NCBI GenBank assembly: GCA_022820025.1
Contig: JAJEGF010000035.1
Location: 1 to 64,000, forward strand
Source: Chloroflexota bacterium
GTDB taxonomy: Bacteria; Chloroflexota; UBA11872
Direction of reading: 5' to 3'
DNA length: 64,000 nt
Part shown: piece after piece, positions 1 through 64,000 of the stretch
How the letters are laid out: each line of letters begins with the position of its first letter
Numbering within the stretch: position 1 is the first letter of the stretch
Made by a program: the position numbers and the translations under genes
The notes under the pieces: generated by a model
Told to the model about the DNA's origin: nothing
The model's input: the letters and a program-made list of their open reading frames with translations, nothing else
Database searches by the model: none

Positions 1-306
1 GGTGTTGGCCATCGGCTTTTCGACCAGGACGTGACGGCCGGCGTTGAGGGCGTCGATGGTCAGGTCGGCGTGGAGGTGGTGGCCCAGGATGATGGCCACG
101 GCGTCCACGTTGGGGTCTTCCAGCAGCTTGTGGTGGTTGGGATAGACCGCCGGGATTTCCCATTCCTTGCGGTGCGACTCGCGCAGCTCCTCCACCAGGT
201 CGGCCGCGGCGACGCAGCGGGCGAACCCCTCGTCCTCGGCGATCTGCAGCGCCGTGAGGTGCGACTTCGCGATTCCGCCCAGTCCGACCACTCCGATACC
301 AAGCAT
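1..306 (-). CDS. Gfo/Idh/MocA family oxidoreductase, N-terminal part (runs off window start)
   Basis: Reverse-strand translation from ATG at 306: MLGIGVVGLGGIAKSHLTALQIAEDEGFARCVAAADL...VLVEKPMANT; Rossmann GxGxxG start and the EKPMA motif typical of the family. Partial, so absent from the ORF track. Confidence 0.9.
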   Translation of the reverse strand, partial: MLGIGVVGLGGIAKSHLTALQIAEDEGFARCVAAADLVEELRESHRKEWEIPAVYPNHHKLLEDPNVDAVAIILGHHLHADLTIDALNAGRHVLVEKPMANT

Positions 307-382
307 CGAGCGCCTCCAGAAATCCGAACCCTTGCCCACGCCGACCATGGTGCCAGCGCCCCGGCCGGTCGGCTATCCGGAG

Positions 383-2137
383 TTAGCGCTGCTGGTCGGT
401 GGCCTCGATCCACTCGTCCATGGCGCCGGTGAGGCCGGCGGATTCGGACGCGGCCAGAGCGCGGCTGATCTGAGCGCGGATTGCGGGGGCGTCGAGGCCC
501 AGGGACTTGAGCACGCGGGCCGACATCTCGGTGCCGCCCTCAAGCTCCTCGCAGACGACGTGGCTGGCGCCGAGGGCGAGGAGGCTGTCGCGCTCGGCGA
601 CGTGACGCGTTCGCGTGAGGATCGGAACGTCCGGTGATTCCGCTCGCGCCGCCGCGATTGCGCGGCGGGCGGCTGGTGGATCGTTGATAAGCAAGACCAG
701 CACCCGCGCCTGGCCGAGGTGGGCGTGGGCCAGCGCCTCGGGGCTGGTGACGTCGCCGTAGTAGACGTGGGCCTGCGCTTGCCGCGCCGCCCGCACGGTC
801 TCGGTGTTGAGCTCCAGCACCAGGTGGGGAATCCCGGCCTGCTCCAAAGTGCGGGCGAGCAGCCGCCCGGCCACGCCGTAACCGGCGATGACCACGTGGT
901 CGCGGAGTTGCGCGTCCTGGGCCGTCGGCTCGTCGATGCCGCGGGCGCGCAGCAGGCGTTCCAGGGGCCGCAGCAGCGCCTCGCCGGCGTGCAGGCCGCC
1001 GGTCCAGTGCATCAGGAGCCGCGAAATGAGGATGCTCACGACGCCGGTGGTGACGACCAGGCTCAGTTCGGACGACGTGACCAGCCCTTCGCTGACGCCG
1101 AGCAGCAGCACGACGTAGCCGAACTCGCCGAACTGGGCCAGGTAGACGCCGGACCGCCAGGCCACGCTGGCCGGATTGCGCATCGCGAGGGCGGCCAGCG
1201 AGGCCACCAGCGCCTTGCCGAAGACGAGGCCAAGCACGATCAGCACGGCCAGGACCGGCGTGTCCACGAACACGCGCCAGTCGAAGATCATGCCCAGCGA
1301 GATGAAGAAGAAACTGGTGAAGGCGTCGCGCAGCGGGATGATGTCGCTGGTGGCGCGGTGGCTGTAGTCGGTGTCGGCCAGCAGCATTCCGGCCAGGAAC
1401 GCGCCCAGCGCGACCGAGAGTCCCAGATGGCTCATCAGCCAGGCCGAGCCGAGCGCGATCGAGATCACGGTCAGCAGAAACACCTCGCGCGTGCGGGTGG
1501 CATCCACCGCCCGGAAGATGCGCGGAATGACGAAACGTGCGACCAGCAGCAGGCCACCCACGGCCAGGGTGGCTCGCAGGAGCGCCCATCCGGCTTCGAG
1601 GACAACGCCGCCGCCGACGGCGCCGCTCGCCAGCACCGGGACCAGCAGCGTCAGCGGAATCACGAGCAGGTCCTGGAAGATCAGCGCGCCCACGATGAAG
1701 CGGCCGTGCGGCGCGTCCAGTTCCGCGCGGACCGTCAGTACGCGCAGCACGACAACCGTGCTGGAGAGCGCCACGGCCAGTCCGAAGACAACGCCGCGCT
1801 CCAGCGACTGGCCCGCGACCAGCAGGATCCCCAGCGTGGCGGCCGTGGTGATGCCGACCTGAAGGGAGCCGCCAAATGCCACGGCTTTCCAGATGTAGCG
1901 CAGACGCGAGGTGGAGAACTCCAGCCCGATCGCGAACAGCAACAGGATCACGCCGATCTCGGCGATCTGCTCGATCCGGTGCGCGTCGCTGACCAGACCC
2001 AGGCCGTAAGGTCCGGCGATGGCGCCGGTGATCAGGAAGCCGGCCGTCGCCGGCAGCCCCAGGCGGTGCAGGCCCAGCGTCGTCGCCACGGCCAGCCCGC
2101 CGATGACCGCGAGCTCGCCGAACAGCTCCTGCTCCAC
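383..2137 (-). CDS. Cation:proton antiporter (KefB/CPA2-like) with C-terminal TrkA-N/RCK NAD-binding domain
   Basis: 584 aa; multi-TM N-terminal half (GFLITGAIAGPYGLG, LLLFAIGLEFS) and C-terminal HVVIAGYGVAGRLLARTLEQAGIPHLVLELN Rossmann domain. Confidence 0.9.
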   Translation of the reverse strand: MEQELFGELAVIGGLAVATTLGLHRLGLPATAGFLITGAIAGPYGLGLVSDAHRIEQIAEIGVILLLFAIGLEFSTSRLRYIWKAVAFGGSLQVGITTAATLGILLVAGQSLERGVVFGLAVALSSTVVVLRVLTVRAELDAPHGRFIVGALIFQDLLVIPLTLLVPVLASGAVGGGVVLEAGWALLRATLAVGGLLLVARFVIPRIFRAVDATRTREVFLLTVISIALGSAWLMSHLGLSVALGAFLAGMLLADTDYSHRATSDIIPLRDAFTSFFFISLGMIFDWRVFVDTPVLAVLIVLGLVFGKALVASLAALAMRNPASVAWRSGVYLAQFGEFGYVVLLLGVSEGLVTSSELSLVVTTGVVSILISRLLMHWTGGLHAGEALLRPLERLLRARGIDEPTAQDAQLRDHVVIAGYGVAGRLLARTLEQAGIPHLVLELNTETVRAARQAQAHVYYGDVTSPEALAHAHLGQARVLVLLINDPPAARRAIAAARAESPDVPILTRTRHVAERDSLLALGASHVVCEELEGGTEMSARVLKSLGLDAPAIRAQISRALAASESAGLTGAMDEWIEATDQQR

Positions 2138-2385
2138 TACCCGCGCTCCCAGCCAACGTCGCGACTTGCGATCCCTACCCCGGTTACGAGTCTATGCAAG
2201 GTCCGGGTCGAGGCCATTTGTGCGATCGGGCGCTCCCGCGGCAATTCGGAGCCCGGCCCCAGGCTTCAGATCACCCCAGGCCGGATCGGTCTCGGCCGCG
2301 GCAACGGAAAGCCCGACGCACCGTCGACGTCGGGAACGAGGCCCGGGAGCAGGCGATGGCCGAGGCGTTTCGACGCCGTCGCCTT

Positions 2386-3621
2386 TCAGCCGGTGCGTTC
2401 GTTCGGCGATTGCGGGGCCCGCCGGCAGCTCAGGCGCAGGACTACGTAGGCCGCGACCGCCGAAGCCAGTGATCCGGCCAGGATGCCGAGCCGGTCGCCG
2501 GCGAAGTAGTCGCCACTGCCGTGCTCAAAGGCGAGGCCCGCGATGAAGAGACTCATCGTGAAGCCGATCCCGCAGGCAAACGCCACGCCGGCAATCTGCG
2601 CCCAGGTCACTCCACGCGGCAGCGTCGCCAAGCCACCGACAGCGGCGATGGCGACAAAGCCGAGAATGCCGATCGGCTTGCCAAGGAAGAGCCCCGCGGC
2701 TACGCCCACGGTCACGGGATGCAAGAGCTCGTCGACGCCAATGCCGGACAGCGCGAGCCCGGCGTTGACGAAGGCGAAGACGGGCAGGATCACGAACGCC
2801 ACGGGCGTGTGCAGATCGTGCTCCAGCTTTCGCAAGGGTGATTCGCCGCGCGGGTCACGCATGGGAATGCAGAAGGCAATCAAGACGCCGGCCAACGTGG
2901 CATGCACCCCGGACTTGAGCACGGCGACCCACAGCACGAGCCCGACGAGAACGTAGGCCGAGACCCGCGTTACGCCCAACCGGTTGAACACGACCCCCGC
3001 CGCCAGCGCCGCCGCCCCAATCAGGAGCGCCGGTACGGCCAGGTCACCGGTATAGAAGATCGCGATGATCACGATTGCCGCCAGGTCGTCGAAGATGGCC
3101 AGGGTGAGCAGAAAGGTCTTGAGAGGCGTCGGAATCCGCCGGCCAAAGACGCTCAAAAGCCCCAGGGCAAAGGCGATGTCGGTGGCGACAGGGATACCCC
3201 AGCCGTCCAGCGCGATGGGGTCCTGCCAGTTCAGGGCGATGTAGATCGCCGCCGGCACCAGCATGCCGCCCAGGGCGCCGAATCCGGGCAGCGCAATGGC
3301 CCGCAGAGACGAGAGTTCGCCCTCCAGGATCTCCCGCTTGACCTCCAGGCCGATCACGAAGAAGAACAAGGCCATCAAGCCGTCGTTGACCCACAACAGC
3401 AGGGGCTTGTTGATGACGAGGTCGCCGATTTGGACGGCGACGACGGTATCCAGCAACGACGCATAGACGCCGGCCAGCGGCGAATTGGCGGCGATCATGG
3501 CCGCCACCGCGGCCCCGAACAGCAGAATCCCGCCGGCCGATTCCAGCTTGATGAAATCGCGGATCGTGAAGGCGGGTCCGCCGGACGCGGCGTTCGATTC
3601 CGCGGACGCGTGGACTGTCAA
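2386..3621 (-). CDS. nhaA: Na+/H+ antiporter NhaA
   Basis: 411 aa; NhaA hallmarks NDGLMALFFFVIGLEVKREILEGEL and VATDIAFALGLLSVFGRRIPTPLKTFLLTLAIFDDLAAI; TTG start. Confidence 0.95.
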   Translation of the reverse strand: MTVHASAESNAASGGPAFTIRDFIKLESAGGILLFGAAVAAMIAANSPLAGVYASLLDTVVAVQIGDLVINKPLLLWVNDGLMALFFFVIGLEVKREILEGELSSLRAIALPGFGALGGMLVPAAIYIALNWQDPIALDGWGIPVATDIAFALGLLSVFGRRIPTPLKTFLLTLAIFDDLAAIVIIAIFYTGDLAVPALLIGAAALAAGVVFNRLGVTRVSAYVLVGLVLWVAVLKSGVHATLAGVLIAFCIPMRDPRGESPLRKLEHDLHTPVAFVILPVFAFVNAGLALSGIGVDELLHPVTVGVAAGLFLGKPIGILGFVAIAAVGGLATLPRGVTWAQIAGVAFACGIGFTMSLFIAGLAFEHGSGDYFAGDRLGILAGSLASAVAAYVVLRLSCRRAPQSPNERTG

Positions 3622-3726
3622 AAGCTGTCCCTGGGGGTTTCCGTGTCCGGCGAGCTTAGCCGCCCGCGGATCGTGCGGCCGATGTGGGCGGCGCAGTCAG
3701 TCGTTGGGGTTGAGAGGAGTTGAGGG

Positions 3727-4032
3727 ATGCGGATGGTTGGGGCGCGGCATCCGGGTGGGATCGTGAGGCGTGAGTGCCTGGAGCGGCTTGGGCTCTCCGT
3801 GACGAAGGCCGCCGAAGGGTTGGGGGTGAGCCGGCAGGCGCTGTGGGAACTGGTGAACGAGAAGTCGGTTGTGTCCGCGGAGATGGCGATTCGGTTGTCG
3901 AGGGCCTTTGGGTCGAGTCCTGAGACGTGGTTGGGGATGCAGACGGCCTATGACCTCTGGGAGGCGCGGGAACGGGCGGATCAGCTCCAGGTGAAGCGAC
4001 TCGCGCCGGAGTCGGCAATAACTGAGCTTTAG
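3727..4032 (+). CDS. HigA-family addiction-module antitoxin (XRE HTH), no adjacent HigB seen
   Basis: HPGGIVRRECLERLGLSVTKAAEGLGVSRQALWELVNEKSVVSAEMAIRLSRAFGSSPETWLGMQTAYDLW is the HigA/VapI consensus. Confidence 0.9.
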   Translation: MRMVGARHPGGIVRRECLERLGLSVTKAAEGLGVSRQALWELVNEKSVVSAEMAIRLSRAFGSSPETWLGMQTAYDLWEARERADQLQVKRLAPESAITEL

Positions 4033-4110
4033 CCAGGACTCGCTCAGAGTTTGACGCTTTGAGTGTCAGGAACTGCTTGCGGTGGCCGCACGTGCTGGTG
4101 ATGATGAGGT

Positions 4111-4941
4111 GTGCTCAGCGTCTACCGAAGTGGGGCTGACCCGAAAATGCCAAGACGAAGCTCTAGGCGCAAGAACTCGCGACAAGCAAAGAACAAAGCT
4201 AAACGCGAACGCCGGCGGAACAGGAAAAAGAAGCAAGCACTTAATGACGACGATCTGAAGGAAGTTGTGGTGTGGAAAGAGCGAATTGAAACAAACATTC
4301 AAGATGCAATCAAGTGCTACAAGCGAATGGATGAGAATGATCTTCTGGATGATAAAGACCTCCTTGCGGCGCTATCGCGATATGTGGAAAACACTGGCGA
4401 AGCGATTACAAAACTAGACGAGATTACGCACGAAGTGCTATTTGCCATGTTGACTGAAGTCCCGGTTGATAATGATGAAGATGGGGCACTGACCTGGAAG
4501 AATCTGAAGGGAATTCGCGTCCGCCTTGCACATAAATTCTGGGATACTAACAATAGAATACTGCGCAACACGGTAAGAGATGACTTTCCGGTTCTAGCAA
4601 CACTGTTCTCTCGATTGCTAATCAATCGAAGCATCTTGAGAGATGACACATCTGTGCAGATCACTCTGCAGAAATCTGACTTGGCCCGTACAGCTGGCTT
4701 CGGTGACACTCCATCCCTCGGAGAATATTCACTCATAGCGACTTACAGCGTTGCGGGTTGGCAATTGGATCGACTATCGCTAGTTGAGGAGCCGCCTGGG
4801 TATATCTCAGGAATGTTTCTTTCGACAGCAAGCCAGACTAAAGATGATCGCGTGAGGTCACGTAGAATGAGCATTCGAGGAAAGAGGTCGAAGGTGCTTC
4901 ACTCTTTCGATATTGTTGACAATTTGACACTGGGCACGTGA
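4111..4941 (+). CDS. HEPN-domain (DUF86/HepT-like) protein with basic N-terminus and extra C-terminal region
   Basis: 276 aa; LTWKNLKGIRVRLAHKFWDTNNRILRNTVRDDFPVL resembles the DUF86/HepT region including an Rx4H HEPN motif (RVRLAH). In an AT-richer segment convergent with an R-M module. Confidence 0.65.
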   Translation: MLSVYRSGADPKMPRRSSRRKNSRQAKNKAKRERRRNRKKKQALNDDDLKEVVVWKERIETNIQDAIKCYKRMDENDLLDDKDLLAALSRYVENTGEAITKLDEITHEVLFAMLTEVPVDNDEDGALTWKNLKGIRVRLAHKFWDTNNRILRNTVRDDFPVLATLFSRLLINRSILRDDTSVQITLQKSDLARTAGFGDTPSLGEYSLIATYSVAGWQLDRLSLVEEPPGYISGMFLSTASQTKDDRVRSRRMSIRGKRSKVLHSFDIVDNLTLGT

Positions 4942-4959
4942 GCGGGTCAGAAACGACAC

Positions 4960-5892
4960 TCATGATAGTTCAGGCGCACTAACCGGTATCACATTTGCTG
5001 TATATTGATCTTCTTGGCCGTGCAGCACCCTTGCGAACTCTTGCTTAGCTTGCGCAAGCGCAGTAAAGTAGGTCCTAAACGCTGCAGACTTTTTCAGTGC
5101 CCAAGCCAAATCTGGAGGTCTAGGGACGATTATTTCTCTATACCGCTTACCGCAATCTTCCCTGTTTGTCTGCATGAGTGCTATTCGGCGCCATTGGTTC
5201 CTTACAGCCTTCAAGGAGAATGACCACAGGAGATAAAATGGATCATAGGGAGAGCACAATTGAGCGCGAAAAACAAATACCTCTTTTGTGAGTACGATGC
5301 GCTCCTCACCAGGGAGCACAATCGCAAATTCGCCGATGTTGCTGCTCGCTCGGTTAGGCGTGACTAGATCCCACTGACAAAGTCCACTGTTATCAGCCTT
5401 CCAGTGAGACTTGGCAACTGGCTCCGATACAAGATTAGTCGGGTTGATGTTGATGCGTAGTGCCCGAATGTCCGATACTTTGACATAGGGAATATCGCCT
5501 GAACGCTGATCATTTGCCGGGCTGCCATGTCCACGACGTTCCCAGATGATCCCGTCGTCAATGAGCTCACCAATTGTTATGCCGTCAATACCGTTTGCAG
5601 CAAGGAATTGATTGATTCCCTCAGTATATCGCAAATCGAAGTAGGTCGGAACCAGAACTTTCCGCTCGAAGATGTGGTGCAGTTGGACTTGGACCATGCC
5701 AGGATGCCTGATTCCACTTAGATACCAGTCGACCTGATCTGATAGTTCATTATCAATCTCAGACGTGCGGCGCCCAGTGAGTTCATCAACTCGATATCGC
5801 ACCTTGCCATCCTTGTAGATACCACATGTCAAGGGATTAAGAATGGTTACCTCTTCGAACTCGCTCAATTTACCCCACCTTTTCAAAGACAT
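4960..5892 (-). CDS. Restriction-modification specificity (S)-like protein
   Basis: ORF to 5949; probable start MSLKRWGKLSEF at 5892, overlapping the end of the upstream methyltransferase gene. GDIPYVKVSDIRALRI and VVLPGEERIVLTKEVFVFRA are TRD-like. Confidence 0.7.
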   Translation of the reverse strand: MSLKRWGKLSEFEEVTILNPLTCGIYKDGKVRYRVDELTGRRTSEIDNELSDQVDWYLSGIRHPGMVQVQLHHIFERKVLVPTYFDLRYTEGINQFLAANGIDGITIGELIDDGIIWERRGHGSPANDQRSGDIPYVKVSDIRALRININPTNLVSEPVAKSHWKADNSGLCQWDLVTPNRASSNIGEFAIVLPGEERIVLTKEVFVFRAQLCSPYDPFYLLWSFSLKAVRNQWRRIALMQTNREDCGKRYREIIVPRPPDLAWALKKSAAFRTYFTALAQAKQEFARVLHGQEDQYTANVIPVSAPELS

Positions 5893-7468
5893 AAAAGTTG
5901 GTCTTCGCTCTGCAAAAGCCCTGAAAGGCTTCCATCGGTATATTTGCAACTACAGTTGGCCGAAAGCGACTCCGCAGCCAATCGAAGAGAAAGGAGTAGG
6001 TTGGTGAAAAAAAGTAGGTTTCCGGCAACACGATACCAAGGCGCCCACCCACTTTCAGAAGGCGATGGGCTCGATCAAGGAAGAGAAGGCCGATCTCGAG
6101 GCCCTTGTAACTGCCGTCTCGTTTCGCTATCTCGAGTCCTGCAAGGCGGCATTCATTAGCGGTTAGCCGCAGGTTCTTGCCGAATGGTGGATTCGTCACT
6201 ATGACGGAGAAGCGTCCATCATTAAAATTCGGACGCAAGTGCGGAAAGTCAGTGTCCCAGTTGTACGTCCGAATGCTATCACCGCGAACACAGTGGGCCG
6301 AACCATCGCCGGCAATTTGCATGACAGCCTTCGTGAGTTTCACGGCTATGGCGTCCTTGTCGATTCCGTAAAGATGAGTCTGCGCCCATTGAGACAGTTG
6401 GAGAGCGGACATCGAGGGCCGAGAATTCTGAAAGTCGAGCATGGCTTGTACGAGAAAACCCCCGGTCCCACACGCTGGATCAAGTACTATGTCGTCAAAC
6501 TTAATTTGCATAAGACGCACACCAGCCTCAATGACAGCTTGGGGGGTAAAGTACTGGCCCTCCCCTTGCTTCAATGCTTCACTGCGAAGTACTTGAAAGG
6601 CCAGAGATATCGTAGACACACCGAGATCAATCAGTCGAAGATGTGTCAACTCGTCCACGCAGGCGGCAATCGTTTCATCTGCGAAACGTAAGATCCTGTC
6701 CTGTTCGGTTACGAAAACCTCTGGGTATAGCGCGACGAAGTTGTTATATCGTTGTCGCACTGCTGAAGCGGTCATTGAAGCGGACGCTCGAGGTCGGAAG
6801 AACATCGGTGAATCGGGCTCAGACTTTGCCTGCTTGTCGCTCTCCAGCTTCAAGAGAAGAAGATTGCATAGCTGGTCTAGCTGTTCGTCACGCCTCGTTA
6901 CGTTGGAATCACTCACGACGATTCTATCGAGCAGGTACTCCATGGCTTTCTTCAAAATCTCTTCTGATGGGGCAACCAGCTCATCAAACTGTCGGATCTG
7001 CAATTCAGCGTGGATCGGGTCACTAGGTCGAGGAAGATGTGCTACCTGGCGATGTTTGCGAATCGGTCGGCCATCGCGACTACGGTGTACAAAAACAGCC
7101 TGCGAACTTGGAGAGGGATCATTTGCCCATACCCCCAGAATCACGTACGGCTCACCTACGAAATACGACTCCAGCTGCGCGACACCTGCATCTTCGGTAC
7201 GCTGCTTGCACTCGACCATAAAGAGCAGGTGACGGGGGTCCCCCGTATGTGCGGGATCGTCGAAGATAGCAATGTCGACTGGAAAGCCCTCAAATGATTG
7301 TCCTTTCTCGCGTAAGGTAGCTTGCGAAGGACTCTTCGGAACGCGCCACTCTTTCTTTCCGAAAACTATCTGTTCCAGATCCCATCCGATGTCACAAAGG
7401 TATCTAACCAATGGACCTACCACGGACCTTTGTTCGTGGGTGTCCTTCAACCTCTCTTCTATTGTCAT
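5870..7468 (-). CDS. Nuclease-N6-adenine DNA methyltransferase fusion (Type I HsdM-like / BcgI-A-like)
   Basis: 532 aa; N-terminal PD-(D/E)XK-like VDIAIFDD...LLFMVECKQ; MTase motif I DPACGTGGFLVQA and motif IV NPPFG; GQYFTPQAVIEAGV. Confidence 0.85.
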   Translation of the reverse strand: MTIEERLKDTHEQRSVVGPLVRYLCDIGWDLEQIVFGKKEWRVPKSPSQATLREKGQSFEGFPVDIAIFDDPAHTGDPRHLLFMVECKQRTEDAGVAQLESYFVGEPYVILGVWANDPSPSSQAVFVHRSRDGRPIRKHRQVAHLPRPSDPIHAELQIRQFDELVAPSEEILKKAMEYLLDRIVVSDSNVTRRDEQLDQLCNLLLLKLESDKQAKSEPDSPMFFRPRASASMTASAVRQRYNNFVALYPEVFVTEQDRILRFADETIAACVDELTHLRLIDLGVSTISLAFQVLRSEALKQGEGQYFTPQAVIEAGVRLMQIKFDDIVLDPACGTGGFLVQAMLDFQNSRPSMSALQLSQWAQTHLYGIDKDAIAVKLTKAVMQIAGDGSAHCVRGDSIRTYNWDTDFPHLRPNFNDGRFSVIVTNPPFGKNLRLTANECRLAGLEIAKRDGSYKGLEIGLLFLDRAHRLLKVGGRLGIVLPETYFFSPTYSFLFDWLRSRFRPTVVANIPMEAFQGFCRAKTNFYVFEKVG

Positions 7469-8546
7469 ACAGCCACGACAACCAATCCGCCCTATCGCGC
7501 GCTCTTCCGTGCTAGGTTCGCACGCGTTCTATGATTGCCTTTGAGAGGGCACATTCTAGCACGCGAGGCTGCCTACTGACGTCTGCTCAGCAATCTGGTT
7601 TTGACCAGTAATCTCCGAATCCGCGAGATCCCCGCCCGGCGTGCTGGCCTAAGCTTGAGACTTCTGAGAGTCGCTTGACTCGGGCGAGTGCGCCTCAGTG
7701 ATCCAGCAGGTGACGTCGTGGGCATGGTCTCGGAAGGCGGTGGAACGCATGAATACCAATCGAAGGCTGAGAACGAGTCATTTCGGCGGTTCGTAGAGGA
7801 CTATAGGGTCCGGAGTATAGGCGTCCGGATCATATGGACGCGAGAGCACGAGCAGTATTGTGCCGCCGAACGACGAGTCAGACGTGCGGATTGCGTGAAG
7901 GATGGGGGCGGAATGAGGGGTTATACGGACCAGAAGTGTATTCCGGGCCAGTTGGCCAATTCCGGTTCCCGGACGGAAGCGACCGGCTGATGTATCGGAA
8001 TATGGAGATTTATCTGATTGTGATGTATCCGACGCTCTGGTAAGTGATAGGGGGACGTCGTTGGCGATGGCGTGGAAGTTTGGGTTGGTGGGGTTTGGGT
8101 GTGTGTGGAGTGTTTGGGCGGCGTGATGCAGGAGGACTTGGGCACGAGTGAATGTGGGAGTGAAACCCAGGGCCGCGACACGAAGACGGGTCGGTCAGAG
8201 ACCCGCCCCTTGTATGTTGCAGGACCCGCAGATCGTCCGTGGGAATTCGTAGGGCCGGGGCACCCCGACGGCCCACACAGTTGCTCTACCAAGCGAGGGA
8301 TTTCCAGGCGGACGCACAGTTCAAAGACGCCGGGGCTTCGCACGGGTCGCCATAAGGAGCAGGCCACGCCTGGCGCGATCGTTGGCGACGACGTTTGGTC
8401 CGGTTTTCGTGTGCCGCTGGCGATCGTTTTCGACTGCTAACCCGAGAGAGGCGGCGTTCAAACTTCCGTTGGCGGCGACATATTTCGGCCGCATTTCGTC
8501 CCTACCGTTCTTCGTGTGAGAGGCACCACACGAAGGAGGGAGACCG

Positions 8547-8651
8547 ATGACTGGCATGCGGCTGACGGCGAGGACGACGCAGGTGTTGGCGGGGACGGTG
8601 CTGGGGGCCACTGGGGGGCTGGGGGTGGGCGCCCGGAAGAGGCCGGTTTGA
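8547..8651 (+). pseudogene. Truncated 5' fragment of a lipoprotein-like gene (paralog of the 10283 gene)
   Basis: MTGMRLTARTTQVLAGTVLGATGGLGVGARKRPV* parallels MTGMKLTARTKKVLAGTVLGAILGAGVLAGCGQ at 10283; ~90 bp upstream is also near-identical (8456-8546 vs 10194-10282). Confidence 0.75.
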
Positions 8652-8846
8652 GACCGGCCGGTACGCACGACGGGGCCGGTAGGGTGACTGGGGCCGAGAT
8701 TCGGATTCGCGGTGACCTTGGGGCGGCGATTGGGGTGGAGTGGGGGCGGAGGTGAATCCGGAGCGGGAGTGAAATCCGTGAGGAGTTCAGTTGGGGAGGT
8801 CGCCAGACGGCTTCGAGGGGGCGGGCGGAAGGTTGGGAATGCGCGA

Positions 8847-9272
8847 CTAGAGAGGGTTGCGCCAGCGGAGGCCGGGGAAGCGGCTGAAGTCGGTGTCGCT
8901 GGTGTGGAATTCGGCCTGGTATTCGATGGCGAGGGCGGCGATGTGGGCGTCGGTGACCAGGTTGCCGCCGACGCCCGCGGCAGCGAGAGCGCGACGCACG
9001 AGGACGAGGTGCTGCCGGCCGGGGTTCAAGGTCGTGACGTGGGGTGCGCGAAACCACAGGTCGACGAAGTCCAGCGCCTGCTCAATTGTCGCCGGATGCT
9101 CACGCAGACTCGGATGCGTCAGCAGGCGTACGAATCCAACCGTGACTACCCACGGGATCCCAATTCGTTCCGTCCCGTTGAGCAGCCCTTCCCACCAATG
9201 GCGGGCCGGACGGTGAAGGGGCGCGCCGTCGTTCTAGGCGTAGAGCAGCAGATTGACCTCCGGAACGATCAC
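8847..9272 (-). pseudogene. VapC/PIN-domain toxin with in-frame amber stop at codon 13
   Basis: GTG at 9272 overlaps the antitoxin stop (GTGA). Reads VIVPEVNLLLYA*NDGAPLHRPARHWWEGLLNGTERIGIPWVVTVGFVRLLTHPSLREHPATIEQALDFVDLWF...LVTDAHIAALAIEYQAEFHTSDTDFSRFPGLRWRNPL; TAG at 9236-9234. Confidence 0.85.
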
Positions 9273-9547
9273 TCCCGGTGCTCTTCGATTAACTTCCGCT
9301 GCTCTTCGAGAAAGTCCTCGACCTCGAGCTGGTCGTTGAGCTGGTTGAGCTTCATGGGGTCGATGCCTGGCCGGAATCCGCCGCGGAGCGGTCGAACACG
9401 AAACACTGGCCGATCCTCGGGGGCTTCCGGCGCGAGGCCGCGGCGCAGGGCGTCGTTGACGACTTGCTTGAATGGGACGTCGAGCAGCTTCGCCTTTTGC
9501 TTGAGGGCGTCGGCGAGATCGTCGTCGAGGGTGAGGGTGGTTCGCAT
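9269..9547 (-). CDS. VapB-type antitoxin (ribbon-helix-helix)
   Basis: MRTTLTLDDDLADALKQKAKLLDVPFKQVVNDALRRGL; immediately upstream of a PIN-domain reading frame. Confidence 0.85.
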   Translation of the reverse strand: MRTTLTLDDDLADALKQKAKLLDVPFKQVVNDALRRGLAPEAPEDRPVFRVRPLRGGFRPGIDPMKLNQLNDQLEVEDFLEEQRKLIEEHRE

Positions 9548-9879
9548 GGAGGCATCGAAGCATCATTGACTTGTGGCGTCAAGGTGTCTGCATGGGGCGG
9601 CCCGGGTGATGACAGCGACGGAATTCAGGTCGAAGTGGTTGGGGTTGACGGATGGTGGTGGCAGAGACGGTTAGGAAGATTGTGACAACAACATGGAGCG
9701 AGTTGTTGTCCTGTTCCTTTGTTGTGCGAGCGGGAGCAAAAGGTGCTGGAGGCTGAACGTCCCGGGCTCGCCCTGGTTTGATTGCTAAGCGAGGCAGCCA
9801 CCCTCACCCGAGGCCTCGACCATACGCTGATGGTTCCCCAATGTGTCCACCATGTCTTCGAACGGGTGTTCATGATGTC

Positions 9880-10103
9880 TCCGGTCTGCCCACTCCCACG
9901 GGAGAGGGAGCAAGAGCAGTCTCTCTCGCGAGGGCGAGGGGTGTTTTGCAAGTGCTTCCGGAGAGGGATAGAGCGGCGGCTCCTCGAAGGGATTGACACC
10001 GCACCCGCGCCCCTCGGGTTGCGCAAATGCATGCAGCGGGAGAGGGAGCGAGGGCGGCCGTACGTCTGAGGGCAAGGGGCGTCTGCAAGAGTCTCGGTCG
10101 AGG
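9880..10103. repeat. Degenerate relatives of the MITE-family right end
   Basis: gggagagggagcaagagcagtctctctcgcgagggcgaggggtgttttgcaag (~9900-9952) and gggagagggagcgagggcggccgtacgtctgagggcaaggggcgtctgcaagagtctc (~10039-10097) match the element B right end (ggggagagggagcaagaggggccgcgcctttgagggtgcggggcgttttgcaacggtctc). Confidence 0.6.
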
Positions 10104-10282
10104 CTGACCGGCGCCGGGAGCTGCTCGGACGGTCGTTCCGTGTTGTACGGGCTTGCAACGTCTCTGCTCGGCTGCTGGCTGGGAAACAGCGGGGTTCAAC
10201 TTCCGTCGGCGGCGACATATTTGGGCCACATTTCGTTCCTACCGTCATTCGTGTGAAAGGCACCGCACGAAGGCGGAGAGCG

Positions 10283-11386
10283 ATGACCGGGATGAAGCTG
10301 ACGGCGAGGACGAAGAAGGTGCTGGCGGGGACGGTGCTGGGCGCCATCCTGGGGGCGGGAGTCCTGGCGGGATGCGGCCAGGCGGGCTCCGACGGGCCAG
10401 TGCTTGCCGAGCGAGGCGGCGGAGAGGCCGCTGGGGAGCATGGCGGGGGCGGCGAAGGTTCCGGCGGTGAGGGCGGCGACCACCATGGTCCCGGCGGTGA
10501 CGGTGGCGGCGAAGGCGGAGCGGCCGGCGCGGAAGCCGCGCGGGAGGCCGCGATGTCGAGCCCGATCACGGCGCTGGACCAGCCTTGGACCGGGGTGCTG
10601 GGCGGGATCGCGGTGGACGCGCGCTACGACGCGGCGACGCAGACGATCCACACCACGGTGCACAACGCGCTGGGCCAAAAGCAGTGCTACGTGCAGGTGG
10701 AACCGCACCTGAAGTCGGGCACGCAGACGGTCGGCGAGCTGGGGCCGGGCCAGGTGGGCGACCTGCAGCCGGGCCAGCAGGCGACCTCGAGCCTGGCGGT
10801 GGCAAGTGAGCCGGAGCTGGCCGGGGTGGCGTTCGACGGCTACGTGATCCACGTGGAAGTGTTCGACTGCGGCGGGCCGGGGCCGGTCCCGCTCAGCGGC
10901 GGCGAAGGCGGCTCCGGCGAGGGCGCGGGCGGCGAAGGCCACGGGCCCGGCGGCGAAGGCGGCAGCGAAGGCTCCGGTCAAGGCGGGGCGGCGGGCAGCG
11001 AAGAAGGCAGCGGCGCGAACCTGGCGCTGGACGAGACCTTCGACGCGGTGCGCGGCGGCGCGCGACTGATCCTGAGCTACGACGCGGCGGGCAACGCGTT
11101 CACGGGGACCGTGCAGAACACGAACGGCAACGTCCTGCCGCAGGTGCGGATCGAGGTCCACCTCTCGAACGGGGTGGAGCTGGGGCCGACGACGCCGGTG
11201 GACCTGCAGCCGGGCCAGGTGCTGGCGGTGAAGCTGCCGGCGACGGCGGCGCCGTTCACGGGCTGGATCGCTCACGCCGAAGTCGGCAGCGGCGGCGAAG
11301 CCGGGGGCGAGCACGGCGGCGGCAGCCAGGGCGGTGAAGGCGGCGGCGAGCACGGCCCGGGCGGCGAGCGGAGCGGCCGTGGCTAG
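10283..11386 (+). CDS. Secreted lipoprotein with two similar (FxLYD-like) domains separated by Gly/Glu/His-rich linkers
   Basis: Probable start MTGMKLTARTKKVLAGTVLGAILGAGVLAGCGQ (lipobox LAGC). Two repeat domains end in GWIAHAEV / GYVIHVEV; linkers such as GEHGGGGEGSGGEGGDHHGPGGDGG. Confidence 0.8.
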   Translation: MTGMKLTARTKKVLAGTVLGAILGAGVLAGCGQAGSDGPVLAERGGGEAAGEHGGGGEGSGGEGGDHHGPGGDGGGEGGAAGAEAAREAAMSSPITALDQPWTGVLGGIAVDARYDAATQTIHTTVHNALGQKQCYVQVEPHLKSGTQTVGELGPGQVGDLQPGQQATSSLAVASEPELAGVAFDGYVIHVEVFDCGGPGPVPLSGGEGGSGEGAGGEGHGPGGEGGSEGSGQGGAAGSEEGSGANLALDETFDAVRGGARLILSYDAAGNAFTGTVQNTNGNVLPQVRIEVHLSNGVELGPTTPVDLQPGQVLAVKLPATAAPFTGWIAHAEVGSGGEAGGEHGGGSQGGEGGGEHGPGGERSGRG

Positions 11387-11473
11387 GGCTAGCCTAGGCG
11401 ACAGCCCATCCGGGCGGAGCCGCGGCGTCTCAATGAGGCGCCGCGGCATCGCCGGACCCCTGGAGGTATCGAC

Positions 11474-12151
11474 GTGAGCCGCCGCGTCCTGATCGTGGAA
11501 GACGATCCACGTATCGCGCGCTGGGTGCAGGTGTACTTCGAGCGCGCCGGGTTTGCCGCGGAGGTTGCGCACGACGGGGCCGCCGGGCTGGCGCGCGCCC
11601 GTGAACTGACGCCGGACCTGATCATCCTGGACCTGATGCTGCCGCGGGTCGACGGCGTGGAGGTGTGCCGAACCCTGCGCCGAGAGTCGGATGTTCCGAT
11701 CATCATGCTGACGGCCAGGGAAGCCCACACCGAGCGGGTGATCGGACTGGAGAGCGGCGCCGACGATTACATCGTCAAACCCTTCGATCCGGGCGAGCTG
11801 ATCGCCCGCGCCGAAGCGGTGCTGCGCCGGGTCAAGGGTCGAGTTCAGCAGGTGCTGACACGCGGCAATATCAGCCTCAATGAGACCGACGGGAGCGTGA
11901 CCATCGATGGAGAACCGGTGTCGCTGAGCCGGCGGCAGGTTGCGCTGCTGGCCACATTCATGCGTAATCCGAACCAGGTGCTGACGCGGGATCAGATCAT
12001 CGAGTTGACGTTCGACCACGAGTTCCACGGGTTCGACCGCGCCATCGACAGCCAGATCACGCGCCTGCGAAAGCAGATCGGTCGAGACGGGCGCCAGCCC
12101 ATCCAGACGGTCTACGGCGCCGGCTACAAGTTCGTGGTGGATGACGCGTGA
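11474..12151 (+). CDS. OmpR/PhoB-family response regulator
   Basis: RVLIVEDDPRIARWVQ, DLIILDLMLPRVDG, IIMLTAR, ADDYIVKPF; C-terminal winged helix. Confidence 0.97.
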   Translation: MSRRVLIVEDDPRIARWVQVYFERAGFAAEVAHDGAAGLARARELTPDLIILDLMLPRVDGVEVCRTLRRESDVPIIMLTAREAHTERVIGLESGADDYIVKPFDPGELIARAEAVLRRVKGRVQQVLTRGNISLNETDGSVTIDGEPVSLSRRQVALLATFMRNPNQVLTRDQIIELTFDHEFHGFDRAIDSQITRLRKQIGRDGRQPIQTVYGAGYKFVVDDA

Positions 12152-13560
12152 TGTCGCTGCGCTGGCGGATCATGGCGTCCATCGTCTCGGTCATCCTGCT
12201 GACCGTGGTCGTCAGCGTGGTGGTGGGCTATTTCACGACGCAGGCGCGGCTGGGCGTGTTTGTCGAGGATCTTGGCGATTCCCAGGCGAGCCGGCTGGCG
12301 CAGAACCTGAGCCGCGAGTACGCGACGGCCGGCGGCTGGCAGACGGTGGACCGCCCGCTGTCCGAGGCCGGGTACTTAGCGGAATCAGGACCGCGGGGAG
12401 AACGATCCGGCGAGCACGGGGGCGAAGGCGACGGGTCCGGCGATGAAGATTCGCTGCGAGTGGTCGTGGTGGGCCTTGATGGACGAGTCGTACGGGACAC
12501 CGCGGCCGAGCTGTCGCCGGGGACGGTCGCGCCTGACCTGGGCGGGCGTCGCGGGACCGTGGTGGACCTGGCGACGAATCAGCCTGTCGGCCACGTCTAC
12601 GTGGATGTCCACCAGGAGTTCCTGGCGAGCGAGTCACTGGGGTTTCTGAATACGCTCCTGTACATCACCGGGATCGGCGGCCTGCTGACGGTTGGCGTTG
12701 GGGTCCTGCTGGCCGCCTGGCTGTCCAAGCGGATCACCGGACCGGTGACGGCCCTGACGAAGGCGACGCAGGCGGTTTCCCAGGGCGATACGACCAACGT
12801 GCCGGTCACGTCCGGGGACGAGTTGGGGCAGATGAGCGCGGCCTTCAATCGCATGGCGTCCAGCCTGGAGACGCAGCGCGAACTCCGCCGGCGGCTGGTG
12901 AACGACGTGGCGCATGAGCTGAATACGCCGCTGAGCGTGATCCAGCTGGAGGCCATTGGGCTGCGGGACGGTCTGCAGACACCGGAGGCGACGTCGGCCC
13001 ACGTGATCCAGGAAGTGGAACGGCTGCGCGGCCTGGTGACCGACCTGAACTCGCTGGCGGAGACCGACCACGGGGAGTTGAGTCTCGCGCGCGAGGAGAT
13101 TCCGGTTCGCGGGCTGCTGGCGTCCGAGCTGGATCGGTGGCGGCCGCAGGCGCAGGCTCGACAGATCGAATTGACGCTTGAGGCCGTCCCGCATTTGCCG
13201 GACTTGCGCCTTGACCGGATGCGGATGAGCCAGGTCCTGGGCAATGTGGTGGGCAACGCCATCGATTGCACGCCGGAGGGCGGGTGTGTCGTGCTGAAGG
13301 CGGAAGTGGAAGGCGACGGGGCGGTAGTGGCTGTCTCCGTGATCGACGACGGGGTCGGCATTGACGCCGCCGACCTGCCGCACGTGTTTGACCGCTTTTG
13401 CCGCACCGAAGACTCCCGGCTACGCCGCAGGCAAGGCCGGGGGTTGGGGTTGTCCATTGCCCGCTCGATTGTCGAGGCGCACGACGGCTCGGTTGACATA
13501 ACAAGCGAGGGGCTGGGGCAGGGGGTTGCGGTGACGATTCGGCTTTCCGTCGACAGTTGA
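12148..13560 (+). CDS. HAMP-domain sensor histidine kinase
   Basis: Overlaps the response regulator by ATGA; HAMP KRITGPVTALTKATQAVSQGD, H-box NDVAHELNTPLSVIQLE, G-box GRGLGLSIARSIVEAHDG. Confidence 0.97.
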   Translation: MMSLRWRIMASIVSVILLTVVVSVVVGYFTTQARLGVFVEDLGDSQASRLAQNLSREYATAGGWQTVDRPLSEAGYLAESGPRGERSGEHGGEGDGSGDEDSLRVVVVGLDGRVVRDTAAELSPGTVAPDLGGRRGTVVDLATNQPVGHVYVDVHQEFLASESLGFLNTLLYITGIGGLLTVGVGVLLAAWLSKRITGPVTALTKATQAVSQGDTTNVPVTSGDELGQMSAAFNRMASSLETQRELRRRLVNDVAHELNTPLSVIQLEAIGLRDGLQTPEATSAHVIQEVERLRGLVTDLNSLAETDHGELSLAREEIPVRGLLASELDRWRPQAQARQIELTLEAVPHLPDLRLDRMRMSQVLGNVVGNAIDCTPEGGCVVLKAEVEGDGAVVAVSVIDDGVGIDAADLPHVFDRFCRTEDSRLRRRQGRGLGLSIARSIVEAHDGSVDITSEGLGQGVAVTIRLSVDS

Positions 13561-13655
13561 GAGCCGTGTTGCCCGGCACTTCGTGTCTGCTGTGTCAATT
13601 AAATCATTGATAAACTAAGAAATCATTGCATACGTCTTGAGACATTGCTTGGCAC

Positions 13656-13925
13656 ATGAAGGAATACACCGCTACCACCACCCAGCGAAACCAGGTCACC
13701 ATCCCGGCCGCAGTTCGACATCTGCTGGGTATCAAGCCCAGGGACAAGGTCGCCTTCACCATTGACGACGCGGGAACGGTTCGCCTGGCCGCCGCTCAAT
13801 TCACTCTGGAATCCGCCTACGGCTCCGTCCGGCCAACCGCGCGGCCCGAGGACTTTGAGCAGGTGTCCCGAGACGCCAAGGACGAAAAGGCAATGGCCAC
13901 GGCACGGGAATCGCGTGGGGAATGA
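13656..13925 (+). CDS. AbrB/MazE-type SpoVT antitoxin
   Basis: TTTQRNQVTIPAAVRHLLGIKPRDKVAFTIDDAGTVRL; overlaps the following PIN gene. Confidence 0.9.
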   Translation: MKEYTATTTQRNQVTIPAAVRHLLGIKPRDKVAFTIDDAGTVRLAAAQFTLESAYGSVRPTARPEDFEQVSRDAKDEKAMATARESRGE

Positions 13926-14335
13926 AGTTCCTGGACACGAATGTCATCCTGAGATTCCTTACCCGCGACGACGAGGCGAAGGCAGCGGCCTGCTTCCGGC
14001 TCTTTCAGCAGGCGCAGCGCGGCGAAGAAGAACTCCTGACCTGCGAAGCGGTCGTCAGCGAAGTCGTGTATGTCTTGTCGTCGCGGCGTGCGGGCTATGG
14101 CCTCAGCCGCGAGGCCATCCGCAGCCGCCTGGTGCCGATCCTCACGCTGCGTGGGCTCAGGCTTCCCCAGAAACGCGTGTACCTGCGGGCGCTCGACGTT
14201 TACGCGTCATCCGCGTTCCTCGATTTCGAGGATGCGCTGGCCGTGGCTCACATGGAGCGCCTGGGAGTTTCGGAGATCGTGAGCTACGACCGGGACTTCG
14301 ACCGCGTGGCGGGACTTCGGCGGGTGGTGCCGTGA
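13922..14335 (+). CDS. PIN-domain (VapC-type) toxin
   Basis: MKFLDTNVILRFLTRDDEAKAAAC...FEDALAVAHMERLGVSEIVSYDRDFDRVAGLRRV. Confidence 0.92.
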   Translation: MKFLDTNVILRFLTRDDEAKAAACFRLFQQAQRGEEELLTCEAVVSEVVYVLSSRRAGYGLSREAIRSRLVPILTLRGLRLPQKRVYLRALDVYASSAFLDFEDALAVAHMERLGVSEIVSYDRDFDRVAGLRRVVP

Positions 14336-14458
14336 CGGATCGTGGAAGCTGCCGGTTGCAAGCGTCCTGACCCAGCGGACGGGTTTCGCCGGCAGGCCCG
14401 GTTGTGGAGGGAGTCCCGTATCCTCCAAGCGCCGGGCGAAGAGATAGAGAAACACGGC

Positions 14459-15235
14459 GTGATTGGCGCGATCATCGGGGACATTGTCGGCTCGGTGTAT
14501 GAGTGGCGGCGGATCAAGACCAAGTCGTTTGAGTTGTTCGTGGACCAGTGCGAGTGCACGGACGACTCGATTTGCACGGCGGCCGTGGCCGACATACTGA
14601 TGCACGATCTGCCGCCGGCCCAGACGCTTCAACATTGGTGCCGGGAGCATCGGCGCGGGGACTACGGCGGCAGATTCGCGCAGTGGATCTGGATGGATCC
14701 GCCGCGTCCGTACGACAGCTTCGGCAACGGCGCGGCCATGCGGGTCTCGCCGGCGGCCTACCTGAACCGCAACCGCAGCCTCTCGGCCGCGCTGGAGGCT
14801 TCAGACCTGGTGACCGCCGTGACCCACAACCATCCGGAAGGCCTGAAGGGCGCGCGCGCCACGGTGCATGCGACCTGGCTGGCCTTCCAGGGCGAGCCGG
14901 CCGCGGGCATTCGCGAGGCCATCACCAATGCCTACGGCTACGACCTCACCCGCAGCGTCGATGACATCCGGCCTGGCTATCGGTTCAACGAGATCTGCCA
15001 GACGACGGTGCCGGAAGCCATTACATGCGCGCTGGAGTCCGACAGCTTCGAGGACGCCATTCGAAACGCGGTTTCGCTGGGTGGGGATTCAGACACCCTG
15101 GCTGCAATTGCCGGGCCGATTGCCGAGGCGCTGCATGGGATTCCTGTTGAAATTCAGAAAGAGGCCGAGGAACGTTACGTCCCAGACGACATCCTCAGAA
15201 TCGTTCGCGAGATGTACGGTAGGACCAGCCGCTGA
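14459..15235 (+). CDS. ADP-ribosylglycohydrolase (DraG/ARH-like) family protein
   Basis: Likely GTG start: VIGAIIGDIVGSVYEWRRIKTKSFELF...TDDSICTAAVADIL; C-terminal SLGGDSDTLAAIAGPIAEA. Confidence 0.92.
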   Translation: MIGAIIGDIVGSVYEWRRIKTKSFELFVDQCECTDDSICTAAVADILMHDLPPAQTLQHWCREHRRGDYGGRFAQWIWMDPPRPYDSFGNGAAMRVSPAAYLNRNRSLSAALEASDLVTAVTHNHPEGLKGARATVHATWLAFQGEPAAGIREAITNAYGYDLTRSVDDIRPGYRFNEICQTTVPEAITCALESDSFEDAIRNAVSLGGDSDTLAAIAGPIAEALHGIPVEIQKEAEERYVPDDILRIVREMYGRTSR

Positions 15236-15361
15236 CCCTAGCCGCGTGCACTCTGCACCCGGCAAGTCCCAACTGAACGACTCGCACCCTTAGGGCAGTT
15301 GCGCGTTCCGGCCCTCGCCAATTCAAGCGTCGCTAGCGGAGACGGCCGTCCGGCTTGCGCG

Positions 15362-15724
15362 TCACGCGGCCAGCGGCACCATCTTCGAATTCAGAATGAC
15401 CTGATCGCGGGTCAGCAGGGGCACGCCGTGCACCACACTGGTCGCGGCAATGAGCTCATCCGCCGGATCGCTGCGGAAGTCGAGACGGGTCGACGCTCGG
15501 GCCACTCGCATGTCAATTGGCCATCGGTGCAGGCGGCTCAGAATGCGAGTGACTTCCACGTCGTCAAGGTCAATGTCCACTCGTCCGAGCTGCACGAGCT
15601 TGGCCAGTTCCCAAAGGACAATTGACGAGACGGACCATCGGTTTTGCGCCAGCAAGCGTTGTTCGGCAGGCCGGAGGTCACCGCGTACGGCGTAGATGAG
15701 AATCTGGGTGTCAAGATTCAGCAT
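15362..15724 (-). CDS. PIN-domain (VapC-type) toxin
   Basis: MLNLDTQILIYAVRGDLRPAEQRLL...PADELIAATSVVHGVPLLTRDQVI. Confidence 0.9.
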   Translation of the reverse strand: MLNLDTQILIYAVRGDLRPAEQRLLAQNRWSVSSIVLWELAKLVQLGRVDIDLDDVEVTRILSRLHRWPIDMRVARASTRLDFRSDPADELIAATSVVHGVPLLTRDQVILNSKMVPLAA

Positions 15725-15935
15725 CTGCGTTCCAGCGGATCCCGGTCGTCGAGATGTCGCCGTTTATCTTGACCTTGTCCCGCAGACTCCCGATCAGGTC
15801 CGCGTCCAACTCGGGATAAGGTAAAACCCGCGCGACGGGTTTGCCGTGCTTGGTGACTATCAGGCCATCAGCTTCGAGTTCGTCCAATAAGGCGAGGCAC
15901 TGGGCCTTGAACTGCGCGGCCCCGATCGTCCGCAT
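15711..15935 (-). CDS. Phd/YefM-family antitoxin
   Basis: MRTIGAAQFKAQCLALLDELEADGLIVTKHGKPVARVLP; overlaps the VapC start. Confidence 0.9.
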   Translation of the reverse strand: MRTIGAAQFKAQCLALLDELEADGLIVTKHGKPVARVLPYPELDADLIGSLRDKVKINGDISTTGIRWNADAES

Positions 15936-16124
15936 TCCTGATCCTCGAACCGTTGGAGGCAATACAAGTCACATTTTGTGACCGGTCGTAGAATTTGTCC
16001 AGCCTTGATGCCGTGAATCCTTGCATGGCATGCGGGCGCGGGCGACGGAGCACAAACCGTCTCTGGGTTCCTGCCTCAGCAGAAGGTAGAGCTCGAAGGA
16101 CGCCGGCAACTCGTCGCCCCGCGC

Positions 16125-17672
16125 CTATTGCCCAAGCCGCTCCAGAACCACGTGGGCGGCGTTGTGGCCGGGGGCGCCGGTGACTTCGCCGCCGGGGTGG
16201 GTGCCGGCGCCGCAGAGGTAGAGGTTTTGGACGGGGGTGCGGTAGTCGGACCAGCCGGGGAGGGGGCGGCGGGACATCATCTGCTGGGGAATCATGTCGA
16301 CGTGGCGGATGTTGCCGTCGGTCAGGCCGATGCGGTCTTCGATGTCCTCGGGCGTGAGCATCGTCCAATCGATGATTGCTTCCCTGAAGTTGGGCGCGTA
16401 GCGGCAGAACTCGTCGATGAGTTTTTCCCCGAACTCCTGCCGCTTCTCGGACCATGAGCCGTCCTTGAGGTGGGCCGGCACGAAGAACACCCACATGGAC
16501 AGAACGTGTTGCCCCGCGGGGGCCACCGATGGGTCGTAGACGGTGGGAATCTGGACCTGGATGACCGGGGTCTCGGGGAGCCGGCCGCTGGTGGCGTCAA
16601 GCCAGCTGGACTCGCAGTAATCGGTCGAGGGCGCGAGATTGATCATGGAGAGGTGCTTGGGGTCGTAGTCGTCGCCCAGGTGGCGTGAGAAGTCGGGCAG
16701 CTCGCGCAGGGAGCACAGGAACTTGACCGAGGCCGACTGGGTTTTCAGCGCCTCGACTTCGTCCACGACGTCCTGGTCCACGTCGTCGCCGCCCAGCAGT
16801 TGCGTGAAGGTGCGCTTGGGGTCGGCGTTGGACAGCACGAGGTCGGCTTCGATCACCTCGCCGTTCGCCAGCTCGACGCCGGTGGCCTTGCCGTCGTCGG
16901 TCAGGATGCGGGCGACTTCCGCGCCGGTCCGGATCGACACGCCGACCGACTCGGCGGAGCGGGCCATGGACTGGGTGATGGAGCCCATGCCGCCGCGCAC
17001 GATGCCGTAGTTCTCCGTGTCCTCGCGGTACGCGCTGAACCGGTAGAGCGCCATGATGTAGGCGCTGCCGGGCGCGCTGAGGTTGCCCATGTCGATCGCG
17101 CCGATGCTGGCCATCGCCCGCATCTCGTCCGAGACGAAGGTACGGTCGATCAGGTCACGCACCGGAACCGTGAGCAGCGTTTCCAGCAGCTCTTCTTCTT
17201 CCTCGTCCCTGAACCGCTCGGTGAGCTCGGCCAGGGAGGGCGGCGGACCCAGGTAGTAGTCGCTCAGAATCCGCACGGCGCGGTGCCAGAAGTTGGCCCA
17301 GTCCAGCCAGGCCTCGGCGTCCTCAGGCGAGAACTGGCGAATCTCTTCCGCGGTCTTCTCGTCGTCGTGCCACAGCCGAACGGCGCGCCCGTCGGGAAAC
17401 GGGTGCAGGCGGCCGGGGTCCAGGGGGTAGACGTGGAAGCCGTGCTTGCGGAGTTCGAGTTCGTCGATCACCTTCTGCTGGAGGATGTGGCAGACGTAGG
17501 AGCAGGTGGAGATGTGGAAGCCGGGGAACCACTCCTCGGTGACGGCCGCGCCGCCAACCACGTCGCGGCGCTCCAGCACCTGCACGTCCAGCCCGGCCCG
17601 GCCGAGGTATCCGGCGGCCACCAGGCCGTTGTGCCCGCCGCCGACGATTACGACTTTCTTGTTCTCGGCCAT
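16125..17672 (-). CDS. FAD-dependent phytoene-desaturase-like / PYROXD2-like oxidoreductase
   Basis: KKVVIVGGGHNGLVAAGYLGRAGLDVQVLERRDVVGGAAVTEEWFPGF; C-terminal LYLCGAGTHPGGEVTGAPGHNAA. Confidence 0.93.
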   Translation of the reverse strand: MAENKKVVIVGGGHNGLVAAGYLGRAGLDVQVLERRDVVGGAAVTEEWFPGFHISTCSYVCHILQQKVIDELELRKHGFHVYPLDPGRLHPFPDGRAVRLWHDDEKTAEEIRQFSPEDAEAWLDWANFWHRAVRILSDYYLGPPPSLAELTERFRDEEEEELLETLLTVPVRDLIDRTFVSDEMRAMASIGAIDMGNLSAPGSAYIMALYRFSAYREDTENYGIVRGGMGSITQSMARSAESVGVSIRTGAEVARILTDDGKATGVELANGEVIEADLVLSNADPKRTFTQLLGGDDVDQDVVDEVEALKTQSASVKFLCSLRELPDFSRHLGDDYDPKHLSMINLAPSTDYCESSWLDATSGRLPETPVIQVQIPTVYDPSVAPAGQHVLSMWVFFVPAHLKDGSWSEKRQEFGEKLIDEFCRYAPNFREAIIDWTMLTPEDIEDRIGLTDGNIRHVDMIPQQMMSRRPLPGWSDYRTPVQNLYLCGAGTHPGGEVTGAPGHNAAHVVLERLGQ

Positions 17673-17801
17673 GGTTCGCTCCTTTTGCCGCTACCCCGTG
17701 CCGGCTGGCTCGCGCCCGGACGCCAGAACGGCAGTCACCCGCAGCTTTGCGTCTGTCACCGGGCTAGAATCCCAGGCCGTTCGGGGGACGGGTCGAAGCT
17801 T

Positions 17802-18917
17802 ATGACACGGGACTCCAGGAAGCCGCTCGGTCTGGACGATGTCTTCATCGTCGACTGCGACGTGCATGCCAACGAACCGCCCGAGGCGCTGGCGCCGTAT
17901 ATCGACATGCCGTGGCGGCGTTCGCTGGAGTTGCTGGGGCGAGGGCCGCAGCGCTACCTGGACATTCCGGGTTACGCGCCGATTCTCAACCTGGATCCGC
18001 CGTTTCCCGACCGCGGGCTGGGCAATCGGACGGTGACCAGCGCGCGGCAGATGCGGGACGAGCTGGATGAGCTGTCCATCGACGTCGGCATCCTGTTCCC
18101 CGACAACCTGCTCAAGATTGCCGTGTTCCCGCACGTGGACTACGCGGCGGCGCTGGGGCGGGCGTACAACGCCTGGCTGGCGGACGCGTGGGTCAGCCGT
18201 GAAGAGGGTCTGTACGGGGCGGTGCTGGCGGCGCCGCAGGATCCGAAGGACGCGGCGGAGCAGATTCGGACCTACGGGGCGGACGACCGGTTTGTGGCCG
18301 TCTACCTGCCGGTCGCGGGGCTGCGTCCGCTGTGGGGCGACCGGATGTACGACCCGATCTACGAAGCGGCCGAGGAGATGGGCCTGCCGGTGATGCTCCA
18401 CAGCGTGGGGATCATCCACCCGCACTTTCCGTTCAACCTGGAGCACGTGGAGTCGCGGATCGTCCGCCACCCCATCAACCATGAGTTCGCGCTGATGGCC
18501 AACCTGTTCACGATGATCGCCAACGGGGTGCCGGTGAGGTATCCGAACCTTGAGATCGTGTTCACCGAGGGCGGCGTCTCCTGGGTGCCCTTTGTGATGT
18601 GGCGCATGGACAAGGAGTACGCCGAGATTCCCACCGGCGCCCCGTTCCTTGAGCGTCCGCCGAGCGAATACATCAAGGAGATGTACTACTGCACGCAGCC
18701 GATCGAGGAACCCGAACGCGCCCGCGACCTGGTGACGATGATCGACCTGTTTGACGGGCGGGATAAGGTCATTTTCGCGTCGGATTGGCCGCACCACGAT
18801 TTCGACCATCCGCGCAAGGTCCTGAACATGCCGTTCGACGCGCAACTCAAGCGCAACATCATGGGCGAAACCGCCCGCCGCCTCTTCAAGCTGCCGGTTC
18901 CCGTTCCCGTCGCCTGA
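17802..18917 (+). CDS. Amidohydrolase-2 family metal-dependent hydrolase
   Basis: Start MTRDSRKPLGLDDVFIVDCDVHANEPPE; C-terminal DKVIFASDWPHHDFDHP. The ORF-track extension back to 16800 is antisense to the FAD oxidoreductase. Confidence 0.93.
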   Translation: MTRDSRKPLGLDDVFIVDCDVHANEPPEALAPYIDMPWRRSLELLGRGPQRYLDIPGYAPILNLDPPFPDRGLGNRTVTSARQMRDELDELSIDVGILFPDNLLKIAVFPHVDYAAALGRAYNAWLADAWVSREEGLYGAVLAAPQDPKDAAEQIRTYGADDRFVAVYLPVAGLRPLWGDRMYDPIYEAAEEMGLPVMLHSVGIIHPHFPFNLEHVESRIVRHPINHEFALMANLFTMIANGVPVRYPNLEIVFTEGGVSWVPFVMWRMDKEYAEIPTGAPFLERPPSEYIKEMYYCTQPIEEPERARDLVTMIDLFDGRDKVIFASDWPHHDFDHPRKVLNMPFDAQLKRNIMGETARRLFKLPVPVPVA

Positions 18918-19312
18918 TGGCGCGGATCCGGGTGGGGCCGGCGGACGAGATCCAGCCCGGCCAGCCGGCGTTTGTGACGCACGGCGATATCGAGATCGCC
19001 GTGTTCCGCCTGGACGACGGTTTTCGCGCCTACCGCAACCGCTGCCCGCACCAGCAGGGGCCGGTGTGCACGGGTCCCGTGAGCGGCACGCTGGTTGCGA
19101 CGGCCGACACGGACTGGCGGCTGGCCTGGGTGCTGGAAGGCCGGGTGCTGATTTGCCCCTGGCACAGCATGGAGTTCGACCTGGACACGGGGCGCCGGAT
19201 CCGCGCCCAGTCGGAACGCCTGCGGGCGTTTCCGGTTGAAGTCGAGAGCGGCCAGGTTTTCGTGCAGGTGGGTCCGCGCTCGGCGGCATCCGCTGCCCGT
19301 CAGCGGGCCTGA
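18917..19312 (+). CDS. Rieske [2Fe-2S] protein
   Basis: ATGA overlap with the amidohydrolase; CPHQQGPVCTG...ICPWHSMEFDLDTG (CxH...CxxH). Confidence 0.93.
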   Translation: MARIRVGPADEIQPGQPAFVTHGDIEIAVFRLDDGFRAYRNRCPHQQGPVCTGPVSGTLVATADTDWRLAWVLEGRVLICPWHSMEFDLDTGRRIRAQSERLRAFPVEVESGQVFVQVGPRSAASAARQRA

Positions 19313-19419
19313 CGACCGCTTGCCGTTCGTCCGGGCCGCCGGCGTCCCGAGTGTTTCACGGATCGTTCCAGGCTGATCCTTCCCCATCTCGCCGGCGTGT
19401 AGGCTGGATAGTGCGTGGC

Positions 19420-20577
19420 ATGCCGGGGGCTCAGCGAGTGAAGTTCGTCTCCGCGATCTCGCTTGAGACCGAGCCGGCGCGCATCGCGCAGGACATCCAC
19501 GACCAACTCGCGGCGGACGGACCCTTCGACCTGGTCGTCGCATTCGTCCGGCCTCCAACCGATCCGGCGGGCGCCGAAGTCCTGGCCGGGGTGCGAGAGA
19601 TCCTGGCGCCGCGACGATTCATCGGCTGCACGGCCGGCGGCGTCGTGGGGTCAGGCCGCGAGATTGAGAGCGACGACGCCACCGCGGTTCTGGCCGCGCG
19701 TCTCCCAGGCGTTCGGGTGGATCCGCTTCCCGATCTCGACGACGAGGCCGTCAATCTCGCACCGGACGACCTCCAGGCCTGCATTGTGTTGGTGGATCCC
19801 TATTCGACGGCCACGGAAGCCTTGCTGCGCCGGCTGGACCAGCTGGCCCCGGGAATCCCCGTTATCGGCGGCGTGGCCAGCTGGGCGTCGGCCCCGGGTC
19901 GCAACCGACTCGCTCAAGACGACAACGTCGTCAACACGGGCCTGGTCGGGGTGACGCTGCGCGGGAATTTGCGTGTCAGCACTATCGTCTCGCAGGGCTG
20001 CCGGCCGGTCGGCGACTGGTTCACCGTGACGAGCAGCCGGAGCAACCTGGTGCAGGAGCTCGACGGTAAACCGCCGCTCGAGGTCCTGCAGGAAGTCTTT
20101 GCCGAAGCTAGCTCCGAGGATCAGAAACTCATGCGATCCGGGATCCTGCTTGGGCGTGGCGTTGCCAAGCAGCCTGATGATCTCGGCCACGGCTCTTTCA
20201 TCATCCGCGTCGTCCTCGGCGCGGATCGTGAGTCCGGCGCCATCAGCGTGGCCGACCGCGTGCGCGAGGGCGAGTACGTGCAGTTCCACGTGCGCGATGC
20301 GCAGAGCGCCCGCGACGACCTGGAAATGCTGTTGACGCCGCAGGTCTTTGAAGAGACCGCCGCCGGGGCCTTGCTGTTTACCTGCAACGGTCGCGGGGAG
20401 GGCTTCTTCGGTGAGCGCGACGCCGATGTCGCGATCATTGGCAACGCCCTGGGAGAGCAGGTGCCCGTGACGGGGTTTTTCTGCGGCGGCGAAATCGGCC
20501 CTATCGGCTCGGCCAACTTCGTGCACGGGTACACCGCCAGCCTGGCTGTTTTTCGCCCAGGGTCCGGCGCGGGCTAG
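19420..20577 (+). CDS. FIST N/C sensory domain protein
   Basis: VKFVSAISLETEPARIAQDIHDQL...FIGCTAGGVVGSGREI...AGALLFTCNGRGEGFFG...VTGFFCGGEIGPIG. Confidence 0.92.
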   Translation: MPGAQRVKFVSAISLETEPARIAQDIHDQLAADGPFDLVVAFVRPPTDPAGAEVLAGVREILAPRRFIGCTAGGVVGSGREIESDDATAVLAARLPGVRVDPLPDLDDEAVNLAPDDLQACIVLVDPYSTATEALLRRLDQLAPGIPVIGGVASWASAPGRNRLAQDDNVVNTGLVGVTLRGNLRVSTIVSQGCRPVGDWFTVTSSRSNLVQELDGKPPLEVLQEVFAEASSEDQKLMRSGILLGRGVAKQPDDLGHGSFIIRVVLGADRESGAISVADRVREGEYVQFHVRDAQSARDDLEMLLTPQVFEETAAGALLFTCNGRGEGFFGERDADVAIIGNALGEQVPVTGFFCGGEIGPIGSANFVHGYTASLAVFRPGSGAG

Positions 20578-20590
20578 ATCTCACGCCTGA

Positions 20591-20774
20591 GAGACCGTTG
20601 CATAACCCAGGGTTGGGTGCGCGGAAGACCCCTCACCGATTTCGGCCGAAGACGCCCGAATCCTTCGACAAGCTCAGGACAGGTTCTGCCTCTCCCCTTG
20701 GAGAGGGGAAAGAACGGCGCCCGCCTGAGGAGATGGACACGGCACACCCACCCCTCGGGTTATGCAAAGGTCTC
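20591..20774. mobile_element. MITE-like element A, 184 bp, 18-bp TIRs, 6-bp TSD GCCTGA
   Basis: Left end GAGACCGTTGCATAACCC, right end GGGTTATGCAAAGGTCTC (one mismatch as inverted repeats). Flanks 20585-20590 GCCTGA and 20775-20780 GCCTGA. No ORF with homology inside. Confidence 0.8.
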
Positions 20775-20896
20775 GCCTGAGGGAACGCATGCGAGTTTCC
20801 GTTTGAGCGTTACCTGGGCGAAGTGCGCTTCTCAGAAGTGAATATCTGAACTCAATACAATCGCCGGAATAAACATATGGCCATGGGGATCGTGAT

Positions 20897-22219
20897 TTGA
20901 CGCAGTCGCTGCCTGAATCTCCGAACGGTAGCGCTCCTACAAATGGCACTGCGGGGCGCCGTGTCCGGGAAGCACTTCTCAGGACGACAGAAGCGGTGCT
21001 TCGCCCGCTGGTCATGCGGTCGCTGCTGGCCTGGGAACGCCTTGAGTCGGGCGTCAGCTACAACCCCACCTCCAGGGACGTCCAACGCAACCCGTACCCG
21101 ACCTACGAACGGCTGCGGCGCAAGGATCCCGTGCACCGGATGCGGCTGGTCGACGCGTGGGCGATCACCCAGCACCAGGACATCGACGCGATGCTCCGCG
21201 ACAGCCGCCGGTTCTCGAACGGCGGCCGGGACTACGGGTACGTCGACTACATTTCACTGCTGGACATGGACCCGCCGGATCACACGCGCTTGCGGTCGCT
21301 CGTGGTCAAGGCGTTTACTCCGCGGGCGGTCGCGCAGCTAGCGTCGAGCATCCAGGAAACCTGCGACGAGCTTCTCGACGATGTCGAAGAAACAACCCGA
21401 TTCGACCTAATCGAGACCCTGGCGTTTCCGCTGCCGGTGATCGTGATTGCCGAAATGCTCGGCGTTCCGCCCGCGGACCGGGACCGGTTCAAAGCCTGGT
21501 CGCAGGACGCGGCGCTCTCGGTCGAGCCGGCGCTGAACCCGGGACAAGTGCGGCGAGTCCAGCGCGCCTTCGGGAATCTGCGGGAGTACCTGAACGGGCT
21601 GATCGAGCGTTATCAGCGGGACCCGCAGGACAACATGATCAGCGCGCTGGTGGCCGTGGAGGAGGCCGGCGACAGGCTGACCCGCGAAGAGTTGCTGATG
21701 ACCCTGATGTTGCTGTTGGTGGCCGGCCACGAGACCACGCGCAACCTGATCGGCAACGGCATGTTGGCGCTGCTGAGGAATCCCGACCAGTTGCAGCGGT
21801 TGCGCGACCATCCGGAGTTGATGGAGTCGGCCATCCACGAGTTGCTGCGCTACGACGCGCCGGTGCAACTCGACAGCCGGGTCGTGCAGGAGGACCTGGA
21901 GATCGGCGGCAAGCGCATTCGCAAGGGCCAGCGGGTCATTGGCCTGATCGGCGCCGCCAATCGAGACCCCGAGGCATACGCCAAGCCGAACCGCCTGGAC
22001 CTTGGGCGCGGTGACAAGACCCACCTGTCCTTCGGCCGGGGCATTCACTATTGCCTGGGATCGCCCCTGGCGCTGTTGGAGGGGCGGATCGCCTTTGCCA
22101 CGCTCTTGCGTCGGTTCTCCTCCATCCGGCTGGCGACCGAGCCGGAGCACCTGGACGTCGTCGTGTTGCGCGGCGTGCGGGAACTGTGGCTTGACGTCGA
22201 GCGCGCTCCCGACGCATAG
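20897..22219 (+). CDS. Cytochrome P450
   Basis: I-helix LLLVAGHETTRNLIGN, ExxR ELLRYDAP, heme motif FGRGIHYCLGSPLALLEGR. Confidence 0.97.
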   Translation: MTQSLPESPNGSAPTNGTAGRRVREALLRTTEAVLRPLVMRSLLAWERLESGVSYNPTSRDVQRNPYPTYERLRRKDPVHRMRLVDAWAITQHQDIDAMLRDSRRFSNGGRDYGYVDYISLLDMDPPDHTRLRSLVVKAFTPRAVAQLASSIQETCDELLDDVEETTRFDLIETLAFPLPVIVIAEMLGVPPADRDRFKAWSQDAALSVEPALNPGQVRRVQRAFGNLREYLNGLIERYQRDPQDNMISALVAVEEAGDRLTREELLMTLMLLLVAGHETTRNLIGNGMLALLRNPDQLQRLRDHPELMESAIHELLRYDAPVQLDSRVVQEDLEIGGKRIRKGQRVIGLIGAANRDPEAYAKPNRLDLGRGDKTHLSFGRGIHYCLGSPLALLEGRIAFATLLRRFSSIRLATEPEHLDVVVLRGVRELWLDVERAPDA

Positions 22220-22299
22220 CCCCCGGTGCCGCATCCGCGGCTTCGATGCACGGGCGCGCCGACATTCGTTCCCGCGTTTGACCTGAGGCTCGCTCCCTA

Positions 22300-22928
22300 G
22301 AGACCTTGGCGTAACCCTGGGTTGGGTGCGCGGAAGACCCTCACCCAGAAGGTAGGAGTGAGCGCAGGGGAGTGAGCGGTGAGAGCGGGAAGAGCGGTCG
22401 GGAGGCCGAGTCGGAGGCGTGGGGACGGTCAGCGCGGTGTGGGCATCGCGAGCTGAAGACCCTGACTTCAACCCGCTGCTCCAGGAGGCTCTTGCGTAAC
22501 TCGAAGGTGGGTGCCCGGAAGACCCACACCCCAACCCTCTCCCCCCGGGGGAGGGAGGAAGAGCGGGGCCGCGAGGTGGGAGTCAACGGCGGCTTGGGGA
22601 GTGGGGACGCGTGTCGACCGGAGGACCCTCACCCCAGCCCTCTCGCACGGGAGACCTTTGCGTAACCCAGGGTTGGGTGCGCGGAGGACCCTCACCCCAA
22701 CCCTCCCCCCGAGAGGGATTAAGAGGCGAGCTTTCCGGGCCGGGTTGCTGGACCCCTGGGTGGGTGGTTGGGATAGCAGCCACCCTCACCCCAGCCCTCT
22801 CCCTCAAGGGAGAGGGAGAAAGAGCGGCTGCAATTTCGAGGAGCAGGGGGTTTCGCAAAGGTCTCCATGGGGAGAGGGAGCAAGAGGGGCCGCGCCTTTG
22901 AGGGTGCGGGGCGTTTTGCAACGGTCTC
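22300..22928. mobile_element. MITE-like composite element B, ~629 bp, same TIR family, 6-bp TSD TCCCTA
   Basis: Left end GAGACCTTGGCGTAACCCTGGGTTGGGTGCGCGGAAGACC; right end GCGTTTTGCAACGGTCTC. Flanks TCCCTA at 22294-22299 and 22929-22934. Internal copies of the end sequence near 22485, 22651 and 22853. Confidence 0.78.
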
Positions 22929-22931
22929 TCC

Positions 22932-24458
22932 CTAGGCGGGCGTTCCGGTCTGGGCCGAGCTGCCGCGTACTACCTCGTCGAACTCACGGGTGCGGTCCTC
23001 CGCCGGGGGCGCCGTCAGCAACGTCCCCGCGACGGCCGCCAGCCCGCCCGCGAGGAATCCCGGCAGGGCGGGCATTACGTCGAACATGCCTTGCGGGCCA
23101 CCGGACAGCACGAACTGCCAGAGCGACGCCACCACGAATCCGACCACCACCCCCGCCAAGGCGCCGCCGAAGTTGAAGCGCCGCCAGTACAGCGCCAGGA
23201 TCACCGCCGGGCCAAAGGTGGCGCCCATGCCACCCCAGGCATAGGCCACCAGGTTCAGCACCGTGTCGGGGAAGGCGATGGCCAGGTAGCCCGCCAGCGC
23301 CCCGATTACAACCAGCAGCGCACGCCCCAGCCACACCCGTTGCGAGGCGCCCAGGGCGCTCGCATACCGGCGCAGCAGCGGCAGGTCGCCGGCCGCAATG
23401 GCCGACGCCAACAGCAGCTGCGAGTCCGCCGTACTCATCACGGCCGCGATCACGGCCGTGAGCAGCAGGCCGCCAATAATGGCCGGAAAGAAATAGTCCG
23501 AAACCAGGAAATACACGCGCTCCGCATCCGTCGTCGTGATGCCGACTTCGTCAAGTGCGGGCCGCGCGAAGAGGCCGAGGAGGAAGCTCAGTGAGTAAAC
23601 AAGACACAGCCACAAGGTCGACAGATTGCGGCTCTGCTTGATCCTGTCTTCGCGCTCCACGGCCATGAATCGTTGCAGCACGTGCTGCGCGCCAAAGAAG
23701 CCGAGCCCCCATCCCATCGTGCCCAGGACAAAGACCGGCGTGACCGCGCCGCCGCGGTCGTCGGTGAATGGGTTCATAAAGCCCGTGGCGCCGCCGCCCA
23801 CGCCGCCGAGCGGGTCTTCGGCCGCCACGATCACCGTCGTCAGCATGATGACGAAGCCAACGAGGATCAATACGGCCTGGAAAACATCGGTCCGCGAGAC
23901 GGCCAGGAAACCGCCGATGAACGTGTATGACGAGACCGCAATCAGGGTGAGAATCAGCCCCAGCGTCGGATCCAGGCCGAATTCCGTGTTGAGCAGTTTC
24001 GACCCGGCGACCAGGCCGGACGTGATGTAGAAGACGACAAAGAAGATTGTGAACGCGGCGCAGATCGCTCGAAGAACCTGGCTCCGGTCCCCCAGGCGAC
24101 GCTCAAGGAACTCGGGAATCGTCAGCGCGTCTTCCATCGAAATGGTGTAGCGACGCAGGCGTCTCGCGACGATCGTCCAGTTAATCCAGGCGCCAATGAC
24201 GAGGAATACGACCAGCCACAACTGATTTGCTCCGCTCGTAAACGCCAGCGCCGGAAATACCAGCATCGTCCAGCCGCTGGTGGTGGACGATCCGGCGCTC
24301 AGCGCGGTCGTGAAGCTGCTGAGACGCCGGCGGCCCAGGACGTAGTCCGACATCGCCGACATCTGGCGCACCCGGACGATGGCGATGCCGATCAGAATCG
24401 CGAAGTACGCGACGAATACCGCGATGGTCCACGCGGTGCTCAAGGCGTCCGGGGTCAT
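22932..24458 (-). CDS. Sodium:solute (proline) symporter, SSS family, PutP-like
   Basis: 508 aa; ALSAGSSTTSGWTMLVFPALAF, AVMSTADSQLLLASAI, FGPAVILALYWRRFNFGGALAG. Confidence 0.95.
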   Translation of the reverse strand: MTPDALSTAWTIAVFVAYFAILIGIAIVRVRQMSAMSDYVLGRRRLSSFTTALSAGSSTTSGWTMLVFPALAFTSGANQLWLVVFLVIGAWINWTIVARRLRRYTISMEDALTIPEFLERRLGDRSQVLRAICAAFTIFFVVFYITSGLVAGSKLLNTEFGLDPTLGLILTLIAVSSYTFIGGFLAVSRTDVFQAVLILVGFVIMLTTVIVAAEDPLGGVGGGATGFMNPFTDDRGGAVTPVFVLGTMGWGLGFFGAQHVLQRFMAVEREDRIKQSRNLSTLWLCLVYSLSFLLGLFARPALDEVGITTTDAERVYFLVSDYFFPAIIGGLLLTAVIAAVMSTADSQLLLASAIAAGDLPLLRRYASALGASQRVWLGRALLVVIGALAGYLAIAFPDTVLNLVAYAWGGMGATFGPAVILALYWRRFNFGGALAGVVVGFVVASLWQFVLSGGPQGMFDVMPALPGFLAGGLAAVAGTLLTAPPAEDRTREFDEVVRGSSAQTGTPA

Positions 24459-24492
24459 TCGCGGGCTCTTCGGCAGCCGTGACGTTCAGGGA

Positions 24493-25665
24493 CTACGGCC
24501 GCGGCGCCGGTCCCAGCACGGTGTACTTTCGGTCCTCGGTCCGCTCGGCCGCCGGCAGCACTTCCACAACCACTCGGGACAGCCCAACCACCTCGCCCTG
24601 CTCGTCAAAGCTGTAGTTGTCGCCGATCGCGCCGCTCCAGGTGATCTCGTACATGCAGTCGCGGAAGCCGTCGGCGTCCTGGTCGTCGCCGGTCTGCTTC
24701 AGGCACTCGGCCGCGATGTACACGTCGTCGTAGGCCGATCCCAGGTGCCAGGGCAGCGTGACGTAGTTGTAGCGCTCCCTGAAGTCGGCCAGGACCTCCT
24801 GCGCCTTCGCGTTGTCGGGATCCAGGTCGGCGGTGATTGCTTTCATGCCCGTCGCCGCATCGCCGGCTATCTCCAGCGCCGTTGTGCCCACCGCAATAGT
24901 CTCCGCGTAGATCGGGCCGTCATAACCAAGCTCCCGTGCCTGCTTGATGATGGTGCCGGCCGACGACTCGGACTGCGGCGCCAGGTGCAGGGCATCGGGG
25001 TTGGCGTCGAAGAGCTTCGTCAGCTGCGACCTGAAGTCGGTCACGTCGGAGGCGTAGTACTCCTCGGCCATGATCGTGCCGCCGCGCTCCTCAAACTGGG
25101 CGACGGTTGTGCGCCGCACCCCTTCCGCGTAGTCGGTCGTCTCGGTAATCGTCGCCAGCCCGCGAACTCCGTCCGCCCACAGCGTGTTCCCGGTATCGAT
25201 CCCCACCTGGATGTCGCTGATCTGGGTTCGGAAGATGTAGTCGCCGGCGTTGGCGATGTCCGGGTTGCTGGCCAGTCCCGAGAACAGGATCACGCCGTCC
25301 GCCTCGGCCAGCGGCGCCGCTCCCAGCATCGCCCCGCTGCACGACGTACCGAGGATGATCTTCACCCCGTCGACCTCGGTCAGCTTCTTGTATGCGGTAA
25401 TCGCGTCCTGCGCGTTGCACTTGGAGTCCTCGACGATGAACTCGATCGGACGGCCGTTCACCCCGCCCGCCGCGTTGATCTCGTCCAGCGCCATCTGCTT
25501 GGCCTGGCTGGCGACGGTGCCGTAGGTTTCGCCGGCGCCCGTGAGCGACTCCATCACGCCGATTCGGTACGGCTTGCTGGTGTCTTCGCCGCAGGCCGCC
25601 ACCGCCAGCGACAGGGCCATCAGTAGGCCCACGGCCAGAATCTGTCGGCTACGTCGCAACAGCAT
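24493..25665 (-). CDS. Branched-chain amino acid-type ABC transporter substrate-binding lipoprotein
   Basis: Likely start MLLRRSRQILAVGLLMALSLAVAACGED (lipobox); RIGVMESLTGAGETYGTVASQAKQMALDEINAAGGVNGRPIEFIVEDSKC. Confidence 0.92.
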   Translation of the reverse strand: MLLRRSRQILAVGLLMALSLAVAACGEDTSKPYRIGVMESLTGAGETYGTVASQAKQMALDEINAAGGVNGRPIEFIVEDSKCNAQDAITAYKKLTEVDGVKIILGTSCSGAMLGAAPLAEADGVILFSGLASNPDIANAGDYIFRTQISDIQVGIDTGNTLWADGVRGLATITETTDYAEGVRRTTVAQFEERGGTIMAEEYYASDVTDFRSQLTKLFDANPDALHLAPQSESSAGTIIKQARELGYDGPIYAETIAVGTTALEIAGDAATGMKAITADLDPDNAKAQEVLADFRERYNYVTLPWHLGSAYDDVYIAAECLKQTGDDQDADGFRDCMYEITWSGAIGDNYSFDEQGEVVGLSRVVVEVLPAAERTEDRKYTVLGPAPRP

Positions 25666-25800
25666 GGCGCGCTCCCGAAGGGCATGGCCTGGTCGGTCCG
25701 CCAACGTCCGCCGTGCCGCGCGTACTCGTCGTCGATATAGCCGCGTACTTGCTGACCAGAGCATCACTCCCAAGGGACATTGTTGCCTACACCGCCGCCG

Positions 25801-27537
25801 TTACTGCTGCTTGTCCACGGTAACCGTCACGATGTCAACGCTGTGATACTTCTGGTGCTGCACGGACGACGCGTAGTGCCAGAGCAGGCGGAAGGAGACT
25901 TCCCGCTCATCCGGCGCCGGCGGTAGTTCGTTCAGGTAGGCCAGGTGGTCTTCCATGTTCACGCCTTCCAGCGCCGTCACAAACTCCAGTTCCGCTGATC
26001 GTCCCTCCATTCGCGCGGCGACGTTCAGTCGCCGGGCGCCGGCGCCGGGGTCGCCACTCTCCTGCAGCAGGATGGACAGCGTTTCCTCGCCCGCCGACGT
26101 CAGCCGCTCCGAAGACGCAGCATCCCATCCATTCCTTGAAGCGAACCCTCGCAGGAAATCCTCGATCTTCGGCAGTGCCTCCATGCCCAGCGCCACCTGC
26201 AGCCGCCGGCGCCGCGGACTGGTCACTTCCATGAAGACCATCATGATGATTGCCGCCACCGCGCCGGAGGTCATCCCGTTACCCAGCAGGACGCCGATGA
26301 ATCCATCGCCCAGCAGGTCAGCAAAGATCAGCTGATTCTGAAAGCCAAAACCGATCCAGAACGAAATGCCCGCGACGACCGCCGTTCGGTGGTCCACACC
26401 TTCCTGAACGACGATTCGCATGCCCTGGACGAAGAGAACCCCGATGAGAAACGTGATATAGGCGGATGCGACCGGGGGCGGAATGGCAATCAGCAGGGCC
26501 GCAACCTTGGGGAAGAACGCCAGCGCAATGAAGATGGCGCCGATCACCACGCCAACGCGGCGGGCCGCGATGCCGGTGACCTCGGTAAGCGGAATGCTGC
26601 TGGAATAGGTGGTGTTGGGCAGTGTTCCGAGCAAACCCGAAAGCAGATTCCCCACGCCATCGGCATTCAATGCGCCTTGCACCACGCGGAAGTCCGTTGC
26701 GCGGGGCCGTCGACGGGATACCCGCTGAATGGCCACGCTGTCGCCGATGGTCTCGATGGCGCCCACGATCGTCACAACCACGAAGGCCGGCAGCAGGGCC
26801 CAAAACTTCTCGTCCGGCGTCAGTTCGAGTCCCGGCCACTCACTAAATGGAACGCCAACCCAGGCCGCGTCCTGCACCGATGCAAAGTCGTAGATCCCGA
26901 AGAGCCCGGACACTGAGCACCCGACCACGATGCCGATCAACGGCGACCACAGCCGCCACGCGGGCGGCGCCCGCAGCACCAGTGCCCCCACCGTCACCAG
27001 TGTGGCCAGCGCCGCCACCGGAGCGGCGGCCTCCGGCGCACCTTCGGGCACGTCGGTCAGGGCGTCGAAGAGCAGCGGCACCACCGTCACGGCGATCAGC
27101 ATGATGACCGTGCCGGTCACTGTTGGAGTGAAGATTCGCCGCAGCAAAGCCAGCCGCGATGCCAGCAGGAACTGGAACAACGAAGAAATCACGACAAGGC
27201 TTGCCATCGCGGCCGGACCGCCAACCGTCAGTGCGCCGATGCAGACCGCGATAAACGCTCCGGACGTGCCCATGAACAGCACGTGCCCGGATCCGAACCG
27301 CCCCACCCGCACGGCTTGCAGAATCGTGGTAAGGCCGCTCACCAACATTGCCGCAAAGACCGCCCACGCCATATAGGCCGCAGGCTGCCCCGAGATCTGC
27401 AGGACAATGACGACGGTCAGAACAACCGGCGCCACCATGATCAGGGCGGCCTGAAAGCCGGCGCCAATGGCCATCGGAGCGGGTGGATTCTCGTCCGGCT
27501 CGTACCGGATGTGTTCGTTCACATGCTCCGTCGCCAT
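25801..27537 (-). CDS. NCS2 uracil/xanthine permease with C-terminal HATPase/anti-sigma-like extension
   Basis: Permease TM core (LLSGLLGTLPNTTYSSSIPLTEVTGIAARRVG); ~130 aa C-terminal soluble region FLRGFASRNGWDAASSERLTSAGEETLSILLQ...FRLLWHYASSVQHQKYHSVDIVTVTV. Confidence 0.88.
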   Translation of the reverse strand: MATEHVNEHIRYEPDENPPAPMAIGAGFQAALIMVAPVVLTVVIVLQISGQPAAYMAWAVFAAMLVSGLTTILQAVRVGRFGSGHVLFMGTSGAFIAVCIGALTVGGPAAMASLVVISSLFQFLLASRLALLRRIFTPTVTGTVIMLIAVTVVPLLFDALTDVPEGAPEAAAPVAALATLVTVGALVLRAPPAWRLWSPLIGIVVGCSVSGLFGIYDFASVQDAAWVGVPFSEWPGLELTPDEKFWALLPAFVVVTIVGAIETIGDSVAIQRVSRRRPRATDFRVVQGALNADGVGNLLSGLLGTLPNTTYSSSIPLTEVTGIAARRVGVVIGAIFIALAFFPKVAALLIAIPPPVASAYITFLIGVLFVQGMRIVVQEGVDHRTAVVAGISFWIGFGFQNQLIFADLLGDGFIGVLLGNGMTSGAVAAIIMMVFMEVTSPRRRRLQVALGMEALPKIEDFLRGFASRNGWDAASSERLTSAGEETLSILLQESGDPGAGARRLNVAARMEGRSAELEFVTALEGVNMEDHLAYLNELPPAPDEREVSFRLLWHYASSVQHQKYHSVDIVTVTVDKQQ

Positions 27538-27828
27538 CGTTCACACCAGGACATTCTTACCGGCGGTAAATGCTGCCACACTCACGCTTGACGTTCACTC
27601 GTGACGCTGAGCCTTTACCGGTCCGCGGTATTCGTCGATTTCATTCACCGCCTCGCGGAAGAGTGCGTGGCTCAGGCCGCGTGACGGTGCGGTAGGCCAC
27701 CGGATCGAGGCCGGTTCTAACGTCAAAGCGTCGTTCTTCCCCTCCCTCACGGCGATGGTAGGGTGAGCGCCTTTTTTGTGGGATCCGGCGCCAACGCCGA
27801 CCCCAAAGACCCGAATGCTGATGCGTAC

Positions 27829-28227
27829 ATGAGCGACGACCTCCGCGACCGGGCGACCTGTGTCCTGATTCGGGACGGCAAGCTGCTGCTGGTCGCGGAT
27901 AGCGAATCCGTCTTCATGCTGCCCGGCGGTGGCGTGGATCCTGGCGAAACCATCAAGGCGGCCGCGGAGCGCGAACTACTTGAAGAAACGGGACTAAACG
28001 CCACCCGAATCGACTATCTGTACTCCTTTGACACGGCAGTCAATCGCCATCACGTCTTCATTATCGAAGCCGACGGCATGCTCGACGCACACAAGATCGA
28101 ATCCGACGGCGAAATCCATGGGTTCCTTTGGTGGGACATGGAAGCCGATCTGCCCGTCTACCCACAAGTCACGTCAGTACGACGCAGGCTGCGCGCCGCG
28201 GATCCGGCAGGCAGACCACTGAACTAG
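27829..28227 (+). CDS. NUDIX hydrolase
   Basis: GGGVDPGETIKAAAERELLEETGL Nudix box. Confidence 0.95.
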   Translation: MSDDLRDRATCVLIRDGKLLLVADSESVFMLPGGGVDPGETIKAAAERELLEETGLNATRIDYLYSFDTAVNRHHVFIIEADGMLDAHKIESDGEIHGFLWWDMEADLPVYPQVTSVRRRLRAADPAGRPLN

Positions 28228-28326
28228 CGTCGAATCGCGCTGCGCGATTGGTAAGCCCGCGAGGCGACGCTGGATGCACCGTCTACATACTCGACTACCT
28301 GGGTCTCTCGGTAGCCTGTGATTCAG

Positions 28327-29469
28327 ATGTCTGAAAGCATCACCTTCCGCACGCTTCGCTACGCCTCCGTCACCGTCAACGACCGCACCCAATGGAACTT
28401 TGCGGAGATTGGCGATGACGAGGGCCTGACGGCCGTCGTTGAGACAACCTCCGGCGGCGATGTCGCCGGCCGCCTGACGCCACTCATGCAGGCCCTGGCC
28501 GGGCGCCGAATCGCCGACGAGGCTGAGGTTGTTCGACTTGCCGGACTCGAGCCGTGTGCGATGCGCCGGGACTTCGCGTTGGCCACCGCCGTCAGCGCCG
28601 TGCGCACCGCCGTCGTGGATATTCGAGCACAGCGGAACGGCCTCACCCTCACCCAGGCCCTGGGCGGTCAATCCGTCGACAGCGTGGAGCTCTACGCCAA
28701 CACCAATCGGCATCTGCTAACGACGGCTCGGCGACCACTTGACTTCGCGGCCGTCGCCGAACGCGCCGTCGGCGATGGATTCCGCACCGTGAAATGCACG
28801 CCGTTCGACGAGGTCGATTCCAGGGCTCCAGGCGCCAATCTCGCGGAACTGGCCCGACCCGGGATCGAACGCCTGTCCGCCGCACGCCGCGCCATCGGAT
28901 CGGATATCACCCTGCTGGTGGACTGCCACAGCCGCTTTGATCTGCGGTCGGCGTGCGCCGTGGCCGAGGCGTTGGCTGAGCTCGATGCCGGCTGGTTCGA
29001 GGAGCCTGTGAATCCGGAGCGCGACCCTGAAGATCTCGCCGAGATCGCTGCTCGTGTTTCCATGCCGGTTGCCGGCGGGGAGCACGCCTATGGGGCCGAG
29101 TTTTTCCGGCGGCTGGTCGATTCAGGCGCCGTCACCGTCGCCATGCCGGACATCAAGCATTGCGGCGGGGTTCGCGAGGCAGTGCGGGCGGCGACCCTGG
29201 TGGCACGCCACGGTGGCCGCACCTCGCTCCACGGTCCCAGCGGCCCCGTGTCCATCCTGGCCGGGGGGCATGTCACCGCCGCGATGTCCGCGGCGCTGCC
29301 GCTGGAGTTCGGGGCGTACGAATGCCCCTGGCGCGCCGACCTGATCGACCCGCCTGAACAGGTTCGCGACGGCCGCCTGCGTCTCCCCACCGGCCCAGGC
29401 CTCGGCGCCCATCTCAACCCCGCAACCCTCCAGCGCCACGGCCAAGCCTGGCGTGCAGCCTATCCCTGA
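28327..29469 (+). CDS. Mandelate racemase/muconate-lactonizing enzyme (enolase superfamily)
   Basis: FRTVKCTPFDEV, LLVDCHSRFDLRSACAVAEALAELDAGWFEEPVNPE, VAGGEHAYGAEFFRRLV, MPDIKHCGGVREA. Confidence 0.93.
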   Translation: MSESITFRTLRYASVTVNDRTQWNFAEIGDDEGLTAVVETTSGGDVAGRLTPLMQALAGRRIADEAEVVRLAGLEPCAMRRDFALATAVSAVRTAVVDIRAQRNGLTLTQALGGQSVDSVELYANTNRHLLTTARRPLDFAAVAERAVGDGFRTVKCTPFDEVDSRAPGANLAELARPGIERLSAARRAIGSDITLLVDCHSRFDLRSACAVAEALAELDAGWFEEPVNPERDPEDLAEIAARVSMPVAGGEHAYGAEFFRRLVDSGAVTVAMPDIKHCGGVREAVRAATLVARHGGRTSLHGPSGPVSILAGGHVTAAMSAALPLEFGAYECPWRADLIDPPEQVRDGRLRLPTGPGLGAHLNPATLQRHGQAWRAAYP

Positions 29470-29606
29470 TCTCTCCCGGGCCGTCCACCACCCTGATGAT
29501 CCGCCGGCTCGACCTGTGTTGAACCCGCTCGTTGATTGTCGCCCGCGTGGGTGAGTCGTAAGGTGACTCGTAATGACTCACTTGATGACTCACACGGAGT
29601 GCCAGG

Positions 29607-29870
29607 GTGAAGCAACTCACGGTCCGAGGCTTCGACGACGAACTGAGCGACGCGATTCGGGGCCTCGCCAGGCGCGAGGGGATCTCGCTCAACAAGGCCG
29701 CCCTGCGGCTCCTCCGCAAGGGCGCCGGGCTGACCGACGGATCCGAGGGCCGCGCCAAGGTCGGTTCCTCACTGGACCACCTCTTCGGTTCATGGACTAA
29801 AGCCCAAGCTGACGAGTTGGACGCCGCACTCCGAGAATTCGACAAGATCGACGAGGAAATGTGGAAGTGA
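29607..29870 (+). CDS. RHH (FitA/VapB-like) antitoxin
   Basis: MKQLTVRGFDDELSDAIRGLARREGISLNKAALRLLRKGAG; overlaps the PIN gene. Confidence 0.88.
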   Translation: MKQLTVRGFDDELSDAIRGLARREGISLNKAALRLLRKGAGLTDGSEGRAKVGSSLDHLFGSWTKAQADELDAALREFDKIDEEMWK

Positions 29871-30265
29871 GGCTTCTGCTCGACTCAAATGCCTACTCCC
29901 TCTTCTTTCGTGGACACATGCAAGTCGGCGAGCTTGTGGCACGCGCCGACGAAATACTCCTTTCGGCAGTCGTGGTCGGCGAGTTGCTCGCTGCATTTCG
30001 AGACGGATCACGCTTCGAGCAGAACCTCGCGGAATTGCGCACCACCCTTGACAGCCCGCTTGTGACATTTGTCCCCGTTGGGACGGTCACGGCCGACCGC
30101 TATTCTCGGATCGTCGCTTCCCTACGAAAAAGAGGCCGTCCCATTCCGGCAAACGACGCGTGGATCGCGGCGCACGCGATGGAAACGGGCGCCGACCTGG
30201 TCTCGGCCGACCGGCACTTCGAGCACGTCGACGGCATTGCCTGGGTTCCGGTGTCGATCGACTGA
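29861..30265 (+). CDS. PIN-domain (VapC-type) toxin
   Basis: RLLLDSNAYSLFFRGHMQVGELVARADEILLSAVVVGELLAAFRDG...IPANDAWIAAHAMETGADLVSADRHFEHVDGI. Confidence 0.93.
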   Translation: MEVRLLLDSNAYSLFFRGHMQVGELVARADEILLSAVVVGELLAAFRDGSRFEQNLAELRTTLDSPLVTFVPVGTVTADRYSRIVASLRKRGRPIPANDAWIAAHAMETGADLVSADRHFEHVDGIAWVPVSID

Positions 30266-30401
30266 CACGACCGTTGGGTGATGGCCGGCAGCTCCGGCCG
30301 GCAGCCACGAGTCCTTCCCGAAGCCCGACACCTGACTGCCCGCGCTTTGGCCCGCGCTCGGGTGGGCCGGGCCCGCGGACTTCCGGGCGCCGCTTCGCCC
30401 T

Positions 30402-31352
30402 CTAGATTTCCCGGCCCTTTGCCGAGAGCACAATCATCTCGATGACTTCATGGCTTGAAATCGAGCCGATGAACGCGCCGGATTCCTTCTCGCGCACCGG
30501 AAGAACCGTGAGTGAATTGTCGGTCATTTGCTGCAGCGAATCCTCAATGTGTTCGTCCGAATCCGCATGCGGCGTGTTGTGCCTGAGCACCTGCTGCAGC
30601 GGCGTGCGCCCCCACTCGCTTCCGGGAAGGTACCGAAGCATGCTCAGCGATACGATCCCGGCCAAATCCCCGCCGTCCACGACCACAGAGTCGTGTTGCT
30701 CTGGTGTCAACCAGTGCTCGGCGAAGGCCGTAGCCGTGAGCGACTGGTCGGGATAGTGTCGCGACCGGTCCAGGATGTCCTGAACCCTGACGCCTGCCAG
30801 GGCGAAGCGGTCGAGCGACGGCGGGATCTGGCCTCGCGGCGTTTCGTCGACCGAGCGCTCGGCCCGCCGGACGGCGAAACTGATGCCCAACGGGGTCAAC
30901 AGGATGTACACAAACATCACGAGCACCAGCAACGAGAACAGGCCCTGGTCGATCGCACCCGTGTGAAGGAGGACGAGCAAGAGCGCGATTTCGGCCACAC
31001 CCTTGGCCACCAGGCCCGACGCGGTGGCCAGCGGCGCCTCCAGCCGAGTGACGAAGGCCCCAATGAAGGCGCCGGCAAACTTGCCGGCAACGGGTACCAC
31101 GGCCAGCGCCGTGCCGTTCGCGACGTTGAACAGGTTCCGGCAGTCCGCGTCCTGGGACTGCACGACCGCGGTCCCAATCAGGACCGCGACGCAGGCGGCA
31201 GAGACTGAACGCGCCCAGACGCCGAGAAACGCCGGGCGCTGGGACTCGTCCTTCGCCGGACGCGGCGTCGAGACGACCTTGCCGGTCTGTCGCAGTCCCG
31301 AGGCAAGGGATCCAGCCGGCTTGGAATCCGGCCGTGCCGGGTCTTCGTACAT
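30402..31352 (-). CDS. N-terminally truncated Na+/H+ exchanger-like membrane region with C-terminal CBS domains
   Basis: VAGKFAGAFIGAFVTRLEAPLATASGLVAKGVAEIALLLVLLHTGAIDQGLFSLLVLVMFVYILLTPLG resembles only the last helices of a CPA antiporter; then CBS-like pairs. Start uncertain. Confidence 0.7.
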   Translation of the reverse strand: MYEDPARPDSKPAGSLASGLRQTGKVVSTPRPAKDESQRPAFLGVWARSVSAACVAVLIGTAVVQSQDADCRNLFNVANGTALAVVPVAGKFAGAFIGAFVTRLEAPLATASGLVAKGVAEIALLLVLLHTGAIDQGLFSLLVLVMFVYILLTPLGISFAVRRAERSVDETPRGQIPPSLDRFALAGVRVQDILDRSRHYPDQSLTATAFAEHWLTPEQHDSVVVDGGDLAGIVSLSMLRYLPGSEWGRTPLQQVLRHNTPHADSDEHIEDSLQQMTDNSLTVLPVREKESGAFIGSISSHEVIEMIVLSAKGREI

Positions 31353-31407
31353 CGTTCCAGGCGATAATGTCTGTGTGTACCTTCGCGAATACCACCTAAG
31401 GCGAACT

Positions 31408-32049
31408 ATGCAATTCGATGTCGAGGAGCATCTCAGCGCCGTCGAACGCTCGGTGGCATTCCTCGATCGCGATGGACAGCCCGCAAGCGCCGTCATCCTT
31501 GCCCGCACCTACCCAACCACCGTCGAGGACCTCTGGGACGCCGTCACCAGCGCCGACCGGATTCCAAGCTGGTTCCTGCCGATCCGCGGCGATCTTGCAT
31601 TGGGCGGGAGCTATCAGTTGGAGGGCAACGCCGGCGGCACGATCACCGCGTGTCGACCGCCGTCCCACTACGCCATAACCTGGGAGTTTGGCGGCTTCGT
31701 GACGTGGGTGGATGTTCGAGTCTCGGACGATGGACCCGGCGGCGCCGGCCTCACCGTCACCCACACGGCCCACCTGTCCGAGCATTGGGACATCTACGGG
31801 CCTGGCGCGACCGGCGTCGGGTTTGAGATGGGACTGCTGGGGCTCGACATGCACCTTACGGACCCGGACCAGCCCAAGCCCAATCCGATGGAATTCGCCA
31901 TGTCGACGGACGGCAAGGCCCTGCTGTCCGGCAGCAGCCAGGCCTGGGGCGAGGCGGCGGTCGCCGCCGGAACCGACGCCACACAAGCCCGAGCCGCCGC
32001 GGCGCGCACCACCGCCTTTTACACCGGCGAAGACGTCGAACCTTCCTGA
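31408..32049 (+). CDS. SRPBCC/AHSA1-family protein
   Basis: ARTYPTTVEDLWDAVTSADRIPSWFLPIRGDLALGGSYQLEGNAGGTI...GLTVTHTAHLSE. Confidence 0.88.
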   Translation: MQFDVEEHLSAVERSVAFLDRDGQPASAVILARTYPTTVEDLWDAVTSADRIPSWFLPIRGDLALGGSYQLEGNAGGTITACRPPSHYAITWEFGGFVTWVDVRVSDDGPGGAGLTVTHTAHLSEHWDIYGPGATGVGFEMGLLGLDMHLTDPDQPKPNPMEFAMSTDGKALLSGSSQAWGEAAVAAGTDATQARAAAARTTAFYTGEDVEPS

Positions 32050-32093
32050 GCCAACACGCAACCCCAACCGTCGAGCCGCGAAAGGTGCACCCG

Positions 32094-32462
32094 ATGCGAA
32101 TCGTAATGCTCGTGCTGGCGATCCTGTACGCGGGCCTGGCCGCACTCACCGCGGCGGTCGGCTCATTCGCTGACGGCGGCGACATCTTTTCGCGGGTTGT
32201 GCTCGTTCTCCTCCATCCCCTGGCCGCGGTCGCCTTGTTGCTGCTGGTTCTCCGGACTGCGGCGTCCAGGCGAATCGTGCTTGCGATTGCCGTCCTGCTG
32301 CTGGCCACCGTCGCCGCTGACGCGGGGCTCGCCCTGGCGATTGTCAGCGGCAGAATGAAGGGCGACTGGGAACTCCCGCTGATCTTTGCCGCGGTCCCCA
32401 CCCTCGGATTCCTCTATGCGCTGTTCCTGGCCTTCAGGTCGGCCCGCGCCACGTCCAGCTAG
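32094..32462 (+). CDS. Small multi-TM membrane protein, unknown function
   Basis: Hydrophobic helices MLVLAILYAGLAALTAAVGS..., IVLAIAVLLLATVAADAGLALAIV; convergent with the next gene. Confidence 0.6.
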   Translation: MRIVMLVLAILYAGLAALTAAVGSFADGGDIFSRVVLVLLHPLAAVALLLLVLRTAASRRIVLAIAVLLLATVAADAGLALAIVSGRMKGDWELPLIFAAVPTLGFLYALFLAFRSARATSS

Positions 32463-33088
32463 CGCCGACGCGCGTACGCAAGGATTCCGCCCAGGATCAG
32501 GACCGCTCCGGCAACCGCAAGCAAAGCAAACCAGGGACTGGTCGCGGTTGTGACCGATGCCTGCTCAGCCCGCGGCCCCGTCGTCCCGGGAAGCGGAGCC
32601 CGACCCTCGGCCAAGGCCTCGAGATCAGCTTGTGCCTCTGCAAGCGGGGCCGTTCGGCTGCAGATGGTGGCGCTAAAGCTCGAACTGTCAGCCGGGCTGA
32701 TGTGCGCATAGACGATGTAGCGCTCGCCCTCGGAAAACCTGAATCCGCAACTCCCGCCGGTTGGTGGCGTTGTGACGTAGGTGCGCTCGTGCACCGCACC
32801 CTTCCACACCGTGCTCACGTCAAAACCAACGGTTGTGTGGTCGCCCGGCTTGTACGGCGTCACGTTCGGATCGAAGGAATGTCGAATGGAGACGACGGTT
32901 CCCGCGAAGACCGCCTCGGACTTTTCCAGCTCTTCGGCCGGCAGACCGGGTACCGCGCACTTGCACGCGCGAACATCGGCGACATTCACCTGGAACCAGA
33001 CGAGGCTTGCGGCAAGCGCCAGGAGAGCAAGGCGCCACGGCAGGGCCGTGAGTTCCACGCCGGCGCGCCTGTTTCTCACTGACCGCAT
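32459..33088 (-). CDS. Secreted membrane-anchored TIMP/NTR-like Cys protein
   Basis: ADVRACKCAVPGLPAEELEKSEAVFAGTVVSI...GSCGFRFSEGERYIVYAH...ICSRTAPLAEAQADLEAL, C-terminal TM FALLAVAGAVLILGGILAYARRR. Confidence 0.7.
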   Translation of the reverse strand: MRSVRNRRAGVELTALPWRLALLALAASLVWFQVNVADVRACKCAVPGLPAEELEKSEAVFAGTVVSIRHSFDPNVTPYKPGDHTTVGFDVSTVWKGAVHERTYVTTPPTGGSCGFRFSEGERYIVYAHISPADSSSFSATICSRTAPLAEAQADLEALAEGRAPLPGTTGPRAEQASVTTATSPWFALLAVAGAVLILGGILAYARRR

Positions 33089-33145
33089 GACTAACTCTCT
33101 TTCCGTGGCTTCACGCCGAGCGAATGCACTCCGGTCAGCCAGCGC

Positions 33146-33811
33146 CTAGGAGACAGTCCACGTACTCGCATAGGCCTCCAAGCGCAGCTTACGAGCAACC
33201 GCCAGCGAGGCCTTGTTTGACCACGACGTGCTGTAGAGCGGCGTCAGACCCGTGGCGCGCACCGCCCGCGCCCAGGCTGCCGTGACCCGCGGAGCCAGCC
33301 CGCGTCCACGAAACGCCGCCGCCGTCTCCACTCCGGCCTCGGCCGTCGCGTCGGACCGCCGCGCGCTGAAGCACACGCTCACCACCTGCCCGTCGACGAG
33401 AACGCCAACGATCGGCTCGCACGCCGGGAGTTCGCCTGCCGTCCATCCGGAAAAGTGATGGTCCAACGACTCCACAGCATTGATCAGCACGGCGTCCGCG
33501 GGCTGAGCAATCGACGTCGGAAACTCGAACGATGGACCCGCATCCACCGTTCCGGCAACCAGCGCCGTGTAGCGATCGGCGTGCATGGGCGCGACGCGAA
33601 CGTCCGCCGTTGGCTGCTCCTCCCGCGCGAGCCGCTCAAGCTCCCGCGCCACATCCGGCGCGACATCGGACCGCACCGCCCACGCGCAACTCGCCTGTCC
33701 GCGGATGAGCGCGAACAGCGGACCAGGACTCGGCTCGGCCTCCCGAGTACCACGAATGCGTTCGTCGTCAAGCAGGTACAACGTCTCCAATTGGAGGCGA
33801 GGCGTGCTCAC
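33146..33811 (-). CDS. GNAT-family N-acetyltransferase
   Basis: GTG start VSTPRLQLETLYLLDDERIR; C-terminal AGVETAAAFRGRGLAPRVTAAWARAVRATGLTPLYSTSWSNKASLAVARKL. Confidence 0.8.
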   Translation of the reverse strand: MSTPRLQLETLYLLDDERIRGTREAEPSPGPLFALIRGQASCAWAVRSDVAPDVARELERLAREEQPTADVRVAPMHADRYTALVAGTVDAGPSFEFPTSIAQPADAVLINAVESLDHHFSGWTAGELPACEPIVGVLVDGQVVSVCFSARRSDATAEAGVETAAAFRGRGLAPRVTAAWARAVRATGLTPLYSTSWSNKASLAVARKLRLEAYASTWTVS

Positions 33812-33893
33812 CGCGACGTCCCGGCCAGCTCGACCGGCGCGTCCGGGTCCAGGTTCGGCGTCGAACAACGACCCGGTCGGGATGGTTGGGGCC

Positions 33894-35330
33894 TCAGCCG
33901 ACGACGGGCCACTCGGGCGCCAGATCAAGACCCAGCCGCTTCGCGCGCACGGCCACCGATTCGGACACGGCCTGGAGAACCTCGGCCTCATCCAGTCGGG
34001 TCGAGCGCCCCCCGCTGAACACCAGGTCGCCATTAACCAGAACCGTGTCCACGCTTCCGCTCCGTAGTGTCAATGCCAGCCGATGGATGGGATTGTTGTC
34101 GGGATGTGCCTCCGCCGACCCCGCGGATCTCACCACCACGTCCGCGCGCTTGCCCGGCGCCAGGCTTCCCAGCTCTGCTTGCAGTCCCGCGGCCGCGGCG
34201 GCGTTGATCGTCTGCATCTCCAGGAGCGCACCCGGCGAAATCGAGTCGCGATAGGTCTGAGCCTCGAAGTGCGCCGCCAGCATCGTCTCGCCCGGCGTGC
34301 AGTCAAATGCGCCGTCGGATCCCAGCGACACGCGCACGCCTCGCCGCGCCCGCTCCGCCATCCTGAAGCGCATGCGTCCGCCGATTCCCAGCGAGAAGAA
34401 CGCCGTCGGGCACCACACGATCTGGCATCCCGACTCGTGGACCGCCGCTTCGTCGGTCTCGTCCAGCGCATTCGCGTGCACCACAACCGTGTGCTCGTCC
34501 AGCACGCCCAGTTCGTGCAGGTGCGCCACCTGGCTGGCGCCGTTCAGGGCCCGATAGATCTCCGCCTCCTCGGGCACATATCCCGCGTGCAGGTGCAGTG
34601 GTACGTCGTTCTCGCGGGCGCAGGCATGCGCCGCCTGCAACAATTCAGGCGAGCCCGTCCCCACCCCATAGACGAAGACGTACCCGCGGACCCGTGCCTC
34701 GGCATCGTGGTTTCGGTGCAACTCCGCGTCGAGTTGCCGGAGGCACCGCACACGATCGACCGGCGCCCGAGCCATCAGGCTCCGACTCTCCAGCGCCGGC
34801 ATTGCCTCAAAACACTCGCGCCGGTCCCAGAGATACAGCGGGGCCAACAGTGCTCGCAGCCCCACCCGCTCAACCGCCGCCGCGGCGGCGTCAGTCGAAA
34901 ACAACGAACCCGGCTCAATGAACATCGTGAAGCCGCACCGCAGCATCTCCAGGCCGGCCATGGCCGTGGCCGCGGCTTCGTCGATCTCGGTTACCCCCGC
35001 CTTCCAATCGGCGAATTTGATCGTCGACGAGCCGGTGTCGTGAATGTTCCCGAACACCCCCCGACAGGACGTATGCACGATGTGGTTGTGGGCGTCAATC
35101 AAGCCCGGATGCACGATTCCCCCGCGGGCATCCAGGGTCTTCCGAGCCTCGAAACGATCTCGCAGATCGGCATCGGCGCCAACCGCCACGATCCGCGAGC
35201 CCGCAATCGCCACGGCCCCGGGCCGATAGATCGAGCGCAGCGAATCCATCGAAACGACCTGCCCGTTGCGAATCAGCAAGTCGCACGGGCGTCGGCCCAC
35301 GCCGGCCGGCTCCGACCTCGAACGCGTCAT
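33894..35330 (-). CDS. Amidohydrolase family protein (cytosine deaminase/TRZ-like)
   Basis: LLIRNGQVVSMDSLRSIYRPGAVAIAGSRIVAVG...GGIVHPGLIDAHNHIVHTS...VSLGSDGAFDCTPGETM. Confidence 0.93.
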   Translation of the reverse strand: MTRSRSEPAGVGRRPCDLLIRNGQVVSMDSLRSIYRPGAVAIAGSRIVAVGADADLRDRFEARKTLDARGGIVHPGLIDAHNHIVHTSCRGVFGNIHDTGSSTIKFADWKAGVTEIDEAAATAMAGLEMLRCGFTMFIEPGSLFSTDAAAAAVERVGLRALLAPLYLWDRRECFEAMPALESRSLMARAPVDRVRCLRQLDAELHRNHDAEARVRGYVFVYGVGTGSPELLQAAHACARENDVPLHLHAGYVPEEAEIYRALNGASQVAHLHELGVLDEHTVVVHANALDETDEAAVHESGCQIVWCPTAFFSLGIGGRMRFRMAERARRGVRVSLGSDGAFDCTPGETMLAAHFEAQTYRDSISPGALLEMQTINAAAAAGLQAELGSLAPGKRADVVVRSAGSAEAHPDNNPIHRLALTLRSGSVDTVLVNGDLVFSGGRSTRLDEAEVLQAVSESVAVRAKRLGLDLAPEWPVVG

Positions 35331-35348
35331 TCCACAGATCGGAAGGGG

Positions 35349-35792
35349 CTAGTCCTGCCCCATTGCGGCCAGCCGCTTCGACATCTCATCCATGTCTACG
35401 TCCTCGATGTGGCTGGCGATCGACCAGGTGTTGCCCGACGGATCCACCACGCGGGCAATCCGGTCGCCGTAAAACTGATCGGACGGCTCGTCCTTGGCGG
35501 TCGCGCCCGCCGCGACGGCCTGGGCGTAGACGGCGTCGACAGCCTCCACGTAGAGATGCATCTGCGAGTTGGTGACCGGAAAGTCCGGCGGCGCCGGATC
35601 GGACAGCATGACCACCGAGCCTCCAATGTCCACTTCGGCGTGGCCGATCAGGCCCTCCCCCATCGGAATGCGCGTCCGCTCGACCGCTCCGAAGGCACGC
35701 GCAAGAAAGTCCAGATACCCGGCCGCTTCCTCAACGATCAGGTACGGCGTCACCGCCGCATATCCGTCTGGAATCGGTTTTACCTCAGTCAT
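35349..35792 (-). CDS. VOC-family (glyoxalase/PhnB-like) protein
   Basis: AVTPYLIVEEAAGYLDFLARAFGAVERTRIPMGEGLIGHAEVDIGGSVVMLSDPAP. Confidence 0.92.
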   Translation of the reverse strand: MTEVKPIPDGYAAVTPYLIVEEAAGYLDFLARAFGAVERTRIPMGEGLIGHAEVDIGGSVVMLSDPAPPDFPVTNSQMHLYVEAVDAVYAQAVAAGATAKDEPSDQFYGDRIARVVDPSGNTWSIASHIEDVDMDEMSKRLAAMGQD

Positions 35793-35982
35793 CGGGGCTC
35801 CTCTCCGGCTGGTGGTCACGTCGTGGCTGTCGACCGTGCGGCCTCCGACGTCCGCCAGGGACGGCGGTCCATGACCTCAGATGCCGGCTGCTCGTCATCC
35901 ATCATGCCCGCTGCAGCCCCATCGTGATTGACGTGGCAGACTCGTCCTTCTACGGTGTCTGCCCGTCCCTTGCGGTGATTCA

Positions 35983-36876
35983 GTGACAGATCCGAGCGCG
36001 ATTCGAGATAGTTCCGGCATTCCCATCCCCACGGTCGGGATCCCTCGGGAGATTCTGCAGAAGGTAGAGCGTGGCGACCGTCGACAGATCATCAGTGACT
36101 CGTATCCGTACCCCACCAAGATGCCTCGGCGCGCCTACGAGAGTCAGAAGGCCGAGCTTCAGGTCGAGCTGCTGAAGTTACAGAACTGGGTCAAGGAGTC
36201 CGGGCAGCGCATCGTCATGCTGTTTGAGGGGCGTGATGCCGCCGGCAAAGGCGGAACCATCAAGCGCTTCATGGAGCACCTCAACCCTCGCGGCGCTACC
36301 GTTGTGGCGCTGCCCGCCCCTACCGAACGAGAGCGCGGCCAGTGGTACTTCCAGCGCTACGTGCAGCACCTGCCAACCAAGGGCGAGATAGTCTTCTTCG
36401 ACCGCTCCTGGTACAACCGCGCGGTGGTCGAGCCGGTCATGGGGTTCTGCACCCCGGCGGAGACGGTGCGCTTCCTCCGCGACACGGTCATGTTCGAAGA
36501 AATGTTGGTAAATGAAGGCCTGCGGCTCTTCAAGTTCTGGTTCTCGGTCACCCAGGAGGAGCAACTCCGGCGTGTCATGTCCCGCGCCCGAGACACCCTC
36601 AAGCAGTGGAAGCTCAGCGACGTGGACCGGCGGTCACTCCCGCTCTGGGATGAGTTCACCGAGGCCAAGAAGCTCATGTTCGCGGCCACCGATACCAAGG
36701 CCTCCCCCTGGGTGGTCGTCAAGTCCGACGACAAGAAGCGCGCCCGCCTGAACTGCATGAGCTTCGTGCTGCGCAGCTTCGACTACGATCCCAATGTCAG
36801 CCTGCGCGTACCACGGCCCGATCCCAAGCTCATCGGGCCGGCCAAGAATCTCTACGCCGAGGACGAAGTCTGGTAA
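35983..36876 (+). CDS. ppk2: Polyphosphate kinase 2
   Basis: RIVMLFEGRDAAGKGGTIKRFMEHLNPRGATVVALPAPTERERGQWYFQRYVQHLPTKGEIVFFDRSWYNRAVVEPVMGF (PPK2 Walker A/B). Confidence 0.97.
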   Translation: MTDPSAIRDSSGIPIPTVGIPREILQKVERGDRRQIISDSYPYPTKMPRRAYESQKAELQVELLKLQNWVKESGQRIVMLFEGRDAAGKGGTIKRFMEHLNPRGATVVALPAPTERERGQWYFQRYVQHLPTKGEIVFFDRSWYNRAVVEPVMGFCTPAETVRFLRDTVMFEEMLVNEGLRLFKFWFSVTQEEQLRRVMSRARDTLKQWKLSDVDRRSLPLWDEFTEAKKLMFAATDTKASPWVVVKSDDKKRARLNCMSFVLRSFDYDPNVSLRVPRPDPKLIGPAKNLYAEDEVW

Positions 36877-37141
36877 CTGTCCGGCACGCAAGCGACCGGA
36901 GGAACGGACCACTTGCGGCACTTCCGCGATACCAGAGTAAACGCAATTTCGTGGAAGGCGTATGCTAGGGGCCGGCAGATTGCCGGGCGGAGCTGTGAGG
37001 CGGTTGCGTCGTGACCGCCGCCGTCTCGGCCGCGACGAAAGACAGAGTTATGGCGCCTAGCTCTGCATCAACATCAGTTAAGTTGACGATTACGCCGACG
37101 GATTCCCGCGCCGGTCTCGGCCCCGCTGATCGCCGCCCGGC

Positions 37142-39619
37142 ATGAACCAGGTACTCACCAGGTTCAGTTCGCTCGTCACGGCCCGCCCGTGGATCACCCT
37201 TCTCGTCATCTTCATCGTCACGATAGCCCTCGGCGCCGGCGGCGCGGTGCGCGCACCGCTTCCTTCCACGGCGGAGACGCTGCCTGACAACAGCCCCATC
37301 GCCGACGCCATGGACGAGATCAATGAACTCTTCGGCGACCACGGCGAGGTCAGCGCCGTCACCCTCCTGTTCCGCGGCGACGCGCTCACGCCTGCCGGGC
37401 TGTCCCAGATGGATGCCCTCCTGAATGACGTTATCGGCGACCCGGGTGTGCAACAGCTGCTGGCCCCCGAAAACCCGGTGTTCTCGCCCGCCACGCTGAT
37501 CAAGTTCGCGCTTCAGGTCGAGAGCCTGGAGGCCGTTACGCAGGCTCAGATCGACGCGGTACGCGTACTTCCGGAAGTCCAACCGCTGCTTGCCCTGATG
37601 ACTGGAACGGATACGGACGGCACGAAGATTGCGATCGGCAACGTTCGCCTCCTCGACACCGGCGACGAGCGAATTGCGGACGCCGAGCGGACGGTCAACG
37701 AATTTGCGGCCGCGTCAGCCGGACCGCTGCAGGCAACCAGCGTCTCGTTCTACGTCATTGAGGACGCCTACAAGGCGGGCATCGAGGAAGGCATGCTGCC
37801 GCTGATCGGCGTGGCGTTCCTGCTCATTGCGTTGCTGCTGCTCCTCTTCACGCGCGCGTTGTCGGACATGTGGCTGACGCTCGCCGGCCTCCTGACCTCC
37901 ATCATCTGGATTATCGGCGCGGAAGGCTGGCTCGGCCCGAACGCGCTGGGCCTCATCGGCCCGCCCAACTCGCTGACCTCGCTCGTCCCGATCATCGTGA
38001 TCGGGCTCACGGTTGACTATGCGATTCAGACCATTTCGCATTACCGCGAGCAGCGCGTCGAGGGACAGGACGTGCTCACGGCCATTCGCCGAGGTCTGAG
38101 CCACGTCACCGTTCCGCTGGTCCTGGCCGCTGTCACCACCATCGTGGGCATGCTGGCCAGCCTGTTCTCGCCCATTGGCATCGTTCGCGACTTTGGCGTC
38201 GTCGCCGGCATGGGCGTCGGCATGAGCCTGATCGTCATGCTCACGCTGGTCCCGGCCAGTCGGGTCATCATCGACCGGCGGCGCGAGGCCCGCGGCAAGC
38301 TGAAGCCCGCTCGTCCGATCGTCAACGCGTTGCCGGGCATCCAGGGATTGGCCGGGGTGATCGGTCGCAGCGTGACCCGCTGGCCCCTGCCGTACATTCT
38401 CGTCGTGCTCGCGATCACCGTGGCGCTCGGGATTTCGGTCCGGGGTCTCAAGTCGGAATTCAGCATCAAGGACATCCTCCCGAGGGGCGGAGCGGTGCAC
38501 GCGGACATGGACACCCTTGAGGCGGCCGTCGGTTGCTCGGCCGAGGTGACCAGCGTGCTCATCAAGGCCGAGGCGACGCAGACGCGCACCCTGCTCAACG
38601 TGCAGGACCTCACGAACGCTTTTGCCGACGAGACCCGGCGTCCGCCAACCGCGGCTGGTCCCATCCAGGCGTCATACGAATTGCTGGTGCGTGACTGGAC
38701 CACGCAGAGCGGCCAGCCCGGCGACAAGTACGATCCCGAGATCGCGGCCCTGTTCCGCGAGGCATCGGCGGGGGTGCGGCTCGATCCGCAGCTGATGCAG
38801 GAAGTGCTCGACCGGATCGAGGCCAGGGACCCCGCGCTTTCACGCCTGCTCGTCAACAACCCGCAGGGCATTGACACCATGCTGCTCCAGTTCCAGAGCT
38901 ACGGCGGCGATACCCAGGCGACCAAGGTGCTCCAGCAGGAACTCGAGGAGCTGTGGGCCGGCGACGACAACGCAATTACGGCGACGTCGCAGAGCATCAT
39001 CTCGATCACCGTCACCGACTCGATCACGGCGCGCCAGACCGAGGCCATCGCAACCACGGTCGCCGCGGCGTTGACGGTCCTGGCCATCTTCTTCTGGCTG
39101 ACGCTACGGCAGCCGGCGTTGGCGATCGTTGCCGTCGGTCCCATCGTGCTGGTCCTCATCTGTGTCCTCGGCACGATGGCGCTGCTTGGGATCCCCTACA
39201 CGATCATCACGTCAATCATTACCGCCCTCTCGATTGGTATCGGCGTGGACTACACCATCCACGTGATCCATAGATATCGGGAGGAGTTCGCCCGCCTGCG
39301 CAACCCGGAGGAAGCGGCCGTACGGACGCTCGCGACCACCGGGTCGGCCCTGTTGGGCTCCGCCATGACCACCGCGCTCGGCCTGGGCGTGCTGGCGGCA
39401 TCGCCATTGGCCGGGTCGCAGCAGTTCGGCATCACCGCGGCCATCACGATCGCCTACTCGCTCATCGTCGCCGTCGTCTTGGTGCCGCCGGCGATGACCA
39501 TCTGGGGCGCCTACCAGAACATGCGCCTGCGCTCCATGGTGGAGCGCGAGTGGTCTGACCTCGATATCGCGATCGACGACGTGTACCGGCGCCACGAAGA
39601 GGAACAGGCGCAGTCCTGA
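37142..39619 (+). CDS. MMPL/RND-superfamily (HAE3-like) exporter
   Basis: 825 aa with two internal-repeat TM blocks (GLTVDYAIQTISHYREQR; GIGVDYTIHVIHRYREEF), as in MMPL/HAE3 proteins. Confidence 0.93.
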   Translation: MNQVLTRFSSLVTARPWITLLVIFIVTIALGAGGAVRAPLPSTAETLPDNSPIADAMDEINELFGDHGEVSAVTLLFRGDALTPAGLSQMDALLNDVIGDPGVQQLLAPENPVFSPATLIKFALQVESLEAVTQAQIDAVRVLPEVQPLLALMTGTDTDGTKIAIGNVRLLDTGDERIADAERTVNEFAAASAGPLQATSVSFYVIEDAYKAGIEEGMLPLIGVAFLLIALLLLLFTRALSDMWLTLAGLLTSIIWIIGAEGWLGPNALGLIGPPNSLTSLVPIIVIGLTVDYAIQTISHYREQRVEGQDVLTAIRRGLSHVTVPLVLAAVTTIVGMLASLFSPIGIVRDFGVVAGMGVGMSLIVMLTLVPASRVIIDRRREARGKLKPARPIVNALPGIQGLAGVIGRSVTRWPLPYILVVLAITVALGISVRGLKSEFSIKDILPRGGAVHADMDTLEAAVGCSAEVTSVLIKAEATQTRTLLNVQDLTNAFADETRRPPTAAGPIQASYELLVRDWTTQSGQPGDKYDPEIAALFREASAGVRLDPQLMQEVLDRIEARDPALSRLLVNNPQGIDTMLLQFQSYGGDTQATKVLQQELEELWAGDDNAITATSQSIISITVTDSITARQTEAIATTVAAALTVLAIFFWLTLRQPALAIVAVGPIVLVLICVLGTMALLGIPYTIITSIITALSIGIGVDYTIHVIHRYREEFARLRNPEEAAVRTLATTGSALLGSAMTTALGLGVLAASPLAGSQQFGITAAITIAYSLIVAVVLVPPAMTIWGAYQNMRLRSMVEREWSDLDIAIDDVYRRHEEEQAQS

Positions 39620-39809
39620 TTGACACCCTCGGGCCTTGCGGACGGGCAGTCGATCATCCGTGCGGCGGCGGACTCGGCGTCGTCGGTTCTCGGGCCGCCG
39701 AGAGACGCTGATGCGGGTGCCATTGACAGCGCGCTATTCGGTTAAGGCCGACCCTCCGAAAGCAGGTGCTTCTTGCTCACCCAACCTCTGAGCATCTCCT
39801 GAACTAGCC

Positions 39810-40874
39810 ATGCGATTCCCGCTTTCGAAGGAGATTGCACACTTCCGCAATCTATCCAACGGGCTGAAGGCCGCCTACCGTGGATCGGACACCCGCGGCC
39901 GCGTGCGGCACTTCGATGGATGGACGCGCCGAGCGACGGCGGATGATGCCGGCGCGGCGGGCTACGACCACGCCAAGACCGTCTCGGAGTATTACGACCT
40001 TTGCAGTGAGTTCATGGTGTTTGGCTGGGGCGCATCCCTCCACTTTGCGCCGCTGTCCCCACAGGAGAGCCTGGAGGACTCCAAGATTCGGCATCAACGA
40101 CTCATGATTGCCAAGCTGGAGTTGCGCAAGGGCATGACGGTGATCGATGTCGGGTGCGGCATTTGCGGCCCGATGCGCCGCGTCGTCCGCGAGGCTGGCG
40201 TCAGGGTCCTCGGCGTCAATAGCAGTGAAGTCCAGTTGGACAAGGCGAAAGCCCTGAACGCTGAGGCGGGGCTCGAGCACATGATCGACTACCTCGCGTG
40301 CAGCTTCATGGACATGGACGCCGTCGCGGACGGCACGTTCGACCGCGGCTACGCAATCGAATCGACCTGCCATGCGCCGGACAAGGTGGGCGCGTTTGCC
40401 GAGATCTACCGCGTGCTGAAGCCCGGCGCCCTCTTCTGGGGTCAGGAAATGTGCATGACGGACAAGTTCGATGCCGACGACGATCGGCACCGGGCCATCA
40501 AGCAGGAACTCATGCACGGCATTGCGCTCAAGGACATTGCGACGACTGGGGAAGTCGACCGAGCCCTTGAAACCGTGGGATTCCAGGTCATCGAGGGCAG
40601 GGATCGGGCCATCGCCGAGAACGGTCCGACTGTCCCGTGGTATCAGCCGATGGTGACCCGGCGCAGCACGCTGGGCAACGCCCTGCACCGGTTACCGCTG
40701 GGCCGCAAGGCGTTCATTGCGGCATCAAGGCTGGCCGAGATGTTGGGGTTGTTCCCCAGGGGCTCTGCCGAAGTCGTTGGGCTGATGGATCGCACGGCCA
40801 ACGCCTACGTCGCGGGCGGCAAGACCGGGATCTTCACGCCGTTGTATTGCTTCCTGGCCCGTAAACCCCTGTAG
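39810..40874 (+). CDS. Sterol C24-methyltransferase-like protein (ERG6/SMT family)
   Basis: YYDLCSEFMVFGWGASLHFAP (SMT region I), VIDVGCGICGPMRRV (SAM motif), YAIESTCHAPDKVGAFAEIYRVLKPGALFW (SMT YAIEATCHAP), C-terminal FPRGSAEVVGLMDRTANAYVAGGKTGIFTPLYCFLARKPL (sterol-MT C domain). Confidence 0.9.
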   Translation: MRFPLSKEIAHFRNLSNGLKAAYRGSDTRGRVRHFDGWTRRATADDAGAAGYDHAKTVSEYYDLCSEFMVFGWGASLHFAPLSPQESLEDSKIRHQRLMIAKLELRKGMTVIDVGCGICGPMRRVVREAGVRVLGVNSSEVQLDKAKALNAEAGLEHMIDYLACSFMDMDAVADGTFDRGYAIESTCHAPDKVGAFAEIYRVLKPGALFWGQEMCMTDKFDADDDRHRAIKQELMHGIALKDIATTGEVDRALETVGFQVIEGRDRAIAENGPTVPWYQPMVTRRSTLGNALHRLPLGRKAFIAASRLAEMLGLFPRGSAEVVGLMDRTANAYVAGGKTGIFTPLYCFLARKPL

Positions 40875-40912
40875 GCGCCGGATCCCGGTCGCTCGGGAGA
40901 CGTCCTGTTCGG

Positions 40913-42940
40913 CTAGACGCTCAGTTCGCGTCGCTGCTCGGCAATGCGGAACTTCAGCTTCTTGCTCGGCTTCATCGACGGCAGCGGGTTGAACCCGAGC
41001 TTGAAGTTCGGCGGGGATACTTCGAGCGTGAAGTGATGCGCGACCAGGAGCACATTGACGGCCAACTGGAGTTCCATCCACCCCACGCCAAGGCATCGGT
41101 GCGTGCCCAACCCGTACGGGGCATACCCGGAACTGCGATGTTCGTTGCGCGGAGGCAGATAGCGGTCGATATCGAATTTCAAGGGGTCGGGGAAAACGTC
41201 CTTCATATAGTGCGATGCCGTCTGGGCAATGTAGACCTGAGACCCGATGGGTATCCGGTAGCCTTCGACCACGCACATATTCATCACGGTTCGCAACGAC
41301 ACCGGGACGATCGGGTACACCCGCAGGCATTCCATCAGGAATCGGTGCGTGACGTCGATCGCCTGCGGCTTGAATGCCGCAGCATCCGGATCGCCGTCGG
41401 CGAACAAGGCGTCGGCTTCGACACGGATCTGCTTGTAGAGATCCGGCTGCGACGCCATGGCGTACAGCACAAAGCTGAACGCATCGCCAAGGTAGACACT
41501 GGCAATCAGCGCGGCTGAAAGAACGAAGCGCAGATTCGTCTCCGGGACGAACTGCGGATCGCTGGCGTGCAGGCTCAGCAGGTCATCCGCCAGGTCCCGC
41601 GGACTTCCAGCCCGCTGGGCGGGAGTATGCCCGCTTTGAACCTTTTCCACGAGTTGGTCCAGGATTTTCATCCGGCGCTTCATACTCGGGGTTTTCAGCA
41701 TGAACTTGGGTAGGACTTTCAGTATGTGTACGTTGAGCGCCCGTTCCTTGAAAACCGTCAGATCGTCAAAGATATCCTGCGAATCAATGCTGATCATGAG
41801 CGGCGAGAGTTGCGCGTTTATCATTCGCCGGCACATGCGCGTGGCAGGGTAGGCATCTCCCACCGTCCAGTCCGCCATATGGGTCCGCGCATCCTTGTAA
41901 ACCTGGTCCAGTTGCCCCATCAATCTTCCACGGGAATACGCTGGACCCAGCGACTTACGAAGCCGGAAGTGATCCGCGCCGTCCAGGGATGGCAATACGC
42001 CCGACGCGCCGTAAACCTTCTCGAAGTCCGAAAAATAGTCCTTGGTTCTGAGGTACATGCGGCCGTTCCGATGAACCCAGCGATTCGTCTCGGGCCCCGC
42101 CAGGAAGATCATTGGATTCTGAAAGGGAGGGCGGAGCTCGAACACCGGGCCGTATTCTTCGGCCAGATCCGCGAAGAGCGCGGGAAAATTGCCGCTGCGC
42201 AGATGTCGATTGAACACCAGCCGGCGCAGCGACGCCACCGGAATCTTCTTGGTCAATGCTGAACGTTGCAGTAGCGGTCCGGCGAGACTCTCGGATACCG
42301 CGGCGGCAATGGACCGGCCGATAAGGTCCATGTTGCAGATGAGATGAATGCGTTCCTCGTCCTGATCCTCGAGTTGGAACATGAAGCGAAACACGTCGCA
42401 TGTGTTCACCAGACAAATGATGATCACATCCCGGGGATCAGGTATCTCCTTGTTAAAGATGGCTTTACCAATGCGCGTTCTTACGAATTGAGCTGCCGTG
42501 CCTTCGGTGGGGCCTCCTGCAAGCTCGGACTGCCAGGCAGTCCGCGACAGCGTCCAGAATTCGCCCTCGTGGTACTCCAGGATCTTCAGGTCGACGAGCC
42601 GCTCCAGCGTCGAATCGACAATTGACTCAGCACGCGGGGCCAGCCGTTCGATCCAGTACTGGGCGTTCCGCTGGGCGGATTCCTCGGCAATCTCCTTGAG
42701 TATCGAGTCGAGGATGGGATTCCCGGTTTCTGTAGAGTCCACGAGAAACAAGGCGTCCATATCCGTGTCGATGCGAGATAAGAGTGAGAGTTCGGCAAGA
42801 ACGGCGCCCACGACCGCGCAGTTCAAGTGCCAACCGGGTACCTGGTAAAAGTAGCCGGACTCCTCGTTGAGGAGCATCAGCACGAGCTCGTCGGGCAAAC
42901 TTAGCTGTTTGTTTGCAACAGGCTCAGAAGTGAGAGTCAT
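40913..42940 (-). CDS. GPP34/GOLPH3-like domain fused to cytochrome P450
   Basis: N-term LSLPDELVLMLLNEESGYFYQVPGWHLNCAVVGAVLAELSLLSRI...LERLVDLKILEY...PDPRDVIIICLVNTCDVFRFMF (GPP34-like). C-term P450 with ECLRVYP (ExxR) and YAPYGLGTHRCLGVGWMELQL (heme). Confidence 0.85.
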   Translation of the reverse strand: MTLTSEPVANKQLSLPDELVLMLLNEESGYFYQVPGWHLNCAVVGAVLAELSLLSRIDTDMDALFLVDSTETGNPILDSILKEIAEESAQRNAQYWIERLAPRAESIVDSTLERLVDLKILEYHEGEFWTLSRTAWQSELAGGPTEGTAAQFVRTRIGKAIFNKEIPDPRDVIIICLVNTCDVFRFMFQLEDQDEERIHLICNMDLIGRSIAAAVSESLAGPLLQRSALTKKIPVASLRRLVFNRHLRSGNFPALFADLAEEYGPVFELRPPFQNPMIFLAGPETNRWVHRNGRMYLRTKDYFSDFEKVYGASGVLPSLDGADHFRLRKSLGPAYSRGRLMGQLDQVYKDARTHMADWTVGDAYPATRMCRRMINAQLSPLMISIDSQDIFDDLTVFKERALNVHILKVLPKFMLKTPSMKRRMKILDQLVEKVQSGHTPAQRAGSPRDLADDLLSLHASDPQFVPETNLRFVLSAALIASVYLGDAFSFVLYAMASQPDLYKQIRVEADALFADGDPDAAAFKPQAIDVTHRFLMECLRVYPIVPVSLRTVMNMCVVEGYRIPIGSQVYIAQTASHYMKDVFPDPLKFDIDRYLPPRNEHRSSGYAPYGLGTHRCLGVGWMELQLAVNVLLVAHHFTLEVSPPNFKLGFNPLPSMKPSKKLKFRIAEQRRELSV

Positions 42941-43077
42941 CGCTCTTGGCTCCCCGCGCCTAACCCTGACAAGCCTGTAAACTGAAGCTATATCGGGTGA
43001 GTCGGGACTCGATTGACTCTAGCACAGGCGGCGAGGCCAAGGGCCGATCGCCGAGGGCGAGGAGATACCGGGCATAC

Positions 43078-44187
43078 ATGGCGGTCCAGCACGTAACCGG
43101 TCAGGCCGGTTCTGACGATAGCGAGCGCGGGACCACGTCGGCGCAACGCCGGCGGGCTGTCCTTGCGCCTGAACTCTCCCCGTTCCCGGAGGGCTGGTAC
43201 TTCGTCGCGTCACGCAAGGCCGTCCAACAGGCAGGGCTCATCCAGAAAACCTGGATGGGCGAGAACATTGTCGCCTGGGCCGACCCCGACGGCCGCATCT
43301 GCGTCGCCGAAGCTATCTGCCCGCACCTGGGCGCCGATCTGGGCTCGGCCGCGGGTGGGCAAGTCAGCGACGGTCGGCTCGTCTGCCCCTTCCACGGCTA
43401 CGAGTTCGACACGACCGGCCAGTGCGTCGCCACTCCCTTTGCTCCGGCGCCCAGGACCGCCAAATTGCGAGTCTTCGAGACCCACGACATTCACGGTTTG
43501 GTCTTCGCGTGGTGGGGCATCGACGGGCGCCCGCCGCAATGGACCCTGCCCACGGAGCCCCTGGAACAGGACGGCTGGTGCGACTACGAGATCACCACCC
43601 TGCGCTTTCCCGGCCATCCCCAGGAGACCACCGAAAACTCCGTTGACCTGGCCCACCTGCGCTACGTCCACGGCTACGACAACGTGGACCGCTCCGCGCG
43701 AATGCTGGTGGACGGGCATCGCCTCGAGAGCCGATTCAGATTCAAGCGCGTCCGCACCATCGCCAGGTTCGCCAGGCTGACCTTCAGCGTTTCCGCCGAT
43801 ACCCACATCTATGGACTGGGCTACTCGTTCGTCGACATCCGTGAGCACTCCATCGGCATGAACATGCGGCTCTGGGTGCTGGCCACCCCCGTTGACGGCA
43901 CGCTCATCGACATGACGCTGGTCTCGCAGGTCCGCGAGATCCGCAACCCGAAGCGGCTCTTTGTCGGCTTGGGCATTCTTCCCCGACGGTTCCGCGCCCC
44001 CCTCATCAACAAGTTCATGTCGCTTCAGCAGAAGGAGGACGTCCTGCAGGACGTGGTGATCTGGGGTCGCAAGCGGTACATCAACCGGCCCCGCCTCTGC
44101 CGATCCGACGGCGAGATCATGCCCTTCCGCTACTACGCCGCCCAGTTCTATCCCGAACCCGGCAACGTCGAGGACTCCGCAACCTGA
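43078..44187 (+). CDS. Rieske [2Fe-2S] non-heme iron oxygenase (candidate sterol/steroid oxygenase)
   Basis: ICPHLGADLGSAAGGQVSDGRLVCPFHGYEFDTTGQC; catalytic-domain-like ENSVDLAHLRYVHGY. Confidence 0.92.
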   Translation: MAVQHVTGQAGSDDSERGTTSAQRRRAVLAPELSPFPEGWYFVASRKAVQQAGLIQKTWMGENIVAWADPDGRICVAEAICPHLGADLGSAAGGQVSDGRLVCPFHGYEFDTTGQCVATPFAPAPRTAKLRVFETHDIHGLVFAWWGIDGRPPQWTLPTEPLEQDGWCDYEITTLRFPGHPQETTENSVDLAHLRYVHGYDNVDRSARMLVDGHRLESRFRFKRVRTIARFARLTFSVSADTHIYGLGYSFVDIREHSIGMNMRLWVLATPVDGTLIDMTLVSQVREIRNPKRLFVGLGILPRRFRAPLINKFMSLQQKEDVLQDVVIWGRKRYINRPRLCRSDGEIMPFRYYAAQFYPEPGNVEDSAT

Positions 44188-44196
44188 GCGTCGGCG

Positions 44197-45552
44197 CTAC
44201 GCCTTCCTGAACCCCAGCCCGTACATGATGCTCCCGTAGTAGTTGAACCACCGCCGTGCCGCGGGATCTTCGAACGGGTAGTCGGCGCCGATCTGCCGGG
44301 CCGCCGCCAGCCCGCTCACGAAGCACGTCTCCTGGCTGTTGACCAGCGTATGCGCCCCGCAATGCCAGGTTCGCCGCTTGCCCTGGATGAACTGGAACAG
44401 GTTGATCAGCACCGCAACGTGCTTCACGTCATGCACGATGTGCTGAAACCACCATCGCTTGATGATCTTGCCTTCGTCGATGCGGCTGATCGGGTTATAC
44501 GTCACCAGGCATGGCTTGTCGGACCGGTTCGCCCACGGCTGCTGGTTGTGCATGATGTACGTGATCTCATAATTGTCCGGTCTCGCTCCGTACTGCTCGA
44601 TGTAATTGCTTCGTGTCTCCAGCGGCTTCATCTCATTGTCCGGAAGGACCGAAGAATCGGAATGAACGATCGCATGATTGTGCAGCTCGCTCTCGTAACG
44701 AATCGATGAGAGCAGATAACGCTCAACTAGTGTCGGCTTGTCCAGGATCATCAGCGTCTGGTTCGCGTTGCAAGCAAAGATCACGTCGTCAAACGTCTCC
44801 CGTATCGCGTCTTCGTCCTCGACTTCGACGCAATCCGCACGCCGATACACCTTACGCACCGGCCGGTTGAGATGGATCTTGTCCCGAAAGTCCGCCGACA
44901 GGTTTTCATAGATGCGCCGCGTTCCCTGGTCCCAGGTCTGCATCGGCGTGGCCTTCTCGATGTCAAAGAACTCGAGGTATCGGCTGAAAAGCGCGGCCGG
45001 CATGTCGAACACGTTTGTGGCCATCAGGAAATTGACGAACATCGGCTTCAAGATCTTGTATCTGAAGTCCCCCGAAAACCCGCCCAGGTTCAGCACCGTT
45101 CCCATGCTGATGTAGTTGAAAGGGTTCAGCGCGTTCAACAGCTTCGACCGCGATCGCGTCAGCCAGCCAATTCGATGCAATCCCTGCAAGAGGCGCTGGA
45201 ACTTCCTGATCTCGAGTTGCAATTCCTCCCTGATGTCGGAATCGAAATCGTGAGCGTAAACGCCGCCTCCGTACTTCACGCTGTAGCTGAATCGGGTATC
45301 AATCAGCTCGATGCCGAACTTCTCCATCAACAACAGGATGTGGTGATAGACCGACGGGATGCACGCGGTTACGGAGATATCAAAGGGAATCGAGCTGCCG
45401 TCGTCCTGCCCCATGTCGACGGTAATCGCGTTCCCACCAACCTGCGCGTTGGCCTCGAAGAGCCGGAAGTCAAAGCGGTCCGGATGCTGATGCAACGCCC
45501 AGGCCGCGCCGAGCCCTGAAATGCCTCCACCGACGATGGCGATTCGGCGCAA
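44197..45552 (-). CDS. FAD-dependent (amine-oxidase-like) oxidoreductase
   Basis: RRIAIVGGGISGLGAAWALHQHPDRFDFRLFEANAQVGGNAITVDM; 451 aa. Confidence 0.92.
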   Translation of the reverse strand: MRRIAIVGGGISGLGAAWALHQHPDRFDFRLFEANAQVGGNAITVDMGQDDGSSIPFDISVTACIPSVYHHILLLMEKFGIELIDTRFSYSVKYGGGVYAHDFDSDIREELQLEIRKFQRLLQGLHRIGWLTRSRSKLLNALNPFNYISMGTVLNLGGFSGDFRYKILKPMFVNFLMATNVFDMPAALFSRYLEFFDIEKATPMQTWDQGTRRIYENLSADFRDKIHLNRPVRKVYRRADCVEVEDEDAIRETFDDVIFACNANQTLMILDKPTLVERYLLSSIRYESELHNHAIVHSDSSVLPDNEMKPLETRSNYIEQYGARPDNYEITYIMHNQQPWANRSDKPCLVTYNPISRIDEGKIIKRWWFQHIVHDVKHVAVLINLFQFIQGKRRTWHCGAHTLVNSQETCFVSGLAAARQIGADYPFEDPAARRWFNYYGSIMYGLGFRKA

Positions 45553-45660
45553 TCCGCTGCCCCACGGTGTGCCTGACGCTGTCCTCGAACCCTAGCACCG
45601 ACGTTCGAGGGCCTGCGCAAGACCTGGCGGCCTGCGCAGCGTTCCGCACGCGGCCCCTTT

Positions 45661-46059
45661 TCAGCAGCACCCGCACGTCGTGTCGGCATCCGTTCGCGCC
45701 TCGGATCCGTGGGTTGCGTAGCCGTCGCGCTTCCACCAGTCCAGCCCGCCAATCAGTTCCCGAACCTGAAACCCAAGCGTAAGCAGCTTCAGCGCCGTCT
45801 TCGTCGATGCATTGCAGCCGATGCCGTCGCAATAGCAGACGTACAACCTGGACCGGTCCAACGACGCGGTCGAATTGGCGCTGATGTCCCGATGCGGGAG
45901 GCTCAGGGCGTCCGGGATGTGCTCGGTCGCGTAGGCGCTCGAGGAGCGCCCGTCCACCACCGCGATTGGCTCACCGTTCTCAAGCGCCTCGTACAAATCC
46001 GCCGAGTCCATCTCGAAGGCGAGCTTGCTCTGGTAATGCCGCATCTGCTCAAGACTCAC
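45661..46059 (-). CDS. Rhodanese-like domain protein
   Basis: PIAVVDGRSSSAYATEHIPDALSLPHRDIS...LYVCYCDGIGCNASTKTALKLLTLGFQVRELIGGLDWWKRDGY; C-terminal CGCC. Confidence 0.9.
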   Translation of the reverse strand: MSLEQMRHYQSKLAFEMDSADLYEALENGEPIAVVDGRSSSAYATEHIPDALSLPHRDISANSTASLDRSRLYVCYCDGIGCNASTKTALKLLTLGFQVRELIGGLDWWKRDGYATHGSEARTDADTTCGCC

Positions 46060-46319
46060 GCTGCGGTCTCCTGTTGAACGTCCGGCTGTGCAGCACGCGT
46101 GCCGCGTTCACTCAGCCTAAGGCAAGCAGGCTTGCCCGCGGCACGAGAGGGATCGGAGCGCCCTGGTCGGGAGGCCGCCAGCCTCCGCTCGTCACGCTCG
46201 GCAGCGGTCCCGGGGACGTGCGCTGACGGCTGTGCGTGGAGAGTCTCGAGATACCCAATTGACCGCTCGCATGGGCAAATTCATAATGACCGAATCATTA
46301 GCAGTCGGGGTATTTGAGC

Positions 46320-47459
46320 ATGATTGAATGGCTCGGCATTCAACACCTGTTCGAGCTTTCCCCAACGGAAGCCATTATTGGCTTTTTCACCCCGCTGATT
46401 ATTTTCGCCGTATTGTTCGTCGTGCAGCTCATCCTGCCGGGAATCCGCGTTCCCGGATACGTTACAAATACGGAGACCGGCCAACCCCGTAGCTATCGTC
46501 TCAACGGCATCCTGGTCTTTGCCATAGCCGTAATTGTGTGGGCGACCGAAGTCACCGGAATGCCACGCACCTGGTTCTACGAATCAGCCGTCTATTCGGT
46601 GGCTGGCGGAACGGTTGTCGTCGCCATCCTTACCCTCATAGCCGTCTTCAGCCAGCCGCAAGACGAAACGAAGAGTCCGATCGCGGCCTTCTGGCTGGGA
46701 CGCGTTCAGGAGCTGTCATTCCTCAAAGAGCGTATCGACTTGAAAATGTACTTTTACGTCGTCGGCGGCTCCATGTTCTCACTCAACGCCCTGTCCGCGG
46801 CCGCCTGGCACGTCGAGCGCTTCGGCGAGAATGCCAATCCTGGAGTCTTCCTGGTCGCGGCATTCTATACGTGGTATGTAGTGGACTACTTCATCTTCGA
46901 GCGAGTCCAGCTGTACACCTTCGATGTGATCTACGAGAAGCTTGGCTTCAAGATGTTCTGGGGCGGTCTGATGGTCTACGGCTGGATCTATATCCTACCC
47001 CTGTGGGGCATGGCTGCGCATCCCAGCCCCGGCTTCTCCACGGTGTGGACGTACGTCTGGCTCATCGCGGTGGCGGCGCTGTGGATCATTGGCTGGGTGA
47101 CTAGCCGCGGCGCCAACATGCAGAAGTACACCTTCAAGCGCTGGCCCGACCGCAAATTTCTCGGTCTCATCCAGCCTGAGTACATCCAGGCCGGCGATCG
47201 CAAGATCCTGGTCAGTGGCTTCTGGGGCGCCGCCCGCCACATGAACTACCTCGGCGAGTGGTTCCATGCCTCCGCCATCGCCCTGGCCTTCGGCCACTTC
47301 ACCAACCTCTGGGCCTGGACCTACTTCATCTGGATCGTCGCGCTCTTCGTCACCCGCCAGCGAGAAGACGATCACTACTGCGCGCAGAAATACGGCCCCG
47401 AGAAGTGGGCCGAGTACCAGGCCCGCGTGAAATACCGCATCTGCCCCTGGGTCTACTGA
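46320..47459 (+). CDS. ERG4/ERG24/DHCR7-family sterol reductase-like membrane protein (copy 1)
   Basis: C-terminal family signature KILVSGFWGAARHMNYLGEWFHASAIALAFG...REDDHYCAQKYGPEKWAEYQARVKYRICPWVY; multi-TM. Confidence 0.88.
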   Translation: MIEWLGIQHLFELSPTEAIIGFFTPLIIFAVLFVVQLILPGIRVPGYVTNTETGQPRSYRLNGILVFAIAVIVWATEVTGMPRTWFYESAVYSVAGGTVVVAILTLIAVFSQPQDETKSPIAAFWLGRVQELSFLKERIDLKMYFYVVGGSMFSLNALSAAAWHVERFGENANPGVFLVAAFYTWYVVDYFIFERVQLYTFDVIYEKLGFKMFWGGLMVYGWIYILPLWGMAAHPSPGFSTVWTYVWLIAVAALWIIGWVTSRGANMQKYTFKRWPDRKFLGLIQPEYIQAGDRKILVSGFWGAARHMNYLGEWFHASAIALAFGHFTNLWAWTYFIWIVALFVTRQREDDHYCAQKYGPEKWAEYQARVKYRICPWVY

Positions 47460-47583
47460 GCCAGGACCCCGTGAGCGCCAAAACGTGTACCACCAACCCT
47501 GCGAGGAGAGGCGGGTCGCTCGTTGACCGTTTCCTTGCCCGTCTCCATAATCGCCGCAGCGCTGGAAGTCGGGGTAATCGATC

Positions 47584-48723
47584 ATGATCGAGTGGCTGGG
47601 TATCGAACACCTTTTCGAGCTTTCCCCAACCGAAGCAATCCTCGGCTTCCTTACACCGCTCGCGATCTTCGTTGTGTTCTTTATCGCCCAGGTTGTCCTG
47701 CCCGCCCGCCGCGTTCCCGGCTATGTCATCAACCCGGAGACCGGTAAACCCCGCAACTATCGCCTTAACGGTCTCCTCGTCTTCATCATCGCCATCGTCG
47801 TATGGGCCATCGAGCCATTTGGCTTGCCGCGCGACTGGTTCTACCGCTCGGCGGTTTACGCCGTGGCTGGCGGCACCGTGTTTGCCGCCCTCATTGCGCT
47901 CGTGGCCATGCTCAGCCAGCCGCAGGGCGAGATCAAGAATCCCTTCCACGCCTTCTGGACCGGGCGGTCCCTCGAGCACCCGCTATTCAACGAACGCTTC
48001 GATCTGAAGATGTACCTCTACGTCGTCGGCGGCACCATGCTGGTTCTCAACGCCATGTCCGGAGCCGCCTGGCACTACGAACGCTTCGGCGACAACTTCA
48101 ATCCCGGCGTTTTCCTCTACACCGCCTTCTTCACCCTCTACATATTCGACTACTTCATCTTTGAACGCGTCCAGCTCTACACCTACGACTTGATTCACGA
48201 AAAGCTCGGCTTCAAGCTGATCTGGGGCGGCCTTGTCATCTACGGCTGGCTATATATCCTCCCGCTCTGGGGCATGGCCGTATATCCGAACCCTGGCTTC
48301 TCGGCGGCCTGGACCTACGTGTGGCTTATTGGAACGGGCCTGCTCCTAGTCTTCGGCTGGTCCATCTCGCGTGGCGGCAACCTGCAGAAGTACTGGTTCA
48401 AGCGCTGGCCCGACCGCAAGTTCCTGGGAATCATCGAGCCCGAATACATCCAGGCCGGCGACCGCAAGATCCTCTGCAGCGGTTTCTGGGGCGCCGCCCG
48501 TCACTTCAACTACATGGGCGAAGGGTTTGCCTGTTTTGCCATCGGCCTGTCATTCGGGCACTTCACCAATCTCTGGGCCTGGACCTACTTCATATTCATC
48601 GTCTCGCTGTTTACCTGGCGTCAATGGGACGACGAGGCGCACTGCGTGGAGAAGTACGGCGAGGAGAAGTGGGCCGAATACAAGGCCCGCGTCAAGTACC
48701 GCATCTGTCCGTGGGTCTACTGA
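47584..48723 (+). CDS. ERG4/ERG24/DHCR7-family sterol reductase-like membrane protein (copy 2)
   Basis: Tandem paralog: KILCSGFWGAARHFNYMGEGFACFAIGLSFG...WDDEAHCVEKYGEEKWAEYKARVKYRICPWVY. Confidence 0.88.
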   Translation: MIEWLGIEHLFELSPTEAILGFLTPLAIFVVFFIAQVVLPARRVPGYVINPETGKPRNYRLNGLLVFIIAIVVWAIEPFGLPRDWFYRSAVYAVAGGTVFAALIALVAMLSQPQGEIKNPFHAFWTGRSLEHPLFNERFDLKMYLYVVGGTMLVLNAMSGAAWHYERFGDNFNPGVFLYTAFFTLYIFDYFIFERVQLYTYDLIHEKLGFKLIWGGLVIYGWLYILPLWGMAVYPNPGFSAAWTYVWLIGTGLLLVFGWSISRGGNLQKYWFKRWPDRKFLGIIEPEYIQAGDRKILCSGFWGAARHFNYMGEGFACFAIGLSFGHFTNLWAWTYFIFIVSLFTWRQWDDEAHCVEKYGEEKWAEYKARVKYRICPWVY

Positions 48724-48811
48724 CCGGACGTCGCCCGCACGCCTCCGAGGGCGCCTGACCCGTGCGGCCCGCCAATCGGGGCCGGATTCCTGCTATGGAA
48801 TGCGGAGAGCG

Positions 48812-49135
48812 TCAGGCCGAATCGCGCGTCGGCGCCGAGCTGGCCACACCTTCCTCTTGCAGCACCTCTCGGATCAGCACGCGGAGGGCTGCCCGATCAA
48901 GGGTCACGCTTCCAGGCTCCGCGCCGCGATCAATGATTCGATCGACGCGCTTGCGCAGGTCCCGGATGTCTGTCAGCACCCAACCGAAAAGCAGGACAAT
49001 CCCTGTGAACATTACGCCGAGCGCGGCAAAGAACGTCCCGACATCGAGCGTCGCGCCTGTATCCATCGGTCCTTCCATGGCGAGGGTTCGTAGTCTCCGC
49101 CGATCAGGTGGCATCAAGCCAATGGTCAGAAGCAT
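48812..49135 (-). CDS. Small single-TM protein, unknown
   Basis: LDVGTFFAALGVMFTGIVLLFGWVLTDIRDLRKRVDRIID: TM helix plus coiled segment; possible start at MEGPMDTGATL. Confidence 0.55.
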   Translation of the reverse strand: MLLTIGLMPPDRRRLRTLAMEGPMDTGATLDVGTFFAALGVMFTGIVLLFGWVLTDIRDLRKRVDRIIDRGAEPGSVTLDRAALRVLIREVLQEEGVASSAPTRDSA

Positions 49136-49231
49136 CCGCCCTGTCGAATTCTAGCCGGCGATGGACTGGCGTAGGAGGTAAAGCTGGAGGGGTCTGCCAC
49201 GCAACCGCCCGTCGGGTTGCGCCAACGTCCC

Positions 49232-50107
49232 TCAGATGCGGTAAATCTCCTCCGCCGTCCCCGAAAACAGCCGGATCTGCTCGTCCCGGCTGAAGTCCGC
49301 AACGATCGCCGTGTAGGCATCAATCACTTCGTCGTACGTGCTCCACAGCCAGTCCACCGGCCAGTTGGTCCCGAAGAAACATCGCTCGACGCCCATCGTC
49401 TCGATCGACGTCAGGACCCATGGCCGGATGCTATCCACCGTCCAGTCGTGGTCGCCCATCCCCAGGCCCGAAATCTTCCAGCGGACGTTGTCACAGCTGG
49501 CTGCAATGGCGACGCCCCGCCTCCAGTTCTCGAAGTACTCGGGCGTCCGCTCATCGGGCATGCCCGTGTGATCCACCACGATCGTGATGTTCGGAAACTT
49601 GCGCGCCAGGTCCCGCACGTTCTCCATGTCCTGCCACTGGGCCGGCATGCTCGACACCAGGTTGAACTGCTCGAAGAGCGCAAAGCCCCGGTGGTAGTCC
49701 GGCTCCACCAGGTAGTCGCCATAGGAAAAGTCACGGATCCCACGCATGTTGGGCGACTGGCAGTGACGCTCCAGCACCGCCCCCACGCCGGGATCGCGCA
49801 GATCGGCGTGCGCCACGATCCCGTGCGGAAACCCCGTGCGTTCCGCCGCCTCCTGCAGCCACTCCGTCTCCGTTACCGGGTCGGGGCTCCCGATCGCCGC
49901 CTGCACGTGTACCGACTTGGTGACGTTCGCCTTCCGCGTCTCGGCGATATAGTCCTCGGCGACGTAGTTCCGCTCGGCCAGCTTCTGAATCTGCCACCCC
50001 AGCGTGTGATGCGGCACCCCCGGCTGCCAGTGGCCGTATATCAGTTCCGGGTGCTGCATGTCGTAGTAATGAACATGCGAATCGACGAACGCAAGCTTGT
50101 CACTCAT
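49232..50107 (-). CDS. Amidohydrolase-2 family TIM-barrel hydrolase
   Basis: LAFVDSHVHYYDMQHPELIYGHW...NITIVVDHTGMPDE...CFFGTNWPVDWLWSTYDEVIDAY. Confidence 0.92.
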   Translation of the reverse strand: MSDKLAFVDSHVHYYDMQHPELIYGHWQPGVPHHTLGWQIQKLAERNYVAEDYIAETRKANVTKSVHVQAAIGSPDPVTETEWLQEAAERTGFPHGIVAHADLRDPGVGAVLERHCQSPNMRGIRDFSYGDYLVEPDYHRGFALFEQFNLVSSMPAQWQDMENVRDLARKFPNITIVVDHTGMPDERTPEYFENWRRGVAIAASCDNVRWKISGLGMGDHDWTVDSIRPWVLTSIETMGVERCFFGTNWPVDWLWSTYDEVIDAYTAIVADFSRDEQIRLFSGTAEEIYRI

Positions 50108-50192
50108 CGCCTGTAACTCGCTTTCGCTGGCTCGGCTGGGAGCCAGGTCCTCACGACGGCTTCGAGACGAAGCCTAACGCGAACGAATCCGT

Positions 50193-51266
50193 TCAACCGC
50201 CCGCCGTTGCCGCTCCCCGCCGATTGGCCATCGACCTCGGCGTCAACTCGAATAGCGGCTCCTCGCGACCGAAGAACCGCTCCAACTCATCCACCATCAG
50301 GCTGAAGAAGCGGTGCCGGCTGGCCAGCGTCACCCCCGCGATGTGCGGACTCAGGAAGACGTTCGGCAGCTCGATGATCTCGCTGTCCGCTGGAATCGGC
50401 TCCGGATCGAACACGTCCAGCCCAGCCACAATGTCCCCGCGCTTCAGACGCTCGATCAGGGCCTCGCTGTCCACCACGACCCCGCGGGACACGTTCACAA
50501 ACACCGCGTTGGAAGGAATCAAATCCAGCTCCCGCCGCCCGATCATCCCCTCTGTCGCCGGCGTGTGCGGCGCCAGGCAGACGATCACGTCCGACTCCGA
50601 CAGCACCTTCTCCAGCGAAGTCTTCACCACCCCGATCGCATCCGGCATCTCGCTGGCCAGGTACGGGTCGTATACCCGGACTTCCACCTCGAACGGCTCC
50701 AGCAACTTCACCAGCCGCCGCCCGATATGCCCGCACCCGATCAGCCCAACCCGCTTGCCCGTCAGTTCGCCGTGCACAAACCCAAAGTCGTCGCGCGCGG
50801 GCTTGTCGGTATCTCCCGCCAGGATGTTCCGAAAGCTCTCCCCCGCATTCCGCAGCGAAATCAGCATCAGCCCCAGCGCCCACTCCGCCACCGGGTACGA
50901 CGACCCATGCGTCGTATCCACCGTCCGGATCCCGCGTACCCACGCCGCTTCCACGTCGATCCGGTACGCAAACCGGTCGCCCTCCAGCTCCCCGATAATC
51001 TTCAGCTTCGGCGCCGCGTCCATCACCGCCGCGCTGATCCGCGGCGACCCGTGCGACACCACCACCCCGTCCACGTCGCCAACCTTCGCCGTCAGCCGCC
51101 CAATCGCCCCCGAATCCTCATTCGCCCCAAACGCCTCCCCGCCCTCAACCCGCAACCACTCCCACTCCGCCACCGCTTCCAGTCGCTCCAGGTCCTCCGC
51201 CAGCAAGCTCAATTCGCGCACTTCCCGGCTGCACGCGATCAACACCCGCGGCCTGGATTCGGTCAC
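50193..51266 (-). CDS. D-isomer-specific 2-hydroxyacid dehydrogenase
   Basis: GKRVGLIGCGHIGRRLVKLLEPFEVEVRVYDPY; FVNVSRGVVVDSEALIERLKRGDIVAGLDVFDPEPIP. Confidence 0.95.
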   Translation of the reverse strand: MTESRPRVLIACSREVRELSLLAEDLERLEAVAEWEWLRVEGGEAFGANEDSGAIGRLTAKVGDVDGVVVSHGSPRISAAVMDAAPKLKIIGELEGDRFAYRIDVEAAWVRGIRTVDTTHGSSYPVAEWALGLMLISLRNAGESFRNILAGDTDKPARDDFGFVHGELTGKRVGLIGCGHIGRRLVKLLEPFEVEVRVYDPYLASEMPDAIGVVKTSLEKVLSESDVIVCLAPHTPATEGMIGRRELDLIPSNAVFVNVSRGVVVDSEALIERLKRGDIVAGLDVFDPEPIPADSEIIELPNVFLSPHIAGVTLASRHRFFSLMVDELERFFGREEPLFELTPRSMANRRGAATAGG

Positions 51267-51333
51267 GTCGAGCTGCCCTGCACGGTCGCCTTCGATGGTC
51301 TCCGTGCTCCCGCTCGAAATCGGACTGTCCGCA

Positions 51334-51609
51334 TTACCGCGTCTCGGTCAGCCGGCCGGACAGGTACTTGTGGATGACGCTTGACAGCAGGGTCTGGTAC
51401 GGAATGCCTTCTTCCCTGGCCCGCGAATGCGCCAGGTTGAAGTCCCGCTCGGTCACCCGCAGATTTACCCGCTTGGTCTTGTTGAACGTCTGACGCGCCG
51501 CCTGCCGGGCCGCCTCCATTTCCTCTTCGACACCAGCAGCCGAGCGCAACTCTCCCCGCTCGAATCGGTCCAGAATCTCCCGCTCTTCCGCATCCAGCCG
51601 GTCGTTCAC
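51334..51609 (-). CDS. CopG/BrnA-like antitoxin
   Basis: KTKRVNLRVTERDFNLAHSRAREEGIPYQTLLSSVIHKYLSGRL. Confidence 0.85.
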   Translation of the reverse strand: MNDRLDAEEREILDRFERGELRSAAGVEEEMEAARQAARQTFNKTKRVNLRVTERDFNLAHSRAREEGIPYQTLLSSVIHKYLSGRLTETR

Positions 51610-51893
51610 GTTGATCGCCTCCTTCCGTAGTCTCGCGTCGCTTTCCGGCTCGGAATGATCGTCTTCAGGAACCGCGTACCGTCGGCCTCGGTCACGAACG
51701 GTACGAGGTGTACGTACTCCTCGATTTCCACGGCATAGATCAACTGGCCCGGATAGCGCTCCTGATTCGGGTGCTCCAGCACGTCTACCAGACCGCCTTG
51801 CTCAATGGCCGAGACGACGCGCTCCAATGAGATCCCGCGCTCCTCAATGAGCCGCTGGTTCTTCTCCGAGCTCCAGTCAAAGCCGATGCCCAT
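51606..51893 (-). CDS. BrnT-like toxin
   Basis: MGIGFDWSSEKNQRLIEERGISLERVVSAIEQGGLVDVLEHPNQERYPGQLIYAVEIEEYVHLVPFV; 4-nt overlap with the antitoxin. Confidence 0.8.
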   Translation of the reverse strand: MGIGFDWSSEKNQRLIEERGISLERVVSAIEQGGLVDVLEHPNQERYPGQLIYAVEIEEYVHLVPFVTEADGTRFLKTIIPSRKATRDYGRRRST

Positions 51894-51973
51894 GAGCCAA
51901 TTATCATCCAATGTGTGCGCTTTGGCAACAGATTGTCCCGCCAATTGTCACATCAACCCGCGCGAATCATCCC

Positions 51974-52819
51974 TCACATCGTGTCAAACCCAAACCACCC
52001 CGGCGCCGCCGCCGATTGCCGCACCCATGTCTCCATCTGCGCCTCGTCCAGCTCGCCCTCGTGGATGTTGATCCAGCGCGAATCCGGGTCCTTGGCCTCG
52101 CCGGGCGGCAGCGGGTCCAGCCGCATGCCGTTCGTAAACGTCACCTTCACGTAGCGGGTGAACACGTGGTAGCTCAGAAACCAGCCCATGCCCTCCACGC
52201 CATACCACGGCGAATTCCACCGCACCGCCTTGCGCACGTCGGGCACCGTCCGCTCGATCAGCGCGTCCAGCCGCCGCCCGATGTCGTGCTTCCACTCCGG
52301 CATCGCCGCGATATACGCCTGCACCGGCGCGTCCCCATCCGCCTTCGCAATCTGCGGGTTGCCGCCCGACAGCAGCATCGGCTTGTCGCCCGAGCGGGAT
52401 CTGCGCCGCTCGTACGAATTCTCGATGTTGTATTTCACCGCCTCCCGCAGCAACGTCTTCATCGACTCCTGGTCGATCCGGTCCCCTTCGAGAATGTCGA
52501 TCGCCCGCCACTTCTTCCCGCCCAGCCCCGCGTTGAACACCTTCCCGGGGTCCTTCAGTTGCGCGCCGTTGGTGAACGTGATCTTCACCTTGTTCTTGTG
52601 CGCGTTCCCCACCGCGAACGTCCCATCGCGCGACCAGCACGGGCTCCCCCGGTACTTCCACTCCTCAACGATCTCCGCATCGACTTCGCGAATCAGTTCC
52701 CGGATCTCCGCTAACCGCTCGCCACGCCAATCCCCCAGGTCCGCAATCGCCTTGTCAATCTTCTCCGAAGCGCTCAATTCGTCCGCTGCCATCTGGCCCG
52801 CCTTCTCCCCCGACGCCAA
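51974..52819 (-). CDS. Tandem DUF1801-domain protein
   Basis: Two similar units: KYRGSPCWSRDGTFAVGNAHKNKVKITFTNGAQLKDP and RWNSPWYGVEGMGWFLSYHVFTRYVKVTFTNGMRLDPLPPGEAKDP. Confidence 0.8.
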   Translation of the reverse strand: MASGEKAGQMAADELSASEKIDKAIADLGDWRGERLAEIRELIREVDAEIVEEWKYRGSPCWSRDGTFAVGNAHKNKVKITFTNGAQLKDPGKVFNAGLGGKKWRAIDILEGDRIDQESMKTLLREAVKYNIENSYERRRSRSGDKPMLLSGGNPQIAKADGDAPVQAYIAAMPEWKHDIGRRLDALIERTVPDVRKAVRWNSPWYGVEGMGWFLSYHVFTRYVKVTFTNGMRLDPLPPGEAKDPDSRWINIHEGELDEAQMETWVRQSAAAPGWFGFDTM

Positions 52820-52864
52820 CCGTTCCTACTACAGTAAGTCACGCCCGAAAGCGGAGCACGGCCA

Positions 52865-54385
52865 GTGACAGACTTCAACGAATACCTCATGCAGTCCTAC
52901 GAGCTCCGCGAACAACTCGTTGCCGACAAGCACCGCCCCCGCTACCACTTCGTCCCGCCCGAAGGCCGCTGGAACGACATCAACGGCGCCGTCTACTGGA
53001 ATGGCCGCTACCACCTCGGCTACCTGCAAAAAATCTCCAACGCCGGCAGTCCGATCGACTTCTCCAGCTGGCAGCACATCAGCAGCCGCGACCTGCTCCA
53101 CTGGCGCTACCACCGCGCCTCCCTGCGCGAACCCTTCGAGGGCGCCAAAGGCGACTACTTCAACAGCGGCGACGTGATGGAAGGCATGTCCGTCCCCACC
53201 ATAATCACCAACATGCCCCGCCACGGCATCTGCATCTACCAGTCCCACGACGACAACCTGGACTACTGGGTCCCCCTGCCCCAGAACCCCGTCATTCCCC
53301 TCGATCCCGCCCCCGAGGGCCAGCCAACCAGGTCATACAGCCGGCTCCCCGAATGCGTCATCTTCGACCCCAGCGGCTGGAAGGAAGGCGACACCTACTA
53401 CGCCCTCATCGGCAACAAGAACCACCGCCCCGGCTACCAGGGCGACTCCACCAGCCTCTTCAAATCCACCAACCTGGTGGACTGGCACTACGTCGGCCCC
53501 TTCTACAAGTCCGACCGCAAATGGACCGACGAAATCGAAGACTGCGCCTGCTCCAACTTCTTCCCCTTCGGCGACAAGTACATGCTCCTGATGCACACCC
53601 ACCAGCCGTACGGCCGCGCCCAGTACTACATCGGCCGTTACGAAAACGAGCGGTTCCACCCCGAAAGCTACGGCCGCCTCAGCCACCTGGGCAGCCTGCT
53701 GGCGGGCCCCGAAACGCTCATCGACGACAAGGGCCGCCGCCTCTTCTGGGGCTGGATCCGCGAAGCCCGCGACTGGTCGGACCACGGCTGGAGCGGCGTC
53801 ATGTCCCTTCCCTGGCACCTCTCTCCCGCCGCCGACAACACCCTCCGCATCGACCCCGTCCAGGAACTCCGCAACCTCCGCTACGACGAACGCCGCCACC
53901 CCAACGTCACCCTGTCACCTGGCGAAGAGCGCACCCTCCACGGATTCCAATCCGACTGCGCCGAAATCACACTCACCATCCATCCCAACCAGGCCACCCG
54001 CCTTGGCCTTAAGCTTTGCTGCTCACCCGGAGGCGAAGAGGAAACCGTCCTCACCTACGACACCCGGCGCCAGCAATTCATCCTCGACTTTGACCGCGCC
54101 AGCCTCGACCCAAACCTCATCTACGGCCGCAATCCCCGCGACACCACCAGTGCCACCCGCCGGCAAGTCGTCCCCTTCCCCCTCCAGCCCAACCAACCCC
54201 TCCACATCGACTGCTTCATCGACCGCTCCGTCATCGAACTCTTCATCAACTCCCGCATCTGCATCGTCCAACGCATCTACCCCACCCGTCCCGACAGCAC
54301 CCTCCACAGACTCTTCACCCGTGACGCCCCCATCACCGCCCAGAACATCGTCAAATACGAGATGGACGCCACCAACCCCTGGTGA
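52865..54385 (+). CDS. Glycoside hydrolase family 32-like (beta-fructosidase/levanase-like)
   Basis: RPRYHFVPPEGRWNDINGAVYWNGRYHLGY (GH32 WMNDPNG region variant), ECVIFDPSGWKEGDTYYALIGN, C-terminal RSVIELFINSRICIVQRIYP. Confidence 0.85.
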   Translation: MTDFNEYLMQSYELREQLVADKHRPRYHFVPPEGRWNDINGAVYWNGRYHLGYLQKISNAGSPIDFSSWQHISSRDLLHWRYHRASLREPFEGAKGDYFNSGDVMEGMSVPTIITNMPRHGICIYQSHDDNLDYWVPLPQNPVIPLDPAPEGQPTRSYSRLPECVIFDPSGWKEGDTYYALIGNKNHRPGYQGDSTSLFKSTNLVDWHYVGPFYKSDRKWTDEIEDCACSNFFPFGDKYMLLMHTHQPYGRAQYYIGRYENERFHPESYGRLSHLGSLLAGPETLIDDKGRRLFWGWIREARDWSDHGWSGVMSLPWHLSPAADNTLRIDPVQELRNLRYDERRHPNVTLSPGEERTLHGFQSDCAEITLTIHPNQATRLGLKLCCSPGGEEETVLTYDTRRQQFILDFDRASLDPNLIYGRNPRDTTSATRRQVVPFPLQPNQPLHIDCFIDRSVIELFINSRICIVQRIYPTRPDSTLHRLFTRDAPITAQNIVKYEMDATNPW

Positions 54386-54473
54386 TCCGGCAAGCCAGCG
54401 CTACACGGCACATCGTCTCGAGGCCGTGCTGACCACGCCCGCAGACAGGAGCCGAACGACTACGTAGTAAGAC

Positions 54474-55400
54474 CTACGTTCCGACGCCCACGGTCAGTGA
54501 AGCCATATAACCGTTGGCGCTGGGCGTAACCTGCGCCAGCAAGTCGGCGCTGAAAATCCCATCGTTCGCGTTCGTTGTACGCCTGGGCCCGCGCGATGCG
54601 TACGGTTCGGCTGTGAACACCGCGTCCGTGGCCTCGTCAGGGAAGTACAGCTGCGACGTGATGAAGCTTCGTTCGTCGGTGTAGGCCTTGAAGTGGATGT
54701 GAACGGTCCTGCCGGAGTATGACCCCGGGTAGATCGTGTCGAACTCGGCGAGCCCCTCCGCGTCAGTGACCTGGATTCCGCGCAGGAAGGTCTCGCCGCT
54801 GGTGTCGCTCCCGTCGACCCCCTGTCCGCGGTAGCCGGAATACTGGCCCACTGCGTCCGCGTGCCAGATGTCCACCACGGCATCACGAATCGGCTGGCAC
54901 GAGTCCGCATGCACCAGGCGAAACGCCACAACCAGCGGCGCGCCTGGTCTGCCCTCGGTGATATCCCGTCGGACCAGGCCGGAATCGAAGTAGAACGGTC
55001 CCGCCGTCTGCCGAGGCGAGATTACGCAGTCAGGCCGGGATGGTGTGGCGACCTGCGCGGCCCTTGGCTTGGTCGTCCGGGTTCGAGTCTGCGCCGGCCC
55101 GGAATCGTCCGCGGCGCCAGTCGGCAGACACCCGGCCAGCACCCCGACACTCGCGACTCCCAGTACTCGCAGCTGATCCCGCCTGCTGATGAGCGTCGTA
55201 CGGGCATTTGGTCCGGAAGCCTCGGGCTTGGTGCTCGGCGACGATTGCGCTTCACGATTCACGCGTGCCGGAGACCTGCCACGCCCACTACGACTCGGAG
55301 CCGCGGAATCGGCGCTCAAAGTCCCATCAGCCGGGCCCTGAGCATCATTCTCTGGCTCGGCCCGGCTCGTCGGCCGTTGCCCATTCCCGAAAGTCGACAC
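54474..55400 (-). CDS. Secreted intradiol ring-cleavage dioxygenase-like protein
   Basis: RQTAGPFYFDSGLVRRDITEGRPGAPL...DAVVDIWHADAVGQYSGY...FDTIYPGSYSGRTVHIHFK; SRRDQLRVLGVASVGVLAGC resembles a Tat/lipoprotein signal. Confidence 0.9.
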   Translation of the reverse strand: MSTFGNGQRPTSRAEPENDAQGPADGTLSADSAAPSRSGRGRSPARVNREAQSSPSTKPEASGPNARTTLISRRDQLRVLGVASVGVLAGCLPTGAADDSGPAQTRTRTTKPRAAQVATPSRPDCVISPRQTAGPFYFDSGLVRRDITEGRPGAPLVVAFRLVHADSCQPIRDAVVDIWHADAVGQYSGYRGQGVDGSDTSGETFLRGIQVTDAEGLAEFDTIYPGSYSGRTVHIHFKAYTDERSFITSQLYFPDEATDAVFTAEPYASRGPRRTTNANDGIFSADLLAQVTPSANGYMASLTVGVGT

Positions 55401-55551
55401 CTACCGATAGTACAGACGGCACCTGCGTGTTTCTCCGTCCTCACCTCGTCATCCCGGCGTCTTCGGCCGGGACCCAGCAGCAACCAACCGATCGGGCGCA
55501 CCCGGCTTCCCCGCTAAACGACTGATCCCCGGCTCAGGGGTTCCGTTTTCC

Positions 55552-56007
55552 TTACTCCCCGTCCGTCACCGACGCCATCACGTCGTCAAAGCTCCTCCCC
55601 ACATCCACGGCCTCAAAAAACACCAACCGGTACCCATCCGGATCCACCACCACGATCTCCCGCGTATTCCACGGCCGCGTCACCGGCCCCTCCGCCACCG
55701 CCACACCGCTCGCCTCCAATCGCTCCGCCAACGCGTCAACGCTCACATCCCCCACCAGGAACGAAAGCGACACCCCCACACCCCTCTGGTCTGATGAGTC
55801 CACTCCAGCCGCATCCGGCACCAGCAACACATCCGCATACTTCCGCCACCGCAAGTGAGCCAGTACCGGCTCGCCATCCGCCCCCGGCATCACAAACACC
55901 GTCCCGAATCCCACCTGCTCCGCATACCACCCAACCGACGCCCCCACGTCCCGCACCGCCAGCGTCGGAAACATCGGCATCGGATAAATCTCCACGCCCT
56001 CCTCCAT
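55552..56007 (-). CDS. VOC-family (glyoxalase/bleomycin resistance) protein
   Basis: MFPTLAVRDVGASVGWYAEQVGFGTVFVMPGADGEPVLAHLRW...NTREIVVVDPDGYRLVFFEAV. Confidence 0.92.
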   Translation of the reverse strand: MEEGVEIYPMPMFPTLAVRDVGASVGWYAEQVGFGTVFVMPGADGEPVLAHLRWRKYADVLLVPDAAGVDSSDQRGVGVSLSFLVGDVSVDALAERLEASGVAVAEGPVTRPWNTREIVVVDPDGYRLVFFEAVDVGRSFDDVMASVTDGE

Positions 56008-56082
56008 CAATCCGTCCCTTCCAGGCCCATTACCGATCCCTTGTCTAGAGCCCGCCACCCCTCGTCAACGCAAAACCGCCCG

Positions 56083-57072
56083 CTACGGCCGCTGGCTCCC
56101 AACCGCCTCCACGTATAACGAATACAGCGACTGGCTCCCCGTCATAAACAGCCGGTTCCGCTTGGCACCCCCGAAGCACAGGTTCGCGCACGGTTCCGGC
56201 AGCACGATCCGGCCGATCAACTCACCCTCGGGCGTCAGGCAATGCACCCCATCCGTTCCCGGCCCGGCCCAACCCACGCTCGACCACAGGTTTCCGTCCT
56301 GATCGGTCCGAATCCCGTCGGCAAACCCGGGCGACATGTCGGCAAACACCTGGGCGCCGCGTAGCGTCCGACCCTCCACCACCTCGAACACCCGGATGTG
56401 CCCCGGCCCGTCCGGATCGTGCGAGTTCCCCGTGTCCGAGATGTACAACCGCGCCTCGTCCGGCGAAAAACACAGCCCGTTCGGCTTCACCAGGTCCTCG
56501 GCCACCACCGTCGCGCCACCGGTCGCTGGATCCAGCCGGTACACCCTCGTCGGCAGTTCAGCCTCGGCTCGCTCTCCCTCATACGCCATCACGATCCCGT
56601 AGCCGGGATCCGTAAACCACACGGCTCCGCTGGAATCGACCACCACGTCATTCGGCCCGTTCAGCCGCTTCCCATCGAACCGATCCAGCAAAACCGTCAG
56701 GCTCCCATCGTGCTCCGTCCGCGTTACCCGCCGCGTCAGGTGCTCGCACGTAATCAGCCGTCCCTGCAGGTCGCGCGTGTTGCCGTTGCTGTAGTTGGAG
56801 GGCTGACGAAACAGCGTCACCGCATCCGTCACCTCGCAGTAGCGCAGCATCCGGTTGTTGGGAATATCGCTGAATACCAGCGACCTGAAATCCCCAAACC
56901 ACACCGGCCCTTCCGCCCACCGAACCCCCGTATACAGGCGCTCAACGGCCGCGTTTCCCAGCCGGTAGGCCCCGAACCGCGGGTCCAAGACCTCCACCGC
57001 CGGGTCTGGATACCGAACGATCCCCTCGTCCCACCGGCGCCTCAGCTCGGCAGTCCACCCACCGTCACTCAC
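56083..57072 (-). CDS. SMP-30/gluconolactonase family protein
   Basis: EGPVWFGDFRSLVFSDIPNNRMLRY, RLNGPNDVVVDSSGAVWFTDPGYGI, KPNGLCFSPDEARLYISDTG. Confidence 0.94.
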   Translation of the reverse strand: MSDGGWTAELRRRWDEGIVRYPDPAVEVLDPRFGAYRLGNAAVERLYTGVRWAEGPVWFGDFRSLVFSDIPNNRMLRYCEVTDAVTLFRQPSNYSNGNTRDLQGRLITCEHLTRRVTRTEHDGSLTVLLDRFDGKRLNGPNDVVVDSSGAVWFTDPGYGIVMAYEGERAEAELPTRVYRLDPATGGATVVAEDLVKPNGLCFSPDEARLYISDTGNSHDPDGPGHIRVFEVVEGRTLRGAQVFADMSPGFADGIRTDQDGNLWSSVGWAGPGTDGVHCLTPEGELIGRIVLPEPCANLCFGGAKRNRLFMTGSQSLYSLYVEAVGSQRP

Positions 57073-57119
57073 GCTTGCCCATCCTCAATCGGCTGCCCCT
57101 CTGGTGCCGCACCGGCGCC

Positions 57120-57542
57120 TTAGACCTCCGAGGCTTCCCGAAACGGATTGATCACCCGCACCCCGTCATAGTCCTGCTGCGAGCTCATATCTTCCGAATA
57201 CACCGCCTCACAACCCAGTATCCGCGCCGCCGCCAGGATTGCCCCGTCCCAGTACGAAATCTGGTAGCGCCGGCTGATGGCCACAGCCGTTTCGAAGACT
57301 TCGCGTGTCATGTGCTGAAGCGGCCTATCCCGGAGGAGCTCGAGAAACGCCATCGCGTTGTCCGGCGACAGCCTGCCGGGGTGCGCAGGGTGCGTCGTTC
57401 GCGAGAAGAACTCCTGCAACACCTGCACTGAGAGAGCCACGTCCGGCTCCCGCATCAGCGCCTGCGCCTGTCTGCGCTTCGCCTCGTCCCCGGGCGTATG
57501 TTGTGCGGCGTATATGAGCACGTTTGTGTCCAAAAAACGCAT
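57120..57542 (-). CDS. PIN-domain (VapC-type) toxin
   Basis: MRFLDTNVLIYAAQHTPGDEAKRRQAQALM...ISYWDGAILAAARILGCEAVYSEDMSSQQDYDGVRVINPF. Confidence 0.93.
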   Translation of the reverse strand: MRFLDTNVLIYAAQHTPGDEAKRRQAQALMREPDVALSVQVLQEFFSRTTHPAHPGRLSPDNAMAFLELLRDRPLQHMTREVFETAVAISRRYQISYWDGAILAAARILGCEAVYSEDMSSQQDYDGVRVINPFREASEV

Positions 57543-57551
57543 GCTGAGCGC

Positions 57552-57968
57552 CTACGACTCCGTCTCTTCGTCAGTAGTGCCAACCTGGTAGGACGCGGAG
57601 GATTCCGCAGCGCGCGCATCCATCCCGCTAAGCTCCATCGCCAGCATCTCGCGTTCCCGCTCCGCCACGGCCAGTCGCGCCTCCAGCCGTGCCCGTTGGC
57701 GATCGTGCACCTCTTCCCGCGTCATCCGGTGAAATCCGCGCAAGCCAACGCCGCGCGCGTCCCAGTCCGCAAAAAAGTCGTTAAGGCGCTTCAAGTAAGC
57801 CTCGTGCGATTCCTTCCGCCTCGCTGCGGCCTGTTCCGTGAACAAGCCGCCCGTCCGGCCACTCAGGTACTCCCGCACCAGTGCCGACACGGACGTATCC
57901 AACTCCGCCGCCCGAATTCGCGCCCGCCGATACGTCGCGTCATCCACCGAAACCGTAATGTTCCGCAT
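57552..57968 (-). CDS. RHH/VapB-like antitoxin with C-terminal extension
   Basis: MRNITVSVDDATYRRARIRAAELDTSVSALVREYLSGRTG; immediately upstream of the PIN toxin. The ORF-track extension to 58250 is not needed. Confidence 0.82.
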   Translation of the reverse strand: MRNITVSVDDATYRRARIRAAELDTSVSALVREYLSGRTGGLFTEQAAARRKESHEAYLKRLNDFFADWDARGVGLRGFHRMTREEVHDRQRARLEARLAVAEREREMLAMELSGMDARAAESSASYQVGTTDEETES

Positions 57969-58077
57969 TCCCACAGTTCCACAGAATCTGTGATTCACAG
58001 TATATGGAGCCCTCGTGTCCGGAAGCTGCCTCGCTACGTCGCCATCTCCGTCCGCGTCCACAAAGGTGGCTCGGAAA

Positions 58078-58935
58078 CTACACAGGATCCGTAAGGAAAT
58101 CGCGGAGAATTCGCGCCGTCGCCCCCGGCTGCTCGATCCACGGCTCATGCCCCGCCCGCGGGATCGTCGCGTGACGACCGTCTGGAATCCGCTGAGCCAC
58201 CTGGGCGCGCGCCCACCGCGGTCGCGGATCCCCCTCGCCGTCCAACACAAGCGTGGGCGCCCTGACCTCGGAGACCCTGGCGCCCAGCCCGCCCGTTTCC
58301 TCCGTCTGGTTGTTCTGCGCGTTCAGCGCGGCGTTCAGCGAATAGTTGATGGGAAAGCGGTCATATCGCGGAACATCGTCCAGCCGCGTCACGTCATAAA
58401 GCTCCGTCTTTCCAAGCAGCGAAGCCTCCTCCGCCTTGAGCCGCTCCAGCTCCTCCCCAGTGGCCGTCAGTTGCTGTTGCCTGAGGAGCCGCAAGCACTC
58501 GCGTTCGGCAGGCGGCAGCTTCGCTTCGCGGTTCCGCCGATAGTCCTGGTGCCAGCCAGGGTCGATCCCCGTCCCCGACATATACACCAGCCGCGCCGTG
58601 CGCTCGGGGTACTGGATGGCATACAGCAGGGCCAGGTGCGCCCCCCACGAATGACCGATGACCATCCAGGCCTCATGGCCCCAGTGCGCTCGCAGAGCAT
58701 CGAGATCGCCCACAAACGCCGCCACGTCATAGGGCCCAACGTCTTCTGACCGGCCGCATCCCCGCTGGTCGTACCGGTGCACCGTCGCCACATCCTCGAT
58801 CATCGCCGCAACCGGCCCCAGGTAGTCGTAGATCCCCGGACCCCCATGACAAAGCACAACCGGCGGCCCCGCCCCCTGCGTCGCCGTCCACAACGTCACC
58901 CCATTCGCCGATACATACCGCTCAGAAATGGACAT
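58078..58935 (-). CDS. Alpha/beta hydrolase (proline iminopeptidase-like)
   Basis: VVLCHGGPGIYDYLGPVAAMIEDVATVHRYDQRGCGRSEDVGPY...AWMVIGHSWGAHLALLYAIQYPE...RAGHEPWIEQP. Confidence 0.93.
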   Translation of the reverse strand: MSISERYVSANGVTLWTATQGAGPPVVLCHGGPGIYDYLGPVAAMIEDVATVHRYDQRGCGRSEDVGPYDVAAFVGDLDALRAHWGHEAWMVIGHSWGAHLALLYAIQYPERTARLVYMSGTGIDPGWHQDYRRNREAKLPPAERECLRLLRQQQLTATGEELERLKAEEASLLGKTELYDVTRLDDVPRYDRFPINYSLNAALNAQNNQTEETGGLGARVSEVRAPTLVLDGEGDPRPRWARAQVAQRIPDGRHATIPRAGHEPWIEQPGATARILRDFLTDPV

Positions 58936-59032
58936 GCCTGGCCTTAGGACTCCTTTTGGCCCGGACGCTGCCGGGGATTCATCCACTCCGCGTCCAATTG
59001 GATTCGAACAGGGCCTGACGCAAGCAGTCCCG

Positions 59033-59590
59033 TCAATTCTTCGATTCCTCTTCTCCTATCTCACTACTCTCCCCTCGCCCCTCTCCCCTTCCTCCATCCG
59101 CCAGCCCCCGCAGCGAATCCCCAACCACCCGGAAGGTCCGCCACTCCGGCAACATCTCCGCTCCCAGGTCCTCGTAGAACCGGTGCGCGTCCGTATTCCA
59201 GTCCAGCGCCACCCATTCAAAGCGGCCGCAGCCCCGTTCCACCGCGATTGCCGCCACCCGTCGCAGCAACTGCGTGCCCAGCCCGCGGCGTCGATACTCC
59301 GGCGACACGTACAGGTCGTGCAGGTACATGCCCCGCCGCGCCAGGAACGTGGAATACGTGTGGAAGTACACGGCAAACCCCGCCGGTTCGTCCCCCGCAA
59401 ACGCCAGCAAAGCCTCCGCCGCCGGCGGCTCCCCAAACAGCGACGCCCGCAACGACGCCTCCGTCGCCACCACCTCGTGCGTCAGCTTCTCGTACACCGC
59501 CAGGTCCCAAATCAACCCCATCAACCGCGGCACATCCTGCTCAGAGGCCGCCCGTATCGTGAACCCGGAGTCTTCCGGCACAGGTGTCAC
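59033..59590 (-). CDS. GNAT-family N-acetyltransferase
   Basis: FTIRAASEQDVPRLMGLIWDLAVYEKL...LYVSPEYRRRGLGTQLLRRVAAIAVERGCGRFEWVALDWNTDAHRFYEDLGAEM. Confidence 0.94.
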   Translation of the reverse strand: MTPVPEDSGFTIRAASEQDVPRLMGLIWDLAVYEKLTHEVVATEASLRASLFGEPPAAEALLAFAGDEPAGFAVYFHTYSTFLARRGMYLHDLYVSPEYRRRGLGTQLLRRVAAIAVERGCGRFEWVALDWNTDAHRFYEDLGAEMLPEWRTFRVVGDSLRGLADGGRGEGRGESSEIGEEESKN

Positions 59591-59825
59591 CGTCCTTGTA
59601 GGTCTTTGAAACTCGGCTTCCTCGCCACTCTACGCTTGGCGGCCTATGGCGTACGGATTTGCGAGCGTTCCGGTGCCAGGCTCGCGTCTGAGGAGGCAGT
59701 CAGGCGACTCTTGAAAGCGCCTCACGAGCTTCCGATCCGCCACGGTTGGAGGCTCGACCATCCAATGACGCTCATTCTCTAAGACCTGACGCTTCTGGCA
59801 GGCGAGCCTTTCAACGTCGCCTGCC

Positions 59826-60470
59826 TCAGCCCATTAGGCCCCTTATGGCGGCTGGCAATTCCCTGAACGTCGTGACCCTGGCATTGGCCTTGGACAAGTC
59901 GTGAGATGCCGTGAACTCGTTGGCAACCACGATGCAGTCAATCCCCGCCGCTACCGCCGACTCCAACCCTCGCGCCGAGTCTTCAACAACCACCGTTTCA
60001 GCGGCGGAAGCGCCAAATCGTGCCAGCCCTGTGAGATAGGGTTCGGGATGCGGTTTCGCTCGCTCGTAGTCCTCCCTGTCCAAATAGAAATCCATATAGT
60101 CCAGGATGGACCGCTCTTCGTGTATGAGGGCGAAGTCAGCTCGTTTGGATGTAGTGACGATAGCCATCCGATACGAATTCGAGAGTTCAGCCAGCGTTTG
60201 CAAGACGCCCTCAATCTCGATGTCTTCTGTTCTAAGGTACTCCTGGTAGTAAGTGTTGCGGACCTCACGCTGCCTGCTGATGGTCTGTTCATCAACACCT
60301 GCCGCTACAGCTTGAGCCCAGGTGGCCATTCCCTGGGTCATGTCTCGCAGGTATTGGTCTTGATCCAGGGTAAACCCAATGTCAGCCAGGGCGCGCGCTC
60401 CGGCCTTGTAAAACCAGAATTCGGTATCCACCAGGACCCCGTCATGGTCAAAGAGGATGTACTTCTTCAC
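59826..60470 (-). CDS. HAD-superfamily hydrolase
   Basis: KKYILFDHDGVLVDTEFWFYKAGARALADIGF...KPHPEPYLTGLARFGASAAETVVVEDSARGLESAVAAGI. Confidence 0.93.
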   Translation of the reverse strand: MKKYILFDHDGVLVDTEFWFYKAGARALADIGFTLDQDQYLRDMTQGMATWAQAVAAGVDEQTISRQREVRNTYYQEYLRTEDIEIEGVLQTLAELSNSYRMAIVTTSKRADFALIHEERSILDYMDFYLDREDYERAKPHPEPYLTGLARFGASAAETVVVEDSARGLESAVAAGIDCIVVANEFTASHDLSKANARVTTFRELPAAIRGLMG

Positions 60471-60499
60471 CGTAGGTCCCTATGGTCCTCCGTACACCG

Positions 60500-61786
60500 T
60501 CATGTGATTCCTTGAAGGTTGCTTGCCAAACGTGACTCGATCGGCTGGTCCGCTTCTGGAAACTCAAAAGATCGCCCGGTGATCTTCTCGTAAAGGTAGA
60601 TGTAGCGTCTCGAGAGCTCGACGACAAGGTCATCTGGTGCTGCTGGTAGCACCTCATCCTCGTACGGATCGCAGTTCTCCGTGAACCAGAGCCGGAGGAA
60701 TTCCTTGTCAACGTTGTCAGGCTCCTGTCCCTCCCGCATGCGCTGCTGATACGTGTCGGCGACCCAGAAGCGACTGGAGTCAGGGGTGTGGATCTCGTCG
60801 ACCAGCAGAATCTCACCGTTCTTGTCACGGCCCATCTCGTATTTGGTATCGACGAGAATCAGGCCATGCTCGGCTGCCTTGGCTTGACCGAATTCGAAGA
60901 GTTCCAACGCGATGCGGCTGCATTGTTCCCACTCGTCGGCCGTCATCCAGTTCTCGGACACGATCTCGTCAGGGCTGATCGGACGGTCGTGAACCCCCTT
61001 GGTGGTCGGAGTGAGGATATTCGTCGCGAGCTTCTGGTTCTTCACCAGGCCGTCGGGCAAGTCGATGCCACAGTATTGACGCCGACCGCTCTGGTAGACC
61101 GTCCAGAGGGCGGTGCTCGTGGTTCCGGTGATGTATCCACGCACCACGAACTCAATCGGGAAAACGGTGCACTTTTCGGCGATCGTGACGTTTGGGTCGG
61201 GGATGGATAGAACCTGATTCGGCACAATGTGGCGGGTCTGGTCAAACCACCATGCGCTCGTCAGGTTCAGGGCCTGCCCCTTGAAGGGGACAGCGGCCAG
61301 CACCCGGTCGAAGGCACTCTGGCGATCGGTGGTGATGAGTGCCAGGCGATCCCCAAGATCGTATCGATCTCGTACTTTGCCTGTGGACTTAGCACCCTGA
61401 GAAATAGTCGTCTCAATGAGGCAATTGCCAAGCTCTCTTCGAATTCGATCCGCGTAGCTCGCTGAGGTGCAAATGGCGTTCTCCATTGTCTCGACCTCCA
61501 CACGGTCACTCTGGGACAGCTCGGTAACGCGCTTCTTGAGGTCGGACCACGTCTCGAAGCCGTACTCGTGAGCGATCGCGGCTTGAGCGTCGCGCAGCGA
61601 TAGCTTGGCCGTGGCGATTTCGGCGTCGGATGCTGTGGCCAGCGCGGGGCGTGATGTTCGGAATTGCGCTGCGGCGTCTCGATCGCCGGCATTCACAGCC
61701 TTAAGTAAAGCCTTGGCCTGTTTCTGAAGGTGTTCCAGGCTCGGACGCAGCGGAAGACTGCGGGGACGCATACGCACTCCTTTCAA
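60500..61786 (-). CDS. purC: SAICAR synthase with ~95-aa N-terminal extension
   Basis: GKVRDRYDLGDRLALITTDRQSAFDRVLAAVPFKGQALNLTSAWWFDQT...VVRGYITGTTSTALWTVYQ...ILVDTKYEMG; N-term LPLRPSLEHLQKQAKALLKAVNAGD...AIAHEYGFETWSDLKKRV. Confidence 0.92.
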   Translation of the reverse strand: MKGVRMRPRSLPLRPSLEHLQKQAKALLKAVNAGDRDAAAQFRTSRPALATASDAEIATAKLSLRDAQAAIAHEYGFETWSDLKKRVTELSQSDRVEVETMENAICTSASYADRIRRELGNCLIETTISQGAKSTGKVRDRYDLGDRLALITTDRQSAFDRVLAAVPFKGQALNLTSAWWFDQTRHIVPNQVLSIPDPNVTIAEKCTVFPIEFVVRGYITGTTSTALWTVYQSGRRQYCGIDLPDGLVKNQKLATNILTPTTKGVHDRPISPDEIVSENWMTADEWEQCSRIALELFEFGQAKAAEHGLILVDTKYEMGRDKNGEILLVDEIHTPDSSRFWVADTYQQRMREGQEPDNVDKEFLRLWFTENCDPYEDEVLPAAPDDLVVELSRRYIYLYEKITGRSFEFPEADQPIESRLASNLQGIT

Positions 61787-62095
61787 GTGGCCTGCTGTCC
61801 GCGTAATCAGGCCGAAAAGAGTGGTGCCGAGAAGCCGTGCGGTTGCGGGGGCGGGTTAAACCCTTGTCGCGGACTCGGGGGCTCCCACGAGAGCGCCTAC
61901 GCAAGATATACGCAACCAGCCCCGGTGCTGTCAAGACTGGGCTCGTGCTTGGGGAATTGCCAGAGCCAGGCCGTCTGCGCCAATGCGAGTGCGCTTCCCG
62001 TCAGACTGCGCTCCTTGCCACCGGCAGCCGCTGTTTCTGTAGACGTACGGCCGCTACCGCTGCGTGCGTCAGACTCCCTGGACCTTGACTAGCTC

Positions 62096-62281
62096 CTACG
62101 CCCCCGGAGCCGGCGCCGCCTGCCCGCCGCCCTCAAGCTCCTCGATGTAGAACTCAATCGCCTCCCGCATCAGCCCACACACCTCCGCCCGCGACTCCCC
62201 AACCGCCACACACCCCGGCAAATCCGGCATCTGCGCCCAAAGGCTCTTCGGCCCCCGCTCAATGCCGAAGGCGTACGTCAT
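62096..62281 (-). CDS. HicB-like antitoxin, no HicA seen
   Basis: MTYAFGIERGPKSLWAQMPDLPGCVAVGESRAEVCGLMREAIEFYIEELEGGG. Confidence 0.8.
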   Translation of the reverse strand: MTYAFGIERGPKSLWAQMPDLPGCVAVGESRAEVCGLMREAIEFYIEELEGGGQAAPAPGA

Positions 62282-62517
62282 CGCCCCACGCATTGCAGCC
62301 CAGCCAGCCTCAGGACACGGTTCCAGGTTCCTTCGCATCCCGATAACAGGTTGGAATGCGTTCGTGCCACAATGCAGTTGTGGCCTTGGAACGGACGGCC
62401 CAACCCAATGAAGCGGCGCCGGATTCGCTTGATTGACGGCGAACCCCCGATGGTCAACTGGGCGGCCGCCGGTCATCCTGTGTGGGCGGAGTGCTGGCAC
62501 CTCTTGGTTGTGCATTC

Positions 62518-62976
62518 ATGTTAGAAACAGGAAGCGCGGCGCCAGACTTCACCATCACTCTGCTCTCCGGCGGGGAGTTCACCCTTTCCGACCTCCGCGG
62601 AACCAGGGTTGTCGTCTTCTTCTTCCCGGGCGCCTTAACCCCGGGGTGAATGGCCGAGAACGTGGGATTTGGAAAATCCCAGCGGAGGATGGCCGACCGT
62701 AACGCCGTTGTGGTCGCCATCAGCTCTGCCGAAGAGAGGAAGCTAAGGCGCCTGGCCACGTACTTCAGGTTCTTGAGGATTGACCTGCCCCTGGCCCATG
62801 ATGCCGATAGCCGCCTCGGCGCCCTCTACGACCTCGGGCGTGATGCCGGGGTTGGAAACCTGCGGGTGACCTACGTCATCGACGAAGACGGGTTGGTCAC
62901 GGACTTCCACCACAACGAACTATCCGTTTCCAGCCACTGGCGCTGGGCGTTGCGGACGCTGTCCGCCCCCCGTTAG
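62518..62976 (+). CDS. Candidate selenocysteine peroxiredoxin (Bcp/PrxQ-like), UGA at codon 44 in the peroxidatic-Cys position
   Basis: ATG 62518: MLETGSAAPDFTITLLSGGEFTLSDLRGTRVVVFFFPGALTPG[TGA 62647-62649]MAENVGFGKSQRRMADRNAVVVAISSAEERKLRRLATYFRFLRIDLPLAHDADSRLGALYDLG...VTYVIDEDGLVTDFHHNEL. Same frame continues to 62976. Confidence 0.75.
62661..62684 (+). promoter_or_regulatory. Putative bacterial SECIS-like hairpin
   Basis: TGGGATTT (62663-62670) / GGA loop / AAATCCCA (62674-62681): 8-bp perfect stem, loop starting ~21 nt after the TGA. Confidence 0.55.
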
Positions 62977-63141
62977 TCAACCGGCGCCTGCGCCGGCAGT
63001 TGGTCAGCGTGCCTGCCCAGGAACGCCGGCCCGGCTTCAGCCGCGGTTCGCCAGCTCCGCCCTCAGCCAGTCGGACCCGCTGCCAGTATCCCGATCACAA
63101 TGACCAAGGCCACCCGGACCAGGAGGATGTAGTCCACCACG

Positions 63142-63224
63142 CTAGTGCGCCTGCCGCTGACCTGCGACCCCACCGGGTCGAAGCCGGTTAACAGCCGGCT
63201 GCTCTACCACTGAGCTCCTGCGGA
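63142..63224 (-). pseudogene. Degenerate tRNA-Asn(GUU)-like sequence
   Basis: Minus strand TCCGCAG-GA-GCTC-AGTGGTA-GAGC-A-GCCGG-CTGTTAA-CCGGC is an intact tRNA-Asn 5' portion. Followed by an ~11-nt insertion (CTTCGACCCGG), then TGGGGTCGCAGG, with no proper T-loop or 3' acceptor. 3' boundary approximate. Confidence 0.5.
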
Positions 63225-63279
63225 GCGCCCGGGAAGCATGGCCGCCGATCGAATTGTCCTAATGGTAAACGAGTTCCGA

Positions 63280-63993
63280 TCATGAAAACTCGCGCGTTAT
63301 CAATTCAGGCAATTCCTTGACACTGGGTATGACGTGCGTGTGTCGATACCTGCCCCAGGCATCGACCGGTCTGGGCCCGCTTAATACGCCAACAACACCG
63401 CGACATCCCGCATTGTAGCCTTCCAGCATATCGGCTGGCGTGTCGCCGATTTTGACAACCTCGTGCACGCTCTGAATATTCAACTGTGTCATAGCGTGGA
63501 AAATCATGAATGGCGCCGGGCGTCCGATCTGTCCGGGGATATGCTCCACGTCCACGGCGATGTCCACCAGCCCGTTGCTCACCCAGCCGAGGCTGTCCAT
63601 GATTGCCTCGGTTATGGCACGATGAAAGCCGGTATTAGTGGCGACCTTGATGTCATGTTCGTGGCACCAGCGAAATGTGTCGGTGGCTCCAGGCACTTCT
63701 CTGACCTCCCTGCGATAGTGCTCGATCATGAGCCCCTCGTAACGGTCAAAGACCTTCTTCGCCTCTTCATAAGTATCAAGAGTTCTTGTTTTCTCAAAAT
63801 CTTCAATGTCGATTCTGTCTCCTCTCGACCGCGCAATGAGAAACTGGTAAAGATGAATCTTATTCGTTCCCATGTGCAGCAGGATCTCATCTGGTGTCGT
63901 ATCGAGATTATGTTCCTGCGCAGCCTCGTACAGGCAGTCTCTCACACCAGTGTCATCATGCACCGTCGTCCCGGAAAGATCGAACATTACCAT
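63280..63993 (-). CDS. HAD-superfamily phosphonatase-like hydrolase (start may lie beyond the window edge)
   Basis: MVMFDLSGTTVHDDTGVRDCLYEAAQEHNL...VKIGDTPADMLEGYNAGCRGVVGVLSGP. Confidence 0.88.
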   Translation of the reverse strand: MVMFDLSGTTVHDDTGVRDCLYEAAQEHNLDTTPDEILLHMGTNKIHLYQFLIARSRGDRIDIEDFEKTRTLDTYEEAKKVFDRYEGLMIEHYRREVREVPGATDTFRWCHEHDIKVATNTGFHRAITEAIMDSLGWVSNGLVDIAVDVEHIPGQIGRPAPFMIFHAMTQLNIQSVHEVVKIGDTPADMLEGYNAGCRGVVGVLSGPRPVDAWGRYRHTHVIPSVKELPELITREFS

Positions 63994-64000
63994 GCTGATC

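Follow-up and report, generated by a model that had tools for sequence, protein, structure and literature searches.

Two adjacent genes in a 64-kb stretch of DNA from a Chloroflexota bacterium (contig JAJEGF010000035.1, positions 1 to 64,000; hereafter the window) encode closely similar multi-TM proteins that resemble sterol reductases. The locus raises the question of which reaction such a pair would carry out, on which substrate, and whether both copies do the same. A first-pass annotation of the sequence had described the genes as tandemly duplicated ERG24/ERG4/DHCR7-like reductases, copied together with their leaders and possibly split in specificity.

Two reductase genes derived from an old duplication

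The two genes were defined as follows:

46320..47459, + strand: copy A, 379 aa, PF01222 membrane protein of clade III, the more derived copy
47584..48723, + strand: copy B, 379 aa, PF01222 membrane protein of clade III, nearer to the family consensus

Both were found to be full-length open reading frames, arranged head to tail on the + strand with a gap of 124 bp, copy A running from an ATG at 46320 (with an in-frame TTG at 46314) to its stop at 47459 and copy B from an ATG at 47584 to its stop at 48723. The encoded proteins align without gaps and are identical at 266 of 379 positions (70%, 567 bits), bearing out the description of the genes as adjacent paralogues, and the C-terminal sterol reductase signature noted at first reading was present in both. 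At the nucleotide level, identity was 73% overall and 56% at third positions, with a dS of about 1.2. This divergence, together with the presence of both copies in two genera of the window's family (g1 and g2), indicated that the duplication is old. Comparison of each copy with its own orthologues yielded dN/dS values of 0.09-0.11 for copy A and 0.05-0.08 for copy B, indicating purifying selection on both.

The orthologues of copy A formed a single clade across g1 and g2, as did those of copy B, and a quick tree set these two clades apart. Separate acquisition of the copies was dropped, as the AU test did not reject A and B as a single clade (p 0.895), an arrangement of higher likelihood than that with the two apart. 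A tandem pair was also present in another family of the same class, the copies of which grouped together with a support of 80, so tandem duplication may have occurred more than once.

Family membership, fold and active-site residues

Both copies matched the Pfam family ERG4_ERG24 (PF01222) over nearly their full length, with scores of 135.1 bits (3.9e-39) for copy A and 127.3 bits (8.9e-37) for copy B against a cutoff of 27 bits; no NCBIfam model matched either. Two delta-14 sterol reductases were the only matches for the pair in a sequence search of the PDB, and MaSR1 of Methylotuvimicrobium alcaliphilum (PDB 4QUV) was matched at 4e-88 by a profile built from clade III, the group to which the pair belongs, plus eight rows of clades I and II (see below). 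An AlphaFold2 model of copy A, built from an alignment of 54 sequences, reached a pLDDT of 89.4, and a Foldseek search with this model returned MaSR1 (4quv) as the best match (1.7e-17, TM 0.80), followed by steroid 5-alpha-reductase (SRD5A; E 0.04) and ICMT (E 0.09). The annotation had itself pointed to ICMT/DUF1295 proteins as the competing identity, and copy A did give a weak second match to DUF1295 (30 bits); as this compares with 135 bits for ERG4_ERG24, copy B gave no such match, the fold search placed ICMT far behind MaSR1 and the reductase residues are conserved in both copies, the idea that these are methyltransferases mistaken for sterol reductases was ruled out by profile and fold and must be considered extremely improbable.

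In the alignment, residues Y241, D257, K319, R356, H357, N359 and Y360 of MaSR1 were conserved in both copies, as were R395, D399, C403, K406 and Y407. These include N359 and R395, which belong to the NADPH pocket (PMC4951196), and Y241, the tyrosine that is predicted to be catalytic together with D363 (PMC12489058), so that the loss of cofactor residues which the annotation had contemplated did not materialise. R323 was replaced by Lys, as in clade II, and D363 by Glu, which is also found in clade II. At the position of D271, the yeast counterpart of which has been placed opposite the C3 hydroxyl of the sterol by docking (PMC12489058), both copies carry Gly whereas clade II retains Asp, and the LPF at 275-277 has become Tyr-Gly-Trp (YGW) in nearly all clade III members. 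Both copies thus lack the aspartates at D363 (predicted to be catalytic) and D271 (proposed C3-OH contact) that would be expected of ERG24 proper. In summary, the pair shares with MaSR1 the fold, the cofactor residues and the catalytic Tyr at about 30% identity, and differs from it in having Glu at D363, Gly at D271 and YGW at 275-277. As the NADPH and catalytic residues are conserved while D271 and 275-277 are altered, the chemistry looks, on sequence grounds, to have been kept and the substrate pocket to have changed; Gly at D271 combined with YGW hints at a substrate other than a 3-hydroxysterol. The pair are most likely NADPH-dependent C=C reductases.

When the residues of A and B were compared with those of 69 other clade III members, copy A was found to carry Tyr205 where 68 of the 69 have His, and Trp314, next to the catalytic Glu, at a position that is Gly in 63. 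Two more fixed unusual residues of copy A are Phe201 and Trp338, and copy B is mostly consensus at the positions where A is unusual. Because such fixed changes lie near the active site (Tyr205, Trp314), the split in specificity suggested by the annotation is plausible, these residues fitting a split but not proving it, and copy A may plausibly have acquired an altered substrate or double-bond preference.

The pair belongs to a clade distinct from the reductases of cyclase clusters

A tree restricted to the PF01222 proteins from these genomes contained three clades. Clade I, a long branch of three rows with an ARKxHY motif that we take to resemble ERG4, did not include the pair. Clade II consisted of the reductases adjoining an epoxidase-cyclase fusion and, going by this position, would be the published 'CSG' reductase. 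Clade III, the family of the window, had a long stem (SH-aLRT 100) and a shallow crown across phyla; the ERG24-type reductases of oxidosqualene cyclase (OSC) clusters did not group with the pair, which is about 32% identical to clade II. The label ERG24/ERG4/DHCR7-like is correct at the level of the PF01222 family, but the pair is not simply any one of these three enzymes. OSC-type epoxidase-cyclase fusions were present in 8 of 38 clade III genomes and were not seen in about 30; all eight cyclase genomes also carry clade III, and in six of them the contig with the cyclase has a clade II gene as well. Such surroundings, for the most part without a cyclase, speak against a conventional de novo sterol pathway.

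Clade III is shared across phyla, often in sponge-derived genomes

When 85,462 species genomes were scanned, 226 relatives came to light. The best 80 of these were full length, 66-97% identical and all from MAGs or bins, spanning, by record title, about 12 phyla at an identity of at least 66%: Chloroflexota, Alpha- and Gammaproteobacteria, 'Deltaproteobacteria', Acidobacteriota, Binatota, Nitrospirota, Nitrospinota, Latescibacterota, Gemmatimonadota, Dadabacteria and Actinomycetota. According to record titles and papers, many of these are derived from sponges, among them Spongia_Bin9, 'Palauibacter rhopaloidicola' RHO1 and MPMJ01, a sponge symbiont (PMC6946804). The labels COS, IRC and jk18 presumably denote Coscinoderma, Ircinia and the Kelly Ircinia set, as read from a published list of sponge species (PMC8163846) and from the Ircinia set itself (PMC9531527), and the window organism is probably a marine-sponge symbiont as well.

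Clade III was otherwise rare, being present in 4 of 295 Nitrospirota genomes, in the query genome alone among 289 alphaproteobacterial genomes drawn and, among 201 Chloroflexota genomes, in three families of the window's class only. In two members of the window's own genus (G001 and G004, completeness at least 91%), no reductase pair was seen, nor was the GPP34-P450 fusion described below, so that these genomes lend themselves to comparisons bearing on host association. Phage- or plasmid-borne spread was discarded as no vector was found, viral contigs yielding no relative and plasmids a single distant match (29%, Planktothrix). Clade III is shared horizontally among sponge symbionts.

A promoter-leader conserved with the gene

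The upstream elements of the two copies were as follows:

46259..46287, + strand: TTGACC-N17-CATAAT, promoter-like site of copy A, ending some 32 bp short of the ATG
47523..47551, + strand: promoter-like site of copy B, TTGACC-N17-CATAAT, 32 bp before the ATG

The motif has the appearance of a -35/-10 pair and would be sigma-70-like; as it precedes each ATG, every copy has its own promoter-like site. Allowing spacers of 16-19 nucleotides, these two were the only exact matches in the 64-kb window, against 0.01 expected from dinucleotide shuffles. The leaders of A and B were 65% identical over the 60 bp before the ATG and 40% identical over 200 bp. The similarity just upstream of both starts, which the annotation had remarked upon, was thus real and had been understated, forming the 3' portion of a promoter-leader that is conserved, and a leader of the same type was confirmed before both copies.

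Across about 2.2 Mb of loci plus the window, many of the loci overlapping and selected for the presence of a reductase, 52 of 52 motif matches preceded clade III reductases, including two filter-flagged matches which by position and sequence belong to Rhodospirillales reductases with a variant start. Among more distant loci the strict motif was found in a minority, and a slightly looser form in 12 of 55, the background rate being 0.2% per 100 bp. Upstream stretches of 300 bp yielded 40 cross-phylum similarities at E<1e-3 (one with shuffled sequences, one with other stretches of the same loci), and downstream stretches yielded 21 (none and one, respectively). Given that dS between phyla is about 1.1-1.3, with synonymous sites near saturation, the similarity of the leaders at a dS above 1 indicates selection on the leader and its having travelled with the gene. 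The promoter was not found before the SMT, P450, Rieske or flavoenzyme genes considered below.

The flanking homology, which extends for about 80 bp on the upstream and 75 bp on the downstream side, was also considered as a possible sign of where a mobile cassette ends. This was rejected since, with dS near saturation, unconstrained flanks would be unrecognisable and the edges of homology mark constraint, not the unit of transfer. A downstream stem-loop was likewise rejected, as folding was weakly better than that of shuffles (z -0.7 to -2.4) and, for the stretches 3' of the window copies, no better; the sequence of this region was conserved in a dozen loci. A GAGGGCTCCCTGCGGAGTCCATGCAGGG-like stretch was seen just 3' of the reductase stop at L062, L100, L049, L054 and L045, loci from several phyla, and none was seen behind copies A and B.

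Neighbouring genes form a recurrent module

Genes preceding the pair in the window included the following:

34083..35927, + strand: 614-aa ORF, no Pfam or NCBIfam match
37142..39619, + strand: MMPL/RND transporter, in the module of related Chloroflexota
39810..40874, + strand: SMT-type methyltransferase, Methyltransf_11 plus C-terminal Sterol_MT_C (PF08498, 7e-15)
40913..42940, - strand: GPP34-cytochrome P450 fusion, 675 aa (GPP34 1.5e-30, p450 4.5e-34)
42997..44187, + strand: Rieske oxygenase with a KshA_C domain (3-ketosteroid 9alpha-hydroxylase oxygenase, 1.6e-26)
44197..45552, - strand: flavin amine-oxidase-like protein, sharing 76-85% identity with those of other phyla

The best PDB matches of the P450 part of the fusion were CYP51, and that of the Rieske protein was KshA. 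GPP34 is a Golgi phosphoprotein 3-like domain, and its fusion to a P450, of which a literature search found no description, accompanies clade III reductases in many phyla; by eye, its I-helix (YLGDAFS) lacks the usual Thr, and the ExxR and heme Cys motifs are present. The flavin amine-oxidase-like protein is related to LkcE and PDB 2b9w, and a 56% identical copy of the 614-aa ORF lies upstream of the reductases at another locus (L035).

The fusion with both domains was detected in 33 of 34 clade III genomes (41-98% identity; split over two frames in two of the 33) and GPP34 alone in one, while a Sterol_MT_C protein was detected in 31 of the 34 and the SMT-type methyltransferase lay beside GPP34-P450 in many genomes. 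Among the 201 Chloroflexota, 22 had both the reductase and the fusion (counted at 60% identity or above), 2 had one of them and 177 neither, and in Nitrospirota the fusion was present in 4 of 4 reductase genomes and in 8 of 295 overall, all of these being raw counts confounded by relatedness and shared habitat. One relative, 97% complete, has the reductase pair and lacks GPP34-P450. The module is called sterol-related mainly because its parts lie near the OSC fusion in cyclase genomes: the SMT, Rieske, flavoenzyme and GPP34-P450 genes all within a few kb in G211 and G215, SMT, Rieske and GPP34-P450 in G210, SMT and GPP34-P450 in G219, and the flavoenzyme and GPP34-P450 in G229.

Proposed role in sterol remodelling and alternative explanations

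That clade III relatives mostly seem unable to make sterols suggests the remodelling of sponge- or microbe-made sterols. The account that we consider moderately likely is that the pair serves as reductases, with the neighbouring module, in a cyclase-free remodelling of sterols made elsewhere. Copies A and B would be polytopic members of the sterol-reductase superfamily that reduce C=C bonds with NADPH. Alongside the SMT-type methyltransferase, the GPP34-P450, the KshA-like Rieske oxygenase and the flavoenzyme, they would modify the side chain and/or rings of a presumed sterol substrate, which would not be self-made but presumably obtained either from the sponge host or from symbionts that have a cyclase. 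The gene for the reductase would have moved between sponge-bacterial phyla together with its promoter and been duplicated in the window's family before the split of g1 and g2, copy A then changing near its active site and probably shifting its substrate or double-bond preference.

It is unlikely, in our estimation, that the substrate is instead a non-sterol polycyclic or isoprenoid lipid, such as hopanoids or sponge terpenoids. Such a substrate would suit the single cyclase match of the window genome, a 669-aa protein of the squalene-hopene type, and the loss of the proposed ring-A contact residue in clade III. However, several of the 38 clade III genomes searched, including five Dadabacteria, gave no SHC/OSC match, so that self-made hopanoids can be no general substrate, and the partner genes are SMT-like and steroid-oxygenase-like.

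We regard as quite improbable a role in steroid or sterol catabolism, in which the Rieske protein would act as KshA and the reductases would remove double bonds from the rings as breakdown proceeds. The best PDB match of the Rieske protein would agree with this, as would the enrichment of sponges in steroid degraders and the steroid degradation route proposed for SAR202 (PMC5790920), but the module includes an SMT-type methyltransferase, an alkylating and biosynthetic enzyme, parts of it occur in the OSC clusters of cyclase-bearing genomes, and the window genome encodes a single KshA_C protein.

The pair might also represent an ordinary ERG24, that is, the sterol delta-14 reductase of a full bacterial de novo pathway, given that its closest structural relative MaSR1 is annotated as a delta-14 reductase, that Glu at the D363 position is common to clade III and the cyclase-side reductases, and that a CYP51-like P450 lies nearby. 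However, searches of the window genome and of seven others from its family turned up no oxidosqualene cyclase, and an OSC fusion in the window genome would have been seen, as OSC fusions score about 1e-55 with the same profile. The window genome is 93.6% complete, and MAGs being incomplete, a cyclase may have been missed, yet its absence recurs in many genomes. Furthermore, the PF01222 gene on the cyclase contig of six of the eight cyclase genomes belongs to a different, strongly supported clade. An OSC-linked ERG24 is thus disfavoured by tree and genome content, and is judged very unlikely.

Relation to known systems and implications

Sterol remodelling by the pair would have several parallels. 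Steroid gene clusters of the TM7SF2/ERG24-CYP51-LSS type have been described from Ircinia symbionts (PMC9531527) and the msb cluster from Melophlus (PMC7074536). Like the pair, these occur in sponge bacteria of many phyla, have spread horizontally and include an ERG24-family reductase; judged by position, however, their reductase would be of clade II, whereas the pair is clade III and found mostly in cyclase-free genomes. Bacterial SMTs make 24-isopropyl sterols, and one chlamydial SMT occurs in a MAG with no other genes of sterol synthesis (PMC10070321). That work, as would the window module, relates to sterol side-chain alkylation by sponge symbionts; it is about the methyltransferase, and the clade III reductase, the promoter and GPP34-P450 were not found in the parts of it consulted. 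Host-associated bacteria can have a sterol reductase while lacking sterol synthesis, as in Coxiella (delta-24 reductase) and sponge chlamydiae (PMC9666466 and references therein). As proposed for the pair, these reductases act, or are presumed to act, on host sterols; compared by description only, the pair differs in forming a separate clade, spanning about 12 phyla and having a common promoter and partners.

The origin of sponge sterols is disputed, including that of 24-isopropylcholesterol, the proposed earliest animal biomarker, and both de novo sterol clusters and alkylating SMTs have already been published from sponge bacteria. Beyond these, the present analysis points to another gene set, seemingly of wider occurrence, in cyclase-free symbionts, with which symbiont editing of host sterols becomes testable using named genes. 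One gene and its promoter in many phyla of one habitat would also constitute a clear example of a habitat-bound, horizontally shared trait. It is possible, although we put this forward tentatively, that in sponge symbionts of about a dozen phyla a horizontally spread, cyclase-free pathway, made up of a clade III reductase whose promoter travels with it plus GPP34-P450, SMT, Rieske oxygenase and flavoenzyme, turns the sterols of host or neighbours into the unusual alkylated sterols of sponges; if true, part of the sponge sterol signal, biomarker precursors included, would be a community product.
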